Shown here piece after piece: positions 1-64,000 of a DNA stretch of 64,000 bases. The notes under the pieces are model-generated. The model ran no database searches, was not told the origin of the DNA, and worked only from the letters and a program-made list of their open reading frames with translations. The number at the start of each line of letters is the position of its first letter. Positions within the stretch are counted from its first letter, which is position 1. The position numbers and the translations under genes are program-made. The DNA comes from an uncultured Alphaproteobacteria bacterium (GTDB lineage Bacteria > Pseudomonadota > Alphaproteobacteria > Caulobacterales > Parvularculaceae), in NCBI GenBank assembly GCA_902826095.1, contig CADEDN010000008.1, positions 62,001 to 126,000 on the forward strand. The letters run 5' to 3'.

Positions 1-321
1 GTCGTGAACCGGGGGGTCCTTCGCAATGAACATCGGCGGCGCGAATTCGTCGGATTGGTCGCCGATGACGATGTCGCGGTTCGACGAGAAATCGGCGTGG
101 TTGGTGTCGACCGCGACGATGTCTTCATGGCGGGTGATCGACCAGAAAGGGCCGGTCGGGCCGGTCTTTGAATAATGCACCGGCGCTTCCGCGCGCAGGC
201 GGCGAAAGACGGCGTGATGAACCCCGCGCTGGAAATAGTCAGACCGGCTGACGTCGAGGTCTTCGATCGGCAGCGTGAGCGGGTCGCGATCGATATCGTG
301 ACGTTGCGCGCTGGAGGCCAT
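1..321 (-). CDS. Cytochrome P450, CYP153-like (N-terminal part only)
   Basis: This is the first 107 residues of a cytochrome P450; the remainder lies beyond the left edge. The ATG at 321 has AAAGGAG eight bases upstream; an in-frame ATG at 351 has no such site. Recognisable stretches are APVHY near residue 47, GPFWSITRHEDIVAVDTNH and then FIAKDPPVHD, the conserved region ahead of helix C. The wording is closest to the CYP153 type, soluble P450s that hydroxylate chain ends of alkanes, fatty acids or terpenoids using electrons from a ferredoxin and its reductase. The heme-cysteine loop is outside the window, so activity cannot be judged. No ferredoxin or reductase gene is visible on this side. 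Confidence is good for P450 and moderate for the subfamily. Confidence 0.85.
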   Translation of the reverse strand, partial: MASSAQRHDIDRDPLTLPIEDLDVSRSDYFQRGVHHAVFRRLRAEAPVHYSKTGPTGPFWSITRHEDIVAVDTNHADFSSNRDIVIGDQSDEFAPPMFIAKDPPVHD

Positions 322-386
322 GATCGCCGCTCCTTTGAAAGTCGCGGTCATGATGCCATGAAACTTTGCGAACGCCCAAGAAAAAC

Positions 387-430
387 GCAGCTGTTCCGCC
401 GCAATCGCCGCCCGGTCCGACGCCGGCGCC
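387..430. repeat. 44-bp near-duplicate of 2581-2624
   Basis: Bases 387-430 match 2581-2624 at 39 of 44 positions, in the same orientation. The second copy is the 3' end of the histidine phosphatase gene (C-terminus ASDRATVAAE and stop). In the first copy the stop TAG reads CAG and the same frame runs on, in phase with the P450 gene. It could be a small duplicated gene tail or a chance similarity between GC-rich C-termini. Confidence 0.4.
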
Positions 431-792
431 CGGACGGCGGCGCGCCGCGCGCCTTGTGGATTTCTTTGGTTCTTCGTGCGGTTCGCAACCGCAAAGGCTC
501 GGCGAATTCACGAAATTTCGTGCTCGCGCATGATGGCGCGCTCAAAGGGCGACGCCGCCGTCGCGAGAATCCGCGCCATCTCTCGCGCGCCGCCCGGATG
601 TTGCGGTTTTGTCGGCGCCAAAGCGGCGAGTCTGTCAGACGTCGCTTTGGCCGGTCACGGTTCTCCCGGCGTCGCGATCAATCGCTGATGCAATGATCCC
701 CACGAAAGAGCGATTGCAGACTGCGCCGCATTGAGTTTGGCTTCGTTATGCGTTTTGAGGACCGCGTCGCGCCCGCTCAAAACGAGGTCGGC

Positions 793-808
793 AGTGATCA
801 AGATCACT
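793..808. promoter_or_regulatory. Perfect 16-bp palindrome, possible operator
   Basis: AGTGATC-AA-GATCACT is an exact inverted repeat with a two-base centre. It lies about 250 bases upstream of the haloperoxidase start, in the gap between divergent genes, beside a locally AT-richer stretch. A dimeric repressor site is plausible; no regulator gene adjoins it. Confidence 0.3.
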
Positions 809-1057
809 ACCGCATACGAATTAAATCATCCAATTGTCCGCATCATATTGACCGACGTCGGCCGTACGCGCAGGTTTCAGCGCCCGCTCATCGGCGGTCG
901 ACGAGAATAGCAGGCGACGCGCGATGCGTCGCAGACTGCAAGGGGGAACGGCTGGCCAGGCCAGTCGCCGACGCGCCGTCAGCGCGAGCGAAGACCGATG
1001 TGCGGCAGGCGGTCCAAATGACCGTTCGTGCGACGACAACATGTGGGAGAATTGCCG

Positions 1058-2506
1058 ATGTCAAATCGATTGAAAGCCTTCGCCGTCGGGGCGGCCATGC
1101 TGGCCGCATCCTTCAGCGCCAAAGCGAACGCCGCTGACAATGTCGTCATTCGCTGGAACAACGCAGTCTTAGAGGCGATCCGCAATACGCATCCTGGGCC
1201 GACGATTGTCGCCCGCGACCTCTTTGTGCTCCAGACCTGCGAATACGACGCCTGGGCGAGTTATGACGCCAAGGCGATCGGTCTTCACTGGCGAGCGCCG
1301 TTCAACCGCCGTCCGGTCCATGAACGAACGCCGGCGCGTAAGCAGCAGGCGGTGAGCTTTGCCGCTTATCGCGCCGCCGTCGATCTCTTTCCGAGCGAAA
1401 AGCCGATATTCGACGGGCTGATGGCGCAGCTTGGCTACAATCCCGCGGACAAATCGACTGATATCGCGACGCCGGCGGGAATCGGCAACACGGCCTGTGC
1501 GCGCGTGCTCGCGTTTCGCCATCGCGACGGCGCCAATCAGCTCGGCGACGAGCCAGGCGGGACGCCCGGCGTCCCCTATAGCGACTGGACGGGCTACATC
1601 CCTGTCAACCCCGCCAGTTTGCCGACGGGTTCCGCGCCGCCGAATCCGGATCATTGGGAGCCGCTGATTGTCAACGGCGTCGCCCAGAAATATGTGACGC
1701 CGCACTGGGGAAAGGTGAAGCCGTTCGCTTTGAAATCCCTCAGCCAGTACAAGGTCAAGGCGCCGGCGAAGGCCGGAACGAGGGCCTACCGCGAACAGGC
1801 GCGCGAGGTCTTGTCCTATAGCGCGACGCTGACGGACGCGCAAAAGGTCATCGCCGAATATTGGGCGGATGGTCCAAGTTCGGAGCTTCCGCCGGGTCAC
1901 TGGAATCTTTTCGCGCAATTTGTCTCGCGGCGCGACAGGCACTCGCTCGACGCCGACGTCAAAATGTTCTTTGCCCTGAACAATGCGCTTCTGGACGCCA
2001 GCGTCTGGGTGTGGGGGCTGAAGCGGCAATTTGACTACATCCGTCCCGTCTCGGCGATCCATTACCTGTTCATCGGCAAGCCGATCACCGCCTTCAAGCT
2101 CGGGTCTGGCACAACGACCTTCAGCGGCGAGCAATGGCTTCCCTATCAGGCGGCCGGCATCGTCACGCCGCCCTTCCCGGAATATGTCTCCGGCCACAGC
2201 GCCTTCAGCGCCGCGGCCGCCGCGGCGCTGCGCAATGTCAAGGGCAGCGACGTCTTCGGCTTCGCCGTGACGTTCCCGGCCGGCTCTTCATTCGTCGAAC
2301 CTGGCCTGGTTCCGGCGACAGCGCTGACCCTGTCGTGGGCGACCTTCACCGACGCCGCCGATGAAGCCGGCATTTCGCGACGCTATGGCGGAATCCATTT
2401 CAAGGATGGCGACCTTGAATCGCGGCGGATCGGGACTTTGATCGGCGACGCCGCATTCGCCGAGACCAAGCGGCTCTTCAACGGCCTGGAACGAACCGGC
2501 TTTTGA
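1058..2506 (+). CDS. Secreted vanadium-dependent haloperoxidase-like protein (PAP2 superfamily)
   Basis: A 482-residue protein with an export signal (MSNRLKAFAVGAAMLAASFS, cleavage after a following ANA). The C-terminal half carries the acid-phosphatase/haloperoxidase core: PEYVSGHSAFSA near residue 380 and SRRYGGIHF near residue 440, supplying the histidines and arginine that bind phosphate or vanadate. Length and the long helical N-terminal half fit vanadium-dependent haloperoxidase-like proteins rather than short PAP2 phosphatases. Family members oxidise halides with hydrogen peroxide, but many homologues are uncharacterised and may be phosphatases. The start at 1058 was chosen because GGGAG sits eight bases before it; a GTG at 1028 would spoil the signal peptide. 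A hairpin follows the stop. Confidence 0.8.
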   Translation: MSNRLKAFAVGAAMLAASFSAKANAADNVVIRWNNAVLEAIRNTHPGPTIVARDLFVLQTCEYDAWASYDAKAIGLHWRAPFNRRPVHERTPARKQQAVSFAAYRAAVDLFPSEKPIFDGLMAQLGYNPADKSTDIATPAGIGNTACARVLAFRHRDGANQLGDEPGGTPGVPYSDWTGYIPVNPASLPTGSAPPNPDHWEPLIVNGVAQKYVTPHWGKVKPFALKSLSQYKVKAPAKAGTRAYREQAREVLSYSATLTDAQKVIAEYWADGPSSELPPGHWNLFAQFVSRRDRHSLDADVKMFFALNNALLDASVWVWGLKRQFDYIRPVSAIHYLFIGKPITAFKLGSGTTTFSGEQWLPYQAAGIVTPPFPEYVSGHSAFSAAAAAALRNVKGSDVFGFAVTFPAGSSFVEPGLVPATALTLSWATFTDAADEAGISRRYGGIHFKDGDLESRRIGTLIGDAAFAETKRLFNGLERTGF

Positions 2507-2522
2507 TCGCTTGCCGCACACT

Positions 2523-2556
2523 GAATGGTCCCCGGCCTGTGGGTCGGGGAACATTC
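2523..2556. terminator. Hairpin between convergent genes
   Basis: GAATGGTCCCCGGCC, loop TGTG, GGTCGGGGAACATTC: a 15-bp stem with two imperfect pairs. It lies 17 bases after the haloperoxidase stop and 29 bases from the stop of the opposing phosphatase gene, so it could end transcription from both sides. The run of T after it is short. Confidence 0.6.
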
Positions 2557-2584
2557 ATTTCGAGAGGTTGGAATTCGGGCGCAG

Positions 2585-3202
2585 CTATTCCGCCGCGACT
2601 GTCGCCCGGTCCGACGCCGGCGCCGTCGCGCCTGCCGGTTCATAAATGCGCCAGGACCAGTAATGATTGCCGCCCTCGCGTTCGGCGCGCCGCCAGCCGG
2701 AGGCGCGCAGCTTGCGATCGAGCATCCAGTTCAGATAGCCATGCGCGTATAAAAGCACATCGCCGCGCGAGGCGTAGTCGGCAAGGCGATTCGCGATTTC
2801 ATCGACCCGCGCCCACGCTTCGCGGTGGCTTTCGACTCCGCCCGGCGCATAGCCGAGAAACCAGAAAGAGCGGCTGATGACGCCCCATGTCGTCGGCGAC
2901 AGCTTCAGGAGCGGCACCGGCGGAGGCGGCAAGGGCGCTTCGACATAGATCGGGTCGGCGGGCACTTCCTTTTCGCCCCGCGTCGCATGGCGCGCGGTTT
3001 CGATCGCGCGCGGCAGGGTCGAGGACAGGATGGTCGTCGCCTTCGAGGAGAGGTCGATGAGGCGTTGCGGCGGCGCTTCGTCGGGGTGGAGGCCGCTCTC
3101 GTCATATTGCGCCCACCACGCGCCAAAATCCTTCGCGGTGATGCGAATGTCGCGGGAGAGATTGGGGCGGCCGTGCCGCGCAGTGATGATCCGTCCGATC
3201 AT
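2585..3202 (-). CDS. Histidine phosphatase family protein
   Basis: A 205-residue member of the histidine phosphatase (phosphoglycerate mutase-like) superfamily. The catalytic RHG motif is at residues 9-11 (ITARHGRPN), and the second catalytic histidine is in LLYAHGYLNW near residue 155; arginines sit in SSTLPRAIETARH as expected for the phosphate pocket. These enzymes transfer phosphate through a phosphohistidine; the substrate here is unknown. No signal peptide, so probably cytoplasmic. It stands alone, convergent with the haloperoxidase gene and about 45 bases downstream of the deacetylase gene, which runs the same way and may share its transcript. Its 3' end is nearly duplicated at 387-430. 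Confidence 0.85.
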   Translation of the reverse strand: MIGRIITARHGRPNLSRDIRITAKDFGAWWAQYDESGLHPDEAPPQRLIDLSSKATTILSSTLPRAIETARHATRGEKEVPADPIYVEAPLPPPPVPLLKLSPTTWGVISRSFWFLGYAPGGVESHREAWARVDEIANRLADYASRGDVLLYAHGYLNWMLDRKLRASGWRRAEREGGNHYWSWRIYEPAGATAPASDRATVAAE

Positions 3203-3247
3203 GAATTCCGGATTGGCGTTTCGTTGCGACGGGTTATGGCGCGGTTT

Positions 3248-4177
3248 TCAGCCATCCATCAAGGCCGTGACATGCGCGGCGACCGAGGCGGCGAGCGCCT
3301 TGAGGTCGTAGCCGCCTTCAAGCAGCGAGACGACGCGCCCCTGTGAGGCTGATTTCGCGACCCCCAGCAATTCCCGCGTCACCCAGTCGAAATCCGCTTC
3401 AGTCAACGTCAAGCCGCCGAGCGGATCGGCGCGGTGTGCGTCAAAGCCGGCCGAAATGACGAGGAAGTCAGGGGCGAAATCGGCGAGCGCGGGGAGGATC
3501 CGCTCACCCCAGGCGCGGCGGAAATCCTCGCCCGACGCGCCGGTCGCCAGCGGCGTGTTGACGACATTGTCGAAGCCGCCGCGGTCGCTCTCTCGGCCAG
3601 TGCCCGGGTATTGCGGCCATTCATGGCTCGAAGCGTAGAAGGCGTTCTCGTCATGCCAGAACGCCGCCTCGGTTCCATTGCCGTGATGGACGTCGAAATC
3701 GACGACAGCTACTCGCGTCAGCCCATGCGCTGCGCGCGCATGCATCGCCGCGACCGCCGCCGAATTGAAGAGGCAAAACCCCATGGCGCGATCGGGCGGC
3801 GCGTGATGGCCCGGCGGGCGCGCCAGCACGAACGCGTTCGTCGCCTCGCCTTTACAGATCGCATCGATCGCAGCGCAGGCGCCGCCGGCCGCTCGCAGCG
3901 CGGCGTCAAGCGAATGCGGCCCCATCGTCGTGTCGGGATCAAGCCGCACCATGCCGTCATTGGGCGCCGTTTCGAACAGCGCATCGATGAAGGCCTCGGC
4001 GTGAACGCGGGCGAGCGCCTCGCGAGAGGCTTGCGGCGGCGTTCGACGCTGAAGGGCCGCGAATCGCTCCGTCGCCAAGGCGGCCGACGCGACGGCGTAG
4101 CGCTCCGCGCGGTCTGGATGGCCGTGAGGCGTTTCATGCAGCCCGAAGGCGACATGTTCGTAGAGGAGCGTCGTCAA
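3248..4177 (-). CDS. Histone deacetylase family protein (HDAC-like amidohydrolase)
   Basis: A 309-residue zinc amidohydrolase of the arginase/deacetylase fold. Visible active-site blocks are RPPGHHAPPDRAMGFCLFN (paired histidines), VVDFDVHHGNGTEAAF (metal-binding D and H), SAGFDAHRADPLGG (third metal ligand) and LEGGYDLKALA (C-terminal signature). Bacterial members remove acetyl groups from acetylpolyamines or acetyl-lysine; which one acts here cannot be told. TTG at 4177 is taken as start because GGAG precedes it by seven bases and the product then begins TTLLYEHVAFGLHETPHGHP as in relatives; an ATG at 4219 has no ribosome site. Probably cotranscribed with the phosphatase downstream. Confidence 0.9.
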   Translation of the reverse strand: MTTLLYEHVAFGLHETPHGHPDRAERYAVASAALATERFAALQRRTPPQASREALARVHAEAFIDALFETAPNDGMVRLDPDTTMGPHSLDAALRAAGGACAAIDAICKGEATNAFVLARPPGHHAPPDRAMGFCLFNSAAVAAMHARAAHGLTRVAVVDFDVHHGNGTEAAFWHDENAFYASSHEWPQYPGTGRESDRGGFDNVVNTPLATGASGEDFRRAWGERILPALADFAPDFLVISAGFDAHRADPLGGLTLTEADFDWVTRELLGVAKSASQGRVVSLLEGGYDLKALAASVAAHVTALMDG

Positions 4178-4251
4178 GGGTGGTCTCCGGCGGCGGTTGA
4201 AGCCGCTTGATACCGGCATTAGGGTCGGGATGCATCAGCGGCGGGCCGATA

Positions 4252-4815
4252 ATGTACGGCATGGCGGTCGACAATCTGGTTTCGCAATTCGCGGCGCGTT
4301 TCCAGCCTGGGGGCGAGGATCATCTTTATTTTCCGCCTGACGGGTCCGGCGGCATTCCTTGCAGTTATGACGAGGCGCTCGATCTTAGCCGCGACTATGA
4401 CCGCGCGATCCGTCGCGCGGCGCGGTTGACGTTTTTCGGCGTCCTCCTGCTCGGCGCCGGGCTTGGCGTCGCGGAAGGGCTCGATCTCATTTCGACAACG
4501 CCGCTGCAGCAGGCGCTTGTGCTGCTTGTGCCGACGCCGCTGTTCTTCGCGGCCTGGCGCAGGGCGAGCGACATGCCGGCGGCGCGGTTCGCGGGCCGCG
4601 CCGTCGCCGCCCCGCCGCTCGCCGACCATGAGGCGCGGCGCATTCGCCTCGACGCGCTCCCTGATTCGGCGCTGGGGCTGATCGTCATCGTCAACGCGCT
4701 GCTCGCCTTTTCCGCTTTCCGCGACGGCGTGCAACGATCCGACTCGCTTTACGCGATCATCATCGCCGCAAGCGTCATGATGATTATTGCAATCCTCGGC
4801 GCCCGGCGCCGATAA
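4252..4815 (+). CDS. Hypothetical four-helix membrane protein
   Basis: A 187-residue protein that I do not recognise. The N-terminal 60 residues are hydrophilic (MYGMAVDNLVSQFAARF onward). Four hydrophobic segments follow: LTFFGVLLLGAGLGVAEGL, ALVLLVPTPLFFAAW, ALGLIVIVNALLAFSAF and YAIIIAASVMMIIAILGA, the last ending in ARRR, so the C-terminus is probably cytoplasmic. ATG at 4252 or 4261 could be used; neither has a strong ribosome site. The stop is 20 bases before the zinc-ribbon gene, so the two are likely cotranscribed. It diverges from the deacetylase gene. Confidence 0.6.
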   Translation: MYGMAVDNLVSQFAARFQPGGEDHLYFPPDGSGGIPCSYDEALDLSRDYDRAIRRAARLTFFGVLLLGAGLGVAEGLDLISTTPLQQALVLLVPTPLFFAAWRRASDMPAARFAGRAVAAPPLADHEARRIRLDALPDSALGLIVIVNALLAFSAFRDGVQRSDSLYAIIIAASVMMIIAILGARRR

Positions 4816-4835
4816 ATGGCTCAAGGAGAACGCCA

Positions 4836-5069
4836 GTGCCGCAATTCGACATGATCGTCATCGACCCGGAAGACGCCGAAGGCGCGCCTGTCCTGCAGCA
4901 CATGGCGGGACGGCCGGTGCGCGAGGGCGGCGGCGACGAGACCTATCGCTGCGGCGGCTGCAAGACGAAGCTCTTCGTCAATGTCTCGCACCACGACGCG
5001 CATGGCGCGATTGTCAAGTGCGGCAAATGCGGCAAAATCAATGTCGAACCGCATCACCATCATCATTAG
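4836..5069 (+). CDS. Small zinc-ribbon protein with a natural five-histidine tail
   Basis: A 77-residue protein starting at GTG 4836, fixed by AAGGAG seven bases upstream. Two CxxC knuckles, YRCGGCKTKLF and VKCGKCGKINVE, form a rubredoxin/zinc-ribbon-like site. The protein ends EPHHHHH, a natural polyhistidine tail likely to bind nickel, zinc or copper. The N-terminal half (QFDMIVIDPEDAEGAPV) is acidic. Together these suggest a metal-binding or metal-sensing role, but no family function is known to me. It follows the four-helix membrane protein by 20 bases and converges on the MOSC gene. Confidence 0.75.
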   Translation: MPQFDMIVIDPEDAEGAPVLQHMAGRPVREGGGDETYRCGGCKTKLFVNVSHHDAHGAIVKCGKCGKINVEPHHHHH

Positions 5070-5102
5070 GCGGCGCAACGCCGCTGACTTTCGCGATGGC
5101 GC

Positions 5103-5927
5103 CTAAGAGGCGATGACCGCATCCCCGACCGCGACCTCGCCGAGCGCGCGCGGCACGGCGTTCTCGCCGAAGATGACGCCGTTGATGCGCGGATCGGTCG
5201 AGCGGTGAATGCGGGCGAGCGCGGCGAGCGGCTCCTTGCCCATACGCACTCCCGTGCGCTGGTCGGTCGTCGTCACGATGCAGCGGTCGGACGGTTTGAC
5301 GAGATCAAGAACGACGTCGCCGATCTCTAGCTTTTCCCAATGGTCCTCCGCCCAAGCCTCATCGCAGTCGACGACGATGTTCGGCCGGAAGCGCGCCATC
5401 GGCACGGGCGCGCCGCCGTGCCGGGCGATGTCCTCGTTCAGCGCCGCGAGCGAGCCGGTCGTCGTCACAAGAACCGGAAAAGCGTCGGCGAAACTGACGG
5501 GGACGGGCGCCGGCGTCCACACGCTCGCTTTGCCGCGCGCAGCGCTTTCATCCATGTACACAAGCTCGGCGTTTTCGCCGATGAGCGGCGAAAGCCAACG
5601 CCCCGCCGCCTCGTCGGCGAGCGCGGCGGAGACATGCGCGTCCCAGACGACGACAGGCCGGCGCCTGTCGCCGGCCGGCGGGGCGATCCTGACCGATCCT
5701 GCGCCGTCGGCCGAAAGCACAAGATCGCCGCCGTCGATGCGCGCGTCAATTGTTGCAAGGCGCGGATGCGTCCGCTGCGTCAGGAACACCCCGACTTCAT
5801 CGACGACGAGCCAGCGCCGGTCATGCTCAATCCCGCGCACGTCAACCCTCGCGCGCGCGACATCGACTGCGCGCATCGCCTTGACCGGATGAATGTGAAG
5901 GGATGCAACACGCATGCGGCGCCTCAT
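5103..5927 (-). CDS. MOSC domain-containing protein
   Basis: A 274-residue two-domain protein: an N-terminal MOSC beta-barrel region (VASLHIHPVKAMRAV, GIEHDRRWLVVDEVG) and a C-terminal MOSC domain (residues about 110-270) with the cysteine expected to bind molybdenum cofactor in KPSDRCIVTTTDQRTG. Relatives include YcbX and mitochondrial mARC, which reduce N-hydroxylated compounds with the sulfurated cofactor. Cytoplasmic; no fused ferredoxin domain is present, so an external electron donor is expected. ATG at 5927 overlaps the upstream extensin-family stop as ATGA, indicating translational coupling in the SDR-extensin-MOSC operon. Confidence 0.88.
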   Translation of the reverse strand: MRRRMRVASLHIHPVKAMRAVDVARARVDVRGIEHDRRWLVVDEVGVFLTQRTHPRLATIDARIDGGDLVLSADGAGSVRIAPPAGDRRRPVVVWDAHVSAALADEAAGRWLSPLIGENAELVYMDESAARGKASVWTPAPVPVSFADAFPVLVTTTGSLAALNEDIARHGGAPVPMARFRPNIVVDCDEAWAEDHWEKLEIGDVVLDLVKPSDRCIVTTTDQRTGVRMGKEPLAALARIHRSTDPRINGVIFGENAVPRALGEVAVGDAVIAS

Positions 5928-6616
5928 TGACAGGTTTCGAATGCGCCATTGTCGAAGTGAAAATGGTTCTTGTGAAGCGCGTTGTAGTCGGGGCCAAGCG
6001 ACGTCCGGAACAGGAAACATCCGCCATTGAATAATTCTTCGAGAAACGCGCCTTTTGCGCCGTCATCGCCGAAATCGCCGAGCACGCGGACCGGGCCGAC
6101 GCTGGCGATCTCGACGGCCGATATGTCGATCGCGTTCGCGACGGCGTGCTCGCTCCTCGGCCCTGCCGCCTGATTGTTGACATTGCGGCAGGCGTAGGTC
6201 CCGAAATGGTCGATGCGGGTGACGGCGGCGCCGAAATGCGAGTCAGCGGCCGGGATCAGCACATGACGCTCCCACAACATCAGCCTGGCGAGCATCGGGC
6301 AAGTGAGCAAGACGCGTCCGCCCCATGCCGCGAGCGAATGGTCGAGCGTCGCAACGCCCTTGAAATAGCACCGATCGCCCAATGGCTGGTCCGGGAGCCT
6401 CGTGTAGAAGACGCCCGCGCGGTCGAGCGCATTGAAACACGCTTCGTCCGAGGCGCGATCAATCTTTATCAGAGTGACGAAAGTCGGCTTGTCGAGAAGG
6501 TCAAGCGAGGCGGTGATGTCATACCGGTCCGGCGCCAAGCGCACATAGATGAGCCAAAGCCCCGCAATCGCCGCCGCCGCCGCCGCTGCGCCCCGGTAAA
6601 ATCCTCCCAGCGCCAT
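5924..6616 (-). CDS. Extensin-like C-terminal domain protein (M15-peptidase-like)
   Basis: A 230-residue protein with an N-terminal membrane anchor (GAAAAAAAIAGLWLIYV) and the extensin-like domain common in alphaproteobacteria. Characteristic stretches are HFGTYACRNVNN, RSEHAVANAIDI and LHKNHFHFDNG; the H/D pattern resembles zinc-dependent D,D-carboxypeptidases of the M15/VanY fold, so action on peptidoglycan in the periplasm is plausible. Paired cysteines (ACFNAL, DRCYF, YACRN, GGCFLF) suggest disulfides, in keeping with a periplasmic location. Middle gene of a minus-strand operon: seven bases after the SDR stop, ATGA overlap into MOSC. Confidence 0.85.
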   Translation of the reverse strand: MALGGFYRGAAAAAAAIAGLWLIYVRLAPDRYDITASLDLLDKPTFVTLIKIDRASDEACFNALDRAGVFYTRLPDQPLGDRCYFKGVATLDHSLAAWGGRVLLTCPMLARLMLWERHVLIPAADSHFGAAVTRIDHFGTYACRNVNNQAAGPRSEHAVANAIDISAVEIASVGPVRVLGDFGDDGAKGAFLEELFNGGCFLFRTSLGPDYNALHKNHFHFDNGAFETCQ

Positions 6617-6623
6617 CGCAGTG

Positions 6624-7508
6624 TCATTCGCCGATCATCGACGCCGCCAGCGTCTCCTTGACGCCGGGCGGGGGCGTCGCGCTGTCGGGGACGAAAAAGT
6701 CCGGGATGAGCTTTCGCGACGGATCGACCCGATATTTCTCGAAGTCGCGGACGCCGTGTTCGAAGAGGAAATTGTCGTCGATCAGAAAATTGCCGGTGAA
6801 CTGGCGCGAGGGCTTGGTGAAAATCAGATGCGCGGCGTCGGCGAGAATGTCGACATTGCGCGAGCCTTTGACCATGGCGTCGCCGCCGAGCGCGAATTCG
6901 ACGGCGGCGGTGGCGATCGCCGTTCTCGGCCAGAGCGCGTTGAAGGCGACTCCGTCGCTTTTGAATTCCTCCGCCATGCCGAGCACGCACATCGACATGC
7001 CGTATTTCGCCATCGTGTAGGCGACATGGCCGCCGAACCATTTCGGGCTCATGTCGAGCGGCGGCGAGAGCATCAGCACATGCGGGTTCGCCGCTTTTTT
7101 TAAATGCGGGATGCAGGTTTTTGAAACGAGGAACGTGCCGCGGGAATTGATCGAATGCATCAGGTCCCAGCGCTTCATGTCAGTCGTTTCCGTGCCGGTG
7201 AGAGAAATCGCCGAGGCGTTGTTCACGCAGATGTCGATCCCGCCGAATGTCGTAACGGTCTTGGCGACCGCCGCCTGCACCTGATCTTCAAACCGTATGT
7301 CAACGATAAGGGGAAGCGCCTTGCCGCCCGCCTTCTCGATCTCTTCGGCGGCCGTGTAGATCGTGCCGGGAAGGTGCTTGTGCGGCTCGGCGGTCTTCGC
7401 CGCGATCGCGATGTTGGCGCCGTCGCGCGCCGCGCGCACGGCGATCGCAAGGCCGATGCCGCGCGAGGCGCCGGTGATGAAGAGGGTCTTGCCTTTGAGC
7501 GATGACAT
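6624..7508 (-). CDS. SDR family oxidoreductase (HSDL2-like)
   Basis: A 294-residue short-chain dehydrogenase. The NADP(H)-binding motif TGASRGIG is at residues 11-18, NNASAI stands for the NNAG motif, and the catalytic Tyr-Lys pair is in AYTMAKYGMS. The stretch AAKTAEPHKHLPGTIYTAAE is typical of the HSDL2-like subgroup (hydroxysteroid dehydrogenase-like protein 2), whose substrate is unsettled. No SCP2 domain is fused. The start is ATG 7508, preceded by GGAAAGGACG. It heads the SDR-extensin-MOSC operon. Confidence 0.88.
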   Translation of the reverse strand: MSSLKGKTLFITGASRGIGLAIAVRAARDGANIAIAAKTAEPHKHLPGTIYTAAEEIEKAGGKALPLIVDIRFEDQVQAAVAKTVTTFGGIDICVNNASAISLTGTETTDMKRWDLMHSINSRGTFLVSKTCIPHLKKAANPHVLMLSPPLDMSPKWFGGHVAYTMAKYGMSMCVLGMAEEFKSDGVAFNALWPRTAIATAAVEFALGGDAMVKGSRNVDILADAAHLIFTKPSRQFTGNFLIDDNFLFEHGVRDFEKYRVDPSRKLIPDFFVPDSATPPPGVKETLAASMIGE

Positions 7509-7570
7509 GGCCGGCCGTCCTTTCCAGAGGGAGGCCGACCATAGACAAATTGAAACGCGTTGTAAGCGTC

Positions 7571-7783
7571 TTACGCTGTCGCCGCGCTCCTGCAGCACTG
7601 GCAGCCGATGACGCCGCAGGCCGCCTCGAACGACTGCACGCGTTCGATCGTCTCGCGCCGGCGCTCTTCGCCCGCGATCGTCTTCGACGTCCAGACGACG
7701 CCGATCGCGACGTGATCGCCGATGACGGCGCAGCCGAGCCCGTGGCCGTCGATATGTCGCTTGATCTCCATTAGCTGGTCCAT
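7571..7783 (-). CDS. Hypothetical small cysteine-rich protein
   Basis: A 70-residue protein with a clear ribosome site (GAAGGA, six bases before ATG 7783). I do not recognise it. It starts MDQLMEIKRHIDGHGLGCAV and ends in a cysteine cluster ACGVIGCQCCRSAATA, which could bind metal or form disulfides. No signal peptide. It lies 62 bases upstream of the SDR gene on the same strand and could be first in that transcript. Confidence 0.55.
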   Translation of the reverse strand: MDQLMEIKRHIDGHGLGCAVIGDHVAIGVVWTSKTIAGEERRRETIERVQSFEAACGVIGCQCCRSAATA

Positions 7784-7962
7784 GGTCGTTCCTTCATATT
7801 CGGCGCGAGATATGCTCCCCGCTCGCATCTGCCTTCAATAGTTTGACCCTTCGCAAACGAACCGGGACCGCCCGGTTCACGCTCAACGAAAGATGACGGC
7901 ATTATGCCGCATCTGGCGACGGAAGCAAGTGATTATTCCGTACAAAGACTTTTCAACAAATT

Positions 7963-8922
7963 TTACGGGCCGCGCGAAGCAAGGCCCTGCGCGCAGGCGC
8001 GCCAGGAAAGGTCGATCACGTCTATGCGAGGAACCGCGTTGAAGCGCATCGGCAGGCCGACCATGCCGGTTCCGGACGTGACGAAGACGAGACCGCGTTC
8101 GGTTTCGGCGAACCCGTAACGCGCGACGCGGCAGGCGGACGCCATCAGCGCGCAGGTAAGACCTGGGATGTTGATCTGGCCGCCATGCGTGTGTCCCGCC
8201 ATCAGAAAGTCGACCGCCTCGCGCGGGCGCAATTCCTCAATGGTCGCCGGATTGTGCGTCAGGACGAGACGCGGCGATCCCCCGCGCCGTTCAAGCAGCT
8301 TGCGGTCCTGGTTGTTCGCCCATAATTCGCTGAGGCCGACGATTTCGACTGTCGATCCGTTGAGCGTGACTGCCTCAATGTCGTCGTCGATCATGGAGAC
8401 GTCGAGCGATTCTAGCGCGCGCGACAGATCGGCGCCGACATCGGGCCCCGGCAGGCCGACATCATGATTGCCAAGGACGCCGAACACCGGCGCCTCGATC
8501 GATGCGAGCGCGCTGAAGGTCTGCTGATAGCGATCGCGCGCGAGAAAATAGACAAAATCTCCGGCGACGAAGACGGCGTCGCCCTTCGCCGCGTTGACGC
8601 GCCGCACGATGCGGCCGATCGGGATCGCGTTGCTGAAAAGACCCTCATGCGCGTCCGAAAAGAGAACGAGACGCGCCGATCCCGCTTCGGGAAAACACCG
8701 CGCAAGGGTCGCCTCATGCTCGACCGTCAACAGGATGCGCGGCTCGATGAAGCGCGCATAGGCGAGAAGCGTCAACGGCGCGAGGAGCAGCGCGGCGACG
8801 ATTTTCGACGGCTGCGAGCGGTTCAAGATCACCCGGATGAGGACCGCCGCCGCCGGAAAATAGAGCCAGCTCGCGTAGAAAATCGCGAGCTTCAAGTACT
8901 CAAGAGATCCAAGATCGTTCAT
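7963..8922 (-). CDS. Membrane-anchored metallophosphoesterase (calcineurin-like)
   Basis: A 319-residue protein with two N-terminal hydrophobic segments (FYASWLYFPAAAVLIRVIL and IVAALLLAPLTLLAYARF) and a calcineurin-like phosphoesterase domain. The metal-binding series is complete: FSDAHEGLF (D-x-H), AGDFVYF, GVLGNHDVG and MAGHTHGGQINIPG. The layout resembles YkuE/YaeI-type phosphodiesterases that act on lipids or phosphodiesters at the membrane. The ATG at 8922 overlaps the stop of the Doc-family toxin gene as ATGA, so it is translated as the third gene of the AbrB-Doc operon. That coupling is unusual for this family. Confidence 0.88.
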   Translation of the reverse strand: MNDLGSLEYLKLAIFYASWLYFPAAAVLIRVILNRSQPSKIVAALLLAPLTLLAYARFIEPRILLTVEHEATLARCFPEAGSARLVLFSDAHEGLFSNAIPIGRIVRRVNAAKGDAVFVAGDFVYFLARDRYQQTFSALASIEAPVFGVLGNHDVGLPGPDVGADLSRALESLDVSMIDDDIEAVTLNGSTVEIVGLSELWANNQDRKLLERRGGSPRLVLTHNPATIEELRPREAVDFLMAGHTHGGQINIPGLTCALMASACRVARYGFAETERGLVFVTSGTGMVGLPMRFNAVPRIDVIDLSWRACAQGLASRGP

Positions 8923-9305
8923 GCGGGCTCGCTGGTCTCGCGCAGGAAGCGCGCGAAGGCGGGTTCGGCGATCGCCCCCGCCGCAAGGCCAAGCACGGTC
9001 TCGACGACGCGCTGGTCCGACGCCGTCAGCGCGTGTCCGTTCAGCGAGAAAAATGTCGCGCACGCCATGAAACCCGCACGCTTGTTGCCATCGACAAACG
9101 GATGGTTTTTGACGATGCCGAACGCGTAAGCGGCGGCAAGATCGAATGCGTCCGGGTCGCCATAGGCGGCGAGATTTTCAGGGCGGGAAAGGGCGCTTTC
9201 AAGCAATCCTTCGTCACGAACACCGTTGGCGCCGCCGTGCTCCGCGAGCTGTTCGGCGTGAAGCGCCGCCAGAGCGTCGCGGCGCAGCCAGATCCATTCA
9301 GTCAT
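8919..9305 (-). CDS. doc: Death-on-curing (Doc) family toxin
   Basis: A 128-residue Fic/Doc-fold protein. The signature HPFVDGNKR is at residues 68-76 and is the Doc form of the Fic motif; phage P1 Doc uses it to phosphorylate and inactivate elongation factor EF-Tu. Doc-type toxins are normally held inactive by a partner antitoxin encoded just upstream, as here: the AbrB/MazE-like gene ends five bases before this ATG. Length equals the usual Doc length and the motif is intact, so it appears functional. Its stop overlaps the start of the metallophosphoesterase. Confidence 0.92.
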   Translation of the reverse strand: MTEWIWLRRDALAALHAEQLAEHGGANGVRDEGLLESALSRPENLAAYGDPDAFDLAAAYAFGIVKNHPFVDGNKRAGFMACATFFSLNGHALTASDQRVVETVLGLAAGAIAEPAFARFLRETSEPA

Positions 9306-9310
9306 GGCGG

Positions 9311-9595
9311 CTACTTTGCGAGTTCGCGCAGCGCGTTGCGATAGCGTTTGGCGATCGACCGCCCGGCTTCGAGCTGGCGTTCGAGCTCGGGATCGTAGGG
9401 CCGCAATTCCAGCCCGTCGGGGGTCTCAACGATGTGGAGATCGTCGCCCTCGCCGACGCGAAGTTTCGCCAGCACGTCCTTTGGCAGAACGACGCCGAGC
9501 GAATTGCCGATCTGGCGGATCTTGAGAACGTCGGGACGCGCCTTTCCGCCCGCGAATTTCGCGGGTTCTTCTGAAAGTCCCTTATTCTTCGCCAT
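9311..9595 (-). CDS. AbrB/MazE/SpoVT-type antitoxin
   Basis: A 94-residue protein with a swapped-hairpin AbrB DNA-binding domain: VLKIRQIGNSLGVVLPKDVL and then LRVGEGDDLHIVETPDGLEL. The C-terminal tail (PYDPELERQLEAGRSIAKRY) is likely the helix that wraps the toxin. It neutralises the Doc toxin encoded five bases downstream and should repress its own promoter; a perfect inverted repeat lies 23-47 bases upstream of the ATG. The start at 9595 gives MAKNKGLSEEP; a longer reading would run into the operator. Confidence 0.9.
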   Translation of the reverse strand: MAKNKGLSEEPAKFAGGKARPDVLKIRQIGNSLGVVLPKDVLAKLRVGEGDDLHIVETPDGLELRPYDPELERQLEAGRSIAKRYRNALRELAK

Positions 9596-9618
9596 AACGG
9601 GCCTCGTGGGTACAAATG

Positions 9619-9642
9619 TTATAACTACCACGCCCGTTATAA
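9619..9642 (-). promoter_or_regulatory. Operator/promoter of the AbrB-Doc operon
   Basis: TTATAAC-N10-GTTATAA is a perfect 7-bp inverted repeat in the short upstream region of the antitoxin. On the minus strand TTGGCA (9649-9644) could serve as a -35 and the inner TTATAA arm as part of the -10, so a bound AbrB-type antitoxin would block transcription. This is the normal autoregulation logic of toxin-antitoxin pairs. Confidence 0.55.
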
Positions 9643-9654
9643 TGTGCCAATCTG

Positions 9655-11454
9655 CTACCCCGTCATCACGGCCGGATCGAGCCGCGCCACGGTTGCGGCG
9701 CCGGCGCCGACTGCGGCGGTGAGGCTGGTCGCCTCGGTGAGGAAATTCTCCGCATAAAAGCGCGCGATTGCGATGCGGCCGTTGAAATAGTCCTTGTCGG
9801 CGCCGGGCTCATTGGCGGCGAGGGCGGCGGCGATCGCGCCTTTCGCGAGGTAATAGCCGCCGGCGACATTGCCGAATTGCTTGAGATAGGGCGTTGCGCC
9901 CGCGAGCGCGTGCTCCTGGTCGATTTTCGCCGCGTCGAGGAGCCAGTCGGACGAAGCCTTCAGCGCGTCCGCCGCCTCAAGCAGGCGCGCGCCGATGATC
10001 TTCAGTTCCTCGCGCTTGCCGGCCCTCGCGATCGTCGCTTCTTCTCGGACGTCCTGAATGTAGGCCTTGATCGCGGCGCCGCCGTCGCCTTGCAGCTTGC
10101 GCCCGACGAGGTCCATCGCCTGGATGCCGTTCGTTCCCTCATAGATCGCCGCGATCCGCGCGTCGCGCATGTGCTGTGCGGCGCCTGTCTCCTCGACATA
10201 CCCCATGCCGCCATGCACCTGCACGCCGAGCGAAGCGACGTCGTTCGCGCGATCGGTCGACCAGCCCTTTGAAATCGGCGTCAGCAATTCTTCGAGCGCT
10301 TTGGCCTTCCGGCGCTGCGCTTCGTCCGGCGCATGGCGCGCAAGATCATACGCGACGGCGTTCGCGTAGCAGATCGCGCGCGAGGCCTCGACCAGCGACT
10401 TCATCGAATAGAGCATGCGGCGCACGTCCGCATGCTCGTAAATCGGGATCATCGGACCGGATTTGACGCTGGCGGCGCGGCCCTGCCTGCGGTCAAGCGC
10501 ATAGGAAAGCGCGCGCTGATAAGCGGCTTCCGCGACGCCGACGCCCTGCAGCCCGACATCGAGCCGCGCGGCGTTCATCATCACGAACATGTTCTTGAGG
10601 CCCTTGTTCTCCTCGCCGAGAAGCGTGCCGACGCATTCGCCGCGCTCGCCGAACACCATGACCGTCGTCGGCGAGCCGTGCAGCCCCATCTTCTCTTCAA
10701 GCTTGATGCAATGCGCGTCGTTGCGCGCGCCGAGCGAGCCGTCTTCTTTCACATGGAATTTCGGCACGATGAACATCGAAATTCCGGCGGTGCCCTCCGG
10801 CGCGTTCGGCAAGCGCGCCAGCACGAGATGGACGATATTGTCCGTCATGTCGTGGTCGCCATAAGTGATGAAAATCTTCTGTCCACTGATTTTATAGCGG
10901 CCGCCTCCGATCGGTTCGGCCTTCGTGCGCAATCCCGAAAGGTCTGACCCTGATTGCGGTTCGGTCAAATTCATCGTGCCGGTCCAGGCGCCTGAAACCA
11001 TTTTCGGCAAATAGGTCTTTTTCTGCCAGTCGGTTCCGGCGTTGAGGATCGCCTTCACGGCGCCGGTCGTCAGCGTCGTTCCGATGGCAAAGGACATGGA
11101 GGCGCCGTTCAACGCGTCGACCAGCGCATTGGCGAGCGTTCCGGGCAAGCCCTGTCCGCCCCATTCCGCAGGGAAGGCGAGCGAATTCCACCCGGCGTCG
11201 ACAAAATGTCGATAGGCTTCCTTGAACCCAGGGCTTGTCCGGACGACGCCGTTTTCAAGGCGCGAGGGCGTCCGGTCGCTGCCGGCGTTCAGCGGCGCGA
11301 CGATTTCGTCGCAGTATTTCGCCGCCTCGGAGAGGATCGCATCGACCATGTCGGGCGCAAGATCGGGATAGGCGCCGGACCTGACGAGAGCGGGAAACCC
11401 CGCCATCTGGTCCAGCGCAAAGCGCATGTCGCGCAGCGGGGTCTTGTAGGCCAT
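9655..11454 (-). CDS. Acyl-CoA dehydrogenase, long form with C-terminal extension
   Basis: A 599-residue FAD-dependent acyl-CoA dehydrogenase. Visible blocks: FPAEWGGQGLP, TMNLTEPQSGSDLSG (flavin and substrate binding), KISGQKIFITYGDHD, and HGGMGYVEE with YEGTNGIQAMDLVGRKL holding the catalytic glutamate region. After about residue 460 there is the extra helical domain of the 600-residue class that includes DmdC (3-methylthiopropanoyl-CoA dehydrogenase) and many fatty-acid enzymes. It introduces the first double bond in beta-oxidation; the chain specificity is not readable. Monocistronic, ending about 60 bases upstream of the antitoxin gene on the same strand. Confidence 0.92.
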   Translation of the reverse strand: MAYKTPLRDMRFALDQMAGFPALVRSGAYPDLAPDMVDAILSEAAKYCDEIVAPLNAGSDRTPSRLENGVVRTSPGFKEAYRHFVDAGWNSLAFPAEWGGQGLPGTLANALVDALNGASMSFAIGTTLTTGAVKAILNAGTDWQKKTYLPKMVSGAWTGTMNLTEPQSGSDLSGLRTKAEPIGGGRYKISGQKIFITYGDHDMTDNIVHLVLARLPNAPEGTAGISMFIVPKFHVKEDGSLGARNDAHCIKLEEKMGLHGSPTTVMVFGERGECVGTLLGEENKGLKNMFVMMNAARLDVGLQGVGVAEAAYQRALSYALDRRQGRAASVKSGPMIPIYEHADVRRMLYSMKSLVEASRAICYANAVAYDLARHAPDEAQRRKAKALEELLTPISKGWSTDRANDVASLGVQVHGGMGYVEETGAAQHMRDARIAAIYEGTNGIQAMDLVGRKLQGDGGAAIKAYIQDVREEATIARAGKREELKIIGARLLEAADALKASSDWLLDAAKIDQEHALAGATPYLKQFGNVAGGYYLAKGAIAAALAANEPGADKDYFNGRIAIARFYAENFLTEATSLTAAVGAGAATVARLDPAVMTG

Positions 11455-11601
11455 CTTGCGTCTCCTCTCGCTGGCGACCCTTATGTCGCAGCCCCGGACG
11501 AATGTGTAGATCGATCCGCAGCGCCCGAAAGCCGCTATGATGCGGTCTGAATGATGTCATGATCGGCGGCTAATGAGCCGGCGATCAAGAGGGGATTGTC
11601 G

Positions 11602-13974
11602 ATGAGCGGGACTGCCATAAAATCGCGGAACGCGGGCGCGCTGGCGCCGCGACTTATCCTCGGCGTCGCGCAGGGCGTTCTGCTCTACGCGCTTTCCGAG
11701 GCGACGCGCGACAAGCCCCCCTTCGGCCTCGACAAGGAATTCTGGAGCCAATTGCTGCCAACACTCTGGCTGTTCGCGTTGTTTGCGCCGCTGCCGCTGG
11801 TCTTCGGTTTCGGCAATCTGCCCTTGCGAAAACTCGCGCCATGGGCGCTGATCGCCGGCGCCGCGATCTTCGCTTTCGGCTGGTTCGCTTCCGCGCCTGC
11901 GTGGCGGAACGCGCCGACCGCGACATGGCTGTTCTCGCTCATCGTCATCTACATCGTGCATGAGTTTATTCAGGCCGCCGACGATGACGGCCGGCGCATC
12001 GCTTCCTATGAGACCTATTTCGATCGCGCCTGGCGCCATGGATTCCAGGCGGCGCTGGCGCTCGGCTTCACCGCGGCTTTCTGGGTCGTCATCCAACTCG
12101 GCGCCTGGCTCTTCCGACTGATCGGCCTTGAGGCGATCTACGACGCTGTAAATTCGCAATTTTTCCGCTGGCTCGCTTCCGCGGTCGCTTTTGGGCTTGG
12201 CGTGCATTTGACCGACGCGGACGCCGGCCTGACGCGCGGCGCGCGCCAGATCGGCCTCGCGCTGCTCTCCTGGCTCGCGATCCTGATGACCCTCATTCTG
12301 ACGGCGTTCCTCGCCGCGCTCCCCTTCACCGGGCTTGAGCCTTTGTGGGACACGAAACGCGCGACCGTCTTGTTGCTCAACGCCGCAGCCACAATGATCC
12401 TTCTAGTCAACGCGGCGTTCCAGGCGGGTGATCCGCCGAAATCCGCGATCATTCGCGCGGTCGTCCGCTTTAGCGCGTTTCCGCTGTTCGGCGTCGTCGC
12501 GCTCGCAGCGCTCGGTCTTTGGCTCCGCGTCAACCAGTACGGCTTCACGCCGGCGCGTGTTCTCGCGAGCGCGGAACTCCTGATCGTCGCGGTCTATGCG
12601 ATCGGCTATGTCGCCGCGGCGCTCAGACCCGGCGCATGGCTCTCACTGATCAAGCCGGTCAACATCGCCGCCGCGCTCTTTGTCGCCGCGATCTTGACCG
12701 CTTTGATGACCCCGATCGCGGACCCGGCGCGCATCGCCGTCGCCGATCAGGTCGCGCGCCTCGATAGGGGCGTCGTCGAGCCCGACGATTTTGACTTCGG
12801 ATTTCTCGCCGACCAGCGCTCCGGCCATTGGGGCGCCGCAGCGCTGAAGAAACTCGCCGGACGGACAGGGTCGGCGCGCGACGAGCGAATCGCGGTGCTT
12901 GCGAAAAATCCGGTCAGCCGTGATGCCTGGGCGCCGGTTGAGCAGAGTTTCAATGATCGTCGCGCATCGCTCGCGCTGCTCGGCGGCGGCGCCGTTCCCG
13001 ACGCCGCGCTGATGGCGATGGGCGCGAATGATCCGGTGTCCAATTGCGTGCAGTCGATGAAGGCCTATGCGGAAGAAAAGCGGCTCGAGGCTGAGCGCGC
13101 GCGCCAGCGCGAGAGGCTTGGCAAGCGCCTGACGACGCCGGCGCGCGATTTTGCGGTCGAATCGCCGGTCTTGGAAGTCGATCCCGACGAAGGACGCTGC
13201 CCGGCGAGGCTTATCGACCTCGATCTTGATGGCGATGGCGATCTCCTCATTCTCAGCAATGACCGATGGGCCGCGACCGGGTCGATGAACATTCATGCGA
13301 TCGTCGCCGACGGCGCGGCGTGGCGCTATCGCGGCGTCGTCAATGGCGCCTCGCCGGCGTCGGCGGAGGTTGGTTCGGCGGGCGTCAGTCGTCGAACCTC
13401 ATTCACAAGAGCCGAGCGCAGGACGGCGTTTTCGTCTGCAACCGCGGTCGTCCATCCTTACAGGGATGTTCTTGTCGAGGGGCGACGGATCCGTCTCGAT
13501 CCTCCCGCCGAACGTATTCCGGCGGCGGAGTCCGCGAAGCTGATCACGGCGCTTGACGGCGCGGTTCCGCCCGCCGCCGTGCTTGAAACGCCGCCATCCT
13601 TCGATCCCGCCGCGCATTGCCGCGACTATTATGTCGGCGATTATGTCGAAGGCGCCTGCCTCTCCCGCATGCTTGATGTCGACGGCGACGGGATCAACGA
13701 ATATGCGCTGTTCAGCGTCAGTGCTGGCGGCAATGTCAGCCTGGCGGCCTTCTCCGCGCAATCTGGAGAATTCGTCGCGCGCGGCTCCATCGGCATTCCA
13801 GTCTTCTGGGAGACATCACAAGATTTGCTCGCGGACGACGTGCGCGCCAAACGCGCCGCCGAACGCCGCCGCATCGCCGCAGCTGCGACAATCGTCGACC
13901 CCTGGCTCGGCGATATCGTGATTGATGGCGCGACGGCGTCGTTCGCCTATGTCGAACCGGCGCCGCCGCAGTGA
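11602..13974 (+). CDS. DUF4153 domain-containing membrane protein
   Basis: A 790-residue protein. The first 380 residues hold about ten membrane helices in the DUF4153 pattern (for example WLFALFAPLPLVFGFGN, LGVHLTDADAGLTRGARQIG, LWLRVNQYGFTPARVLA). The remaining 400 residues are soluble and include three calcium-type or EF-like acidic loops (DLDGDGDLLI, DVDGDGINEYALF), suggesting an extracytoplasmic sensor-like half. Function is unknown. ATG 11602 was chosen for GAGGGG seven bases ahead. The stop overlaps the GTG of tsaC by four bases, so both are expressed together. Confidence 0.75.
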   Translation: MSGTAIKSRNAGALAPRLILGVAQGVLLYALSEATRDKPPFGLDKEFWSQLLPTLWLFALFAPLPLVFGFGNLPLRKLAPWALIAGAAIFAFGWFASAPAWRNAPTATWLFSLIVIYIVHEFIQAADDDGRRIASYETYFDRAWRHGFQAALALGFTAAFWVVIQLGAWLFRLIGLEAIYDAVNSQFFRWLASAVAFGLGVHLTDADAGLTRGARQIGLALLSWLAILMTLILTAFLAALPFTGLEPLWDTKRATVLLLNAAATMILLVNAAFQAGDPPKSAIIRAVVRFSAFPLFGVVALAALGLWLRVNQYGFTPARVLASAELLIVAVYAIGYVAAALRPGAWLSLIKPVNIAAALFVAAILTALMTPIADPARIAVADQVARLDRGVVEPDDFDFGFLADQRSGHWGAAALKKLAGRTGSARDERIAVLAKNPVSRDAWAPVEQSFNDRRASLALLGGGAVPDAALMAMGANDPVSNCVQSMKAYAEEKRLEAERARQRERLGKRLTTPARDFAVESPVLEVDPDEGRCPARLIDLDLDGDGDLLILSNDRWAATGSMNIHAIVADGAAWRYRGVVNGASPASAEVGSAGVSRRTSFTRAERRTAFSSATAVVHPYRDVLVEGRRIRLDPPAERIPAAESAKLITALDGAVPPAAVLETPPSFDPAAHCRDYYVGDYVEGACLSRMLDVDGDGINEYALFSVSAGGNVSLAAFSAQSGEFVARGSIGIPVFWETSQDLLADDVRAKRAAERRRIAAAATIVDPWLGDIVIDGATASFAYVEPAPPQ

Positions 13975-14906
13975 TCGCAGAGAGCGACATCAAGCGCGCT
14001 GCGGAAGCGATCCTCGCCGGCGAGTTGGTCGCGATGCCGACGGAGACGGTCTACGGCCTTGCCGCCGACGCGACGAACGAACGCGCCGTCGCGCGCATTT
14101 TCGAGGCGAAGGGGCGACCGTCGTTCAACCCGCTGATCGTTCATGTCGCCGATGTCGCCATGGCGCGGCGTCTTGTCGAATTGCCTCCGTTGGCCGGGAA
14201 ACTCGCCGCGGCGTTCTGGCCGGGCCCGTTGACGCTCGTTCTGCCGCGCAAGGCGGCGAGCGGCGTTTCGCTGCTGGCGAGCGCCGGCCTTGACACGATC
14301 GGCGTGCGCGCGCCGGACAGTCCCGTCGCGCAGGCGCTGATCCGGACAAGCGGCCGTCCGCTCGCGGCGCCAAGCGCCAATCGTTCGGGATCGATCAGCC
14401 CGACTCGCGCCGAACATGTGCGCGAGAGCCTCGGCGATCGCGACTTATTGATTCTTGACGGCGGCAGCTGCGCCGTCGGGATCGAATCAACCATCGTCAA
14501 AGTCGTCGGCGAACGGCTGATCCTGCTGCGTCCGGGCGGCCTTCCGCGCGACACAATCGAGAAAATCGCCGGCAAGGCGCTTGAAATTCCGACGGCGGCG
14601 GCAATCGAAGCGCCGGGCATGATGCGGAGCCACTATGCGCCACGCGCGCGCCTCAGGGTCCATGCGTCGGCCCCGCGAGCAAACGAGGCGTTCCTCGGCT
14701 TTGGCGCCGACGGCGATTTTCCCAATACGCTGAACCTCAGCCCGAGCGGCGATCTCGTCGAGGCGGCGGCCAATCTGTTCGCCCATTTGCGCGCCGCCGA
14801 TGCGCTTTGCGCGACGCACGGACTTTCCGGCATCGCCGTCGCGCCGATCCCCGATAAGGGGCTCGGCGAAGCGATCAACGACCGGCTTACCCGCGCGGCT
14901 TCCTGA
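13971..14906 (+). CDS. tsaC: L-threonylcarbamoyladenylate synthase (Sua5/YwlC type)
   Basis: A 311-residue enzyme that makes threonylcarbamoyl-AMP from threonine, bicarbonate and ATP, the first step of t6A37 tRNA modification. The YrdC domain fills residues 1-200 (PTETVYGLAADA, FEAKGRPSFNPLIVHV, FWPGPLTLVL, PSANRSG, ESTIVKV, LLRPGG) and a C-terminal Sua5 domain follows the linker APGMMRSHYAPRA, so it is the long Sua5 form rather than the short TsaC. GTG start overlaps the DUF4153 stop (GTGA). Its 3' end overlaps the convergent methyltransferase gene by 20 bases. Confidence 0.94.
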   Translation: MIAESDIKRAAEAILAGELVAMPTETVYGLAADATNERAVARIFEAKGRPSFNPLIVHVADVAMARRLVELPPLAGKLAAAFWPGPLTLVLPRKAASGVSLLASAGLDTIGVRAPDSPVAQALIRTSGRPLAAPSANRSGSISPTRAEHVRESLGDRDLLILDGGSCAVGIESTIVKVVGERLILLRPGGLPRDTIEKIAGKALEIPTAAAIEAPGMMRSHYAPRARLRVHASAPRANEAFLGFGADGDFPNTLNLSPSGDLVEAAANLFAHLRAADALCATHGLSGIAVAPIPDKGLGEAINDRLTRAAS

Positions 14907-15735
14907 AGCGCAGCGCAAATTGATCCGTGTTGCCGCGGATCGCTGGATCGAACACGGCGAGCTTGCGCGCATCTTCCGGATTGGCGAGGAAATCGCTTTC
15001 AGCCTCGAGCGCAAACCCCGCCGCCTCGGCCATCTCGACGACGATCGCGCGATCGATGCGGTGAAGGTCGTTGCCGGTCGCTTCCGGCGCGCCGGCGACG
15101 GCGGAGTGGTCGATGACGACGAAGGCGGCGCCCGGCCGCAGGATGCGGAAGATCTCGGCGTAGGATTTCGCCGGATCGCCGAGCGAGACGCCTTCGCTTG
15201 GCTTGAAATATAGCTCATGCGGGCCCTGCACCCAGGTGACGAGATCGACCGAGGCGTCGACGGCGTCGAGCGCGTCGAAATTTGACAAGGACTGACGGAC
15301 ATTGGGAAGGCGATTGTCCGCAAGGCGCGCCGTCACTTGTTCGCCGTAAAATGCGAGGAAGCCTTCCGGGCCCTGCATCACGACGGAGCCGGTCGGGCCG
15401 ACCGCGCGCGATAAAATCTCCGTATACCAACCGCCGCCTGCTTCGATTTCGAACACTTTCATCGACGGCGCGATCTGGAAGAATTCAAGCGCCGCGGCCG
15501 GATTTCGCCGTTCGTCATCCGTGCGGTCAGCCTCCGGCCGCGCCGGATCGGAAAGGACGGCGGCGGCGAGATCCGCGTAGTTGATGTCCGGCATCGGCGG
15601 CTCGGCCTGCTTGGTGTCCATTTGGATCTTGTCCGTCGGCGACGGTCCGGCGGCTGCGGAGTCGGCCTTTTTTGCACAGGCCGCGAACAGCCCTGCGGCG
15701 GCGACAAGCGCCAAAATTGATGTGGAAGCCTTCAT
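14887..15735 (-). CDS. Predicted methyltransferase lipoprotein (class I SAM fold, COG4798-like)
   Basis: A 282-residue protein with a lipoprotein signal (MKASTSILALVAAAGLFAAC, lipobox FAAC) followed by a Rossmann methyltransferase-like domain. Motif I reads FEIEAGGGWYTEIL, with later stretches LVTWVQGPHELYF and ILRPGAAFVVIDHS. Exported methyltransferase-like proteins of this type are frequent in alphaproteobacteria but uncharacterised; SAM would not normally be available in the periplasm, so catalysis is doubtful. It converges on tsaC with a 20-base overlap of coding ends. Confidence 0.78.
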   Translation of the reverse strand: MKASTSILALVAAAGLFAACAKKADSAAAGPSPTDKIQMDTKQAEPPMPDINYADLAAAVLSDPARPEADRTDDERRNPAAALEFFQIAPSMKVFEIEAGGGWYTEILSRAVGPTGSVVMQGPEGFLAFYGEQVTARLADNRLPNVRQSLSNFDALDAVDASVDLVTWVQGPHELYFKPSEGVSLGDPAKSYAEIFRILRPGAAFVVIDHSAVAGAPEATGNDLHRIDRAIVVEMAEAAGFALEAESDFLANPEDARKLAVFDPAIRGNTDQFALRFRKPRG

Positions 15736-15889
15736 TCTGTGTTACCCCTCAAGGATTGCGTTTCGACGTTGCGCGCCCGATTGACCTTCTAGCCCATGCC
15801 GGACCGCCAAGAGAAGCGTCGCCGCGCCGCCTTGACGTCTGCATGACGCGGGCGATGATAAACGCCGCCGGCAATGCCTCAGGACCAAG

Positions 15890-17293
15890 ATGACCGCTCC
15901 CGCGAAAGTGAAGAATGAGGTCGCTGCGATTGTCGGCCCGAAGGGCGTCATCGAGGAATCGGATTGGCCTCCCTATTTGCAGGAATTGCGCTGCCGCTGG
16001 TTTGGGCGCCCGTCGATGATCGTCGAACCGGCGAGCGCGGCGGAGGTCGCGACGATCGTGCGATTTTGCGCGGCCGAAAAAATCGCGGTGACGCCGCGCG
16101 GCGGCAATACCGGACTGGTCGGCGGCCAGATGCCGACAAACGGCGAAATCCTGATCTCGATGAAGAGGATGCGGAAGGTCAGAAGCGCGTCGGCGGCGGG
16201 GATGACGCTGATTGTCGACGCCGGCGTGACCCTGCATGAGGCGCAGCAAGCGGCGGCTGAGATCGACCGACTCTTTCCGCTCTCGATCGGGTCGGAGGGA
16301 ACCTGCCAGATCGGCGGCGTCATTTCGACGAACGCCGGTGGCGTCAATGTCCTGCGCTACGGCAATATGCGCGATCTTGTCCTCGGGATTGAGGCGGTGC
16401 TGCCGAGCGGTGAGATCTGGAACGGCCTGAAGAGCCTCCGCAAGGACAACACGGGCTACGATCTAAAGCAGCTGTTCATCGGCGGCGAGGGAACGCTCGG
16501 CATCATCACCGGCGCCGCGCTGAAGCTCTTTCCGCGCCCGCGCGATCGCGTCGCGGTGTTTGCGGGGCTTGCCTCACCCGATCATGCGTTGTCGCTTCTG
16601 TCGCGCGCGCAAGGCGCGGGCGGCGGCAATGTGACGAGTTTTGAACTGATGTCGCGATTTTGCATCGATCTCCTGCTGAAGCACATTCCGAATACGCGCG
16701 ATCCGCTTGGTTCCGTTCATCCCTGGTATGCGTTGGTCGAGTTCTCCTCCGGCCGCGAAGGCGCACTGCGCGGCGAAGTCGAGGCGATTCTCGGAGAGGC
16801 GCTCGAGGCGGGCGAGATTTTGGACGCCGCGATTGCGGAGAACGAAGCGCAGGCCGCGCAATTCTGGCGCATGCGCCACGCCATGTCCGAGGCGATGCGG
16901 CCGGAAGGCGCGCAGGCGAAATACGACGTATCGGTTCCGGTCGAGCGGGTTCCAGCCTTCCTGCGCGACGCCGGCGCCGTCGTCGACAAATTCTGCCCGG
17001 GCGCGCGAATCATCGCCTTCGGCCATATGGGCGACGGCAATATTCATTACGACGTGCTGCAGCCGGTCGGCGGCGACCGCACCGCTTTTGAGCGCGCCCA
17101 GGATGCGGTCGAGGAAGCGGTCTACGACGTCATCGACCGCCATCAGGGGTCGATTTCCGCCGAACACGGCGTCGGATTGGCCCGCCGGGACGACATTGCG
17201 CGGCGCAAACAGCCAGCCGAAATCGCCATGATGCGGGCGGTGAAGGCCGCGCTGGACCCGCTTGGCATCATGAATCCGGGGAAGATGCTTTAG
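15890..17293 (+). CDS. FAD-binding oxidoreductase (D-2-hydroxyglutarate/D-lactate dehydrogenase family)
   Basis: A 467-residue flavoprotein with an N-terminal FAD_binding_4 domain (TPRGGNTGLVGGQMP, SEGTCQIGGVISTNAGG, FIGGEGTLGIIT) and a C-terminal FAD-oxidase domain (FGHMGDGNIHYDV with metal-binding histidines, SAEHGVGLARR, DPLGIMNPGKML). This is the D2HGDH / D-lactate dehydrogenase (cytochrome) / glycolate oxidase GlcD-like group. It oxidises D-2-hydroxyacids, passing electrons to a quinone or flavoprotein. D-2-hydroxyglutarate, the by-product of SerA, is a likely substrate but not proven. Start at ATG 15890 with AGGA five bases upstream. Confidence 0.88.
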   Translation: MTAPAKVKNEVAAIVGPKGVIEESDWPPYLQELRCRWFGRPSMIVEPASAAEVATIVRFCAAEKIAVTPRGGNTGLVGGQMPTNGEILISMKRMRKVRSASAAGMTLIVDAGVTLHEAQQAAAEIDRLFPLSIGSEGTCQIGGVISTNAGGVNVLRYGNMRDLVLGIEAVLPSGEIWNGLKSLRKDNTGYDLKQLFIGGEGTLGIITGAALKLFPRPRDRVAVFAGLASPDHALSLLSRAQGAGGGNVTSFELMSRFCIDLLLKHIPNTRDPLGSVHPWYALVEFSSGREGALRGEVEAILGEALEAGEILDAAIAENEAQAAQFWRMRHAMSEAMRPEGAQAKYDVSVPVERVPAFLRDAGAVVDKFCPGARIIAFGHMGDGNIHYDVLQPVGGDRTAFERAQDAVEEAVYDVIDRHQGSISAEHGVGLARRDDIARRKQPAEIAMMRAVKAALDPLGIMNPGKML

Positions 17294-17340
17294 GGCTTTT
17301 TTCCTGCTATAAGGGCGTTTGTCTCTTCGGGGAGAGGCTT

Positions 17341-17898
17341 ATGGGACCCTTCAGGCTGATCGCTTCATTGCTGGTCGCTTTGGCATTTTTGCCGGGCTGC
17401 GAAAAACCGAACGAAGCCGGGACGACGCTCGACGGCCCCTACCGGCTCTATTCGGGTCTCGCCAGCCCGGGCGCCGGCAAGATCATCTGTTATGCGCGGA
17501 GAGGCGGCGGTTGTGATATTCGCGTGCCGCCTTCGGTCACCGCCTATGGCGCGGACGATGAGTTTGTCACCGCCGCCGTCCGGCGGGCGACCGACGCGGC
17601 GATCACCGATTATTATTTCATCGTGCGCGATTTCGACGATCCGGAAGCCGACGGCGGCGCCTGCATCGGCGCCAACAAAGTCCCCGATCCGGCGACCTTT
17701 CCAAAGAAGCCGAAGGACTACTGCAAGAAGCTCTCGAAAATCACGGTTTATGACGGTCGTCCGTCCAATTGCGCCGTGCGCGGACCGTTCTCGAGACGCG
17801 AGTTCGACGCGCTGAGGCGCTGTCATTGCGTGCCGGAAGCGCTCGGCTCCGACAAAGTGAAGTGCATCCCCGATGCGAGCCGGCCCGTCGGACCGTAG
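17341..17898 (+). CDS. Hypothetical lipoprotein
   Basis: A 185-residue protein with a good lipoprotein signal (MGPFRLIASLLVALAFLPGC, lipobox LPGC) and GGGGAGAG four bases before the ATG. The mature part has nine cysteines, including ICYARRGGGCDIRVPP and the pair in RRCHCVPEALG, hinting at disulfides. I know no family for it. It lies 47 bases after the FAD oxidoreductase, with a T-rich stretch in between, and converges on the SRAP gene 14 bases away. Confidence 0.65.
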   Translation: MGPFRLIASLLVALAFLPGCEKPNEAGTTLDGPYRLYSGLASPGAGKIICYARRGGGCDIRVPPSVTAYGADDEFVTAAVRRATDAAITDYYFIVRDFDDPEADGGACIGANKVPDPATFPKKPKDYCKKLSKITVYDGRPSNCAVRGPFSRREFDALRRCHCVPEALGSDKVKCIPDASRPVGP

Positions 17899-17912
17899 GG
17901 CGCGGGCCGCGC

Positions 17913-18608
17913 TCAAAACATCTCGCGCTGGCCGATTTCGTGGGCGAGCGCTTCGCCTTCGTTGCGGGCGTTGTTGACGGCTTTCGAGACCGCATAAAAA
18001 GTCCAGAACCCTTTGGGTCGGGCCGCGACGAGCTCTTGCGCGCCGCCCGCTTCGTGTTCGTCGATGGCGAGCCAGCGCGCGAAATTCTCCGGCGCGACGA
18101 CGACCGGCTCGCGATTGTGAAGGGGCGCAATGTCCGTTCCTGCCTCGGTCGTGATGATCGCCGCCGTATCGATTTCGCCGCCGTCGGGGTCGACGGCCGT
18201 CTCCCAGAGGCCGGCGAAAGCGATAAGGCCGCCCGCGGACGGTTTGACGAGATAGGGCTGGCGCCCTTCCTTTTCGGTTTTCCATTCATAAAAGCCATCG
18301 GCGGGAACGAGGCATCGGCGGCGCTTGAACGCCGAGCGGAAGGTCGGCTTCTCGGCGACGGTTTCGCCGCGCGCATTGATCAGCGGCTTGCCGCCGACGC
18401 GTTCATGATAGTCCTTCTTCGCCCAGGACGGGATAAAGCCCCAGCGGGCGAGCGCGAATTCGCGCGCGCGCTTTTCGTTAATTCGGATGATGGCGATCGG
18501 CTGGGTCGGCGCGATGTTGTAGCGCGGCGGGAAATTGTCGCGAATTGCGATTTCGAAGGCGCGCCCGACTGCTTCAGGAGGCGAGGTGAAAAGAAATCTT
18601 CCGCACAT
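17913..18608 (-). CDS. SOS response-associated peptidase (SRAP, YedK/HMCES)
   Basis: A 231-residue SRAP protein that forms a stable thiazolidine crosslink with abasic sites in single-stranded DNA and so shields them. The catalytic Cys2 (MCGRF) fixes the start, since the methionine is removed. Other active-site residues are visible: N31 in RYNIAPTQP, E108 in GFYEWK and H164 in APLHNREP, plus the LINARGETV strand. Cytoplasmic. AGGA lies nine bases before the ATG. The start codon overlaps the first ATG of the divergent NUDIX gene, so each promoter would lie in the other gene. Confidence 0.93.
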   Translation of the reverse strand: MCGRFLFTSPPEAVGRAFEIAIRDNFPPRYNIAPTQPIAIIRINEKRAREFALARWGFIPSWAKKDYHERVGGKPLINARGETVAEKPTFRSAFKRRRCLVPADGFYEWKTEKEGRQPYLVKPSAGGLIAFAGLWETAVDPDGGEIDTAAIITTEAGTDIAPLHNREPVVVAPENFARWLAIDEHEAGGAQELVAARPKGFWTFYAVSKAVNNARNEGEALAHEIGQREMF

Positions 18609-19074
18609 GGTGAAGCATCCTATAAATCAGCGCGTGAGCGAGCGACAGATCAGGATCGGCGTCGGCGCGGTGATCTTTCGCGGCGACGACATCCTTCTCA
18701 TCGAGCGCGGCAAGCCGCCCTTTCTCGGCCGCTGGTCGATCCCCGGCGGCGGACTTCGCCATGGGGAGCGCCTTGAAGACGCCGTCTGTCGCGAAGTGCT
18801 GGAGGAAACGGGCCTGAGGATCCGCGTCGGCGGCCTCATCGGCGTCTTCGAGGCGAGGCCCGGCGATCATCCCGATCCGACATTCGATCTGCATGTCGTC
18901 ATGATCGACTATTGGGCGGAATGGGTCTCGGGCGAGCCGGTCGCCGGCGATGACGCCGCCGCCGCCGAATTCGCGCCGAAGGCGGAAGCCCTCCGGCGGG
19001 TCTCATGGGATGAAACGCGGCGCGCCATTGAAGCGGCGATAAAACTCCGCGATACGGTCATCGAACGGCCCTGA
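18607..19074 (+). CDS. NUDIX hydrolase
   Basis: A 155-residue nucleoside-diphosphate-linked hydrolase. The NUDIX box is complete: G-x5-E-x7-REVLEETG within GLRHGERLEDAVCREVLEET. The preceding stretch LIERGKPPFLGRWSIPGGG matches MutT/ADP-ribose-type members; the substrate is not readable. ATG 18607 overlaps the SRAP start codon on the other strand; GTG 18634 (VSERQIRIGVGAV) is an equally good start and would leave 25 bases between the genes. The next gene (TIGR02301) begins 21 bases after the stop, so the two are likely cotranscribed. Confidence 0.9.
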   Translation: MVKHPINQRVSERQIRIGVGAVIFRGDDILLIERGKPPFLGRWSIPGGGLRHGERLEDAVCREVLEETGLRIRVGGLIGVFEARPGDHPDPTFDLHVVMIDYWAEWVSGEPVAGDDAAAAEFAPKAEALRRVSWDETRRAIEAAIKLRDTVIERP

Positions 19075-19095
19075 TTGAGGGCTTGGATTTCGGCG

Positions 19096-19518
19096 ATGAA
19101 GAGACTGCTCATCCTTTTTCTGGCGGCGGCGACAGTCGCGCCGGCGGCGGCGCAGGAAGATTTCGCCGCGCGCCGCTCGGGCCTTGTCGGCCTCGCCCGC
19201 GTTTTCGGCGAGCTGCATCATATCCGGCGGATGTGCGATCCTGATCGAGAGGGCGATGTCTGGCGCAATCGCATGAAGCGACTCATCGATTACGAACAGC
19301 CTTCATTCGATTTGCGCGAGGACATGGTCGGCGCCTTCAATGGCGGCTATACTTCTGCGCAGCACGATTTTTCCCAGTGCGACAATGACGCCGAGGATTA
19401 CGCCGCCGCGCGCGCGGCGAATGGCGAGGCGCTGGTATCCGGCCTGACGGCGCCGCTCTACGCTGCCGCGCGCGGACCGGAAGACCCGAGCGTCAATATC
19501 GTGCGCGGCGATCAGTGA
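19096..19518 (+). CDS. TIGR02301 family protein
   Basis: A 140-residue exported protein (signal MKRLLILFLAAATVAPAAAQ) of an alphaproteobacterial family of unknown function. Recognisable are GLARVFGELHHIRRMCDP, VWRNRMKRLI and FNGGYTSAQHDFSQCDNDA; the two cysteines probably pair in the periplasm. It sits directly after the NUDIX gene, an arrangement I recall from other alphaproteobacteria. Start at ATG 19096, which gives the signal peptide. Confidence 0.82.
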   Translation: MKRLLILFLAAATVAPAAAQEDFAARRSGLVGLARVFGELHHIRRMCDPDREGDVWRNRMKRLIDYEQPSFDLREDMVGAFNGGYTSAQHDFSQCDNDAEDYAAARAANGEALVSGLTAPLYAAARGPEDPSVNIVRGDQ

Positions 19519-19540
19519 CCGCCGCGCCGACGATCGGCGG

Positions 19541-19555
19541 TTAAGGCCGGATTAA
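19541..19555. promoter_or_regulatory. CtrA-type box TTAA-N7-TTAA
   Basis: TTAA (19541-19544), GGCCGGA, TTAA (19552-19555) matches the CtrA consensus spacing exactly. It lies 52 bases upstream of the PAP2 gene start, in an 88-base gap where a promoter is expected. CtrA is the cell-cycle master regulator of Caulobacter and relatives. Binding here is inferred from sequence only. Confidence 0.5.
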
Positions 19556-19606
19556 AGTAAATTTCACGACTTTTCGGGATAGTCTCCGGCGTCGGAGCAT
19601 TGCGTC

Positions 19607-20275
19607 ATGATTGAACTGGAGTTTGCGTCACGGCTGGTCGAATGGCGCGCCGAGCGGCCGTTGCTCGCCGCGCTCGCGCGCTTCGCTGCCGACAGCTACA
19701 TGCTGAAGGGCGCCATTCTCGTCGCGCTCGCGCTCGCGGTCGTCTCCGACGGCAAGGAGCGTTTTCTCGTCGCCAAGGATCATTTCATACCGCGCATCGC
19801 GACCGCCGCGCTTGTCGCGATCTTCGCCGGTCGCATCCTGCAGATGGCGTTGCCGCACCGGAACCGGCCCTTTGTCGAGCTTTCCCCGCATCTCGGCGAG
19901 AGCGGCTTTGGTCTTGAGAGTTCATTTCCGAGCGATCACGCGCTTTATATGGTTTGCCTCGCGACGGCGATTTTCCTGCGCAACCGGACGCTCGGCGGCT
20001 TTGCGATCATTTGGACGGCGTTTGCGATCCTGACGCCCCGCATCTTCCTCAATCTTCATTACCCGTCGGATATCGCGGTCGGCGCCGCAATCGGCGCGCT
20101 CCTTGGCTATGCCGCGATTAGGACGCCCTTGCCGAAATCGGCGGCGATGCGCCTTGCGGCTGTCGACCGGCAGGCGGGTGTCTTGTTCTATCCGCTCGCC
20201 TTTTTGTTCGCCTATTCCGCCGCGACGAATTTTGAGGACCTTCGCGGCGCCGCCGCGGTCTTGCTGGCGAACTAA
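19607..20275 (+). CDS. PAP2 family phosphatase, membrane
   Basis: A 222-residue integral membrane phosphatase of the PAP2 superfamily. The three phosphatase motifs are present in variant form: HRNRPF (motif 1), SFPSDHALYM (motif 2, PSDH for PSGH) and PRIFLNLHYPSDIAVG (motif 3). Such enzymes dephosphorylate undecaprenyl pyrophosphate or phosphatidic acid at the outer face of the inner membrane. About five or six hydrophobic helices are seen. A CtrA-type box lies just upstream, suggesting cell-cycle control of envelope work. The gene stands alone. Confidence 0.88.
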   Translation: MIELEFASRLVEWRAERPLLAALARFAADSYMLKGAILVALALAVVSDGKERFLVAKDHFIPRIATAALVAIFAGRILQMALPHRNRPFVELSPHLGESGFGLESSFPSDHALYMVCLATAIFLRNRTLGGFAIIWTAFAILTPRIFLNLHYPSDIAVGAAIGALLGYAAIRTPLPKSAAMRLAAVDRQAGVLFYPLAFLFAYSAATNFEDLRGAAAVLLAN

Positions 20276-20493
20276 AGCCTCTCACCATTGTGCATTGCAA
20301 CATTGGTTATTTCCGCCCCAAATTCGGCGAGTAGGGGCGATCAATGAGATTCTCATCCGCTGTGTTCTCAAAGCCTCGATATTCAGGCTTTTTCGCAAGC
20401 AGGTTTGACAATCATGCCGGGCCGCAGCATCGTTAACCCTTGGGGTTCGCCGACTCGGGTTTTAAGACCGGCGTTAAGGGTGAGTTCGGGGAT

Positions 20494-21135
20494 ATGGCCA
20501 AATTCGGCGATCCAATTCTCTGCGAAGGAACGCGGAAGGGGAAGACCTGCGGCGGGCACGTCTTCCGTTGCGCCAATCCGGAGTGCAGCTCGCAGGGCTG
20601 CGAAAAAAGCAATTGCTCCGAGCGTCAGTTCCTGCCGATCCAGCGCTGCAAGGATTGCGGCCGAACTTATGAGCGGATCCAGCAATTCGGGCCGAGCCGT
20701 TCCGTTCATGACGGCGAGGCGGGCTCGACCCATGTCGGCCGGCCGATCGCCCTCCCGAATGTGGAACTGCTTTTCGGCGGCATCCTCGGGCTGGTCGTTC
20801 TTGGCGCGGTGCTAGCCGGCCTCACCGGCCTTCTCGGCAGGCCGGGCGGCATGAGCGCGACCGCGCCGCGCGCGCCGGAGATTGCCGCAACCTCGACAAT
20901 CGCGCCGGCCGAACTCGCCTATGCCGACATCTGCCAGTGCTATCGCGAGGGCATGTCGCTCGCCGGCAAGGGCGTGACGGTGCTCGATTCGACTTATCGC
21001 GTCGGCTTTGTACAGTGCCGCGCCGCATTCGGCCCGGAAGGCGGCGATGCGTGGACCGCCGGCTGGAACGCCCGCTCGACCGGCAAGGTCGTCGGCGCCG
21101 GCTGCCGGTCCTGGATGCGCGGCTTCGGCCAATAG
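20494..21135 (+). CDS. Hypothetical zinc-ribbon membrane protein
   Basis: A 213-residue protein of unknown family. The N-terminal 60 residues are cysteine-rich (ILCEGTRKGKTCGGHVFRCA, PECSSQGCEKSNC, QRCKDCGRTYERI), probably a multi-zinc cytoplasmic domain. One membrane helix follows (LLFGGILGLVVLGAVLAGLT). The outer part has three more cysteines (DICQCYREGM, FVQCRAAFG, AGCRSWMRG). GGGG lies just before the ATG at 20494. A TTGACA at 20405-20410 could be a -35, but no good -10 follows. A short GCCGC-loop-GCGGC hairpin follows the gene near 21150. It could sense redox or metal state across the membrane; that is conjecture. Confidence 0.6.
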   Translation: MAKFGDPILCEGTRKGKTCGGHVFRCANPECSSQGCEKSNCSERQFLPIQRCKDCGRTYERIQQFGPSRSVHDGEAGSTHVGRPIALPNVELLFGGILGLVVLGAVLAGLTGLLGRPGGMSATAPRAPEIAATSTIAPAELAYADICQCYREGMSLAGKGVTVLDSTYRVGFVQCRAAFGPEGGDAWTAGWNARSTGKVVGAGCRSWMRGFGQ

Positions 21136-21219
21136 TCACCCGCGCCGCACGCCGCCGTTAAGCGGCGATCAACCATGGCGGTTTACGCTGTTTCTTCACC
21201 ATCGGTGCGAGGAAGAGCG

Positions 21220-21492
21220 ATGACAATTGTGCAACCGACCCTGCGTCGCGTCATCCTGATCTGGCTGTCGATTACGGTCAGAGCGCTCGCCTGGGGCGTC
21301 GCCGGCGCGCTCGCCGCTTCGTTGATTATCGGGATCGCGGTCGCCGCGACCGGCGGCGGCGAGGACGATATTCGCCGGCTCGCCCAGATCGTCGGGCCAG
21401 TGATCGGTCTCCCGGTCAGCCTTTACGCCGCCTACGCCCAGCTTGGCCGCAAATGCGGCGATGTACGCCTTGTGCTGGTCAGCGCCGAGTGA
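21220..21492 (+). CDS. Hypothetical two-helix membrane protein
   Basis: A 90-residue protein with two hydrophobic helices (AWGVAGALAASLIIGIAVAA and IVGPVIGLPVSLYAAYAQL) joined by a short acidic loop (GGGEDDIRR). The start is ATG 21220 with GAGGAAG five bases upstream. No family recognised. It is the last gene before the pilus locus and is separated from flp by a 404-base regulatory gap. Confidence 0.6.
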   Translation: MTIVQPTLRRVILIWLSITVRALAWGVAGALAASLIIGIAVAATGGGEDDIRRLAQIVGPVIGLPVSLYAAYAQLGRKCGDVRLVLVSAE

Positions 21493-21896
21493 CGCTTTGT
21501 CCTCGCCCGGACTGTCAGGGTCCAAACTTTTTTGTCGGTTTCAATAAGTTACCAGACGTGCACAGAAATTAACTCTGTCCGTTAAGCACGAATTTTTCGC
21601 CGTTAAGGATTAATGGTCACAGCCGTTAAACGGTAAATTTAACCTAAACCTTTGATTTGTAACGGTTTCGTCCAAAAAGGGAACAACCGGTCGGCGATTT
21701 GTCCATTCAAAAGACAAGTTGATCTCAATTTAATATAAGGTCATTCTTAACGTTGGGTAAGGTGACTCTTGGGATCTGGCGTGCGGCGGTGACTCATGGG
21801 GTGAGCGGCGTCGTAGAAAACAGGGTCGAAGCGGGGGAAATTCCGTTCGATCGCCGGGGGGAGCGCCTTCACCTTTCGTATAGGTGGAGTCTGAAC
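21493..21896. promoter_or_regulatory. AT-rich leader and promoter region of the flp/tad operon
   Basis: No gene is seen. From about 21520 to 21760 the composition drops to AT-rich, unlike its surroundings, as expected for a regulated promoter. Three direct copies of CCGTTAA begin at 21579, 21600 and 21623, spaced 21 and 23 bases, roughly two helical turns each. Many TTAA half-sites occur but none has the N7 spacing of a full CtrA box. The untranslated leader before flp appears to exceed 100 bases. Confidence 0.5.
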
Positions 21897-22064
21897 ATGA
21901 CGAAGTTCCTCGCTAAATTCCGCAAGAACGACGATGGCGCGTCGCTGATCGAATACAGCCTTCTCATCGGCCTCATCACGGTCGCGGCGGTCGCCTCGAT
22001 CGCGCTGATGGGTCCGTGGGTCGCCGCGCAGTGGGCCGCGCTGGTCGCCGCGACAGGCGCCTAA
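21897..22064 (+). CDS. flp: Flp/Fap type IVb pilin
   Basis: A 55-residue prepilin, the major subunit of the Tad pilus. The short charged leader MTKFLAKFRKNDDG is cut after Gly14 by the prepilin peptidase; the mature protein starts ASLIEYSLLIGLITVAA with Glu at +5 and Tyr at +6, the Flp signature. The rest is one hydrophobic helix and a short alanine-rich tail. Size is normal for the family. ATG 21897 has GGAG seven bases upstream. A long hairpin follows the stop before cpaB, probably separating abundant pilin expression from the assembly genes. Confidence 0.95.
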   Translation: MTKFLAKFRKNDDGASLIEYSLLIGLITVAAVASIALMGPWVAAQWAALVAATGA

Positions 22065-22075
22065 GCTTACCTGAT

Positions 22076-22132
22076 TTTCGTCCGGCGCGTCGTTTGCAAC
22101 GCGACGCCTTGGCGACGACACGCCGGACGAAA
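22076..22132 (+). terminator. Long hairpin between flp and cpaB
   Basis: TTTCGTCCGGCGCGTCGT (22076-22093) pairs with ACGACACGCCGGACGAAA (22115-22132) at 17 of 18 positions around a 21-base loop that can itself fold (CGCC-TT-GGCG). It begins 12 bases after the flp stop. No T run follows, so it may act as a partial terminator or as a stabiliser of the flp message. Confidence 0.6.
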
Positions 22133-22239
22133 TCGGACGCAACAAAACCGCTTAACGAAATTCTTCGCCAGTCCTGACGCGTCCGCAGTCGCGGATGCAG
22201 AGGGCGGGTGCGACCTGAAAGCCTGGAGGGTTCCGGCCA

Positions 22240-23196
22240 ATGCGCAACATGTCGATCATCGTCCTTGCCGCCGCCATCATCTTGGGGCTGCTCGCGGTCG
22301 CGGGGGTTCAGGGCGTTCTCTCGGCAAAGAACGGCAATAGCGCAAAAGTCGCGATGACGACCGTCGTCGTCGCCCGCAAGGCGCTCGAATTCGGCAATGA
22401 ATTGTCGGTCGACGCGCTGGAAGAAAAGCAGTGGCCGGCGGACGCCGCGCCGGAAGGCGCATTCGCCAAAATCGACGAAGTGGTCGGCGCCGAACGCCGC
22501 GTCGCGCTCCGCTCGATCGCGGTCGGCGAACCGGTCCTCAAGGACAAGGTCTCAGGATTCGGCGGCCGGGCCGCGCTGTCGCAGGTCATTGAACCCGGCT
22601 TTCGCGCCGTCGCCGTTCGGGTGACGGATGTGTCGGGCGCCGGCGGCTTCATCCTCCCGGGCGACCGCGTCGACGTGCTCTCGACGATCTCGCCGACGAA
22701 CGAGAAGATCGACACCATCACCAATATTCTCCTCGAAGATGTGCGCGTCCTTGCGATCGATCAGGAAGCGGATGAATCAACCGGCGGCGCGATTGTCGCG
22801 AAAGCCGCGACCGTCGAGGTGACGCCCGAAGACGCCCAGAAGATCGCGCTCGCCTCGACCATCGGTACGGTCAGCCTGTCGCTCAGGAACATGCTTTCCC
22901 TCGCCGACAATTCGACGGCGAAGACCGCGACAAACAAGCCGATCCGGTACAGGGATCTTGGGCCAGCCGTTGAAGAAGCGAAGAAACCGCAAGCTGTGCG
23001 CGCTGCGCCAGGAACGCCCTATGCCACGATGAACGTGACTCGCGGAGACGAGACGACCAGATCCAATGTGCCGCGCGAAGGCGGCCGCCCGCAGGCGTCG
23101 ATCGGCGGGGCGGCTTCCGAATTGCATGCCAGCGCCGCGGGCGGCGCGTCGCGGACAGCGTCAACACTGAAAATCGCCGCGCCGGCGGGCGAGTAG
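22240..23196 (+). CDS. cpaB: Flp pilus assembly protein CpaB (RcpC)
   Basis: A 318-residue inner-membrane-anchored periplasmic protein of the Tad secretion system. It has an N-terminal helix (IIVLAAAIILGLLAVAGVQ), a SAF domain (VVVARKALEFGNELSVDALE) and the RcpC/CpaB domain (VRVTDVSGAGGFILPGDRVD, ILLEDVRVLAIDQEA, TVEVTPEDAQKIALAS). The C-terminal 90 residues are low-complexity. CpaB is thought to help place or gate the CpaC secretin. It is the first gene after the flp hairpin, with GGAGGG ahead of the ATG. Confidence 0.93.
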   Translation: MRNMSIIVLAAAIILGLLAVAGVQGVLSAKNGNSAKVAMTTVVVARKALEFGNELSVDALEEKQWPADAAPEGAFAKIDEVVGAERRVALRSIAVGEPVLKDKVSGFGGRAALSQVIEPGFRAVAVRVTDVSGAGGFILPGDRVDVLSTISPTNEKIDTITNILLEDVRVLAIDQEADESTGGAIVAKAATVEVTPEDAQKIALASTIGTVSLSLRNMLSLADNSTAKTATNKPIRYRDLGPAVEEAKKPQAVRAAPGTPYATMNVTRGDETTRSNVPREGGRPQASIGGAASELHASAAGGASRTASTLKIAAPAGE

Positions 23197-23228
23197 AGGA
23201 CGGGCTAATGGCTAGCGGGAGAGACAGT

Positions 23229-24740
23229 ATGAGTTTCGGCGACTTCATCAAGGTGACGGCGTCGATCGCGGCGCTTGTCGCGGCGGCGCCAAGCATGGCG
23301 GCGCAGGACCCAGCGAGCAAAGCTGATTTTGAAGAGACTATCAATCTTCAATCAGACAATGGCCCGGCAATGGAAGATGTTTCCATCGCGGCCGGCAAAT
23401 CAGCGGTGCTCCGGTTCGACATGCCGATTGTCGATGTGCTGGTCGGCGATCCGGAAACCGCCGACATCATCCCGCTCACTGACCGCAGCATCTATGTGAT
23501 CGGCAAGAAAGTCGGTGGAACCAGCCTCACGCTGTTTTCGAACAACAAGAAGCTCGTCGGCATTGTCGATCTAAATGTCTCTCATGACCTCATAGGTCTC
23601 AAGAAGCGTCTTCACGACATGATGCCGCATGAGAAAATTGACGTACGAGCGGACGGGTCGTCGATCATCCTCGGCGGCAGCGTTTCGGATGGAACTGTCG
23701 TTGCGAACGCCGCGCTGATCGCCCAGAATTTCGCGAAAGACGGCCAGGTCGTCAATCTCGCAACAGTCACGAAATCTCAGCAGGTAATGCTGGCGGTCCG
23801 ATTCGCCGAAGTGAAACGATCGGCGCTCAAGGATGTGGGCATTTCGACAGATATTTTCTTCAATAATGGCAATAAGGTCGGAGCGTTCCAGACAGGTCGG
23901 CAAATATTTGAAAACTACTTGCCGCCGGCGTCGACGCCAAACGGTCCGATCAAAGACTTTATATCCGATCCGGCGAAATTCGGGGCCGCTTTCGGCAAGT
24001 TTTCGATTGGCGAAGTCAGCTTCGACCTTCTGCTCGACGCGCTTGAAAAGAAGGGCATCATCGCCGTCCTCGCCGAACCCAACCTCATCGCGGTTTCCGG
24101 GGAGACCGCAAGCTTCCTCGCGGGCGGCGAATTTCCGGTGCCGGTCGCGGTCGACAACGCGACCTCCGGACGGACGACTGTGACAATCCAGTTCAAAGAG
24201 TTTGGCGTGCGTCTCGCCTTTACGCCGACGGTCGTCGGCGACGCTATCAATCTTGTCGTTGAGCCGGAGGTAAGCGAACTCGACCGGCAAAATGGGATTA
24301 TCCTCGACGATTTTGTCATTCCAGGCCTGACCACACGTCGTGCAAGAACGACGGTCGATCTGAAGAACGGCCAGAGCTTCTCGATCGCCGGCATGTTGCA
24401 GCGGAAGTTCATCGACGACATCGATCAGATGCCTGGCATCGGCGACGTGCCGGTTCTTGGCGCGCTGGCGCGCAGCGCTTCCTATCGGCGCGAGGACACT
24501 GAACTCGCAATCGTTATCACCGCCTATCTCGTCGAGCCGTCAAACTTGAGCGAACTGTCGACGCCCATGGACCATTTCGTCATGCCGCATGAACTCGAAT
24601 TTTTCCTGCTCGGAAAGACTGAGGGCGCAAAGTGGCTTCATGGAAGTCGAGACGTCAAACGCGCTTCGGATAGCGCTGTCGCCGTAGCCGATTCCGATGG
24701 CCCCGGCGTCGACGGACCTGTCGGATTTGTTGTGAAATAG
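23229..24740 (+). CDS. cpaC: Secretin CpaC (RcpA), outer-membrane channel of the Tad pilus
   Basis: A 503-residue secretin. A signal peptide (start MSFGDFIKVTASIAALVAAA) leads into the pilus N-domain (DMPIVDVLVGDPETADIIPL, IYVIGKKVGGTSLTLF), a BON-like segment, and the secretin domain from about residue 200 (VMLAVRFAEVKRSALKDVGI, ALEKKGIIAVLAEPNLIAVS, FAGGEFPVP-like LAGGEFPVPV, TVDLKNGQSFSIAGMLQ, PGIGDVPVLGAL). It forms the ring through which the pilus leaves. The start at 23229 has GGGAG seven bases upstream; ATG 23208 is the alternative and would lengthen the signal by seven residues. Confidence 0.94.
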   Translation: MSFGDFIKVTASIAALVAAAPSMAAQDPASKADFEETINLQSDNGPAMEDVSIAAGKSAVLRFDMPIVDVLVGDPETADIIPLTDRSIYVIGKKVGGTSLTLFSNNKKLVGIVDLNVSHDLIGLKKRLHDMMPHEKIDVRADGSSIILGGSVSDGTVVANAALIAQNFAKDGQVVNLATVTKSQQVMLAVRFAEVKRSALKDVGISTDIFFNNGNKVGAFQTGRQIFENYLPPASTPNGPIKDFISDPAKFGAAFGKFSIGEVSFDLLLDALEKKGIIAVLAEPNLIAVSGETASFLAGGEFPVPVAVDNATSGRTTVTIQFKEFGVRLAFTPTVVGDAINLVVEPEVSELDRQNGIILDDFVIPGLTTRRARTTVDLKNGQSFSIAGMLQRKFIDDIDQMPGIGDVPVLGALARSASYRREDTELAIVITAYLVEPSNLSELSTPMDHFVMPHELEFFLLGKTEGAKWLHGSRDVKRASDSAVAVADSDGPGVDGPVGFVVK

Positions 24741-24749
24741 GAGATTGCC

Positions 24750-25013
24750 GTGAACAAAATTCTCATTCTCGCTGTGGTCTCGCTTTCAACCGGTTGCGCG
24801 TCGCATCAAGGTCCGATCAGCGAAGCCTACGGGACGGCGTTCGTCGCGAACAACAACGCCATGATTGTCGATGCGAGGCCCGCCGAAGGTGCGCCGAAGG
24901 GCGATGGGGCCGTCATTGCGGCGGCAATCCAGCGATATCGGACTGACAAAGTTAAGGAACCGAACGCCGGGCAATTCAAGCCAGGCGATGAAACTTCGGG
25001 CAATGGCAAATAG
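24750..25013 (+). CDS. Small lipoprotein of the tad locus
   Basis: An 87-residue lipoprotein (MNKILILAVVSLSTGC, lipobox STGC). It lies where cpaD stands in Caulobacter but is far shorter and does not look like CpaD. The mature part (EAYGTAFVANNNAMIVDARP, then IQRYRTDKVKEP) recalls small lipoproteins that I remember from other proteobacterial tad clusters; this is memory, not a search. It may act as a secretin pilotin or partner. It is nine bases after cpaC and preceded by AGGAG. Confidence 0.7.
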   Translation: MNKILILAVVSLSTGCASHQGPISEAYGTAFVANNNAMIVDARPAEGAPKGDGAVIAAAIQRYRTDKVKEPNAGQFKPGDETSGNGK

Positions 25014-25052
25014 GAAGATCTCTTGAATGCTGCTGACGATGGGGAGGCAGGC

Positions 25053-26480
25053 ATGCGATTTTGGAGAAATGAAGACGGCGCGGCGCTGATCTATGTGAGC
25101 GCCGTCATGCTTGCGCTGATCGGGCTCACCGGGCTTGCGCTCGACAGCGGCCGCCTCTTCTCGCTGCGCCACGAAGTGCAAAGCGCCGCCGACGCCGCAG
25201 CGCTCGCCGGCGCCTGGCAACTCGATGGGACGATCGGCGGTTCGCAAAAAGCCGACATCGCCGCGCGGACGGCGCCGGTCGTGACGAACAATCAGAAGAT
25301 GGGCAATTCGCCGGGCGCGGTGACGGTCGCCGCGACGGCGTTTTTCGGCGCAATACCCGCGAGCGATGACGCGCCGCTGACGGTCGCGCCGCCGCCCTAT
25401 GATTTTATCCGGGTGACGACGACGGGAGTCGCACAAAACACGCTACTCATGCGCGCGATGGGCGCTGCGCCGACGGTGACGCTGTCGGCGACGGCGGTTG
25501 CCCGCAAGGGCCAGGCGATCTGTCAGGTGACGCCGCTTTTCATGTGCCTCCCAGGCGGCGCGACTTTCGATCCGACAGCCTGGATCGGTCATCAGGTGCT
25601 GATGAAGGCCGGGCAGGGCGCGAGCTGGACGAACGGCAATTGGGGCCTCCTCGATACGCCCGGCGGATCGCAAAGTTCCGGCGCGCTTGCAAGCATGATC
25701 GCCGGCGTCAACGGCCTGCCGCAATGCATCGGCACCGGCGTCGACACCAAACCCGGCAACGTCGCGTCGATCTCGCCGGCGTTCAATGTTCGCTTGGACA
25801 TGTATGAAAATTTACCCGGCAATGTGACCTACCAGACGACTCCGGGTTATCCGCCAGCGGAGAATGTCACCAAGGGCCGAGTACGGACGAACGCAAACTG
25901 CAACAATTACAATTTAACGCCGACGCAGACGGAATTGCCGCGCGACGCCGACATCATCAGCACCGGCGGCGCCACCAGGTTTGGAAACGGCCAATGGGAT
26001 TGCCTAGGCTACTGGGGTCGCGCGCATCCCGGCGACACCGCTAATATGCCGACCGGCTGCACTTCGACCGGCGGGATCACGCGTTACGAGATGTATTATC
26101 ATGAAGTCACCCACCTCGCGGACAAGGCGCTGATTCCGGATTTGACCGCCACAGGCGGAGAGGACGGCGATTCGAGCGGACAATCGCCGATCTGTTACAC
26201 TGGAGGCACGATTCCACCGACGCCGACGGCGCCGTCGCAGCGCGTCAACGACCGCCGCATCTTCACGGTCGCCGGCATCGACTGCTCGACGATTGCGATC
26301 AACGGCAACACGCCCAACGTTCCGGTTTTGCATTACCTTTCGATGTTCATCACCGAGCCGGCCGGCACACAAGGGCAAACCAACGGCGACGTCTACATGG
26401 AAATCGTCGGCTACGACACGGCCGGCGGCGGCGGGCTCGTGCCTATCCAGCTCCGCGAATGGGTGGAACTCGTCCGGTGA
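25053..26480 (+). CDS. tadG: TadG-like pilus protein (Tad domain)
   Basis: A 475-residue protein with a pseudopilin-like N-terminus (MRFWRNEDG, then AALIYVSAVMLALIGLTGLA) and the TadG signature ALDSGRLFSLRHEVQSAADA AALAGA. The long C-terminal part is extracytoplasmic, rich in Thr, Asn, Gly and cysteine (IDCSTIAING, SPICYTGG). Unlike the two TadE-like proteins it lacks Glu at +5 after the glycine, so processing by CpaA is uncertain. The ATG at 25053 has GGGAGG five bases ahead. Its stop overlaps the next start (GTGA). Confidence 0.85.
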   Translation: MRFWRNEDGAALIYVSAVMLALIGLTGLALDSGRLFSLRHEVQSAADAAALAGAWQLDGTIGGSQKADIAARTAPVVTNNQKMGNSPGAVTVAATAFFGAIPASDDAPLTVAPPPYDFIRVTTTGVAQNTLLMRAMGAAPTVTLSATAVARKGQAICQVTPLFMCLPGGATFDPTAWIGHQVLMKAGQGASWTNGNWGLLDTPGGSQSSGALASMIAGVNGLPQCIGTGVDTKPGNVASISPAFNVRLDMYENLPGNVTYQTTPGYPPAENVTKGRVRTNANCNNYNLTPTQTELPRDADIISTGGATRFGNGQWDCLGYWGRAHPGDTANMPTGCTSTGGITRYEMYYHEVTHLADKALIPDLTATGGEDGDSSGQSPICYTGGTIPPTPTAPSQRVNDRRIFTVAGIDCSTIAINGNTPNVPVLHYLSMFITEPAGTQGQTNGDVYMEIVGYDTAGGGGLVPIQLREWVELVR

Positions 26481-26992
26481 AACGCATTTGCGGCATTCGC
26501 AGTTTCAGGAGGGATCAACGCGGCGCGGCGCTTGTCGAATTCGTGCTGGTCGCGCCGCTGCTCGTGTTGCTCGCCGCCGGTCTCGCCGAGTGCGGGCTGA
26601 TGCTGCATCAGCAGCAGATCATCACCAAGAGCGTCCGCGACGCCGCGCGCTACGCCGCGCGCACGCCCTATGTCTTCAAGACCTGCCCGCTGAACGGGCA
26701 GCCTGAATGGGCGCAAATGGTGATCGACACCAAGGAAGTCGCGTTGCGGGGCAGCGTCAATGCGTCGGCGCCGTTGCTGATCCCGACATGGAACAACGCG
26801 TCGATGGTGACGGTCGCCGACACTTGCGTCGCGCCGGGGACGCTGGTGAGCCCGGCGCCCGGCAGCAACATCCCCGTGATCACGGTGACCGCCTCGGCGC
26901 CCTATGCGGGGGCGACCGGTTTTTTCGGATTTCTCGGGCTGACGACGTTCAATCTGACAGCGGCGCACACGCAAATGTGGACGGGGTTATGA
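26477..26992 (+). CDS. tadE: TadE-like pseudopilin
   Basis: A 171-residue minor pseudopilin. After the leader VKRICGIRSFRRDQRG comes AALVEFVLVAPLLVLLAAGL with Glu at +5 (the TadE_like pattern), then QQIITKSVRDAARYAAR. The C-terminal domain contains two cysteine pairs (KTCPLNGQ, ADTCVAPG). TadE and TadF are processed by the same peptidase as Flp and are needed for pilus formation. GTG start overlaps the tadG stop, and its own stop overlaps the next ATG, giving tight coupling. Confidence 0.88.
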   Translation: MKRICGIRSFRRDQRGAALVEFVLVAPLLVLLAAGLAECGLMLHQQQIITKSVRDAARYAARTPYVFKTCPLNGQPEWAQMVIDTKEVALRGSVNASAPLLIPTWNNASMVTVADTCVAPGTLVSPAPGSNIPVITVTASAPYAGATGFFGFLGLTTFNLTAAHTQMWTGL

Positions 26993-27564
26993 AAATCCGC
27001 GTCCGCAGATCCTTCGCGCGAGACGAACGCGGCGCGACATTGGTTGAATTCACCTTGATCGCGCCGCTGCTATTCGCGCTGACCTTTGGCATCGCCGATT
27101 TCGCCTCGGTGTTCTATCAATATCAGGCGCTGAATTCCGCGACGGCGCTCGCCGCGCGCATGGCCGCGACGCGCGGCCCGGTCATCACAGGGATTCCCGA
27201 TTGCGGCGTCGGCACGGCGGGAACGCCTGGCGCCTATTGCAGCGCGGTCACGGGGTCGAAGACCTGGACGCCGGTCACTTGTTCGGGCGCCGCGCTCGGC
27301 GGCAACTGCAACACGGTTCTGATGAACCGCATCCTCACTGAAACGCGGCTCGTCTATCCGCCGATGACGCTCGCTAATCTGAACGTCACTTTCGGGCCGT
27401 CGGGCCTTGGTTTCGCCGGTCTCGGCAAGCCGGTGCCGACCGTCACCGTCACGATCACCGGCGTCAACGCCCGTTTCATCGTGTTGGGCGCCTTCGGCCT
27501 CAATGCGATTACGCTTCCTCCCTTTACGACGACCCTGCCAGCGGAAGATTTGAGCGGCACATGA
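26989..27564 (+). CDS. TadE/TadF-like pseudopilin
   Basis: A 191-residue second minor pseudopilin: leader MKIRVRRSFARDERG, then ATLVEFTLIAPLLFALTFGI with Glu at +5, followed by FASVFYQYQALNSATALAAR. The C-terminal domain has three cysteines in IPDCGVGTAG, AYCSAVTG and VTCSGAALGGNC. It is in the position of tadF; sequence alone does not separate TadE from TadF. ATGA overlaps link it to the genes on both sides. Confidence 0.86.
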   Translation: MKIRVRRSFARDERGATLVEFTLIAPLLFALTFGIADFASVFYQYQALNSATALAARMAATRGPVITGIPDCGVGTAGTPGAYCSAVTGSKTWTPVTCSGAALGGNCNTVLMNRILTETRLVYPPMTLANLNVTFGPSGLGFAGLGKPVPTVTVTITGVNARFIVLGAFGLNAITLPPFTTTLPAEDLSGT

Positions 27565-28814
27565 TCAAAACGCAAAATCATATGAAGTCGCTCGTCGCGG
27601 TTCTGCGAACGCCGGCGACAGCTGGCGAAGTCGAGGCCTATTGCGCCGCGACGCCGGACATCGTCGCCGACATCAAGATCGTCGACGCCGCGATCGCCGA
27701 CGCGCCTTCGATCGTCAATGGCGGCGCCGACATCGTCCTCATCGAGGCCGGGAAGGCCGGCGCCGGCGACATCGAGGCGCTTGAGCATCTATGCGCCTAT
27801 GTGACGCGCGGCGGCTCGTTCATCGTGATCATGGAAGATCCGTCGGCGGATGTCGTCCGCCGGCTGTTCCGGGCGGGCGTCACGGACGTGCTGCCGACGC
27901 CGGTCATGCCGGTCGAACTCGTCGCGGCGCTGAACACCGCGCGCGGGCGCCAGGCCGAGATCCGCGCCGTCACGCCGTCCCTCGTGAAGGGCAAAATCAT
28001 CACCGTCCTCAAGACCGCCGGCGGTGTCGGCGCGACGACGGTCGCCGCCAATCTCGCGGGCGCCTTCGCGACGCTGCAGACAGGACGCGTCGCGCTGGTC
28101 GACCTTGACGTGCAGTTTGGGCAGGTGACGACGGCGCTCGACATCCGTCCGCGCATGACCGTGCTCGACGCCGTGCGCGCCGGGGCGCGGCTTGACCCGA
28201 CTTTGCTCGCCTCGACCATGCAGGCGCATTCAAGCGGCGTACTTGTCCTCGGCGCGCCGAATGAAATCACGCCGCTTGAGGCGATCGGCGAGAAATTCAT
28301 CGAGCGACTGTTCGACTGCCTGCGCAGCATCGCCGCGGTCTCGATCGTCGAAGCGCCAGCCGCGTGGATGCAATGGATCGGCGAAGCGCTCGATCGCTCC
28401 GACCTTGTCGTACCGGTCGCCGAAGCCAATGTCAAAAGCGCGGCGGGCGCCGCGCGCATCGCACAGAGCTTTGTCGATTTCGGACTGGCGAAGAAGAGCG
28501 TCTACGTGCTTATCAACAAATACGAAAAGACAATCGAGAACAACGAGCGTGCGAAGAAGATCGCCGAGATCTTCCGCGTGAAGCCGGGCGGCGCCGTGCG
28601 CCTCGACGCCAAGGCCGCCGCCGAGGCCTCGGACCGCGGCTTGTTGTTCGCCGACGCCGCGCCGAAATCCGCCGCGACGAAGGATATCGAGACAAACGCG
28701 CGCAGCATCGCGCAGGCGCTCGGCCTCGAGCTTGCAAGTCAGCCGGCGTCGGTTCCGCCGCCGCTAGAGCGGCTGCTCGGCGGCCGGTTCGGATTAAAGG
28801 GACGCACGCAATGA
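27561..28814 (+). CDS. cpaE: Pilus assembly protein CpaE (TadZ)
   Basis: A 417-residue cytoplasmic protein: a receiver-like N-terminal domain (residues 1-130, with DIVLIEAG and LFRAGVTDVLPTPVMPVEL) followed by a MinD/ParA-type ATPase domain. The P-loop is atypical, KTAGGVGATTVAANLAGAF, lacking the usual signature lysine before the threonines as in other TadZ proteins. VALVDLDVQFGQVTTALDI is the switch region. CpaE localises the Tad machine to a cell pole in Caulobacter. ATGA overlap on both sides. Confidence 0.92.
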   Translation: MIKTQNHMKSLVAVLRTPATAGEVEAYCAATPDIVADIKIVDAAIADAPSIVNGGADIVLIEAGKAGAGDIEALEHLCAYVTRGGSFIVIMEDPSADVVRRLFRAGVTDVLPTPVMPVELVAALNTARGRQAEIRAVTPSLVKGKIITVLKTAGGVGATTVAANLAGAFATLQTGRVALVDLDVQFGQVTTALDIRPRMTVLDAVRAGARLDPTLLASTMQAHSSGVLVLGAPNEITPLEAIGEKFIERLFDCLRSIAAVSIVEAPAAWMQWIGEALDRSDLVVPVAEANVKSAAGAARIAQSFVDFGLAKKSVYVLINKYEKTIENNERAKKIAEIFRVKPGGAVRLDAKAAAEASDRGLLFADAAPKSAATKDIETNARSIAQALGLELASQPASVPPPLERLLGGRFGLKGRTQ

Positions 28815-30226
28815 ACTTCCGGTTTGCCGATCTGAAGTCCAAACGTCAGAGCGAAATGCCTGTCGCCGCGCCGCAGTCCCGAATTGAGCCGACGATTGGA
28901 ACGCCGGCGCCGGCGTCGCCGCCGTCGTACCAGAACGGCCACCAGGAAGGCGCGCAGGACTATCTCGATCTGAAGGTCCGCCTGCATCAGCGGCTGATCG
29001 AGGAAATCAATCTTAGCGTGCTCGACCGCGTCGACCGCGCCGACCTGAAAATGGAAATCAGCGGCGCCATCGGACGGTTGCTGGCCGATGAGGACAAGCC
29101 GCTCAACACCCACGAACGGGAACGGATCACCGACGAACTCGTCGACGAACTGATGGGCTTCGGGCCGCTTGAACCTCTGCTTGCCGACGACACGATCGCC
29201 GATATTCTCGTCAACACGCCGCATATGGTTTATGTCGAGCGTCGCGGCGTCATTGAAGAAACCAATGTCAAGTTCAAGGACGACGCGCATCTCCTGCGAA
29301 TCATCGATCGCATCGTCGTCAAAGTCGGGCGGCGGGTCGATGAAGGAACGCCGCTGGTCGACGCTCGTCTGCCCGACGGCAGCCGCGTCAATGCCGTCAT
29401 TCCTCCGGTCGCTCTTGACGGGCCGCTGCTCTCGATCCGGAAATTCTCGCGCATTCCCTATGATCTCGACCGGCTCGTCGAAGTCGGGTCGATGACTAAA
29501 TCATGCGCGGACGTCCTGAAGGGCGTCGTCAAGTGCCGTCTCAATTTGCTCATCTCGGGCGGCACCGGCACCGGCAAAACGACGCTGCTGAACGCCGTCT
29601 CGCGCTATATCGGCGACAAAGAGCGCATCGTCACCATCGAGGATGCAGCGGAATTGCAATTGCAGCAGCGCCACGTCTGCCGCATGGAGACGCGACCGAC
29701 CAACATCGAGGGACGGGGCGAAATTACGCAGCGCGACCTTGTCAAGAACGCGCTCCGCATGCGGCCGGATCGGATCATCGTCGGCGAGGTCAGGGGCGGT
29801 GAGGCCTTCGACATGATGCAGGCGATGAACACCGGCCATGACGGTTCGATCACGACCGTCCACGCCAATACGCCGCGAGACGCGCTTTCGCGCCTTGAGC
29901 AGATGGTGTCGATGGCCAACCTCGACATCCCGACGCGCGCCATCCGCAACCAGATCGCGTCGGCGCTCGACGTCGTCGTCCAGATCAAACGTTTCGCCGA
30001 CGGCGTGCGCCGCGTCGTATCGGTGCAGGAAATCACCGGCATGGAAGGCGAGGTCGTCACCATGCAGGAGATTTTCCGCTTCAAGCAGGAACATATCGAC
30101 AATGACGGCAAGGTCATCGGCCGCTTTGAAGCGACTGGCGTCCGGCCGCATTTCTACGAAACCTTCCTTGCAAACGGGCTTGACGCGCCGGAACTCTTCG
30201 CTGCTGCGCAGGGAGGACGGTCGTGA
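28811..30226 (+). CDS. cpaF: Tad pilus ATPase CpaF (TadA)
   Basis: A 471-residue secretion ATPase that powers pilus extension and retraction. The Walker A motif [13 protein letters not shown] is at about residues 250-262, the Asp box is in [14 protein letters not shown], Walker B in [18 protein letters not shown], and the His box in [18 protein letters not shown]. The N-terminal region ([35 protein letters not shown]) is the standard TadA domain. The first 45 residues are proline-rich and disordered. ATGA overlap with cpaE, GTGA overlap with tadB. Confidence 0.95.
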
Positions 30227-31191
30227 ATCTGACGGCGGTCCAGATCGTCCAGGCGATCGCTTTCATCGCGGTCATTCTCGCCGTCGAAGGGATATTCCTT
30301 CTCTTTCGCAGCACGGGTCGTCGCGCAAAGGCGGTGAATCGGCGCATGGGGATCGCGGCGGCCCGCAATGAGCGCGTTCTCAATCCGGAGCTGTTCCGAA
30401 AACAGGTTGAGGGCGGCGCGTTTTCGTCGCTGCTGAGCGGCGCACTGCCGGGATTCAATCGTCTTGTCTGGCGCTCCGCCGTCTCGCTGACGCCCGCGCA
30501 ATACTTCGCGATGATGAGCGCGATCGCGGCGGTTGTCGCATTGCTCGCCGTTTCGGCGTTTCGTGCGCCGATGCTGAGCGTCGCGACATTTGCCGGCGTG
30601 TTTGGTTTTTGGGCGCCGTATTTGGCGCTGAAAATCCTCGCCGGCCAGCGGGAGAAGAAATTCGGCGAGCAATTGCCGACGTCGATCGACATCATGGTGC
30701 GCGGCCTGCAGGCGGGCCATCCTGTTCCGGTCGCGATCGAAATGGTCGCGCGCGAAATCGAGGATCCGATCGGCTCGGAGTTCGGCCATGCGCTTGATGA
30801 AATGAATTACGGGCTGGAGCGCGGCGTCGCCTTGAGGAACATTTCGACGCGTTTTGCAAGCCCGGAATTTCGTTTCCTTGTGTCGTCGATCGAAATGCAA
30901 AAGGAGACCGGCGGCAATCTCGCAGAGATTCTCAGCAATCTTTCCAAGGTCATCCGCGAGCGCTCAACGATGCGCAAGAAAATTTCCGCGATGTCTGCGG
31001 AGGGGCGAATGACTTGCTTTATTGTCGGCGGGCTTCCCTTCGCGCTGGTGCTGGCGATCAGCGCGTTGAATCCCGCGTTTTTTACGGACGTCATCGGCGA
31101 CAAGCTTTTCTGGCCGATGATCGGCGCCGGCTTCGTCATGTGGGTTATCGGGATCATGTGGATATGGCGCATGGTCAATTTCAAATTCTGA
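30223..31191 (+). CDS. tadB: Tad inner-membrane platform protein TadB (CpaG)
   Basis: A 322-residue membrane protein with a T2SSF domain in the C-terminal half (LPTSIDIMVRGLQAGHPVPV, EFGHALDEMNYGLERGVALR, FLVSSIEMQKETGGNLAEIL, LSKVIRERSTMRKKISAMSA) between hydrophobic helices. TadB and TadC form the platform that couples CpaF to the pilin pool. The GTG start overlaps the cpaF stop. Twenty bases separate it from tadC. Confidence 0.93.
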   Translation: MNLTAVQIVQAIAFIAVILAVEGIFLLFRSTGRRAKAVNRRMGIAAARNERVLNPELFRKQVEGGAFSSLLSGALPGFNRLVWRSAVSLTPAQYFAMMSAIAAVVALLAVSAFRAPMLSVATFAGVFGFWAPYLALKILAGQREKKFGEQLPTSIDIMVRGLQAGHPVPVAIEMVAREIEDPIGSEFGHALDEMNYGLERGVALRNISTRFASPEFRFLVSSIEMQKETGGNLAEILSNLSKVIRERSTMRKKISAMSAEGRMTCFIVGGLPFALVLAISALNPAFFTDVIGDKLFWPMIGAGFVMWVIGIMWIWRMVNFKF

Positions 31192-31211
31192 CGCTTGGGA
31201 GCGGGCAGTCG

Positions 31212-32141
31212 ATGTTGGAAATTCTGATCCTCGGCGCGGTCTTTGCGGCTGTGGTCCTCGTTGTCTTCGGCATATTCGGCCTGTCGCGCCGCGATCCGGC
31301 GTTAAACCGCATGGCGGGCGCGGGCGCAGCCGCAGCCGCGACGGGCTCGATTTTCTACGAAAAGAAGAAATCGAAGATTCTCGATCTCCTGGAGCCCGTG
31401 CAAAGGCAGCTCGCGCAGAGCGACCAGAAACAGGTCGGCGTCGTCAAGGCGCGCCTCATCCAGGCGGGTTATTATCACCCGTCGAGCGTCGAGATCTACT
31501 ATACGACTCGCTTTGTCCTGGCGATCGCGCTCGCCGCTTTAGCGTCGCTGGCGATTATGTTCTTCCTGCCGCCGATGGGCTCGACGAACGCGCTGCTGCT
31601 TGTCCTCGGCGGCGCGACCATCGGGTACTATTTTCCGATGGCGGTTCTTCATTTCCGGATCAAGGGCCGGCAATTGGCGTTCAAGAACGGCATGCCAGAC
31701 GCGATGGACATGATACTCGTCGGCGTCGAGGCGGGCCTTTCGCTGCCGGCATCCATCAAGCATCTTTGCGAGGAATTCGCCGACGCGCACCCGATCATCG
31801 CCGAGCAGTTCCGGATTGTGATGCTGGAATTCCAGGCGGGCAAAAGCCGCCCGGACGCGCTCGCCTCGCTCGCCAAACGCATGGACGTGCAGGAAGCGCG
31901 GATTTTTTCAACGATGATCGCCCAGTCAGAGACGCTTGGCACGAGCCTCGCAACAACCTTGCGCGTGCTGGCGGACGACATGAGGCGGGACAGAATGCTC
32001 AAAGCGGAGCAACGCGCGGCGGAATTGCCGGTCAAGATGGCGATTCCGCTCGTGCTATGCATCTTCCCGGCGCTGTTTTCCGTCATCATGACGCCGCTGA
32101 TGATCCGCATCATCAGGACGCTGATCACGGTCGGCACATGA
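31212..32141 (+). CDS. tadC: Tad inner-membrane platform protein TadC (CpaH)
   Basis: A 309-residue membrane protein, partner of TadB. It has an N-terminal helix (ILILGAVFAAVVLVVFGIFG), a pair of central helices, and a T2SSF domain (MPDAMDMILVGVEAGLSLPA, FRIVMLEFQAGKSRPDALAS, SETLGTSLATTLRVLADDMR, AELPVKMAIPLVLCIFPALF). GGGAG precedes the ATG by ten bases. Its stop overlaps a possible tadD start at 32138. Confidence 0.93.
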   Translation: MLEILILGAVFAAVVLVVFGIFGLSRRDPALNRMAGAGAAAAATGSIFYEKKKSKILDLLEPVQRQLAQSDQKQVGVVKARLIQAGYYHPSSVEIYYTTRFVLAIALAALASLAIMFFLPPMGSTNALLLVLGGATIGYYFPMAVLHFRIKGRQLAFKNGMPDAMDMILVGVEAGLSLPASIKHLCEEFADAHPIIAEQFRIVMLEFQAGKSRPDALASLAKRMDVQEARIFSTMIAQSETLGTSLATTLRVLADDMRRDRMLKAEQRAAELPVKMAIPLVLCIFPALFSVIMTPLMIRIIRTLITVGT

Positions 32142-32155
32142 GGAGTAATTCGGCA

Positions 32156-33082
32156 ATGTCAATTGGCGCTGAAATTCTGGAGAATCTGATTTCGTCGCGC
32201 GCTGCGAGAACCGCCGCGGCGGCGATTCTTTGCGCGGCGGCCAACGGCTGCGCCTCCCTGAAACACATGACCAACGACTTCGAGGCGAAATGGGATGATC
32301 CCAAATCGATCCTCGCGGAAATGGACAAGACTGCTCCCGGGACGCGCGCGGCGGATTCCTCGGCGGACGCCATGGCGGCGTTTAACGCCAGCGATTGCGC
32401 GAAAAAGTTCGACCTCTTGAATACGGGCGGAGACAAGGAGACTCTGCCGGCGCGCCGACTCGCTGCGGGCGAGTGCCTGCTCGACGCCGGAAAGGACGCG
32501 GAGGCCGCCGGCTATTTCGCGCTCATTGTCGAAGAAGGACCGAATGCGGCTGCCTCGCAAGGCGCCGGCGTCGCGCTGGTGCGTCTTGGACGGCATGACG
32601 AGGCGGCAAACGCGCTTCAGGCCGCGATCGATCTTGACCCGGCGCTGTGGCGGGCCTGGAACGCATTCGGCGTCGCGCGCGATTATCAGGGTTTGAAAGA
32701 AGAAGCCTGGATCGCGTTTCGCAAGGCCGCCGAACTCAATCCCGGCGACGGCGCCGCGCTCAACAATCTCGGGGTTTCGCAATTGAAGGCCGGCCTCACC
32801 GCCGACGCGATCGCGTCGTTCAAACAGGCGCTCGAGCGCGACGGCGCGCGCGAGGCCGCCGAAGCCAATCTACGCCTCGCCTATGCGATGGACGGCGATT
32901 ATGGGAGCGCTGTGAAGGCGTTGCCGGATGATCGCCGCGCGATTGCGCTCAACAACGCCGGTGTCGCCGCCGCCTCGCGAGGCGACGCGGTCGAAGCCAG
33001 ACGCCTTTTCACCAAAGCGCTCGATGAGAGCCCGCATTTCTACGCAAAGGCCTACAACAACCTTTCCGTTTTGCTTGAATAG
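32156..33082 (+). CDS. tadD: TadD-like TPR lipoprotein
   Basis: A 308-residue protein with a lipoprotein-like signal (AILCAAANGC, lipobox ANGC) and about five tetratricopeptide repeats from residue 115 on (GRHDEAANALQAAIDLDPAL, NPGDGAALNNLGVSQLKAGL, GDAVEARRLFTKALDESPHF). TadD in other systems is an outer-membrane-linked TPR protein needed for pilus assembly. ATG 32156 has GAGGAG ten bases upstream; ATG 32138, overlapping the tadC stop, would add six residues. The gene is followed by cpaA after 14 bases. Confidence 0.87.
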   Translation: MSIGAEILENLISSRAARTAAAAILCAAANGCASLKHMTNDFEAKWDDPKSILAEMDKTAPGTRAADSSADAMAAFNASDCAKKFDLLNTGGDKETLPARRLAAGECLLDAGKDAEAAGYFALIVEEGPNAAASQGAGVALVRLGRHDEAANALQAAIDLDPALWRAWNAFGVARDYQGLKEEAWIAFRKAAELNPGDGAALNNLGVSQLKAGLTADAIASFKQALERDGAREAAEANLRLAYAMDGDYGSAVKALPDDRRAIALNNAGVAAASRGDAVEARRLFTKALDESPHFYAKAYNNLSVLLE

Positions 33083-33096
33083 GGCGGGGAGCGCCG

Positions 33097-33588
33097 GTGA
33101 TTGACAGCGTTTTCGATTGGCGATGGATGTTGTTCGTTCTGCTCGGAGCGGCGGCGGTTGGCGACATCCGATCCTATCGAATTCCAAACATCATTCCGGT
33201 CGGCGTCATCATCGCGCTTGTAGTAGCTCTCGTAGCATCCTCGGCGCCGGCTGAAGACTACGCCGCCGCCTCGGCGTCTGGCCTCATCGGCCTTGGCGTT
33301 GGCTATGCGTTCTTTCGATTTGGCCTGATGGGCGGCGGAGACGGCAAACTCTTCGCCGCCGCCGCCGCCTGGTTCAACGCCGGTGCGTTGTTGAGCGTCG
33401 GGTTTTTTGTGTCGCTCGCAGGGATCGCGGTCGCGCTAGCGGCGCTCGCCGCGCGCTCGCTTCGGCCGGCGACGCCAACGACCGCCGGCGGGGGCGCTAT
33501 GAAATCCTTGTTGAAAACGCGGATTCCTTACGGAGTCGCGATCGCCGCCGGCGTCGCCATCGCGACGTCGTCGCCGCCGTTAATTTAG
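33097..33588 (+). CDS. cpaA: Prepilin peptidase CpaA (TadV)
   Basis: A 163-residue membrane aspartic protease that cuts the leaders of Flp and the pseudopilins. The two catalytic aspartates are D23 (VGDIRSYRIPN) and D82 in GGGDGKLF, the GxGD motif. It has about five helices and, as usual for TadV, lacks the N-methyltransferase domain of PilD-type peptidases. GTG start with GGGGAG upstream. It closes the operon here, whereas it stands near flp in Caulobacter. The next gene, 15 bases on, encodes an ICMT-type methyltransferase. Confidence 0.9.
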   Translation: MIDSVFDWRWMLFVLLGAAAVGDIRSYRIPNIIPVGVIIALVVALVASSAPAEDYAAASASGLIGLGVGYAFFRFGLMGGGDGKLFAAAAAWFNAGALLSVGFFVSLAGIAVALAALAARSLRPATPTTAGGGAMKSLLKTRIPYGVAIAAGVAIATSSPPLI

Positions 33589-33603
33589 GCGCGGGAGGGT
33601 CGC

Positions 33604-34215
33604 ATGGCGGGACCGCAGGCGAAATTTCTGGATCGCGCCGAACAGGTCGCGGCGCTGATATTTTATGCATTTCTTGTCTATCACAACTGGCCGGAAAACC
33701 TGTCGGCGGGCGCAATGGCGCCGGCTCTCATCTTGTTGTCGGAAGGCGCGATCGTCCTCTTTCTGGTGATCAGGCGCCCGACGGAGGGCATATCGTTGCG
33801 CGTCAAGGACTGGATAGTCGCGATCGCCGGCACGGTCGCGCCGCTTCTGGTCGTGAAGACCCAGGAACCGTCGCATGTCGCCGTCGGCGCGACGCTTCTG
33901 CTGATCGGGATGTTCATTCAAATTTCCGCCAAGCTGAGCCTGAGGCGAAGTTTCGGGCTCGTCGCCGCCAATCGCGGCGTCAAGACCGGCGGCGCCTACC
34001 GCTATGTGCGCCATCCGATGTATCTCGGCTACATGATTTCCCATGTCGGATTTCTTCTGATGTCGCCGACGTTGTGGAATGTCGCTGTTTACGCCGTCGG
34101 CTGGTCCTGCCTGATCTTGCGGGTCGCGTTCGAGGAGCGCCTCCTCTCTGGCGACGCCGCCTATCAGGCGTTCAAACGGAAAGTTCCGTTCCGCCTGATC
34201 CCCGGCGTCTATTAG
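33604..34215 (+). CDS. Isoprenylcysteine carboxyl methyltransferase (ICMT/PEMT)-family membrane protein
   Basis: A 203-residue integral membrane methyltransferase. The C-terminal SAM-binding region reads TGGAYRYVRHPMYLGYMI and then VAFEERLLSGDAAYQAFK, the ICMT/PEMT signature with RHPxY and ExRL. Four or five helices. ICMT-family enzymes methylate carboxylates or amines of membrane-embedded substrates. GGGAGGG precedes the ATG by four bases, and it starts 15 bases after cpaA, so it appears to be the last gene of the pilus operon. A role in modifying pilin is possible but unproven. Confidence 0.85.
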   Translation: MAGPQAKFLDRAEQVAALIFYAFLVYHNWPENLSAGAMAPALILLSEGAIVLFLVIRRPTEGISLRVKDWIVAIAGTVAPLLVVKTQEPSHVAVGATLLLIGMFIQISAKLSLRRSFGLVAANRGVKTGGAYRYVRHPMYLGYMISHVGFLLMSPTLWNVAVYAVGWSCLILRVAFEERLLSGDAAYQAFKRKVPFRLIPGVY

Positions 34216-34285
34216 GCGACTGTGTTGGGGAGTGGAATCTCCGGCGACGGCCCGGTACATGCGGGTCTCGCGCAGGAGTTCGCCC

Positions 34286-35902
34286 ATGCCCATCTTCCAG
34301 TCCGAGATCGACATCCGCTCAGAACAATTCGCGGTCAATCGCGCGGCGCATCTGCGGCTGATCGAGGAATTCCGGGGTCTTGAACGCAAGATCGTCGAAA
34401 CGTCGGCGCGGTCGCGGGTGAAATTTGAAAAGCGCGGACAGCTTTTGCCGCGCGACCGCCTTTCGCAGGTGCTGGACCGCGGTGCGCCGTTTCTGGAGCT
34501 GTCGACGCTTTGCGGCTTCAAGATGCATGACGATGACGGCGATCATAATATTTCGGGCGGCGGCGGAATTGCCGGCATAGGCTTCATTTCCGGCGCACGC
34601 TGCCTCGTCACAGCGTCGGATTCCGGCATCAAAGGCGGCGCGGCGACGCCGATGGGCGTGCAGAAGGCGCTGCGCGCGCAAGAGATCGCGCTGAAACAAA
34701 AGCTTCCCGTCGTCCAACTGATCGAGAGCGCCGGCGCCAATCTCTTCCGGCAGTCCGACATGTTTGTGCCAGGGGGCCAGACCTTCGCCAATCTCGCGCG
34801 TCTCTCCGCCGCCGGATGCCCCGTCATTTCTATCGTGCACGGATCGTCGACGGCGGGCGGCGCCTACCAGACAGGGCTTTCAGATTACGTCATCGTCGTG
34901 CGCGGGCGCTCCAAGGTTTTTCTCGCCGGGCCGCCGCTCTTGAAGGCCGCGACCGGCGAGGTCGCGACCGATGAGGACCTTGGCGGCGCGGAGATGCATT
35001 ATCACGTCTCCGGCACGGCCGAGTACATGGCGGAGACGGACGCCGACGGGCTTCGCATCGCAAGAGAAATCATCGCTAAGCTTCAATGGAACAGGTCCGC
35101 GGAAGACCGGCGCCGCAGTTTCCGCGAGCCGCTCTACGATCCTGAGGAGATTCTGGGCGTCACGCCGGCCGACTACAAGACGCCCTATGACGTGCGCGAG
35201 AACATCGCCCGAATTGTCGATGGGTCAGACTTCCTTGGTTTCAAGGACGGGTATGGCGCGGCGACAGTCTGCGTCCATGCGGAGATCGCGGGCCACGCCG
35301 TCGGCATCATTTCCAATAACGGGCCAATCGACGCAGATGGCGCCGCAAAGGCGGCGCAGTTCATTCAGCTTCAATGTCAGGCTGGAACGCCCGTCGTCTT
35401 CCTGCAGAACACTACCGGCTTTCTTGTCGGGACGGACGCCGAACAGCGCGGCATCGTCAAGCATGGTTCGAAAATGATCCAGGCGGTGACGAACATGACA
35501 GTGCCCAAAATCACGCTCCATATCGGCGCGTCTTTTGGGGCTGGCAATTACGGCATGTGCGGGCGCGCCTTCGACCCTGCGTTCATCTTCGCCTGGCCCA
35601 ACAACCGCGTCGCTGTGATGGGCGGCGAACAGGCGGCGAAAACCATGCGCATCGTCGGCGAGGAAGGAGCAAGAGCGCGCGGCGAGGAGCCGAACGCCGC
35701 CTATTTCGACGCTATGGCGAAGACCATCATCGACAAATATGATGAGGAGAGCCGGGCGCTTTTTGCGACGGCGCGGTTATGGGACGACGGGCTCATCGAT
35801 CCGCGCGAGTCAAGAAAGCTCCTTGCTTTCTGCCTAGACACGGTCGCGGAAGCCCAACAACGTCGGCTGCGGCCGAATGTTTTCGGCGTTGCGAGGATGT
35901 GA
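34286..35902 (+). CDS. Acyl-CoA carboxylase beta subunit, geranyl-CoA carboxylase (AtuC)-like
   Basis: A 538-residue carboxyltransferase. N- and C-terminal crotonase-like halves carry SGGGGIAGIGFISGARCLVT, SSTAGGAYQTGLSDYVIVVR, VFLAGPPLLKAATGEVATDE, NNGPIDADGAAKAAQFIQL and GASFGAGNYGMCGRAFDP. The wording, including SDSGIKGGAATPMG and IESAGANLFRQSD, is nearer to AtuC (geranyl-CoA carboxylase) than to methylcrotonyl-CoA or propionyl-CoA carboxylases as I remember them. It moves the carboxyl group from biotin on the alpha subunit (38339-40291) to an unsaturated acyl-CoA. AGGAG lies seven bases before ATG 34286. TGATG overlap with the hydratase. Confidence 0.87.
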   Translation: MPIFQSEIDIRSEQFAVNRAAHLRLIEEFRGLERKIVETSARSRVKFEKRGQLLPRDRLSQVLDRGAPFLELSTLCGFKMHDDDGDHNISGGGGIAGIGFISGARCLVTASDSGIKGGAATPMGVQKALRAQEIALKQKLPVVQLIESAGANLFRQSDMFVPGGQTFANLARLSAAGCPVISIVHGSSTAGGAYQTGLSDYVIVVRGRSKVFLAGPPLLKAATGEVATDEDLGGAEMHYHVSGTAEYMAETDADGLRIAREIIAKLQWNRSAEDRRRSFREPLYDPEEILGVTPADYKTPYDVRENIARIVDGSDFLGFKDGYGAATVCVHAEIAGHAVGIISNNGPIDADGAAKAAQFIQLQCQAGTPVVFLQNTTGFLVGTDAEQRGIVKHGSKMIQAVTNMTVPKITLHIGASFGAGNYGMCGRAFDPAFIFAWPNNRVAVMGGEQAAKTMRIVGEEGARARGEEPNAAYFDAMAKTIIDKYDEESRALFATARLWDDGLIDPRESRKLLAFCLDTVAEAQQRRLRPNVFGVARM

Positions 35903-36735
35903 TGGCTGAGCTTCCAACCTTGACGGATATGCTTCTTGAGCAGCGTCAGTCGGCGCTTTTCGCGACATTCAATCGTCCACAATCCAAGAATGCGCTGAAC
36001 GGGGCTATCGTCGACAGTCTCTTTCTGCTTTGCGACGCTCTCAAGAACAATGGCGCCGTCCGCGCGCTCGTCTTGCGGGGCGCCGGCGGCACATTTTGCG
36101 CAGGCGGAGACATCAAGGATTTCGCAATGCAAATGGCGGCGCCGGATCCTGCGCCAAGCGAACCAGACCCAGTCGAAAAAGGCAACCGTCGATTCGGCGA
36201 ACTGCTATTAAAGCTCGACGCTCTGCCTCAGGTCGTCGTCAGCGTCATTGAGGGCGCGGCGTTCGGCGGCGCGATGGGCTTCATCGCCGTCTCGGATGTC
36301 GCCATCGCCGCGAGCGATGCGAAATTTTCGTTGTCGGAGACGACGCTCGGCCTGCCGCCTGCGCAGATTGGTCCCTTCGCCGTCAGGAAGATCGGGCTCT
36401 TCAATGCGCGGCGCCTTGCGCTTACCGGCGCGCGCTTTGGAGCGGAGGAAGGGCTCCGCGCCGGCCTCATCGACAAAATCGTCGCGCCGCCGGACATCGA
36501 AAAGGCGCTGGCGACGACGCTCAGCGACATCGGCCGCTGCGAGCCGACGGCGATCGCGGCGACGAAGCGCCTCTTCAACAGAGCGGCCCGGGCCGTCGAT
36601 CCTGCTGAACTTGATGACGCGGCGAAAGACTTCGCGCGCTGTCTGCGCGCGGCAGGGCGCCAGGGCGCTGCGGCATTTGCGCGAAAAGAAAAGCCGGGCT
36701 GGGTCGAGGAGTATACGGAGCGTTTAGACGCGTGA
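35902..36735 (+). CDS. Enoyl-CoA hydratase/isomerase family protein, AtuE-like
   Basis: A 277-residue crotonase-fold protein. The oxyanion-hole strands are GAGGTFCAGGDIKDFAM and EGAAFGGAMGFIAVSDVAIA; LSETTLGLPPAQIGPFAVRK follows. The text resembles AtuE, isohexenylglutaconyl-CoA hydratase, and LiuC-type methylglutaconyl-CoA hydratases, which act on the product of the preceding carboxylase. The start overlaps the carboxylase stop (TGATG) and the stop overlaps the GNAT start (GTGA), so carboxylation and hydration are coexpressed. Confidence 0.86.
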   Translation: MAELPTLTDMLLEQRQSALFATFNRPQSKNALNGAIVDSLFLLCDALKNNGAVRALVLRGAGGTFCAGGDIKDFAMQMAAPDPAPSEPDPVEKGNRRFGELLLKLDALPQVVVSVIEGAAFGGAMGFIAVSDVAIAASDAKFSLSETTLGLPPAQIGPFAVRKIGLFNARRLALTGARFGAEEGLRAGLIDKIVAPPDIEKALATTLSDIGRCEPTAIAATKRLFNRAARAVDPAELDDAAKDFARCLRAAGRQGAAAFARKEKPGWVEEYTERLDA

Positions 36736-37178
36736 CGATTGAGTGTAGGCGCATCGACATACATGATCAGCTATTTCAGCAGGAGCTCGATTTGCGCGAC
36801 AGCGTCCTGCGCCGGCCGCTCGGCCGCGTTTCATCGTGCGACGAGCAAGCGCACGACAATGACGGGAATCATTTCGTGGCGATAAGAGGCCGAGAAGTTC
36901 TCGGCTGCCCCGGTCTTTACATTAAATGGCCATGCGTCGCCCTATTGCGCCTTATGGCGGTGCGTGAAAGTGAACGGGGCAGGGGCGTCGGCTCACAGCT
37001 TGTCGCCTTCGCGGTGGAATGGGCGATTGCGAATCGCTTCGGCGAGTTCGAAGGCGAGGTGCGCGTCGCGGCGGCCAAATTCTACGAACGTTGCCGTTTC
37101 AGGGCTGAGGGCGCGGAATATGTTCGCCATGGCGTGCCGCATCTCAAGATGCGTTGGAAGATCAGGAGCGAGATGTGA
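36732..37178 (+). CDS. GNAT family N-acetyltransferase
   Basis: A 148-residue acetyltransferase. The acetyl-CoA binding motif A is LLRLMAVRESERGRGVGSQL (R-G-x-G-V/G pattern), followed by VAAAKFYERCRFRAEG as motif B. The N-terminal half (LFQQELDLRDSVLRRPLG) is typical of small YjdJ/ElaA-type members. The acceptor is unknown. GTG start overlaps the hydratase stop, making it part of the carboxylase operon, though a metabolic link is not obvious. Confidence 0.85.
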   Translation: MTIECRRIDIHDQLFQQELDLRDSVLRRPLGRVSSCDEQAHDNDGNHFVAIRGREVLGCPGLYIKWPCVALLRLMAVRESERGRGVGSQLVAFAVEWAIANRFGEFEGEVRVAAAKFYERCRFRAEGAEYVRHGVPHLKMRWKIRSEM

Positions 37179-37190
37179 AACCGAAGTTTC

Positions 37191-38225
37191 TCACGCTTGA
37201 GGCGCGAAGGATTTCAGCCATTGGCCGTCGAGCGGCGGCGGCGTCGGGCCTGGGGTCATAAAGGCGTTGATGGAACGGCTGCCGATCCATTGCGACAACA
37301 CCCACTTTTCGCCCTTCGTGGGCGGCAAGCCTGCGTGCATGCTCATCGGATCTGGTGCTCCCGCCTCGTCAACGCTGAAGAAAAGCAGCGCATCGCCCTT
37401 TCGCCCCTTGTAGCGAAAACCGGCGTGCGGGAAGTCAGTCTCTCCGCCGACATAGTTGTCGCTGAGATAAAGAAGGAACGTCGCATAACGCTGGCCGCGC
37501 TGCGCAATTGCGTCGGAAAGGGCGGGAACGGAGGGATCGAAATAATCCGTATGGGGTGCGAAGGTCTGTCCCGGCAGGTAATGCAAGAGTTTTGTCACTT
37601 CGCAAAACTCCGGTGCGACGCGCAGGGCCGCCGCAATGCGGTTGCGTATCAGGCACATTGGGAGGTCCGACGATTTCAGCATGAAGCCTGCTTCGCTGTT
37701 CGTCCGCGTTTCGGCGACCATGGCGTCAGCGACGCCCCGATAGACCTTCGCGCGCTCAAGATCCATGCAGAGCCGGCCGATAATCCAATCGCATTCGTCA
37801 GCCGATGCGAACGCATCGTATGCAAGAGCGCGGGGTCGGGCGAAGATCGGTCGCGGCGCGGGCGAGGTGAGCCATGCGGGAAGGTCGACGCTCCGACGCA
37901 AATCGCGCCAGTCGTCTCCGTCACTTCGCGCCAGGAACCGCATTTCCGCCTGCGCCGGCGCCCACCCCTGTTCCGCGCTGCGAACCAAATAATCGAGTCC
38001 GAGCGCCATGTCGCGCTTTTGCATCACGCCCCAGGCGGCAAGCCGCGCGGCTAGGGCCATCGCTTCACCGCTCCCGCGTCTTGCGGCTTCCAACAAATGT
38101 CCGATTCCGTGTTGCGGCGACGGCGGCGCGCCCTCGCCAAACAGCAGGCGTTTGCCGAGCAGGGTCATTGCGCCGACATCCCCGGTCTGGGCGCGCACGT
38201 GCAAGGTTTGAACATCGTCAGACAT
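37191..38225 (-). CDS. 2OG-Fe(II) oxygenase (prolyl 4-hydroxylase type) with Sel1-like repeats
   Basis: A 344-residue protein. The N-terminal 110 residues look like Sel1/TPR-type helical repeats (LLEAARRGSGEAMALAARLA, LDYLVRSAEQGWAPAQAEM). The C-terminal P4Hc domain has the iron triad: HTD in PGQTFAPHTDYFD and the distal His in SMHAGLPPTKGEKW, with K/R in GEKWVLSQWIG for 2-oxoglutarate. It probably hydroxylates proline or another residue of a protein. The gene lies on the opposite strand between the two halves of the carboxylase cluster. ATG 38225 and 38234 are both possible starts. Confidence 0.87.
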   Translation of the reverse strand: MSDDVQTLHVRAQTGDVGAMTLLGKRLLFGEGAPPSPQHGIGHLLEAARRGSGEAMALAARLAAWGVMQKRDMALGLDYLVRSAEQGWAPAQAEMRFLARSDGDDWRDLRRSVDLPAWLTSPAPRPIFARPRALAYDAFASADECDWIIGRLCMDLERAKVYRGVADAMVAETRTNSEAGFMLKSSDLPMCLIRNRIAAALRVAPEFCEVTKLLHYLPGQTFAPHTDYFDPSVPALSDAIAQRGQRYATFLLYLSDNYVGGETDFPHAGFRYKGRKGDALLFFSVDEAGAPDPMSMHAGLPPTKGEKWVLSQWIGSRSINAFMTPGPTPPPLDGQWLKSFAPQA

Positions 38226-38338
38226 GCGCAACATGCTAGGCGCAACAATGCTCGCAGGCTAGACCTAGGCGCTTCTGACGACGGCGGTTCAGCATCGCCG
38301 CCGCTGGGAACGGCCGGGGCCAGATGCAAGGAGAATGT

Positions 38339-40291
38339 GTGCGTCAGATCCGAAAAGTCCTGATCGCAAATCGCGGTGAGATCGCCGTTCGCATCATGAA
38401 GACTGCGCGGGCGCGGGGCGTCGCGACGGCCGCGGTCTTCTCGGATGCCGACGCAAACGCTTTTCATGTCCGCTATGCCGATGAAGCGATCAGGATCGGT
38501 CCCGCGGAGGCGTCGCAAAGCTATCTTCGGATCGACGCGATCATCGAGGCGGCCAAGAAGACGGGCGCCGACGCGATCCACCCAGGTTACGGGTTCTTGT
38601 CCGAGCGCGCCGCCTTCGCAAAAGCGTGCGAGGCGAACGGCTTGACTTTCATCGGCCCGCCCGCGTCCGCGATCGCGGCGATGGGCGACAAGGCGGAATC
38701 AAAGCGCCGGATGATTGCCGCTGGCGTTCCCTGCATTCCGGGTTATCAGGATGAAGACCAGTCGGACGCCCGCCTTGCAGAGGAGGTCCAGCGCATCGGC
38801 TTTCCGGTGATGCTGAAAGCCTCGGCCGGCGGCGGCGGGCGCGGCCAACGCATCGTCCACAAGACCGAAGACTTGCAGGACGCGATCGCATCGGCGCGGC
38901 GGGAGAGCGAGAGCGCCTTCGGCGATGGTCGCCTCATCATCGAGAAAGCGGTCGTCGGCGCCCGCCATGTCGAAATTCAGGTGATGGCGGACACGCACGG
39001 GAACTGCCTCTATCTCGGCGAGCGCGACTGCTCGCTGCAGCGCCGTCGCCAGAAGGTGATCGAGGAAGCGCCGTCGCCGGCGATCACGCCTGAGATCCGA
39101 AAGCGCATGGGCGAGGCGGCGGTCGAAGCGGCGCGCGCCGTCAGCTATCGCAACGCCGGAACGGTCGAGTTTCTGTTCGATCCGAAGTCGAAGGAATTTT
39201 ATTTCCTTGAGATGAACACGAGACTCCAGGTCGAGCACCCGGTGACGGAAATGGTCACGGGGCTCGATCTTGTATCGATGCAGTTTGACATGGCCGAAGG
39301 AAAACCCCTGGCGTTCGCGCAGCACGACGTCCTGATCGAAGGGTGGGCGATCGAAGCGCGCCTCTACGCCGAAGATCCATCAGCGGGGTTTCTGCCGCAT
39401 TCCGGAATGATTGCGGTTTGGCGCGCGCCGTCGACGGCGCGCGTCGATAGCGGCATTGAAGAAGGCGATCTTGTCACGACCTACTATGATCCGATGCTTG
39501 CCAAAATTGTCGCACATGGGTCGACGCGCGACGAAGCGCGATCAAGGCTCGCTTCTGCGCTGCGGGAGACGGTGCTCCTTGGCGTCGGCAATAACCGTGA
39601 TTTTCTGATCGAGTTGCTGGAAGACGGAGCTTTCGCGAAAGGGGAAGCCGCAACCGATTACATCGAGGCGAATCTCGAAAGGCTGACGAAACGAAAGCCG
39701 CCTTGCGGCGATGCGGCGCTTGCGCTCGCGGCGGCGGCGCTGGTCGACGAGCCGTTCGGCGCCTTGCTGACCGGCTGGAATTCGCGCGGGCGCTCGTCCT
39801 TCCCGGTGTCGCTGGCGCTCAGCGACGGCGAGATCGTTAGGGCCGACGCCGTCATTTCCGGCAAGCGCCTCGATGTCGTGCGCGGCGCCGAAACCTCCTC
39901 TATTGAGATTATTTCGAAGACTGACGATGAAATCCGCTTTGTCTCCATCGGCCGCGCCGGCCGAGCGCATTACGCGCGCGACTTCCGCACGATCGACCTT
40001 GACGGCGGCGGCGCCATGGAGCGCTATTTCGATTTCGCGCTTGCGCCGGCGGAAGAGGGAGGCGCCGGGGCCGATAGCGTGAAGGCGCCGATGGCGGGCG
40101 CAGTGACGTCGGTGGGGGTCAAAGCGGGCGACGCCGTCGTCAAAGGGCGGACGCTCGCGACGATCGAGGCGATGAAGATGGAGCACCAGCTGAAGGCGCC
40201 GCGCGACGGCGTCGTTGCGGAAGTGCTGGCGAAGCCAGGCGATCAGGTCGCCATTCGGGCGAAAATTGTCGTGCTGAAATCAGAGGGCTAG
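38339..40291 (+). CDS. Acyl-CoA carboxylase alpha subunit (biotin carboxylase plus BCCP), AtuF/LiuD-like
   Basis: A 650-residue protein. Biotin carboxylase occupies residues 1-445 (KVLIANRGEIAVRI, HPGYGFLSERAAFAKACE, KASAGGGGRGQRIV, ERDCSLQRRRQKVIEEAPSP, FLEMNTRLQVEHPVTEMVTG). A BT-like linker follows, and a biotinyl domain is at the end with the biotinylation motif AMKMEH. It carboxylates biotin with ATP and bicarbonate and serves the beta subunit at 34286-35902. GTG 38339 is chosen because AAGGAG lies five bases upstream; ATG 38324 would contain that ribosome site. Confidence 0.93.
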   Translation: MRQIRKVLIANRGEIAVRIMKTARARGVATAAVFSDADANAFHVRYADEAIRIGPAEASQSYLRIDAIIEAAKKTGADAIHPGYGFLSERAAFAKACEANGLTFIGPPASAIAAMGDKAESKRRMIAAGVPCIPGYQDEDQSDARLAEEVQRIGFPVMLKASAGGGGRGQRIVHKTEDLQDAIASARRESESAFGDGRLIIEKAVVGARHVEIQVMADTHGNCLYLGERDCSLQRRRQKVIEEAPSPAITPEIRKRMGEAAVEAARAVSYRNAGTVEFLFDPKSKEFYFLEMNTRLQVEHPVTEMVTGLDLVSMQFDMAEGKPLAFAQHDVLIEGWAIEARLYAEDPSAGFLPHSGMIAVWRAPSTARVDSGIEEGDLVTTYYDPMLAKIVAHGSTRDEARSRLASALRETVLLGVGNNRDFLIELLEDGAFAKGEAATDYIEANLERLTKRKPPCGDAALALAAAALVDEPFGALLTGWNSRGRSSFPVSLALSDGEIVRADAVISGKRLDVVRGAETSSIEIISKTDDEIRFVSIGRAGRAHYARDFRTIDLDGGGAMERYFDFALAPAEEGGAGADSVKAPMAGAVTSVGVKAGDAVVKGRTLATIEAMKMEHQLKAPRDGVVAEVLAKPGDQVAIRAKIVVLKSEG

Positions 40292-40294
40292 GTC

Positions 40295-41155
40295 ATGCCG
40301 AACAAAGCGATCATCACTTGCGCATTGACGGGCGTTCTGACGAACCCCAAGCAGCACCCGGTTCCGGTGACGCCGGGCGAAATGGCAGCCGAGGCGCGGC
40401 GCGCTTTCGAGGCGGGCGCCTCGATCATGCATGTCCATTACCGCGACCAGCGGGAGGGGATGGGCCATTTGCCGACTTGGGACCCGGCGATCTGCACAGA
40501 GATCAACGAGGCGATCCGCGCGGCCTGTCCCGGCGTTATCATCAACATGACGACCGGCGTTGTCGGGTCCGATTACGGCTATGTGCTCGACTATCTTCGC
40601 GCCTGCCGGCCGGAGATGGCGGCCTGCAACGCCGGGACCTTGAATTATCTGAAAACAAAGAGCGACGGCTCCTGGGCCTGGCCGCCGATGACCTTTGACA
40701 ACCCGGTATCGAAAGTGACGGATTTCATCAATGTGATGAAGGCGATCGGCACATTGCCGGAATTTGAATGCTTCGATGTCGGCATCGTTCGCTCGGTCGG
40801 ACTCTATCTTGAGAACGGCATGACCGGTCACGCCGACTATAATTTCGTGATGGGAGTCGCCTCCGGCATGCCGGCCGATCCCGAGCTTCTGCCGCTGCTC
40901 ATCAAATACAAGAAGCCGGATTGCCCCTGGCAGGCGACGGTGATCGGGCGCGAAGACGTCTGGACGGTGCACCGCCGCGCCGCGGAACTCGGCGGCAATC
41001 TCCGCACCGGGCTAGAAGACTGTTTCTACCTTCCTGACGGAACAAAGGCGTCGTCGAACGGCGTCATGATCACTGCGCTTGCGCAATACGCCAAAGACGC
41101 CGGCCGCGCTGTAGCATCGCCTGCCGAAGCGCGGAAAATTTTCGGACTCTCCTGA
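40295..41155 (+). CDS. Beta-keto acid cleavage enzyme (BKACE/Kce family)
   Basis: A 286-residue TIM-barrel enzyme of the 3-keto-5-aminohexanoate cleavage family. The zinc site HVHYRD is visible near residue 47 (SIMHVHYRDQREG), with VIINMTTGVVGSDYG and NLRTGLEDCFYLPDG later. BKACEs condense a beta-keto acid with acetyl-CoA to give acetoacetate and a shortened acyl-CoA. It starts three bases after the alpha subunit stop, so it is in the same operon; it could release the product of carboxylation-hydration in place of a lyase. The true substrate is unknown. Confidence 0.9.
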   Translation: MPNKAIITCALTGVLTNPKQHPVPVTPGEMAAEARRAFEAGASIMHVHYRDQREGMGHLPTWDPAICTEINEAIRAACPGVIINMTTGVVGSDYGYVLDYLRACRPEMAACNAGTLNYLKTKSDGSWAWPPMTFDNPVSKVTDFINVMKAIGTLPEFECFDVGIVRSVGLYLENGMTGHADYNFVMGVASGMPADPELLPLLIKYKKPDCPWQATVIGREDVWTVHRRAAELGGNLRTGLEDCFYLPDGTKASSNGVMITALAQYAKDAGRAVASPAEARKIFGLS

Positions 41156-41165
41156 AGCAAGGCCC

Positions 41166-41717
41166 ATGCGCGCGCCGCTGATCAGGCATGTTGATACGCC
41201 CTGCGCGGCCGTCACTCGAATCGATATCGAGATCGACAGGCCGTCGCTTTCGGCGCTGTCGCTTCGTTTCATTGTGACGGGCGCGATCGGTTCCCTGAAA
41301 ATTCCGGGAGAAGCGGCGCCGTCGCGCAAGGACGAACTCTGGCGGCGCACCTGTTTTGAGGCGTTTGTGCGCGGCGGGAACGCAGAGGCCTATTATGAAT
41401 TCAATTTTTCGCCGTCGACGGAATGGGCGGCGTACCGATTTGACCGTTACCGCGAAGGGATGGCGAACGCTGATTCGGTCGACCAGGTTCCAATTGAAAA
41501 TGTCGCCGGCGCCGCCCGATATGAGCTCACGGCGCGAATCGACCCTCTCGCGCTTGATGGTCTCGACGGCGAGCGGTTTCAATTCGGCCTTTCCGCGGTC
41601 ATCGAAGCGGCGGACGGCGGCAAATCCTATTGGGCTCTCGCGCACCCGCCCGGCAAGCCCGATTTCCACCGCCAAGATTGCTTTACGCTCGAAATCGCCC
41701 GAAACACGCGGACATGA
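41166..41717 (+). CDS. DOMON-like domain protein
   Basis: A 183-residue protein of the DOMON-like beta-sandwich group. The conserved stretch DELWRRTCFEAFVRG is near residue 57, followed by YYEFNFSPSTEWAAYRFDRY. There is no signal peptide. Members may bind carbohydrates or heme; nothing here decides. It starts ten bases after the BKACE gene, and its stop overlaps the NamZ start (ATGA). Confidence 0.8.
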   Translation: MRAPLIRHVDTPCAAVTRIDIEIDRPSLSALSLRFIVTGAIGSLKIPGEAAPSRKDELWRRTCFEAFVRGGNAEAYYEFNFSPSTEWAAYRFDRYREGMANADSVDQVPIENVAGAARYELTARIDPLALDGLDGERFQFGLSAVIEAADGGKSYWALAHPPGKPDFHRQDCFTLEIARNTRT

Positions 41718-42916
41718 AATTCGGCATCGATCGCCTCATTGGGGAACCCGCCTTGCGCGCGCCGCTGAAGGGCAGGCGCATCGCGCTCCTCGCGCATCCG
41801 GCGTCGGTCACGAAGAACTTTACGCATTCGCTCGATGCGCTCGCTGCGACCGGCGACGTCAAATTGTCCGCCGCATTCGGACCGCAACACGGGCTGCGCG
41901 GCGACAAGCAGGACAACATGATCGAGTCGCCGGATTTCAACGATCCCGTTCACGGAATTCCCGTGTTCAGCCTTTACGGCGAGGTGCGCCGCCCGACCGA
42001 TCAGATGATGGCGTCGTTCGACGTTCTTCTTGTCGATCTTCAGGACCTTGGTTGCCGTATCTACACGTTCATCACGACATTGCGATATGTTCTCGAAGCG
42101 GCGTCGAAACACAGAAAGTCCGTTTGGGTGCTCGATCGCCCCAATCCGGTCGGCCGCCCGGTCGAAGGTCTGAAATTGCGCCCGGGCTGGGAAAGCTTCG
42201 TCGGCGCGGGTCCGATGCCGATGCGTCACGGGCTGACGCTCGGCGAACTTGGCGGCTGGTTCATCAAGCTATTAAAGCTCGATATCGATTATTGTGTCAT
42301 CAAGATGCAAGGCTGGTCGCCGGCTGCGGCGCCGGGTTTCGGCTGGCCGATCGGCGAGCGGACCTGGATCAATCCAAGCCCGAATGCGCCGAATCTTTTC
42401 ATGGCGCGCGCCTATGCCGGCACCGTGATGGTCGAAGGCGCGACGATATCGGAAGGGCGCGGAACGACGCGTCCGCTTGAACTTTTCGGCGCGCCCGATA
42501 TCGATGCGAAGAGCGTGATCGCCGAAATGCGCAGCATCGCGCCCGACTGGCTGAAAGGCGCGGCGCTCCGCGATTGCTGGTTCGAGCCGACCTTTCACAA
42601 ACATGTCGGCAAGCTCTGCAGCGGCGTCCATATCCACACAGAAGACGGCGCCTATGATCACGCGGCGTTCAGGCCCTGGCGCGTACAGGCGCTCGCCTTC
42701 AAGGCGATAAGGCGGCTCTATCCCAATTACCCGCTCTGGCGCGATTTTCCGTATGAATATGAACACGGAAAACTCGCGATCGACGTCATCAATGGCGGAC
42801 CCGCTCTTCGCGAATGGGTTGACGATCCGACATCGAAACCGGCCGATCTCGACGCGCTGGCGATTCCTGAAGAGCGGTCATGGGCCGATGAGCGGGAGGC
42901 GTTCCTGCTTTATTGA
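41714..42916 (+). CDS. DUF1343 / NamZ-type exo-beta-N-acetylmuramidase
   Basis: A 400-residue DUF1343 protein. Family blocks are AAFGPQHGLRGDKQDNM, VLLVDLQDLGCRIYTFITTL, WVLDRPNPVGRPVEGL, ATISEGRGTTRPLELFGAP and WADEREAFLLY at the C-terminus. NamZ of this family releases N-acetylmuramic acid from cell-wall fragments. No signal peptide is seen, so it would act in the cytoplasm in muropeptide recycling. It is coupled to the DOMON-like gene and converges on PBP1A, another cell-wall gene, with a 5-base gap. Confidence 0.88.
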   Translation: MKFGIDRLIGEPALRAPLKGRRIALLAHPASVTKNFTHSLDALAATGDVKLSAAFGPQHGLRGDKQDNMIESPDFNDPVHGIPVFSLYGEVRRPTDQMMASFDVLLVDLQDLGCRIYTFITTLRYVLEAASKHRKSVWVLDRPNPVGRPVEGLKLRPGWESFVGAGPMPMRHGLTLGELGGWFIKLLKLDIDYCVIKMQGWSPAAAPGFGWPIGERTWINPSPNAPNLFMARAYAGTVMVEGATISEGRGTTRPLELFGAPDIDAKSVIAEMRSIAPDWLKGAALRDCWFEPTFHKHVGKLCSGVHIHTEDGAYDHAAFRPWRVQALAFKAIRRLYPNYPLWRDFPYEYEHGKLAIDVINGGPALREWVDDPTSKPADLDALAIPEERSWADEREAFLLY

Positions 42917-42921
42917 ACGCG

Positions 42922-45387
42922 CTACCGGTCAAAACCCCGATCTTCGTCGCCGTCGCGGCGGACGCGGCGCAGGCCGTCGAGAATTTCGCGGTAGAAATTG
43001 AGGATGCGGCCGTTTTCAGAATCGGCGACCGCGACATAGGCGCCGTCGAGCGGTTCGCGCGGGAGGTCCGCATGCGCGGCGGTCATGAAATTTTTCCAGA
43101 TCTTCGCCGGGATCGTGCCGCCGGTCACCTTGTCCATCGGCTGGAAATTGTCGTTGCCGACCCATACGCCTGCCGTCATCTGGGCCGTGTATCCGATGAA
43201 CCAGGCGTCGCGCCAATCATTGGTCGTGCCGGTTTTTCCCGCAGCCTGCCGTGGGTAGAGATTAGCGGAGCGTCCGGTCCCGGCGGCGAGCACGTGAAAT
43301 AGCACGTGCGTGATGTTCTTCGCGACTTCCTTGCTGACAATTGGCGCGGGCGTTCTCTCATTGCGCCGAAAGAGCACCTTGCCGCGCCCGTCCGCGATCT
43401 CGGTGATCGCGTAGGGCCTAACGGCTGCGCCACCGACCGAAAACGGAATATAGGCGGCGGTCAGTTCCTCCAGCGTCGCTGAAAATCCGCCGAGCGCGAT
43501 GCCGGCTTCCTTGCTGGGAATCTCTGACGAGATGCCGAGCCGGCGCGCCATCTCGATCACTTTCTGGCGGCCGATTTTTTCCGAGACCTGCACCGCGATA
43601 GTGTTGATCGACTTGGCGACGGCTTCGGTGATGCGCAGCGAGCCGTGGAATTTCTCGTCGTAATTGGTCGGCTTCCAGCCGGCGATGTCGATCGGCTGGT
43701 CGACGAAGCGCGTTGAAGGCGTCATGCCGTTCTCGAATGCGGCGGCGTAGACGATCGGTTTGAAGGCCGAGCCTGGCTGGCGCTTGGCCTGCGTCGCGCG
43801 GTTGAACTGGCTCTCAACATAATTGCGACCGCCGACCATGGCGCGAACGGCGCCGTCATTGTCATAGCCGATGAGCGCGCTCTCAAGAGCGCCGGCGACC
43901 TTGGCCTCGACGGTGAGGACGTCGTCGACGGCGGCTTCCGCATCACGCTGCAGTTTCTGGTCGAGCGTCGTCCGGACGACGATGTCATAGGCGTCCGGCC
44001 CGGCGAGCACGCGAGCCTTCTCGGCGACATAATCGAAGAACCAGCCGAGATTGCGATTTTCGCCGCTGGCCGCAATCACCGGCGGGCGCCGGCGCGCTTC
44101 GCGCGCTTCGAACTCGGTGATGTCGCCGGTCTCGCGCATGTTGTCGATGACCTCGAAAGCGCGGTCTTGCGCGCCCAAGGGGTTTTGCGTCGGCGCGAGC
44201 GTCGAAGGCGCCTGCGGCAAACCGGCGAGAAGCGCGGCTTCGCTGAGGCTCACATCGCGAGACGATTTGTTGAAATAAGTCTTCGCGGCGCTCTCAACGC
44301 CGTAGGCGCCGGCGCCGAAATAGATTCGGTTCAAGTAAAGCGACAGGATCTGGTCTTTCGAATACCGGCCCTCGAGCCAGAAGGCGAGCATCGCTTCCTT
44401 CGCCTTGCGGATATAGGTCTGCTCAGGGCTAAGGAAGAGGTTGCGCGCAAGCTGCTGGGTGATCGTCGAGCCGCCTTCGGTCCGCCGCCCCGCCGATTTC
44501 AAATTGGTCATGAACGCGCGCGCGGTTCCCTTCATGTCGACGCCGCGATGTTCGTAGAAGCGGCGATCTTCGGTCGCGAGAAACGCCTTGATGAGATAGG
44601 GCGGCAATTCGCCGACCGCGACCGCTTCGCCGTAGCGCGCGCCGCGCGCCGCGATCTCGCGCCCATTGCGGTCCTCAATGACGATCGCCGCAGTCCGGTT
44701 GACCGCCCAGAGATCGGCCCCTTCCTCAGGCCACGGAGCAATGAGGAGAAACGCAGCGCCAAGGCCGGCGATCGCGCCGAGATAACCGACTGACACGCAC
44801 AGATAGCCGAATTCGCGGAGCAGCGGGCGGCGTTTTTTTTGTTTCTCGGGCGCGGGCGGGGAGGCGGGATCGGCTCGAGAGGGCGGTTGTGCGTCGTCGC
44901 CATCCTGGGGCGCCGGGTCTTCCCTTCTCAGCGGCGGCGACAACGCGCGCTTCTTCTTTTTGATCTCTTCGCCGCCTTTGTGTTTTTCGGCGTCGGCCGG
45001 CGCCGGCGCATTGCCGCCAAGCCGGCGCGCGACGATCGGCGGTTCCAAGGGTCGCGCAGAGGCCAGAGCGGGGGCGCTTTCAAGCGCCGAATCGTCCAGG
45101 CGCTCAACCCCCTCGAAGGGAATTTCGATCGCCGTCGGCGCTGACGCCTCCGGCTCGCCGGCCGTTGGCGGCGGTTCGACTCCCGCAGGCGTTGGCTTCG
45201 CGGGCGGCCTAGCCGCCTCGACGCGGCGCGGGGCGGGCAAGATCGACGGCGCCGTCTTCGGCAGCCCTTGCAAGCGGTCTGACAAGTCCTCCGCCGCTGC
45301 ACGGAACTCGGCGGCGAGTCTTGCTGCTTCTTTTGCGGCCTCATCAGCGTTCTGGGGCGTCTTCGGGTCGTCGGACGAAGCGGACAA
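42922..45387 (-). CDS. Penicillin-binding protein 1A family (bifunctional transglycosylase/transpeptidase)
   Basis: An 821-residue class A PBP that polymerises and crosslinks peptidoglycan. Residues 1-190 form a long proline- and alanine-rich cytoplasmic region; the membrane helix is at about 194-217. The glycosyltransferase domain follows, with catalytic E273 in ATEDRRFYEHRGVD and GGSTITQQLARNLFLS. The transpeptidase has SxxK at 540-543 (QPGSAFKP), SIN at 593-595 and KTGT at 718-721. No OB-like insert as in enterobacterial PBP1A. The 190-residue cytoplasmic tail is unusually long and may bind partners. Confidence 0.93.
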   Translation of the reverse strand: MSASSDDPKTPQNADEAAKEAARLAAEFRAAAEDLSDRLQGLPKTAPSILPAPRRVEAARPPAKPTPAGVEPPPTAGEPEASAPTAIEIPFEGVERLDDSALESAPALASARPLEPPIVARRLGGNAPAPADAEKHKGGEEIKKKKRALSPPLRREDPAPQDGDDAQPPSRADPASPPAPEKQKKRRPLLREFGYLCVSVGYLGAIAGLGAAFLLIAPWPEEGADLWAVNRTAAIVIEDRNGREIAARGARYGEAVAVGELPPYLIKAFLATEDRRFYEHRGVDMKGTARAFMTNLKSAGRRTEGGSTITQQLARNLFLSPEQTYIRKAKEAMLAFWLEGRYSKDQILSLYLNRIYFGAGAYGVESAAKTYFNKSSRDVSLSEAALLAGLPQAPSTLAPTQNPLGAQDRAFEVIDNMRETGDITEFEAREARRRPPVIAASGENRNLGWFFDYVAEKARVLAGPDAYDIVVRTTLDQKLQRDAEAAVDDVLTVEAKVAGALESALIGYDNDGAVRAMVGGRNYVESQFNRATQAKRQPGSAFKPIVYAAAFENGMTPSTRFVDQPIDIAGWKPTNYDEKFHGSLRITEAVAKSINTIAVQVSEKIGRQKVIEMARRLGISSEIPSKEAGIALGGFSATLEELTAAYIPFSVGGAAVRPYAITEIADGRGKVLFRRNERTPAPIVSKEVAKNITHVLFHVLAAGTGRSANLYPRQAAGKTGTTNDWRDAWFIGYTAQMTAGVWVGNDNFQPMDKVTGGTIPAKIWKNFMTAAHADLPREPLDGAYVAVADSENGRILNFYREILDGLRRVRRDGDEDRGFDR

Positions 45388-45464
45388 GGGGCGGGCTCCA
45401 GCGAATCAACAAACCCATAAGCCCATAGCATGGCCCTATTCAGGCCGGAACGAGGAAGAAATTA

Positions 45465-45487
45465 GGGCCCTCCCGTCGGGAGGGCCC
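45465..45487 (-). terminator. Rho-independent terminator after the methyltransferase
   Basis: GGGCCCTCCC-GTC-GGGAGGGCCC is a perfect 10-bp stem with a three-base loop. Read on the minus strand it is followed by TAATTTCTT. It lies 45 bases after the methyltransferase stop and before the PBP1A start, so it insulates PBP1A from upstream transcription. Confidence 0.75.
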
Positions 45488-45531
45488 GCAAGACGCTTCG
45501 TTATCGGCTGTCGGCGCCGCTCGACTGAGGC

Positions 45532-46362
45532 TCACCTCTTAACGATGACAATTTCGAGATATTCGCTCGGAACCACGAGGTCGTCGCCCTTGGATATGTT
45601 GAACTCGGCGAGCAGCGTGCGGATGTCGGTCTCAAGCGCCCTCTTGCCGCCGTTGTCGAGCGCTTCGAACGCCTTCAGCGTCGGCCCGTATGTTTCACGG
45701 AAAACCTCGAGCCAGTGATCGGCGTTTCTGTAGCGAAACATGAAATTCACCAGCGTCGTCCGGATCGCGGCGGCTTCCGCGCCAAACCACTCCTTCAGCC
45801 GGTCGCGATCGCCCCAGCGCGCCGGCGACGATAGTCCGGCCGGCGGCGGCAGGTGGCCTCCGATCACCTTGAACAGCCGCCCGATGAAGCCTTGAGGCGT
45901 CCAGTTCGCCATGCCGATGCGGCCGCCTCGACGAACGACGCGCAGCATTTCGTCGGCGGCGCGCGGCTGGTCGGGCGCGAACATCACGCCGAAAGTCGAC
46001 GTGACGACGTCAAAGGATCCTGTCGCAAAGGGCAGTGCCTCGGCGTCCGCGACCTCGATCGTCATCGGCAGGCGTTCGGCTGCAGCGCGTTCGCGAGCGC
46101 GCTCCAGGAGCTCCGGCACATAGTCGGTCGCCGTCACATTGCACCAGCGCCGTGCGGCGGCGAGCGCCGCATTGCCGCTGCCGGCGGCGACATCAAGGAC
46201 GCGTTCTCCAGCCCTGAGGTCAAGCGCTTCGCAAAGCGTCTCGCCGACAATCTGCAAGGTTCCCCCGATGACTGAAAAGTCTCCTGAGGCCCAGGTTTTC
46301 TGCTGGCGGGCTTTGATGGCGGCGAAGGGCGGGTCTTCGCGGGCGGCAAGGGCGGTTTTCAT
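45532..46362 (-). CDS. Class I SAM-dependent methyltransferase
   Basis: A 276-residue methyltransferase of the UbiE/MenG-like (Methyltransf_11/25) type. Motif I is VLDVAAGSGNAALAAARR, acidic motif II VTATDYVPELLERAR, and EVADAEALPFATGSFDVVTS follows. The C-terminal third (WTPQGFIGRLFKVIGGHLPP) is typical of small-molecule methyltransferases of unknown substrate. It is divergent from an AraC regulator across a 198-base gap, a common regulator-target layout, and ends at a strong terminator. Confidence 0.88.
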   Translation of the reverse strand: MKTALAAREDPPFAAIKARQQKTWASGDFSVIGGTLQIVGETLCEALDLRAGERVLDVAAGSGNAALAAARRWCNVTATDYVPELLERARERAAAERLPMTIEVADAEALPFATGSFDVVTSTFGVMFAPDQPRAADEMLRVVRRGGRIGMANWTPQGFIGRLFKVIGGHLPPPAGLSSPARWGDRDRLKEWFGAEAAAIRTTLVNFMFRYRNADHWLEVFRETYGPTLKAFEALDNGGKRALETDIRTLLAEFNISKGDDLVVPSEYLEIVIVKR

Positions 46363-46560
46363 AGTGTTGTCCTTTCGTTAGTGCGGTTTTGCGCGTTGTC
46401 GCCGTCGCCGGCTTTCGGGATTTCCACTTTCGCCTGCGGCGGGGTAGGCTGGCTGTTGTCATCTAGATCGGCGCCAATTAGCCGGGCGACGCCAGAGCCG
46501 CCATGATCGCCCCGCCGAAGGATATGACTGAACGTCCGCGGGAGACGGAAACGCTCTGTT

Positions 46561-47544
46561 ATGATTGATGACGCCCTTTCAGACGTCCTGCGCGCAGTGC
46601 GCCTCAAGGGCGCCGTCTTCTTCGACGTCGACGCCGGCGCCCCGTGGGCGGCCGAAGCGCCGGCGGCCTGCGTCGTCGGTCCGAGCATCATGCCGGGCGT
46701 CGATCATGTCATCGAATATCATGTTGTCGCCAAGGGCGAATGTTTTGCGACGCTTCTCGGCGGCGCGGGCGAAACCGTACGGCTCGAGGCGGGCGACATC
46801 GTCGCCTTCCCGCAGGGCGATCCGCATGTCATGTCGTCGAAACCCGGCATGCGCGCCGAGCCCGACATTGAATCGCATTGCGCGCCGCGCCCCGGCGGGC
46901 TGCCCATTCCGATCAGGGTCGGCGACGGCGACGTGCGCGCGCGCCTGATGTGCGGGTTTCTCGGTTGCGACGCCCGCCCTTTCAATCCGCTGATCAGCGC
47001 GCTGCCCTGGATGATCCGTATCCAAAGCAATGGCGACGAAGAATGGATGCAGCGTCTTCTGATGTTCGCCAAAATGGAATCGGCTGAAAGGCGCGCCGGC
47101 GGCGCGTCGATGCTCGCAAGGCTCGGCGAGATCATGTTCATCGATCTCGTGCGCCGGCACCTTGTGGGCCTCACGGCGGAGGACGCGAACTGGCTCGCGG
47201 GGCTGAAAGACCGCCAGATCGGCAAGGCGCTCAATGTGTTGCATGCGGCGCCGGGCGAGGACTGGACGCTGGAGCGCCTCGCCAAAGAGACGGGGATGTC
47301 GCGCTCCACGCTGGCTGAACGCTTCACGCATTATGTCGGGCGCCCGCCGATGCAGTATCTGACGCTCTGGCGGATGCAGCTAGCGTCGGAAATGCTTATC
47401 GACGGCGACGCCTCGATGGCTCAGATTGCTTCGCGCATCGGTTATGAATCGGAGGCTGCGTTCAGCAGGGCGTTCAAGCGAACCGCCGGAGTCGCGCCAG
47501 GCGAGTGGCGCGACGCGAGGGCGTCCTGGAATCGACTATTGTAA
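46561..47544 (+). CDS. AraC family transcriptional regulator, cupin type
   Basis: A 327-residue regulator. The N-terminal cupin domain (residues about 30-200, AAKGECFATLLGG-like VAKGECFATLLGGAGETVRL, GDIVAFPQGDPHVM) is the AraC_binding/cupin_6 sensor. The C-terminal 100 residues hold two helix-turn-helix units: WTLERLAKETGMSRSTLAER and MAQIASRIGYESEAAFSRAF. Similar regulators respond to small molecules or redox stress and often control the divergent gene, here the SAM methyltransferase. Confidence 0.9.
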   Translation: MIDDALSDVLRAVRLKGAVFFDVDAGAPWAAEAPAACVVGPSIMPGVDHVIEYHVVAKGECFATLLGGAGETVRLEAGDIVAFPQGDPHVMSSKPGMRAEPDIESHCAPRPGGLPIPIRVGDGDVRARLMCGFLGCDARPFNPLISALPWMIRIQSNGDEEWMQRLLMFAKMESAERRAGGASMLARLGEIMFIDLVRRHLVGLTAEDANWLAGLKDRQIGKALNVLHAAPGEDWTLERLAKETGMSRSTLAERFTHYVGRPPMQYLTLWRMQLASEMLIDGDASMAQIASRIGYESEAAFSRAFKRTAGVAPGEWRDARASWNRLL

Positions 47545-47548
47545 CGAT

Positions 47549-48130
47549 TTAATCGAGCGGCTTCACCTTGAAGCGCTGACCGGCGATCGAGGCTTCCGCC
47601 ATCGCGCCGCCCTTGTCGAGCAAAAACACGGCGACGCCTTCATCCCAATTGGTCGCGGCGCCGGCTCCGGATTTCGAGATGACCGCCGCAGCCTGCGCGC
47701 TGAACTCGAACTCCCCGTCGACAAACGAATCATAAGCGAGCTTGTCGCGGAAGAAGACGATCTCTGAATATTTCTTGCCGCCGAGTTGCGCGCCGATCGA
47801 GAACTCCGACACATAGGCCTTCATCGCCGCGCGGCCGCCCTGAAAGAGCAGACCCTTGCCGCGTGCGCCGCCGATGCCGGCGCCGCCTTTGGTGACGCTG
47901 GGGAAGACAGCGTATCCGTAGGCTTCGTCAAAATAGGTTGCAAGCGTCGGATCATTTTCGCGGAAAGCGGTGATCGCTTCTGCCGCCTCGGCGTGGCGTT
48001 CTGATTTTTCCGCCTCTTCCGTGCGCGGATCCCATTTCTCCGCGCGCGCGGGACTGGTGACGGCGGCGGTCGAGACGGCGGTCGCGCCAATCATGGCGGA
48101 AGCCAGCAAGCGTAAGGCGAACGGGCGCAT
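47549..48130 (-). CDS. SYLF (DUF500/Ysc84) lipid-binding domain protein
   Basis: A 193-residue exported protein (signal LASAMIGATAVSTAAVTSPA with cleavage after ARA). The SYLF domain is clear: YFDEAYGYAVFPSVTKGGAG, IGGARGKGLLFQGGRAAMKA, YVSEFSIGAQLGGKKYSEIV and a C-terminal AEASIAGQRFKVKPLD. Bacterial members are secreted or periplasmic and thought to bind phosphoinositide-like or other lipids. It converges on the AraC gene with a 4-base gap and faces the membrane protein at 48432 across a 301-base gap. Confidence 0.9.
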   Translation of the reverse strand: MRPFALRLLASAMIGATAVSTAAVTSPARAEKWDPRTEEAEKSERHAEAAEAITAFRENDPTLATYFDEAYGYAVFPSVTKGGAGIGGARGKGLLFQGGRAAMKAYVSEFSIGAQLGGKKYSEIVFFRDKLAYDSFVDGEFEFSAQAAAVISKSGAGAATNWDEGVAVFLLDKGGAMAEASIAGQRFKVKPLD

Positions 48131-48431
48131 TGGCGACTCCCCCGGATGTTGCGTTCGCGCTCATCTGGGGGAAAGACGGCGCGGCAGCAAGTTACATTCG
48201 CCGCAATTCGCGCACGTTTCGTCGACGCGCGAAATCGGGCGGCGGCGACTGGACAATTCTCCTCCACGCAATCAGCCTCGCCGGGTGCAATGGTCGCCGT
48301 CCAGCGGCCGCCTGCGTTACGCCTGGTCAGGAAATCGCGTCCAAAAGCCATGACGAGGATGGCGGAAAGCGGCAAGTATCCCTTGGCGACCCGCCCCGGG
48401 CGGGCGGGCTATCGCGCGACCGGAGACGACC
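48131..48431. other. 301-bp divergent intergenic region
   Basis: No gene is supported. It holds the promoters for the SYLF gene (leftward) and the four-helix membrane protein (rightward). A GC-rich palindromic patch CCCGCCCCGGGCGGGC lies near 48392; no clear -35/-10 pair could be picked. Confidence 0.5.
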
Positions 48432-48911
48432 ATGCTGAAACGCCTTTTTCCAAAGACCATCGACAACAACTATCGCGGCAGCTGGCTCGCGCTCGTCTTT
48501 TTCCTGCCCGCGCTGGCGATGAAAACAATCATCGGCGTCAATATTTCCGGCCTTAACCCCTATGTCACCACCGCGCGCGTCTTGAAGTCGGCCGACGGAG
48601 TGCCGCTCGATCTGTGGCCGGCCGACGCCGTCGAACAGGTCGTCTTTTCGTCGGCGGCCTGGGGCGTCGTCATGCTGATTTTGTGCCTCCTCGCGGCGCT
48701 TGTTCTCATCCGCTATCGCGCCATGATCCCTCTCGTCGTCCTCTTCTTCTTTGTTGAGCAGGCGACCCGTAAGTGGATCGCGACGGCGATCTTCGGCGCG
48801 CCGCATCCGGCCGAGCCGCACGCCCTCGGCTTTTATATCAACTGGGCGTTTACGATCGCGCTCGGCGTCGCATTCGCCCTCTCGCTAGTCGGGCGGCGCG
48901 CCCGCGCATGA
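48432..48911 (+). CDS. Hypothetical four-helix membrane protein
   Basis: A 159-residue protein with GGAG six bases before the ATG. Hydrophobic helices: GSWLALVFFLPALAMKTIIG, AAWGVVMLILCLLAALVLIR, AMIPLVVLFFFVEQATRKWI and FYINWAFTIALGVAFALSLV. The loop between helices 1 and 2 (NISGLNPYVTTARVLKSADG) probably faces outside. I do not recognise the family. It converges on the AraC paralogues, three bases from the end of one. Confidence 0.65.
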   Translation: MLKRLFPKTIDNNYRGSWLALVFFLPALAMKTIIGVNISGLNPYVTTARVLKSADGVPLDLWPADAVEQVVFSSAAWGVVMLILCLLAALVLIRYRAMIPLVVLFFFVEQATRKWIATAIFGAPHPAEPHALGFYINWAFTIALGVAFALSLVGRRARA

Positions 48912-48914
48912 GCA

Positions 48915-49991
48915 TTATTGAGGCGCGGACGGATAGGCGCGCCCTTGCCGCGCGTCGCGCGGGCTTGTTCCAGTCCATCGCTTGAAGGCGCGACTGAACG
49001 CGGCGGGATCAGAAAAGCCGAGGAGATAGGCCGTCTCGTTGACCGAAATCGCGCGCGCCGCGAGGTAGTCGAGCGCCATCTTCCGGCGGAGCCCATCGAG
49101 CAGCGCGTCGTAGCGGGCGCCTTCGTCCTTCAGCTTTCTGTACAAGGTCGGCGCGCTCATTTTCATCGCCGCGGCGACCGTCGACATGCGCGCGTCGCCC
49201 TTGTGCAGGATCGAAGCGAGGATGCGTTCGACTTCGTCCTTTGTCGACCGGGCGACGTTCAGCGACTTCAGCAGCCTGTCGGCGTGCGCGCTGAAAATGT
49301 TGAACGAATACCGGTTCGCCGTCGGAGGCTTGGCGGTCAGAAGGGCGGCGTCGAAGAGAATTGCATTGCGCGCGGCGTCAAACGTCGTCGGCGATTTTAG
49401 AACGCGCTCGTATTCGGCGGCGTACGCTGGCGCGGCGTGGGTCACCAAGACCGCCTTGAAGCAGGACGGCTCGCCGGGAAATTGCCGAAGGGCGTCGCAA
49501 ATGAAGCGCGCGAACGTCGCTTCGGTGATCTCCGGAAAATCATTCGGACTCGGCCGGCGGTCCTCGAGCCAGACGCCGTCGCCGCCGGGCGCCAGCGCGA
49601 AGCGGTCAGGCCCGTCCGCTTCGACCTCCATCACGAGACGCGCGTAGCGGCGGAATTCCCGAATCGCTTCGCCCATCGTTTGCGAAGCCCTGATGATCAG
49701 GCCGACGATCGTGGTGTCGTAAAGGATCGGGCTCTCTCCGAAATGCAGGGCGAAAGCGGGATCGGCGCATTCCGCCGCCGCGGCTCGCATCAGGGATTTA
49801 AGAACGGCGAGGGCGATGCGGTTGTCTGGGTCGGCGAGCGCTTCAGGCGCGATTCCGGTGCGGCTGAGAAGCGCCTCCGACTCCGCGCCGCGCGACGCCG
49901 CGAACTCGACGAGGGTCTTCGCATAGCTCGCCGAGACGCTGGGTCCACGAGGCGTTTGCGCCTGCGGGCCGCATTGAACCCTGGTCGTCAC
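48915..49991 (-). CDS. AraC family regulator (Arabinose_bd type), paralogue 1
   Basis: A 358-residue regulator with the N-terminal Arabinose_bd domain (VGLIIRASQTMGEAIREFRR) and a C-terminal HTH pair (MSTVAAAMKMSAPTLYRKLK and VNETAYLLGFSDPAAFSRAF with RWTGTSPRDAR). GTG start overlaps the stop of the upstream paralogue (GTGA). The two proteins are clearly similar throughout, so this is a tandem duplication. Relatives include OruR and regulators of hydrocarbon or amino-acid catabolism; the target here is unknown. Confidence 0.9.
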   Translation of the reverse strand: MTTRVQCGPQAQTPRGPSVSASYAKTLVEFAASRGAESEALLSRTGIAPEALADPDNRIALAVLKSLMRAAAAECADPAFALHFGESPILYDTTIVGLIIRASQTMGEAIREFRRYARLVMEVEADGPDRFALAPGGDGVWLEDRRPSPNDFPEITEATFARFICDALRQFPGEPSCFKAVLVTHAAPAYAAEYERVLKSPTTFDAARNAILFDAALLTAKPPTANRYSFNIFSAHADRLLKSLNVARSTKDEVERILASILHKGDARMSTVAAAMKMSAPTLYRKLKDEGARYDALLDGLRRKMALDYLAARAISVNETAYLLGFSDPAAFSRAFKRWTGTSPRDARQGRAYPSAPQ

Positions 49992-51028
49992 GCTTCGATC
50001 CGTTCAAATATGTGTGCGCCGGACCGCGCGTCGCGCGGGCTTGCGCCCGTCCAGCGCTTGAAGGCGCGGCTGAACGCGGCGGGGTCGGAAAACCCGACGA
50101 GATAGGCGGTTTCGTTCACCGAGACCTTTCGGCCGGTCAGATAATGCATCGACATCCGCCGCCGCAAATCGTCGAGAATTTTTTCGAACGTCGCTTCTTC
50201 GGCTTTAAGCTTGCGGAACATGGTCTGGCGGCTCATGCCGAGTTTCGCCGCCATTTTCTCCATGCCGACATCGTCGGTGTGAAGCAGCGGCAACAGCTCC
50301 TTTTCAAGCCGTCCGCGAAGCGTCTTTGAAGATTGAAGCTCGTTCAGCAATTCTTCGGCGTGCTCGATGAGCACGCCGAAGACATAGCGGCTTTCCGGTT
50401 CGACCGGCAATGTCGGCCAGACCGGATTGAAGCGGATCGCGTTGCTCTTCGCGCTGAAGGTGACCGGCACGCGCCAGACGCGTTCGTATTCCGCGGCATA
50501 AGGGGGCGGCGCGTGCGTCACATGCGCTTCAAGCGCGAAGACGGCGTGCGGGAAGTTCCTGCGTGCGCCGCAAATGAAGCGCGACCACGTCGTTTCGGTG
50601 AGTTCGGGGAACGCGTTCGGATCAAGGCGGCGATCTTCGAGCCACAGTCCGCCGTCACGCGGAGCGATTTCAAATCGCGGGCCGTCGCCGACACCGTCGA
50701 CCTCGATCACGAGTTTCGAATAGCGGTTCATCTGTTCGAGCGCCGCCGCCATGGTCGGCGCCGAATGCGCAATGAGCCCGACGACGGAATATTTCCTGAA
50801 ATCGCTCTCTGCGCCGTATTCGAGCGCCAGCGCAGGGTTTTGCGTTTCATCGATCGCAGCGCGCATCAGCGCGACATATCGCGAATAGGGGACCCGGGCG
50901 TCCTGATCCTCAAGGTCGTCAGGCGCAATGCCCGACCGCGCGTGAAGCCGCGCGGCGTCGGCGCCCGCGGAAGCGGCGTAATCGAGCAACGCGCGCGCGA
51001 ACCCCGCGCCGACGGTCGGCTCAGCCAT
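49988..51028 (-). CDS. AraC family regulator (Arabinose_bd type), paralogue 2
   Basis: A 346-residue regulator similar to its downstream neighbour: sensor domain with VVGLIAHSAPTMAAALEQMN and GGLWLEDRRLDPNAFPELTE; HTH units MEKMAAKLGMSRQTMFRKLK and VNETAYLVGFSDPAAFSRAF, ending RWTGASPRDAR. Both copies keep the DNA-contacting helix nearly identical, so they may share operators or compete. It is the first gene of the pair, transcribed from the 313-base gap upstream. Confidence 0.9.
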   Translation of the reverse strand: MAEPTVGAGFARALLDYAASAGADAARLHARSGIAPDDLEDQDARVPYSRYVALMRAAIDETQNPALALEYGAESDFRKYSVVGLIAHSAPTMAAALEQMNRYSKLVIEVDGVGDGPRFEIAPRDGGLWLEDRRLDPNAFPELTETTWSRFICGARRNFPHAVFALEAHVTHAPPPYAAEYERVWRVPVTFSAKSNAIRFNPVWPTLPVEPESRYVFGVLIEHAEELLNELQSSKTLRGRLEKELLPLLHTDDVGMEKMAAKLGMSRQTMFRKLKAEEATFEKILDDLRRRMSMHYLTGRKVSVNETAYLVGFSDPAAFSRAFKRWTGASPRDARSGAHIFERIEA

Positions 51029-51341
51029 GGGCCGCCTCGCGTCTCACGGCGGCGCGGCTGGCGATCATGCGGGTGAGCGGCGGCGCCATGGAGCGACCGG
51101 AAATTCTTTCATAACCCAACCTACCTGCGGGAAGGGCCGCCGCCCCGCAAGGGCCGGGGGGCTCGACTTGTCGCGCGCTTGAGGCCGCATGGCGCGAGCG
51201 GCCGCGGCGCATTAGGCCGGCGCTGACAGCCCGGATCATGTTTTTGACGGCGGTGGTCATGGCGCGCATCCGCGGCCGCTCGATAGGCTTCGGGCCTGTC
51301 CAATCATAAAGCCGGGCGGCGAACGCCCGCGAGGCGGTGCT
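51029..51341. other. 313-bp divergent gap upstream of the AraC pair and DUF2306 gene
   Basis: No gene supported. It is GC-rich (for example the C/G run near 51140-51170) and presumably carries divergent promoters. No clear inverted repeat suited to AraC direct-repeat binding was made out by eye. Confidence 0.45.
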
Positions 51342-52154
51342 GTGTCATTGTCGAAATCGGACCGCGAGCCGGCGCAGGGAACGCTGGCGGATCGCATTCT
51401 GACCGGCGCGGCGAGCCTCTGGTATGTGACGACCTTCGCCGGCCAGATGGTTTTCGTTTTCTACATCGCCGCCTTTTATGGCCCGACGACTCTGACCGGA
51501 AATTACGAGGGTTGGGACAGAAATCCGTTTCTTCGCAAAGGCTATGTCGCGGGCGATGAGACGGGCAATCTCGCCTTCGCCGTTCACGTCATGGTCGCGA
51601 TTGCGGTCACCTTGGGCGGCATGTTGCAATTCCTGCCGCGGATTCGCGCCAAGGCGATCTCCTTTCATCGGTGGACCGGGCGCATCTTCATGCTCGGTTC
51701 GCTCGCGGCCGCCGTCTCTGGTTTCTACATGATCTGGTTTCGAGGCCCGATCGACGACTGGACGAACGCGATCGCGATCAGCCTCAACGGCGTCCTCATC
51801 GTCGCCTTCATGTTCCTCGCGCTCTGGAACGTTCTGGCGAAAAATATCGATGCGCACCGGCGCTGGGCGATGCGGCTCTTCATGGTCGCGAACGGCGTCT
51901 TCTTTCTGCGTCTCATCGTGTCGGCGTGGCTCGTCATCATGCAGAAAAGTCCCGGCGCGTTGTCTCACGCGTTTGAATTTGCAAGCTATCTCGCGCCGCT
52001 CGCGGTGCTCGAACTTTACTTGCGCGCACGGGATGGCGACGCCGTCGGCAAGATCGCGATGGCGCCCGTGCTCGCCGCCTTCGCATCGTTGACCGCTGTC
52101 GGCGTCTTCGGCTTCATCATGATATTCGTGCGGAAAGCGCTCGATGCGGCGTGA
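51342..52154 (+). CDS. DUF2306 membrane protein
   Basis: A 270-residue protein with about seven helices. Family hallmarks are GGMLQFLPRIRAKAISFHRW and then WTGRIFMLG, and NIDAHRRWAMRLFMVANGVF: conserved histidines (H in SFHRW and DAHRRW) that could bind heme, as suggested for relatives. Function unknown. GTG start with GAGGCGG six bases upstream. The DUF4386 gene follows 28 bases later, and both diverge from the AraC pair, which may regulate them. Confidence 0.82.
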   Translation: MSLSKSDREPAQGTLADRILTGAASLWYVTTFAGQMVFVFYIAAFYGPTTLTGNYEGWDRNPFLRKGYVAGDETGNLAFAVHVMVAIAVTLGGMLQFLPRIRAKAISFHRWTGRIFMLGSLAAAVSGFYMIWFRGPIDDWTNAIAISLNGVLIVAFMFLALWNVLAKNIDAHRRWAMRLFMVANGVFFLRLIVSAWLVIMQKSPGALSHAFEFASYLAPLAVLELYLRARDGDAVGKIAMAPVLAAFASLTAVGVFGFIMIFVRKALDAA

Positions 52155-52182
52155 CGAAGGATCGCCGCGGAAAGGTTCGACC

Positions 52183-52887
52183 ATGACATCGCCTTCTCTC
52201 AATGCGCGCCTTGCGGGCTTCCTTTACCTGATCGTCGTCCTCGCCAGCAGCTACGCGCTGTTCTCGACGTCGTCGCTGATCGTCAGCGGCGACGTCGCGG
52301 CGACAGCCGCGAACATTCGCGCGTCCGAAATGACGTTTCGCCTGGCGTTTTCCGCCAATCTGCTGTCGGCCGTCTCTTATGTCGCCGTCGTCGCGATTCT
52401 GTTCACGCTACTTGAACCCGTGAGCCGGACATACTCGGCCGTCGCCGCTTTCACCGGGCTTGCGGGATGCGCGATGTCAGGCGCGAGCATGGTCAATCAG
52501 CTCGCCGTGCTTCACTATCTCGGCGACGCTGGCGCGCTCGCCGCCTTCGGGACGGCGGGCGTCGAATCGCTCGCCCGCGCGCATTTCCGCTTCGGCGGCC
52601 TGGCGAACTCGATCAACCTTGTCTTCTTCGGCCTTTATTGCGTGACGCTCGGCCTGCTCATTTTGGGCGCGCGGTTTATGCCGAGGATTTTCGGCGCCTT
52701 GCTCGTCATCGGCGGCTTCGCCTGGCTCGCCGGCTCCTTCACCCAGTTCCGGCAGCTTCCTTTCGCGGCCGAGGCCTCGCCCTATTTCATGGGCTCCGGC
52801 GCCTTCGGTGAAATCGCCTTTACGCTCTGGATCATGATCATGGGCGTCAATTCGAGGAAGTGGCGCGAGCAGGCGGGAGAATCCTAG
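52183..52887 (+). CDS. DUF4386 membrane protein
   Basis: A 234-residue protein with six predicted helices (LAGFLYLIVVLASSYALF, FSANLLSAVSYVAVVAILFT, VFFGLYCVTLGLLILGARFM, IFGALLVIGGFAWLAGSFTQ). The pattern fits DUF4386, a family of uncharacterised membrane proteins often beside regulators. AAAGG lies seven bases before the ATG. It shares an operon with the DUF2306 gene and overlaps the convergent redoxin gene by 4 bases. Confidence 0.8.
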   Translation: MTSPSLNARLAGFLYLIVVLASSYALFSTSSLIVSGDVAATAANIRASEMTFRLAFSANLLSAVSYVAVVAILFTLLEPVSRTYSAVAAFTGLAGCAMSGASMVNQLAVLHYLGDAGALAAFGTAGVESLARAHFRFGGLANSINLVFFGLYCVTLGLLILGARFMPRIFGALLVIGGFAWLAGSFTQFRQLPFAAEASPYFMGSGAFGEIAFTLWIMIMGVNSRKWREQAGES

Positions 52888-53417
52888 CGCACACGGCAGC
52901 CTTCGTCATCGCACGCCGATCCATCCGTAGACGGATGAGCGGTCGGCGCCTCGCCGAGGAGCGTCGCGATCGAGTCGCCGAGAATGAGATCGTCGAGATG
53001 TCCGAATTTTTGCAGGCGGAGACGCCCTTCGCGGTCGATCAGGATCGTCGTCGGCGTCCCTTGCATGTTGTAGGCGCGCATGGTGAGGGGAACGCCTCCG
53101 CCGGGGCTTTGCGCGTCGATGCCGACCGGAAAGCCGATCCGGTATTCGTGGAGGAATGCGGCGAGCGCCGCCTTCGAGCCCTGGGCCTCATTGTGCTCAA
53201 AGACGGTGTGGAGGCCGATCACTTCGACGTCGTCTTTTGAAAACGCCGCGCGCACGCGCCCTGCCTGCGGCAGACCTTGGCTGACACATCCCGGGCAGAG
53301 CATCTGGAAGGCGACCGCCAGAACGACCTTGCCTTTCAGCGCCTCAAGCGTCAGCGGGGCCTTCGCATTCAGCCATAAGGCGACTTCGAAAGCGGGGGCG
53401 GGGCGCAGGCTAGCCAT
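52884..53417 (-). CDS. Redoxin/TlpA-like thioredoxin-fold protein
   Basis: A 177-residue thioredoxin-fold protein with the active-site motif CPGC in AFQMLCPGCVSQGLPQ (residues near 43-46) and cis-proline MQGTPTTILIDREGRLRL. No signal peptide is seen, so a cytoplasmic reductase or peroxiredoxin-like function is likely. The C-terminus has an extra cysteine pair (DGSACDDEGCRVR), possibly a resolving or metal site. Start ATG 53417 has AAGGAG six bases upstream. It diverges from a MarR-type gene with a redox-suited cysteine motif; the 81-base gap holds promoters and a palindrome. Confidence 0.85.
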   Translation of the reverse strand: MASLRPAPAFEVALWLNAKAPLTLEALKGKVVLAVAFQMLCPGCVSQGLPQAGRVRAAFSKDDVEVIGLHTVFEHNEAQGSKAALAAFLHEYRIGFPVGIDAQSPGGGVPLTMRAYNMQGTPTTILIDREGRLRLQKFGHLDDLILGDSIATLLGEAPTAHPSTDGSACDDEGCRVR

Positions 53418-53442
53418 CCGCAACTCCTTGTATTTTAAGCCC

Positions 53443-53487
53443 TTGCGGGGCCAGCGAGGAATGGTATGATCGAGTCGATACTATAAT
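53443..53487 (+). promoter_or_regulatory. Promoter and operator-like palindrome of the MarR/redoxin pair
   Basis: TTGCGG (53443-53448), a 16-base spacer and TATGAT (53465-53470) form a plausible promoter for the MarR gene; a second -10-like TATAAT is at 53482-53487. Between them is the perfect palindrome ATCGA-G-TCGAT (53469-53479), a fit site for a MarR dimer to repress both directions. Confidence 0.5.
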
Positions 53488-53498
53488 GACGAGGCCCG

Positions 53499-54065
53499 AT
53501 GTCAACGCGAGAGCCTTTGCCTTCCGTTGCGAGCTTTCGCGCCGCGCATCTGATCGAGCGGCTGGCGCGGGTGTCGCGCGCCGGCTCGTATGAGGCGGGG
53601 CTCAATCCGGCGCAGTGGGAGGCGCTGCGTTATCTTTCGCGGGCTAACCGGTTTTCGAAGACGCCAGCGGCGCTGGCGGAATTTTTTTCGACCTCGCGCG
53701 GTACGGTTTCGCAGACTCTGATCGCGCTTGAGGAAAAGGGTTTCGTCGAAAAGACCAGAAGCGAGAGCGACGGCCGATCTGTCGCCTTGACGCTGACCGA
53801 CGCCGGGCGGCGCATGCTTGCGAATGACGCCGAGCGCGATCTGGCGCGCGACATCGACGCTGGCGGCGAGGCGAGCGCCATCGCCGCGGCGCTTGAAGCC
53901 GCGCTTCGCCACGCGCTCGCGCGGCGCGGCGGCAGGGCGTTCGGGGTTTGCAAGACCTGCCGACATTTCCGAAAGGGCGAGCGAACGCATCACTGCACTT
54001 TGCTGGATGAGCCGCTCTCACCCCAGGATGCGGAGGCGATCTGCGCGGAGATGGAAGCGGCGTAG
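53499..54065 (+). CDS. MarR family regulator with C-terminal cysteine/histidine cluster
   Basis: A 188-residue winged-helix regulator. The MarR core spans residues 35-135: EALRYLSRANRFSKTPAALA, FFSTSRGTVSQTLIALEEKG and the wing KTRSESDGRSVALTLTDAGR. Beyond the core is an added segment GVCKTCRHFRKGERTHHCTL with C151, C154, H164/H165 and C166, a potential zinc, iron or redox site not found in plain MarR proteins. Divergent from the redoxin gene, so thiol or metal stress is a likely signal. ATG has GAGG four bases before it. Confidence 0.88.
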   Translation: MSTREPLPSVASFRAAHLIERLARVSRAGSYEAGLNPAQWEALRYLSRANRFSKTPAALAEFFSTSRGTVSQTLIALEEKGFVEKTRSESDGRSVALTLTDAGRRMLANDAERDLARDIDAGGEASAIAAALEAALRHALARRGGRAFGVCKTCRHFRKGERTHHCTLLDEPLSPQDAEAICAEMEAA

Positions 54066-54169
54066 ATTTTGCGCCCGCCGCGCGCCCAACCCTGGCGCTC
54101 CTCGCCATCTGCTCGCGCAAGTGGTCGAGGGAACAGGGGCGCCGATTGACGCCGCGCGCGAGGCATTGC

Positions 54170-54201
54170 AACCCTTTGCGCATTGGCGCTGCGCAGGGGT
54201 T
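54170..54201. terminator. Hairpin between the MarR and serine hydrolase genes
   Basis: AACCCTTTGCGCA pairs with TGCGCAGGGGTT around the loop TTGGCGC, with a one-base bulge. It ends nine bases before the ATG at 54210, so it is either a terminator of the MarR transcript or a structure that masks the ribosome site of the hydrolase. No T run follows. Confidence 0.4.
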
Positions 54202-54209
54202 TCGTTTAG

Positions 54210-55448
54210 ATGGTCGCGTTTCGTTTGGTCTTCGCCGCCTGCGCGGTTCTTTGCCAAGCCCCGCCCGCCGCCGGGGAGATCGGCGCCATCGCGCCAGTCG
54301 CGTCGCCAGGCGAGGAAGCGTTTCGCCTTTCCATGCTTGAGGACGCGATCGACGCGGCCTTTGCGTCCGGCGATTTCGTCGGGCTCGGGGTTGCGGTTGT
54401 CCGACGGGGCGAGACGCGATTTCTCAGGACTTGGGGCATTGTGGAAGCGGGCGGCGCCGAGCCGGTGACGCCCGGCACCGTCTTTCGCGTCGCCTCCCTG
54501 TCAAAGGGGTTCGCCGGCACGCTCGCCGGCATGGCGATGACGGAGGGCCTGCTGTCGCCGTCCGATCCGGCGACGAAGTTCGCGCCAGCCCTGAAGCTCG
54601 CGGGCGGCGCGGAAAGCGCGCTCGAACTCGGCCATCTCCTGTCGCATCAGACGGGCCTGCCGCCGAACGCCTATGACAATCTTCTCGAAGAGGGAACGCC
54701 GGTCGCGGACATCTATCCGAAGTACAAAGGCGTCAAGCTCGTCTGCCCGGTCGGCAAATGTTACGCCTATCAGAACATCGCGTTCGACATCGCCGGGGCG
54801 GCTGTTTCATCCGTTTACGGAATGCCCTACGCCGCGGCGGTCGAAGCGAAGCTTTTCGGTCCCCTCGGCATGGCGAGCGCGTCGATCGGCGAAGAAGGCC
54901 TTGTTGAAACCGGAAATTTCGCCAGACCGCATGTCCGCGACAGGCTCTCGAAGAGAGAAGGCGATTTCGGGCCCTGGCGCGCGACGCCCGTCAAAAAGCC
55001 CTATTACACGATTCCCGCCGCTGGCGGCGTCAACGCATCGCTCCTCGACATGACCGCCTGGCTGAAAGCGCAGATGGGCGCCGCGCCGGCGATCGTTCCG
55101 CCTGCAGTTCTCGATCTCATTCACACGCCGCGCACGATCACGCCGTCGGAATCGGCGCGCGTCAGAAGCGTCTCGCCGCGCTTTCATGCGACGCAATACG
55201 GCTTCGGCTGGCGCATCTACAATTACGCCGGCGCGCCGGTGATCTCGCATTCCGGCACGGTTGACGGCTACGCCGCACAGATCGCCTTTTTGCCGGACCA
55301 GGAGGTCGGCGTCGTCATTTTGTCGAATGCGCGCTCGCGGCGCTTCTGGCGCATCCTGCCGACATTTCTCGATCTCGAGCTTGGCATGCCGCGAGAGGAC
55401 TGGTTGGAAATTGAAGCGCCCGAGGCGATGACGGCAGGATCAAAGTAG
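54210..55448 (+). CDS. Serine hydrolase (class C beta-lactamase fold, PBP4*/EstB-like)
   Basis: A 412-residue exported enzyme (signal MVAFRLVFAACAVLCQAPPA). The beta-lactamase-family triad is visible: SxxK as SLSK in RVASLSKGFAG near residue 95, YxN as YQN in KCYAYQNIAFD near residue 193, and HSG in VISHSGTVDGYAA near residue 349. Such proteins are esterases, D,D-peptidases or beta-lactamases; AmpC-type resistance cannot be concluded. No ribosome site is clear. It ends three bases before the convergent MerR gene. Confidence 0.88.
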   Translation: MVAFRLVFAACAVLCQAPPAAGEIGAIAPVASPGEEAFRLSMLEDAIDAAFASGDFVGLGVAVVRRGETRFLRTWGIVEAGGAEPVTPGTVFRVASLSKGFAGTLAGMAMTEGLLSPSDPATKFAPALKLAGGAESALELGHLLSHQTGLPPNAYDNLLEEGTPVADIYPKYKGVKLVCPVGKCYAYQNIAFDIAGAAVSSVYGMPYAAAVEAKLFGPLGMASASIGEEGLVETGNFARPHVRDRLSKREGDFGPWRATPVKKPYYTIPAAGGVNASLLDMTAWLKAQMGAAPAIVPPAVLDLIHTPRTITPSESARVRSVSPRFHATQYGFGWRIYNYAGAPVISHSGTVDGYAAQIAFLPDQEVGVVILSNARSRRFWRILPTFLDLELGMPREDWLEIEAPEAMTAGSK

Positions 55449-55451
55449 CGA

Positions 55452-55826
55452 TCAGGCGCGCAAATGGCCGCATGCATCAAGCGATGCACAGGCGCAATCC
55501 TTGAGACCGTCAATCGCCGACAGGCGCGCATCGATGTGGTCGCGTTCGAGTTTAAGCGCGGCGCGCTTGCGGGCGAGTTCATTCTTCGCGAGCGCAGGCG
55601 TTGCAAAGGCTGGCATCGCAAGAGCGCCGGCACGGCGAAGCTCGCCGATCGACCATCCGAGCTTTCGCGCTTTGACGATAAGCGAAATGCGCAAGAGATC
55701 GTCGGCGTCGTAAACGCGCTGTCCGTTGCGCCGTTCGGCGCGCGGCAACAGCCCGGCTTTTTCATAGTAGCGAATGGCGGAGGAGGCGAGGCCCGCCTTC
55801 TTCGCGAGCGTCCCGATCGACAGCAT
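55452..55826 (-). CDS. MerR family transcriptional regulator
   Basis: A 124-residue regulator with a winged HTH (MLSIGTLAKKAGLASSAIRY and then YEKAGLLPRAERRNGQRVYD), a dimerisation helix (ALKLERDHIDARLSAIDGLK), and a C-terminal cysteine group at C111, C113 and C119. C111-x7-C119 matches the spacing of the metal ligands in CueR-type sensors; C-x-C-x5-C recalls three of the four SoxR cluster ligands. The sensed signal is therefore either a thiophilic metal or redox stress. A 16-bp palindrome in its promoter gap matches MerR operator geometry. Confidence 0.9.
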   Translation of the reverse strand: MLSIGTLAKKAGLASSAIRYYEKAGLLPRAERRNGQRVYDADDLLRISLIVKARKLGWSIGELRRAGALAMPAFATPALAKNELARKRAALKLERDHIDARLSAIDGLKDCACASLDACGHLRA

Positions 55827-55836
55827 AAAATTCTCC

Positions 55837-55867
55837 TTGTCTTGAAGCGCGCTTCAAACGGCAAGAT
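55837..55867 (+). promoter_or_regulatory. MerR-type promoter with 19-bp spacer and perfect palindrome
   Basis: TTGTCT (55837-55842), a 19-base spacer, and CAAGAT (55862-55867). Within and across it lies TTGAAGCG-CGCTTCAA (55842-55857), a perfect 16-bp dyad. A 19-bp spacer that is too long for plain RNA polymerase, with the dyad between -35 and -10, is the hallmark of promoters switched on by MerR proteins through DNA distortion. It points to the small membrane gene at 55896. Confidence 0.65.
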
Positions 55868-55895
55868 GGCGCCGTAGCAATTTGCAGGCCCTCGC

Positions 55896-56108
55896 ATGTC
55901 GTCAGTTTCCTTCGCGTCGCTTCCCCTGATCGTCCGCCTCACGACCGCGGCGTCGATTTTCATGGCGTGGGTGATGATCGCCGAATTCGTCATCGACCGC
56001 CACGGGTTAGACCGTTTCCTGCCGCTCTATCGTGTTGGAAACCTCTGCCTTTATGACGGCGCGGTCATTGTCGCGATTCTGGTTTTCTGGATCGCGGCGC
56101 ACCGTTGA
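55896..56108 (+). CDS. Small two-helix membrane protein under MerR-type promoter
   Basis: A 70-residue protein with two hydrophobic helices (LIVRLTTAASIFMAWVMIAE and YDGAVIVAILVFWIAAHR) joined by a short loop with RHGLDRF and one cysteine (GNLCLYDG). I do not recognise it. The upstream promoter suggests that the divergent MerR protein activates it, so it may be an effector of metal or oxidative stress. No strong ribosome site is seen. It converges on the monooxygenase gene. Confidence 0.6.
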   Translation: MSSVSFASLPLIVRLTTAASIFMAWVMIAEFVIDRHGLDRFLPLYRVGNLCLYDGAVIVAILVFWIAAHR

Positions 56109-56114
56109 GGGCGG

Positions 56115-57608
56115 TCACTCCGCCGCGACGGCGAGGTTTTGCTGCTGGGCGGCGGCTTTGGCCGCCGCCTTCGAAAAGCGCATGACGCCGTCGTCGATCC
56201 GGCCGAATCGCAGCTCGCGGATGTCCCGGAAATAGCTCTGCGGATTGCGCCAGGGCGCCTTGTCGCCCTGTTTGGGCAGACGGTCGACCGCGCGCATGAT
56301 GTAGCCGGAAGAGAGATTGAGAAACGGCTCCGCTTTCAATGTCGGGTCGTCGTTGACCGGCGTTGCGACGTCGTAGCTGTTCTTGTCCATGAAATTGAGG
56401 AGGCGGACGACATAGCGCGAGATGAGATCGGCTCTGAGCGTCCACGACGAGTTCGTATAGCCGAAGACGAAGGCGAGGTTCGGCAGGTCCGAGACCGCAA
56501 AGCCGCGATAGGTGAAGGTCTTGCCGAGATCGACCTCGCGACCGTCAATGTTCGCCCTTGCGCCGCCCATCGCTTCGAGATGAAGGCCCGTCGCCGTGAT
56601 GATGATGTCGGCTTTGAGCGTCTTGCCGGATTTGAGGCGGATGCCGTCTTCGACCCACCTGTCGATCTCGTCGGTCTCGACCGAGGCTTTGCCTGACTTG
56701 ATCGCCTTGAAAAGATCGCCGTCCGGCACCACGCAAAGCCTTTGGTCCCATGGATTGTAGCGCGGGTGGAAATGCCTCTCCACGTCATAGCTGGCGGGCA
56801 ATTGTTCGCGCACGAGATTGAGGAGATTCTCGCCGGCCTTTTCGGGTCGTGCGCGGATCATCGCATACATGATCTGCTGGAAGACAATGCGCCACCAGCG
56901 CAGGAGTCGGAAGGCAAGCGCGCGACCGACGATCTTCGACATTCGCTCAGCGATGTTGCTCGTCTGCGGCAGGTTGAAAAACCAAGAGGGCGAGCGCTGC
57001 AGCATGGTCACGTGTTTGGCCTTGTCCGTCATTGACGGGATCAGCGTGACGGCGGTCGCGCCGGAGCCGATGACGACAACCTCCTTGCCGGAATAGTCGT
57101 AATTTTCGGGCCAGAGCTGCGGGTGGATGACGTCGCCCTTGAATTCAGCGGCGCCCGGAAAGTCAGGCGTGTAGCCGGACGAATAACGGTAATAGCCCGA
57201 ACACATCCACAGAAAATTGCAGGCGAGCTTCTTTTCGCCCAGCGGCGTCTTCGCGGTCACCGTCCAGCGCGCCGACGCTGAATCAAACGCCATCGATTCG
57301 ACGCGCGTTGAGAAGCGGATGTGTTTCTCGATTCCATATTCCTTCGCCGTCGCCTCGACATAGGATTTGATCGACGGCCCGTCGGCGATCACCTTCGCAT
57401 CGCGCCAGGGATGAAATCCGTAGCCTAGCGTGAACATGTCGGAGTCCGACCGGATCCCCGGATATTTGAAGAGGTCCCAGGTGCCGCCCATCTCCGCGCG
57501 CGCTTCCAGCACCGCATAAGACTTGCCGGGGCAATATTTCTGCAAATGATGCGCGGCGCCGATCCCGGAAATCCCGGCGCCGACGATGATGACGTCAAAA
57601 TGCTCCAT
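56115..57608 (-). CDS. Flavin-containing (Baeyer-Villiger type) monooxygenase, EthA-like
   Basis: A 497-residue FAD/NADPH monooxygenase. The first Rossmann motif is IIVGAGISGIG (residues 7-17), the second VVVIGSGATAVTLIP (177-191). Between them is the type I Baeyer-Villiger fingerprint F-x-G-x3-H-x3-W at 156-166 (FKGDVIHPQLW). Such enzymes insert oxygen next to a ketone to make esters, or oxidise S or N. The text resembles EthA-like members. The C-terminus is alanine-rich. The start at 57608 is preceded by GGGAG; a perfect palindrome lies about 50 bases upstream. Confidence 0.9.
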   Translation of the reverse strand: MEHFDVIIVGAGISGIGAAHHLQKYCPGKSYAVLEARAEMGGTWDLFKYPGIRSDSDMFTLGYGFHPWRDAKVIADGPSIKSYVEATAKEYGIEKHIRFSTRVESMAFDSASARWTVTAKTPLGEKKLACNFLWMCSGYYRYSSGYTPDFPGAAEFKGDVIHPQLWPENYDYSGKEVVVIGSGATAVTLIPSMTDKAKHVTMLQRSPSWFFNLPQTSNIAERMSKIVGRALAFRLLRWWRIVFQQIMYAMIRARPEKAGENLLNLVREQLPASYDVERHFHPRYNPWDQRLCVVPDGDLFKAIKSGKASVETDEIDRWVEDGIRLKSGKTLKADIIITATGLHLEAMGGARANIDGREVDLGKTFTYRGFAVSDLPNLAFVFGYTNSSWTLRADLISRYVVRLLNFMDKNSYDVATPVNDDPTLKAEPFLNLSSGYIMRAVDRLPKQGDKAPWRNPQSYFRDIRELRFGRIDDGVMRFSKAAAKAAAQQQNLAVAAE

Positions 57609-57654
57609 GGGGGACTCCCGCAGCACGCTGTCGTTCCTTTATGCCGGTTCGATG

Positions 57655-57672
57655 GTAAACTGTATAGTTTAC
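57655..57672 (-). promoter_or_regulatory. Palindromic operator upstream of the monooxygenase
   Basis: GTAAACT-GTAT-AGTTTAC is a perfect 7-bp inverted repeat. On the minus strand it contains TATACA as a possible -10 with CTTGCG 16 bases upstream as a -35, so a bound dimer would cover the promoter. TetR-family repressors often control such monooxygenases, but no such gene is adjacent. Confidence 0.55.
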
Positions 57673-57761
57673 TGCCTCCGGGCGCAAGGCGTGTCCGACA
57701 CACTATCGTTTGGGTCCGCCCATCGGATAGGGTTCCGCCAAAACAATGAGGGGCGGCCAGC

Positions 57762-58694
57762 ATGCGCAATAGCGACGGAATCCCCATGAAGACTGCGCTG
57801 TTGCGCGCCTTGGTTTGCGTCGCGGCCTTGGCCGCCGCCGCGCCGGCGGCTGGACAGGAGATCGAGCCGGATTCGGCGGAGGACGATTACGTCCAGGGCA
57901 ATTTCCTTTTCCTCGCCCATCATGAGGCGGGGCACATGATCATGGATCAGGTGCTTGACCTTGATCTGCGTTCGGACCGCCGCGCCGCGGAAGAGGCCGC
58001 AGACGAAATCGCGACCTGGTTGATGCTGCCCGACCCCGACGAACCCGACCAGGACGAGGAGATCGTCGCCGCCATCATGGGCTGGCTGCAGAGCGCCAAC
58101 GAAGCAGGCGAGGCGACTGGCGAAAATCCGCATTATCCGAGCGACGACGACCGCGCGGACCGCATCGCCTGTCTCCTGTATGGCGGCAATCCCGACCTTT
58201 ACGCGGAGATCGCTGAAGCGCTGTGGGAAGAAGGATCCGCAGATGTGTGCATCGCGGATCATGAAAGCCTGCTCGAAAGCTTCGAGAGTTGGTTCGGCCA
58301 CGCGCTCATTCCGCCTGCGGAGCCGTCCAAGGCGAGCGTGCGCTATGAATACCAGGAACCCGACAGCGCCGACGCAGACCTTTATTACGCTTTTCAGTAT
58401 GTTTCGGAAAACCAGATGCTCGAGGATTTTGCGCAGGACATCGTCGAGTTCATCCGCCTGCCGCGCGATATTGGCATCGTCGCGCAAAGCTGCGGCGAAG
58501 GCGACGCGCAGTTCAAATACAGCCCGGAAACGCAGGTCATAACGGTCTGCTACGAGGCGGTCGACTGGTTCATCAAGCGCGCCGCGCTTGGACCGGAAGC
58601 CTTCGGCCCGTCCGACGGCGGCGCGGCGGTGTTCGACGATGGCAATATCGGCTCGGGCGGCGGTCGCGTGAAAAAGAAGCCGGTCCGCCGCTAG
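57762..58694 (+). CDS. DUF4344 metallopeptidase-like exported protein
   Basis: A 310-residue protein with a signal peptide (TALLRALVCVAALAAAAPA, cleaved near AAGQ) and the zinc-peptidase motif HEAGH (in FLAHHEAGHMIMDQVLDL). DUF4344 pattern: RRAAEEAADEIATWLM with the third ligand region, and DDDRADRIACLLYGGNPD. The C-terminus ends basic (VKKKPVRR). Probably a periplasmic protease or a relative without known substrate. ATG 57762 has GAGGGG eight bases upstream; ATG 57786 is an alternative giving MKTALLR. It diverges from the monooxygenase. Confidence 0.85.
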   Translation: MRNSDGIPMKTALLRALVCVAALAAAAPAAGQEIEPDSAEDDYVQGNFLFLAHHEAGHMIMDQVLDLDLRSDRRAAEEAADEIATWLMLPDPDEPDQDEEIVAAIMGWLQSANEAGEATGENPHYPSDDDRADRIACLLYGGNPDLYAEIAEALWEEGSADVCIADHESLLESFESWFGHALIPPAEPSKASVRYEYQEPDSADADLYYAFQYVSENQMLEDFAQDIVEFIRLPRDIGIVAQSCGEGDAQFKYSPETQVITVCYEAVDWFIKRAALGPEAFGPSDGGAAVFDDGNIGSGGGRVKKKPVRR

Positions 58695-58798
58695 AGCGGG
58701 TTGCAGCGAAAGTGGATACCGGTTTCGCGTCGCAATCCGCGCTCCAAGAGATCTGCAGCGTGCGAACCGATTCAATCGGTTCGCAATGCGCTGTAGAC
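58695..58798. repeat. Palindromic intergenic repeat element between convergent genes
   Basis: The whole 104-base gap is filled by two palindromic units. The first (about 58694-58743) pairs AGCGGGTTGC with GCAATCCGCGCT and GCGAAA with TTTCGCG around GTGGATACCG. The second is TGCGAACCGATT-C-AATCGGTTCGCA (58761-58785), a perfect 12-bp stem. The AAGTGGATACCGGTTT core is a wording I recall from dispersed intergenic repeats of Rhizobiales and related alphaproteobacteria. It can also serve as a two-way terminator. No second copy was noticed in this window. Confidence 0.65.
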
Positions 58799-61687
58799 TC
58801 AATTTGCAACGTCAAGGCCGGCGGCGCGACGGAGCGCGGCGATGGCGGCGGCGCCATCGGCGCCCGCGCAAACGTCGCGATCCGGCTTTCGCCATTCGGC
58901 GGCGAGCAGCGGATCGGCGCCGATGGCGGCGTCATCAAATCGCCTGCCATGCGCGCCGAGCAGCGTCGAACACGCATGCGTCTCCAGCGTCTTCCAGTCT
59001 TCGGCGAGGCGGGCGACATCCCAAAAGGTGAGATCGCCATCCTCGCTCGCCGTGGCGAGGCGGCGGCCGTCCGGCGAAAACGCCGCGCCGAACACCGCCT
59101 TCTTGTGTCCGTCAAGCGTCGCCAACAAACGGCCGTCCGCGACATTCCAGATCTTCGCCGTCCCGTCCTCGCTCGCCGTCGCGACGCGCGCCCCGTCCGA
59201 CGAAAACGTCGCGCTGTAAACCCAGCCTTGATGACCGGCGAGCGTCGACATCAAACGCCCCGATTTCACTTCCCAGATTCGAGCGGTCGCGTCGTCGCTG
59301 GCGGTGACGATCAGGCGCCCGTCCGGCGAGAACGCCGCGCCGCCGACGCCGGCTTCATGTCCCGAAAGCATGCGGAGCGGATCTCCGGTCGCGGCGTCCC
59401 AGAGCCGCGCGGTCATGTCTTCGCTGGTTGTCGCCGCAACGGATCCGTCCGGCGATAGAGCGGCGCTGCGCACAATGTCGTCGTGGCCTTGAAGCGTGAC
59501 GCGTGCGCGGCCGCTCGCTGCGTCCCAGATTTTCGCGGTCGCATCCTCGCTCGCCGTAATCACGCGGTCGCCCGTCGCCGAATAGGAGGCGCCGAGAACG
59601 GCGCCGCGATGGCCGACGAGCGATTTGACCATGACGGCGTCGGCGGCGCGCCAGATTTTCGTTGAGCCGTCTGCGCCCGCAGTGACGACAAACCGGCTGT
59701 CGGGCGAAAATCCTGCCGCGTGAAAATCGCCGCCGCTCTCATCGATGCGCTCGATGGCGCGCCGGCCTTCGGCAGTCCACAATCGCATTGCGCCGTCCTT
59801 GCCCGCCGTTGCGACGAGACGGCCGTCGGATGAATACTCGACGCTGGAGACGCCGCCGGCATGCGCCGGGACGATTGCGATCCGGCGGCCCGACGCCTGC
59901 CAGAGGCGCGCGGTGCCGTCGCGGCTCGCAGTGAGGATTTGCGCGCCGCCGGGCGCGAACCGGGCGGCGAACACCGCGCCGCCGTGACCGGCGAGCACAG
60001 CTTCCGGCGCGCCGCTCGCCGCATTCCAGATTCGCGCCGCGCCGTCTTCGCTCGCGGTCGCAATGCGCGCGCCGTCGGGCGAAAACACCGCGCTCCACAC
60101 CATGTTGCGATGGCCGCTCAACGTGGCGAGCAGATCGCCGTTCTCCGAATCCCAGACTTTCGCGGTCTGATCGACGCTGGCGGTGACGAGGCGTCGTCCG
60201 TCCAGCGAGAATTCAACGTCCCAGACTTCGAGCGCGTGGCCATCGAGCGCGGCGATCGTCCGTTTCCCAACGATGTCATAGAGAAAAACGCCGCCCTCGG
60301 CGCCCGTTGCGGCGGCGCGGCGCCCGTCCGGGGAGAACGCTGTCTTGTAGAGCGCTTCGCCCGGACCTTCAAAGCGCGTCAATTCTCGTCCGCTATCGGC
60401 GTCCCGCAAGATTGCAGCGCCGTCGTCGCCGACGGTGAGGATGAAATGTCCGTCCGGCGAGAAAGCCGCGCTCCAGATCGAGCCGTCATGACCATCGAGC
60501 GTCGCAAGCAGCCGTCCGTCGGCTACGCGCCAAAGGCGCGCCGCCGCATCATCGCCGAACACGAGGATGCGCGCGCCGTCCGGCGCGAACAGAACGCCGC
60601 GCGTCGGCCCGGCGGCGCCCGCGAGGACATGGAGGAGCGTCGCATCCTCAGTTCGCCATAAGCGCGCCGAGCCGTCATCACTCGCGGTCGCGACGACGCG
60701 GCCGTCGGGCGAAAACGCCGCTGCGTTGACGGGGCCCTCATGTCCTTTCAGCGTCACTAGCAGGCGTTGATCCGCAACACGCCAGATTTTCGCAAGCTTG
60801 TCCGCTCCAGCGGTCAGGACCGATATCCCATCCGGCGAAAATTCAGCGACGACGACGGATCCCTCATGAAGGAATGGCGCCGCCGCCTCGCCCGAAGCGT
60901 GCATCACGCCGGCGAGCGCGGCGTGATAGAGCGGCAGATTGCGCGGCTGCAGCCGGGCGCCCGCCAGCGCATAACGCGCGGCGTCCGCCGGATCGCCCTC
61001 GGCGAGCCTTGTCCACGCCCGTTCGGCGAAAAACCGGCTGAGCGTCTGATGCGCTTTCGCCGCGTTGTCGCTCGCCGCAATTGCAAGACCGGCAAAAGTC
61101 AGCGCGGTCGCGGATGCGGCCGTGAGGAGCGCGCGTTCACGCAGGCGCGTCCGCCGCTGGTCGCGTCGCCAGAGATCGTCAAAATCGACGCCGATGAGAC
61201 CGGCGGCGAGCCTTGTCACCGCGCGTGCGCGCCCGTCCTTGCGTATGTCGAGCCCCAAGGGTTCGACCGGCATCGCATCGGGATCATCAGGATTCGAAGT
61301 GACCCGGAACGCTTGCGGAAAGCACTCCGTCGCCGGATCGCCGGAATTCGGCACGCCGTCAATGATGAAAGCGAAGACCCTGCCGTTGCGGCCGGTGCGG
61401 CGAAAATGCTCAATTTCGGCGTTGACCCATTTCGACTGGGCCGATCGCGGCGAGCAGACGACGATCAGGCTTTCGGACTCGTCAATCGCCGTGCGAACGA
61501 TCGACGCGATATCGGATGCGGCCGCCATCTCTTCGTCGTCGCGAAAAAAACGGCCGAGCCGGCGCGACGGCGCCACGTCGACAAGCGGTGCGCCGCCGGG
61601 CAGACGCCAGGTTTCGAGCCATCCGTGCAGGCGGCGCGCCGACGCTTTGTCTTGCTGGGAATAGCTGATGAAGGCGCGATATTTCAT
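58799..61687 (-). CDS. TIR domain protein with membrane helix and 15 WD40 repeats
   Basis: A 962-residue protein. Residues 1-130 are a TIR domain: MKYRAFISYSQQDKASARRL at the start, VVCSPRSAQSKWVNAEI with E91 four residues after W87 in the place of the catalytic glutamate of TIR NADases. A hydrophobic segment follows at about 186-207 (ALLTAASATALTFAGLAIAA), then a TPR-like linker. From about 275 to 901 there are 15 WD40 repeats of about 42 residues (FSPDG ... TASEDGTAKIWNVADG), enough for two seven-blade propellers. TIR-WD40 proteins may act in stress or phage response; none of this is shown here. Confidence 0.9.
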   Translation of the reverse strand: MKYRAFISYSQQDKASARRLHGWLETWRLPGGAPLVDVAPSRRLGRFFRDDEEMAAASDIASIVRTAIDESESLIVVCSPRSAQSKWVNAEIEHFRRTGRNGRVFAFIIDGVPNSGDPATECFPQAFRVTSNPDDPDAMPVEPLGLDIRKDGRARAVTRLAAGLIGVDFDDLWRRDQRRTRLRERALLTAASATALTFAGLAIAASDNAAKAHQTLSRFFAERAWTRLAEGDPADAARYALAGARLQPRNLPLYHAALAGVMHASGEAAAPFLHEGSVVVAEFSPDGISVLTAGADKLAKIWRVADQRLLVTLKGHEGPVNAAAFSPDGRVVATASDDGSARLWRTEDATLLHVLAGAAGPTRGVLFAPDGARILVFGDDAAARLWRVADGRLLATLDGHDGSIWSAAFSPDGHFILTVGDDGAAILRDADSGRELTRFEGPGEALYKTAFSPDGRRAAATGAEGGVFLYDIVGKRTIAALDGHALEVWDVEFSLDGRRLVTASVDQTAKVWDSENGDLLATLSGHRNMVWSAVFSPDGARIATASEDGAARIWNAASGAPEAVLAGHGGAVFAARFAPGGAQILTASRDGTARLWQASGRRIAIVPAHAGGVSSVEYSSDGRLVATAGKDGAMRLWTAEGRRAIERIDESGGDFHAAGFSPDSRFVVTAGADGSTKIWRAADAVMVKSLVGHRGAVLGASYSATGDRVITASEDATAKIWDAASGRARVTLQGHDDIVRSAALSPDGSVAATTSEDMTARLWDAATGDPLRMLSGHEAGVGGAAFSPDGRLIVTASDDATARIWEVKSGRLMSTLAGHQGWVYSATFSSDGARVATASEDGTAKIWNVADGRLLATLDGHKKAVFGAAFSPDGRRLATASEDGDLTFWDVARLAEDWKTLETHACSTLLGAHGRRFDDAAIGADPLLAAEWRKPDRDVCAGADGAAAIAALRRAAGLDVAN
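58985..60865 (-). repeat. 15 tandem WD40-coding repeats
   Basis: About 126-bp units encoding the 15 WD40 blades of the TIR protein. The DNA of neighbouring units is diverged, but the FSPDG and (A/S)EDGTA(K/R)(I/L)W stretches are well kept. High internal similarity could allow recombination and change in blade number. Confidence 0.8.
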
Positions 61688-62169
61688 CTATGTCGCCCGT
61701 GCGTGCCTTTTGAACCATTCATCGCCGCAATCGTGCGCCGCGCCAAGGGCAGTCCGCGCTTCTTGCGGCGCAGAAGTGTCGCCTGGTCGCCTGGCCCATC
61801 GGGTCGCGGACGCCCCGAGGCGTTGAGGGAGGCTCTCGTCAAACCTGCGATGCGCCGCCTCATTGAGGGAAATGCACGTCGTCGCGATGACCGCAAGACT
61901 ATCTCAAGCGGCGTCAGCGTTGAGACTCAGCGTACGGATTGTGGATCTGGTCGCGACGCCAAAGCGTTCTTGCGATCGGAACGAGGAACGTCAGCGGCAA
62001 TGATGGCCGCATGAATGAATTCGTCTTTCCCCTGCCCGTGTCATCATTGCTGCGAATTAAGAGATCGTGAACCCATTGCCGCTGCCCTGATTGATCGAGG
62101 TCAAAGGCGTCCCCGGAGAAATATGTGATATTCCAACCAAAATCAGGCGATCAGATCAAGGAGGTTTTT
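61688..62169. other. 482-bp gap upstream of TIR-WD40 and EF-hand genes
   Basis: No gene is supported. Open frames reading through here are arginine-rich and continue from the antisense of the WD40 gene without a ribosome site. It holds divergent promoters; the last 30 bases contain the AAGGAGG site of the EF-hand gene. Confidence 0.5.
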
Positions 62170-62769
62170 ATGCGCAACTTGATGTCGTTGATTGCAATAG
62201 GCGCAGCGGCGGCGGCTTTGGCGATCACGCCTTCGCTTGGGCAAGGCGGCGGAAGCGGCGCGGGACAGGGCGCGGGGCAGCAGGACCGCGACCGCGACAC
62301 GACCCGCGATATCGACCGCGATCTGGATAGTGACATGGATCGTGACAGGGATCGCGATAGGAACAAGCTCGCCGATCAAGATCGCGATCGCCTTTATTTC
62401 GGCGCCCAGGATCGGCTGCGGGAGCATGACCGGGATCGCGACGGATTCTTGAGTGAAACCGAGTTTCGCGCCTGGCGCGAAAGCCAGTTCGGCGCGATCG
62501 ACAGCGACGGCAACGGCGGATTCGGCCTGCAGGAGTATCTCGCTCTGAGGTACGGGCCAGGGCCAAAAGCCGGCGTCGCAACAAAGAACCTGGAACGCGC
62601 GACGTTGAGAAAGACCGAACGTTTCCGGCTCATGGACGGCGACGGCGATGGCGTCGTCACGCATACGGAGTTCATGAAATTCGGCGAGCTCAACTATCTC
62701 GAGGCTGACGCCAATGATGACGGCAAGCTGATGTTCAAGGAACTTAATCAGTATCATCGGAACGAATAA
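62170..62769 (+). CDS. EF-hand calcium-binding exported protein with Asp-Arg repeat
   Basis: A 199-residue protein with a signal peptide (MRNLMSLIAIGAAAAALAIT, cleavage near SLGQ). A low-complexity D-R repeat follows (residues 39-74), then four EF-hand-like loops: DRDRDGFLSETEF, DSDGNGGFGLQEY, DGDGDGVVTHTEF and DANDDGKLMFKEL. Such periplasmic calmodulin-like proteins bind calcium and may signal or buffer it. AAGGAGG five bases before ATG 62170 is an ideal ribosome site. The cytochrome b561 gene starts 18 bases after the stop, so they are likely cotranscribed. Confidence 0.88.
   Translation: MRNLMSLIAIGAAAAALAITPSLGQGGGSGAGQGAGQQDRDRDTTRDIDRDLDSDMDRDRDRDRNKLADQDRDRLYFGAQDRLREHDRDRDGFLSETEFRAWRESQFGAIDSDGNGGFGLQEYLALRYGPGPKAGVATKNLERATLRKTERFRLMDGDGDGVVTHTEFMKFGELNYLEADANDDGKLMFKELNQYHRNE
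62284..62391 (+). repeat. GA(C/T)-CG(C/T) repeat coding Asp-Arg
   Basis: A degenerate hexanucleotide repeat (GACCGC / GATCGC) inside the EF-hand gene encodes alternating Asp and Arg with occasional other residues (DRDRDTTRDIDRDLDSDMDR). It is prone to length change and could form a charged linker. Confidence 0.7.
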
Positions 62770-62787
62770 AAAGCGACGGATCTACTG

Positions 62788-63300
62788 ATGACCGCGACGA
62801 GGACGCCTGCGAGCGGCCGCATCGAGAAAAGAGTTCGCGTCTGGGATTTCCCGACGCGGCTCTTTCACTGGGCGCTGGTCGCGCTCGTCCTCGTGTCGTG
62901 GTTCACGGGCGAGGAGGAGAGCGGCGCCGCGCTGCATCGCTATTCGGGCGAGGCGCTTGCCGGGCTTATCGTCTTTCGCGCCGTTTGGGGCGTCATCGGC
63001 GGCGAGCACGCGCGGTTCGCAAACTTTGTCAGAGGGCCGGCCGCGATCGCCGCGCATGTCGCCGACATGAGCGCGCCGTCTCCGAAGCGGTGGCTGGGCC
63101 ACAACCCGCTTGGCGGGCTTGCGGTGATCGTGATGCTCGCGTTTGTTGCGGGGATCGTCGTCACCGGCTTATTCAACGACGGCGAGCATAATGCCGGACC
63201 GTTCGCCGGCGCGATCGGCGATGTCGGCGAGATTCACGAACTCCTTTTCCGTATCTTGCAGGCCGTCGTCGTCGTCCATCTTGCGGGCGTCGCGTTCTAG
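62788..63300 (+). CDS. Cytochrome b561-type protein, ended early by an in-frame TAG
   Basis: A 170-residue diheme membrane cytochrome b. The four helices and likely heme histidines are present: FPTRLFHWALVALVLVSW, LHRYSGEALAGLIVFRAVWG, IHELLFRILQAVVVVHLAGV. Translation stops at TAG 63298-63300, but the same frame continues for 72 codons with matching b561-like text (LKTKDALVPAMITGMKARRA). GAG to TAG would be a single change. All heme ligands precede the stop, so the short protein may still be assembled. b561 proteins carry electrons between quinol and periplasmic acceptors. It follows the EF-hand gene by 18 bases. Confidence 0.8.
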   Translation: MTATRTPASGRIEKRVRVWDFPTRLFHWALVALVLVSWFTGEEESGAALHRYSGEALAGLIVFRAVWGVIGGEHARFANFVRGPAAIAAHVADMSAPSPKRWLGHNPLGGLAVIVMLAFVAGIVVTGLFNDGEHNAGPFAGAIGDVGEIHELLFRILQAVVVVHLAGVAF

Positions 63301-63519
63301 ACGCTGAAGACGAAGGACGCGCTCGTTCCCGCCATGATTACAGGCATGAAGGCGCGGCGCGCGGACGAGGCTGCGTCGGATGCGCGGCGCGCAGGCCCCG
63401 TTGCACTCGTCGCCGCCGTCACGCTCGGCGCCGCGACGGCCGTTTGGCTTGCAAGTCTCCCGGTTCCAGAGCCGGCAGGCGAGGAAGAGCGTGACGAGGA
63501 GCGCGACGGTGAGGATTGA
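63301..63519 (+). pseudogene. In-frame 3' remainder of the cytochrome b561 gene
   Basis: The frame continues from the TAG without a shift: TLKTKDALVPAMITGMKARR, then a further helix PVALVAAVTLGAATAVWLAS and an acidic end. LVxAMITGxK is usual just after the last helix of b561 proteins. An internal ATG at 63334 has no ribosome site. Nonsense mutation, sequencing error or suppression could explain it. Confidence 0.65.
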
Positions 63520-63576
63520 AGGGAGCGGCCTTCGGCGCAACTGGCGGCGGGGCGCGAATTCGCCTAAAGCCGCGCC

Positions 63577-64000
63577 ATGGACCCCTTCTGGGAGGCGAAA
63601 TCCCTGAAAGACATGACCGACGCGGAGTGGGAATCGCTCTGCGACGGCTGCGGCAAGTGCTGCCTTGTCTTGCTCGATGAAACCGATTCGGGGCGCCTCT
63701 ACGAAACGAACGTCGCGTGCAAGCTCTTCGACGTCAGGAAAAGGCGGTGCACGAATTATACGAAGCGGTCGCAGATCGTCAAAGACTGCGTCACTTTGAA
63801 GCCCGGCAATATCGGCTCGCTCGACTGGATGCCGGAGAGCTGCGCCTATCGTCGCCTCGCGCGCGGGGAGGGGCTTCCCGACTGGCACCCGCTCGTCACC
63901 GGCACGAAGAAGAGCGTCGAGGAAGCCGGCGTCGCGGTGATGAACGCGGTCAGCGAACAGAGCGTCGATGGCGACGAGATTTGGGATCATGTGACGGCCG
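63577..64000 (+). CDS. YcgN family cysteine cluster protein (partial, runs off the right edge)
   Basis: The first 141 residues of a YcgN/UPF0260-type protein. The cysteine cluster is clear: LCDGCGKCCLVLLDE with later CKLFDVRKRRCTNYTKRSQ and VKDCVTLKP, SCAYRRLARGEGLPDWHPLV. Such proteins are thought to bind zinc or iron through the conserved cysteines; the function is not established. The product begins MDPFWEAKSLKDMTDAEWES as in relatives. A 57-base gap separates it from the b561 remainder. Confidence 0.9.
   Translation, partial: MDPFWEAKSLKDMTDAEWESLCDGCGKCCLVLLDETDSGRLYETNVACKLFDVRKRRCTNYTKRSQIVKDCVTLKPGNIGSLDWMPESCAYRRLARGEGLPDWHPLVTGTKKSVEEAGVAVMNAVSEQSVDGDEIWDHVTA

What the first reader, a model, noticed from the sequence alone, without database searches (positions are those of the whole stretch)
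58799..61687. Membrane-linked TIR-WD40 protein with two predicted propellers
TIR domain with the catalytic-position glutamate (E91), a membrane helix, and 15 WD40 repeats. TIR proteins in bacteria are often NAD-consuming effectors of defence or cell death. WD40 propellers would be the sensor. No partner gene is adjacent, so it would be a one-gene sensor-effector.
Basis: inference. Interest (0 to 1): 0.55.

Follow-up and report, generated by a model that had tools for sequence, protein, structure and literature searches.

The report
Membrane TIR receptor with periplasmic protease partner
A bacterial protein that looks like an inside-out Toll-like receptor (a probable NAD-cutting TIR domain inside the cell, a large double propeller outside) is found next to a secreted metalloprotease wherever it is intact, which suggests a small envelope-sensing signalling or defence cassette.

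Summary
The interpretation needs two corrections. (1) It is not a one-gene system. A gene for a secreted DUF4344 metallopeptidase (HExxH...ExxAD, signal peptide, four invariant Cys) lies tail-to-tail with it in 20 of 20 intact loci that could be read; no other neighbour is shared so widely. Ten loci add a small secreted acidic protein after the protease; eight others instead carry a C-terminal tail on the protease. (2) The WD40 part is probably periplasmic, not a cytosolic sensor: positive-inside charges, 2 Cys in 9,988 WD40 residues, and an invariant Cys pair in the C-terminal tail. The pair is accessory: 1 of 62 family genomes, 19 of 398 order genomes, within a 5.9-kb block missing from two same-genus genomes. 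Best reading: a membrane receptor whose cytosolic TIR NADase/cyclase is controlled from the periplasm, the protease processing the receptor or its ligand. Enzyme activity, phage defence and the protease's role are untested. No defence-gene neighbourhood was found.

The parts
58799..61687 (-). TIR-TM-WD40 gene, 962 aa
61193..61687 (-). TIR domain plus family-specific extension (residues 1-165); Glu91 codon at 61415-61417
   Evidence: Pfam TIR_2 residues 6-112; E91 16 of 16 and 20 of 20; C78 and C122 16 of 16
61073..61129 (-). Transmembrane helix, residues 187-205, preceded by 7 Lys/Arg in 15 residues
   Evidence: hydropathy; flanking charges; model helix 169-204 with low pLDDT
60893..61063 (-). 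Three-helix linker, residues 209-265, predicted periplasmic
   Evidence: model; FFAERAW...RYA.AG conserved
59891..60892 (-). First propeller, 8 blades, residues 266-599
   Evidence: 5mzh Z 51.4, 1.3 A, 334 aligned; Tako8 6y7n Z 46.3, 1.3 A, 318 aligned
59012..59887 (-). Second propeller, 7 blades, residues 601-892
   Evidence: 7big Z 49.0, 1.0 A, 286 aligned; 5yzv WD40 of Thermomonospora curvata Z 47.6, 1.2 A, 288 aligned
58802..59011 (-). C-terminal tail, residues 893-962, with Cys906 and Cys940
   Evidence: both Cys in 15 of 15 tails available
57762..58694 (+). DUF4344 putative metallopeptidase, convergent partner
   Evidence: PF14247 81.2 bits, cut-off 29.6; convergent in 20 of 20 intact readable loci
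57786..57854 (+). Predicted Sec signal peptide of the partner, from the second Met
   Evidence: hydrophobic core and small-residue site; 15 of 15 have a hydrophobic N-terminus. No signal-peptide program was run
57921..58004 (+). HEAGH ... E69xxAD73, gluzincin-like metal site
   Evidence: HExxH and ExxAD in 18 of 18; invariant in A2
58593..58691 (+). C-terminal Gly-rich, basic tail of the partner (GSGGGRVKKKPVRR)
   Evidence: tail of 29-48 residues in 8 of 8 short-gap loci, 2-6 residues in 10 of 10 long-gap loci
57697..63578 (.). 5.9-kb block present here and missing from two same-genus genomes
   Evidence: G003 and G004 have about 80 bp between the same flanking genes

Best explanation
A two-gene (in some relatives three-gene) envelope-sensing cassette. 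Shown by sequence: a TIR-TM-WD40 protein and a convergent gene for a DUF4344 metallopeptidase travel together. Inferred: the N-terminal TIR lies in the cytoplasm, one helix crosses the inner membrane, and the helical linker, 8+7-blade propellers and disulfide tail lie in the periplasm, where the exported DUF4344 protease also works. A periplasmic event (ligand or envelope damage, probably made or exposed by the protease, possibly from the small acidic protein or the protease's own tail) is read by the propellers and changes the clustering of the receptor. That brings cytosolic TIR domains together so that Glu91-dependent cleavage or cyclisation of NAD starts. The output would be NAD loss or an ADP-ribose-type signal, for defence or stress.
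For: Partner: convergent DUF4344 in 18 of 18 loci, while the other shared neighbours join only a few loci, mostly close relatives, plus L154 and L157. In 150 order genomes all 5 with TIR-WD40 have DUF4344 against 4 of 145 without, Fisher p 2e-7, not corrected for kinship. The one frameshifted copy (G211) is in a genome with no DUF4344. Distances of WD40 and DUF4344 correlate (r 0.96, 15 loci), more than TIR with DUF4344 (0.88). Topology: 5-7 Lys/Arg in the 18 residues before the helix; WD40 regions hold 2 Cys in 9,988 residues; tail Cys pair 15 of 15. Control: WD40 domains after a hydrophobic segment have 0.34% Cys (41 proteins), without one 1.34% (11), ambiguous 1.76% (7). Partner: hydrophobic signal-like N-terminus 15 of 15, exactly 4 mature Cys 15 of 15, HExxH and ExxAD 18 of 18. 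Catalytic Glu.
Against: No activity, export or interaction was measured. No PDB fold matched the DUF4344 model (no Foldseek E <= 0.001; best Z 3.1, rmsd 3.4, 86 aligned). The TIR and membrane parts of the model have low confidence. Cys-poor repeats could be a lineage habit. Convergent genes are not co-transcribed, so linkage may mean co-transfer alone. Several loci are close relatives. No defence-gene clustering.
Confidence: 0.45

Rival explanations
1. Receptor restrained by its protease: DUF4344 trims or degrades the propeller ectodomain to keep the TIR off; an invader or envelope stress that blocks the protease lets the receptor signal. Same anatomy, opposite sign.
For: Same linkage data. 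The frameshifted TIR-WD40 occurs where DUF4344 is absent, as expected if an unrestrained receptor is harmful; but that is one genome.
Against: One degraded case; nothing shows cleavage of the receptor.
Confidence: 0.25
2. One-gene cytosolic sensor-effector for phage defence, with DUF4344 an incidental passenger.
For: TIR and WD40 domains are real; patchy distribution.
Against: DUF4344 linkage in 20 of 20 intact readable loci; topology signals; no defence neighbours among 94 of 108 neighbour ORFs; no phage hit for residues 1-266.
Confidence: 0.1
3. Non-immune envelope housekeeping or signalling: TIR acts as an assembly domain without NAD cleavage, the propellers bind envelope parts.
For: Neighbours are metabolic, transport and regulatory genes; not in a defence island; no sign of recent repeat amplification or hypervariable propellers.
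Against: Invariant Glu in the WVxxE position in 16 of 16 orthologues and 20 of 20 wider modules; accessory distribution.
Confidence: 0.2

Closest known systems
Bacterial TIR NADases and Thoeris ThsB (PF13676, PF08937)
   Same: TIR domain over both curated cut-offs, Glu in the WxxxE position
   Different: Membrane-anchored with a large WD40 C-terminus; no ThsA-like neighbour seen
Animal Toll-like receptors (from general knowledge)
   Same: Repeat ectodomain, one membrane helix, cytosolic TIR, if the topology inferred here is right; a protease beside a TIR receptor recalls Toll and Spaetzle
   Different: Order reversed (TIR first), WD40 instead of leucine-rich repeats; no homology outside the TIR claimed
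PknD-type receptor kinases (PMC3322341, passages read)
   Same: Cytosolic enzyme, membrane helix, outer beta-propeller sensor
   Different: TIR instead of kinase; 8+7 WD40 blades instead of one six-bladed propeller
Third component of the beta-propeller MoxR-vWA systems (PMC7159879, passages read)
   Same: Variable N-terminal domain, membrane segment, TPR and beta-propeller regions
   Different: No MoxR or vWA hit among the 7 window neighbours scanned; not resolved for the other loci, as only 25 of 100 families were shown
DUF4344, putative metallopeptidase (PF14247)
   Same: Pfam match over cut-off
   Different: Known family, no function found; only two papers of the library name it, and the one passage read does not link it with TIR-WD40

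Membership tests
Bacterial TIR NADase | TIR domain over curated cut-off | tested here: met
   42.6 bits against 28
Bacterial TIR NADase | Catalytic-position Glu conserved | tested here: met
   16 of 16 and 20 of 20
Bacterial TIR NADase | Cleaves NAD | not testable with these tools
   needs an assay
Thoeris | ThsB-type TIR | tested here: met
   PF08937 38.2 bits against 21.2; PADLOC ThsB only 19.3 bits, E 1.9e-4
Thoeris | ThsA effector gene adjacent | tested here: not met
   No ThsA among 94 of 108 neighbour ORFs of 17 loci (PADLOC) nor among 7 window neighbours (Pfam)
NLR-like STAND proteins with WD40 | NTPase domain between effector and repeats | tested here: not met
   No NTPase family in residues 1-266; three helices only
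Toll-like receptor architecture | Extracytoplasmic repeats, one TM, cytosolic TIR | tested here: inconclusive
   Charges and Cys pattern agree; no experiment
Toll-like receptor architecture | Leucine-rich repeat ectodomain | tested here: not met
   WD40 propellers
DUF4344 metallopeptidase (partner) | Profile over cut-off and HExxH | tested here: met
   81.2 bits against 29.6; HExxH 18 of 18
DUF4344 metallopeptidase (partner) | Known peptidase fold | tested here: inconclusive
   No clear PDB match

The most novel reading that the evidence does not exclude
A bacterial counterpart, by convergence, of Toll with a proteolytically made ligand: the DUF4344 protease processes a small secreted acidic protein (ten loci) or its own C-terminal tail (eight loci) and the released peptide binds the periplasmic double propeller, which switches on a cytosolic TIR NADase. 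The protease tail and the small gene exclude each other in 18 of 18 loci, as expected if they do one job in cis or in trans.
Probability: 0.15. Interest if true: 0.9.

Novelty: new variant of a known kind. Interest (0 to 1): 0.62.

Why it matters
The bacterial TIR systems I know of sense inside the cell (from general knowledge). A TIR receptor that senses the periplasm and is tied to a secreted protease would extend TIR signalling to the envelope, give DUF4344 a first functional setting, and offer a simple system for asking how a membrane-spanning TIR receptor is switched on.

Tried and rejected
Defence island: 94 of 108 neighbour ORFs of 17 loci scanned with PADLOC; 5 families matched at 1e-10 (mad2 in 2 members, ZorB3 in 2, ZorB1 in 1, 2OG in 1, BrxH in 1), read as cross-matches to MotB/OmpA-like and other general proteins; not followed. 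Hypervariable NLR-like propellers: repeats of this protein average 39% identity, maximum 62%, no recent amplification; the best-matching repeat is the positional one in 53 of 210 tests, so no case for rapid repeat turnover, and only weak repeat individuality. Phage or plasmid carriage: no phage record; 9 plasmid records match the TIR only at 25-39% and none covers 80% of the query. Lit-type protease: NCBIfam Lit match of 19.6 bits against a cut-off of 274, rejected. HEAT-ARM_XIII PADLOC hit, read as a repeat artefact. DUF4344 in one X-Tfe effector figure legend: no link made. DUF4344 next to other TIR proteins: not found at L002-L006, L009, L065, L084, L099-L102 (12 loci; L002-L006 and L009 have only about 1.5 kb of flank). 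DUF4344 outside the cassette (L142-L146): no TIR-WD40 beside it. Loci left out of the counts: L029 (gene cut by contig end; its genome G316 has DUF4344 on another contig), and L120-L122, L125, L147-L153 and L155, judged the same contigs as earlier loci from equal contig lengths. Genes and later scripts were called by a rough script of mine, and some starts are uncertain (L022, L033, L119). The mirror-tree correlation was not corrected for kinship. PepO is the only metallopeptidase in the VIA list of the DUF4344 model (Z 2.6, rmsd 4.8-4.9, 128-129 aligned), too weak to use.

Full report
What is there. The ORF at 58799-61687(-) encodes 962 aa. Residues 6-112 match TIR_2 at 42.6 bits (cut-off 28) and ThsB_TIR at 38.2 (cut-off 21.2); the closest solved sequences are plant TIR domains (flax L6, E 1e-4). 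Residue 91 is Glu in SKWVNAE. The best hydrophobic segment is 187-205. WD40 scores 419.9 bits; 15 units repeat every 42 residues or so. An AlphaFold2 model from 16 sequences (mean pLDDT 84.1; TIR and membrane parts weak) has 59 propeller strands by my count of its strand list. VIA-align splits them cleanly: 266-599 matches 8-bladed propellers and 601-892 7-bladed ones. So 'two predicted propellers' is right, as 8 + 7.

Relatives. A scan of genome contigs returned 78 loci; 15 (L021-L035) encode the protein along its length at 44-51% identity in the best segment (L029 cut short by its contig end), mostly labelled Hyphomonadaceae or Hyphomonas. Glu91 is present in 16 of 16, Cys78 and Cys122 in 16 of 16. 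The same TIR-TM module occurs with other C-termini: four more copies in this genome, two of them clearly TIR-TPR, a third with weak TPR matches and one with no repeat match. Across 20 modules Glu91 is 20 of 20.

Topology. Across the 16 sequences 5-7 Lys/Arg lie in the 18 residues before the helix, which by the positive-inside rule (general knowledge) puts the TIR inside. The WD40 region has 2 Cys in 9,988 residues while the C-terminal tail has an invariant pair in 15 of 15. As a control, other bacterial WD40 domains after a hydrophobic segment have 0.34% Cys (41 proteins), those without one 1.34% (11), ambiguous 1.76% (7); neighbour proteins of the ortholog loci have 0.98%. This fits a periplasmic, disulfide-bonded ectodomain. 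It is inference, not proof.

The partner. I compared gene content around 18 loci: the window plus L021-L028, L030-L035, L119, L123 and L124. Besides the receptor, one gene cluster is in 18 of 18: a convergent gene for DUF4344; the next commonest cluster reaches 6 loci, and the others are shared by at most 4. Two further loci, L154 and L157, also have it: 20 of 20 intact loci with readable downstream sequence. The exception, G211 (L156), has a receptor split between two frames and no DUF4344 in its genome. In the same draw of 150 order genomes (judged the same from the handles listed) DUF4344 is in 9 and the receptor in 5, all 5 among the 9: Fisher p 2e-7, without correction for kinship. The window partner scores 81.2 bits against a cut-off of 29.6. 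All 15 aligned partners have a hydrophobic N-terminus of signal-peptide type and exactly four Cys in the mature part; HExxH and ExxAD are in 18 of 18. HExxH with a downstream ExxxD is the gluzincin pattern (general knowledge). Its model (mean pLDDT 76.9) has no clear solved match. Pairwise distances over 15 loci correlate best between WD40 part and DUF4344 (0.96), then TIR and WD40 (0.92), then TIR and DUF4344 (0.88).

A third element. Ten of the 18 loci have 472-609 bp between the two stops. All ten hold a small ORF on the DUF4344 strand, downstream of it: 107-148 aa, signal-like N-terminus, net acidic by 11-29, conserved C-terminus of the form GS...GG..RP..PD (one relative reads NP for RP and one GA for GS). 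Close pairs differ most often at third codon positions (24 of 33, 50 of 89, 56 of 98, 79 of 147 differences), so it is very probably coding. L157 has a shorter candidate without that C-terminus. In the other eight loci, the window included, there is no room for such a gene and DUF4344 instead carries a 29-48 residue tail, six of eight with GSGGxRV; in the ten it ends 2-6 residues after the same point. Tail and small gene exclude each other in 18 of 18. That they do one job is my inference.

Distribution and mobility. A full-length match (E <= 1e-70) is in 1 of 62 genomes of the family, this one. In the order 19 of 398 match at E <= 1e-90, in 7 of 59 genera, including the frameshifted G211. In a class sample of 385 one other genome matches, over WD40 only. 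Of eight same-genus genomes, G003 and G004 carry the flanking FMO and CxxCxxCC genes with about 80 bp between them where the window has 5.9 kb; G001 has 2.7 kb of other DNA there; five could not be judged on one contig. So the pair is accessory and probably gained here. No phage record and only weak TIR matches on plasmids were found. Neighbours of 17 loci (94 of 108 ORFs) are ordinary metabolic, transport and regulatory genes as far as the 25 families shown tell.

Mechanism. Shown by sequence: domain order, conserved Glu, conserved partner, conserved Cys. Inferred: membrane orientation, export of the partner, metal catalysis, coupling. I think it most likely that the propellers sense a periplasmic event that the protease creates or shapes, and that this clusters the cytosolic TIR domains and starts NAD cleavage or cyclisation. 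The main rival has the protease restraining the receptor.

Literature. Searches for TIR with WD40, periplasm, metallopeptidase and DUF4344 showed me no report of this pair; the library lacks most subscription journals. I read passages only of PMC6536674, PMC8195603, PMC10907252, PMC13174449, PMC7159879 and PMC3322341; the other papers I saw as search listings. PMC7159879 describes a different system whose third component also has a membrane segment, TPR and beta-propeller regions; PMC3322341 describes PknD with an outer propeller and an inner kinase.

Noticed in passing
window 58685-58797: About 110-bp dispersed element between the two convergent stop codons, with copies of 83-89% identity on several contigs of this genome; it looks like a REP-type element and may act as a two-way terminator.
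   Followed up: partly
window 62125-62769 and 62788-63300: EF-hand protein with a weak lanmodulin match (28.3 bits, cut-off 135) followed by a cytochrome b561 gene, inside the accessory 5.9-kb block.
   Followed up: no
window about 57655-57672: Palindrome GTAAACTGTATAGTTTAC upstream of the FMO gene; G003 has GTAAACTCTAAGGTTTAC there. Probably an operator.
   Followed up: no
L142 7214-8812: Second DUF4344/HExxH protein of this genome (533 aa), not beside a TIR gene.
   Followed up: partly
L099, L100, L101, L102: Four more TIR-TM proteins of this genome, two clearly TIR-TPR. Cys counts after the helix over the 20 modules are mostly even, which suggests periplasmic C-termini across the family.
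   Followed up: partly
L156 7876-11171: TIR-WD40 copy split between two frames in a genome without DUF4344.
   Followed up: partly
L023 10941-11303 and nine other loci: Small secreted acidic protein gene after DUF4344.
   Followed up: yes
window 48948-49160 and 50024-50236: 213-nt direct repeat, 72% identical, whose first 100 bases appear among the matches found when the window was searched against its own genome.
   Followed up: no
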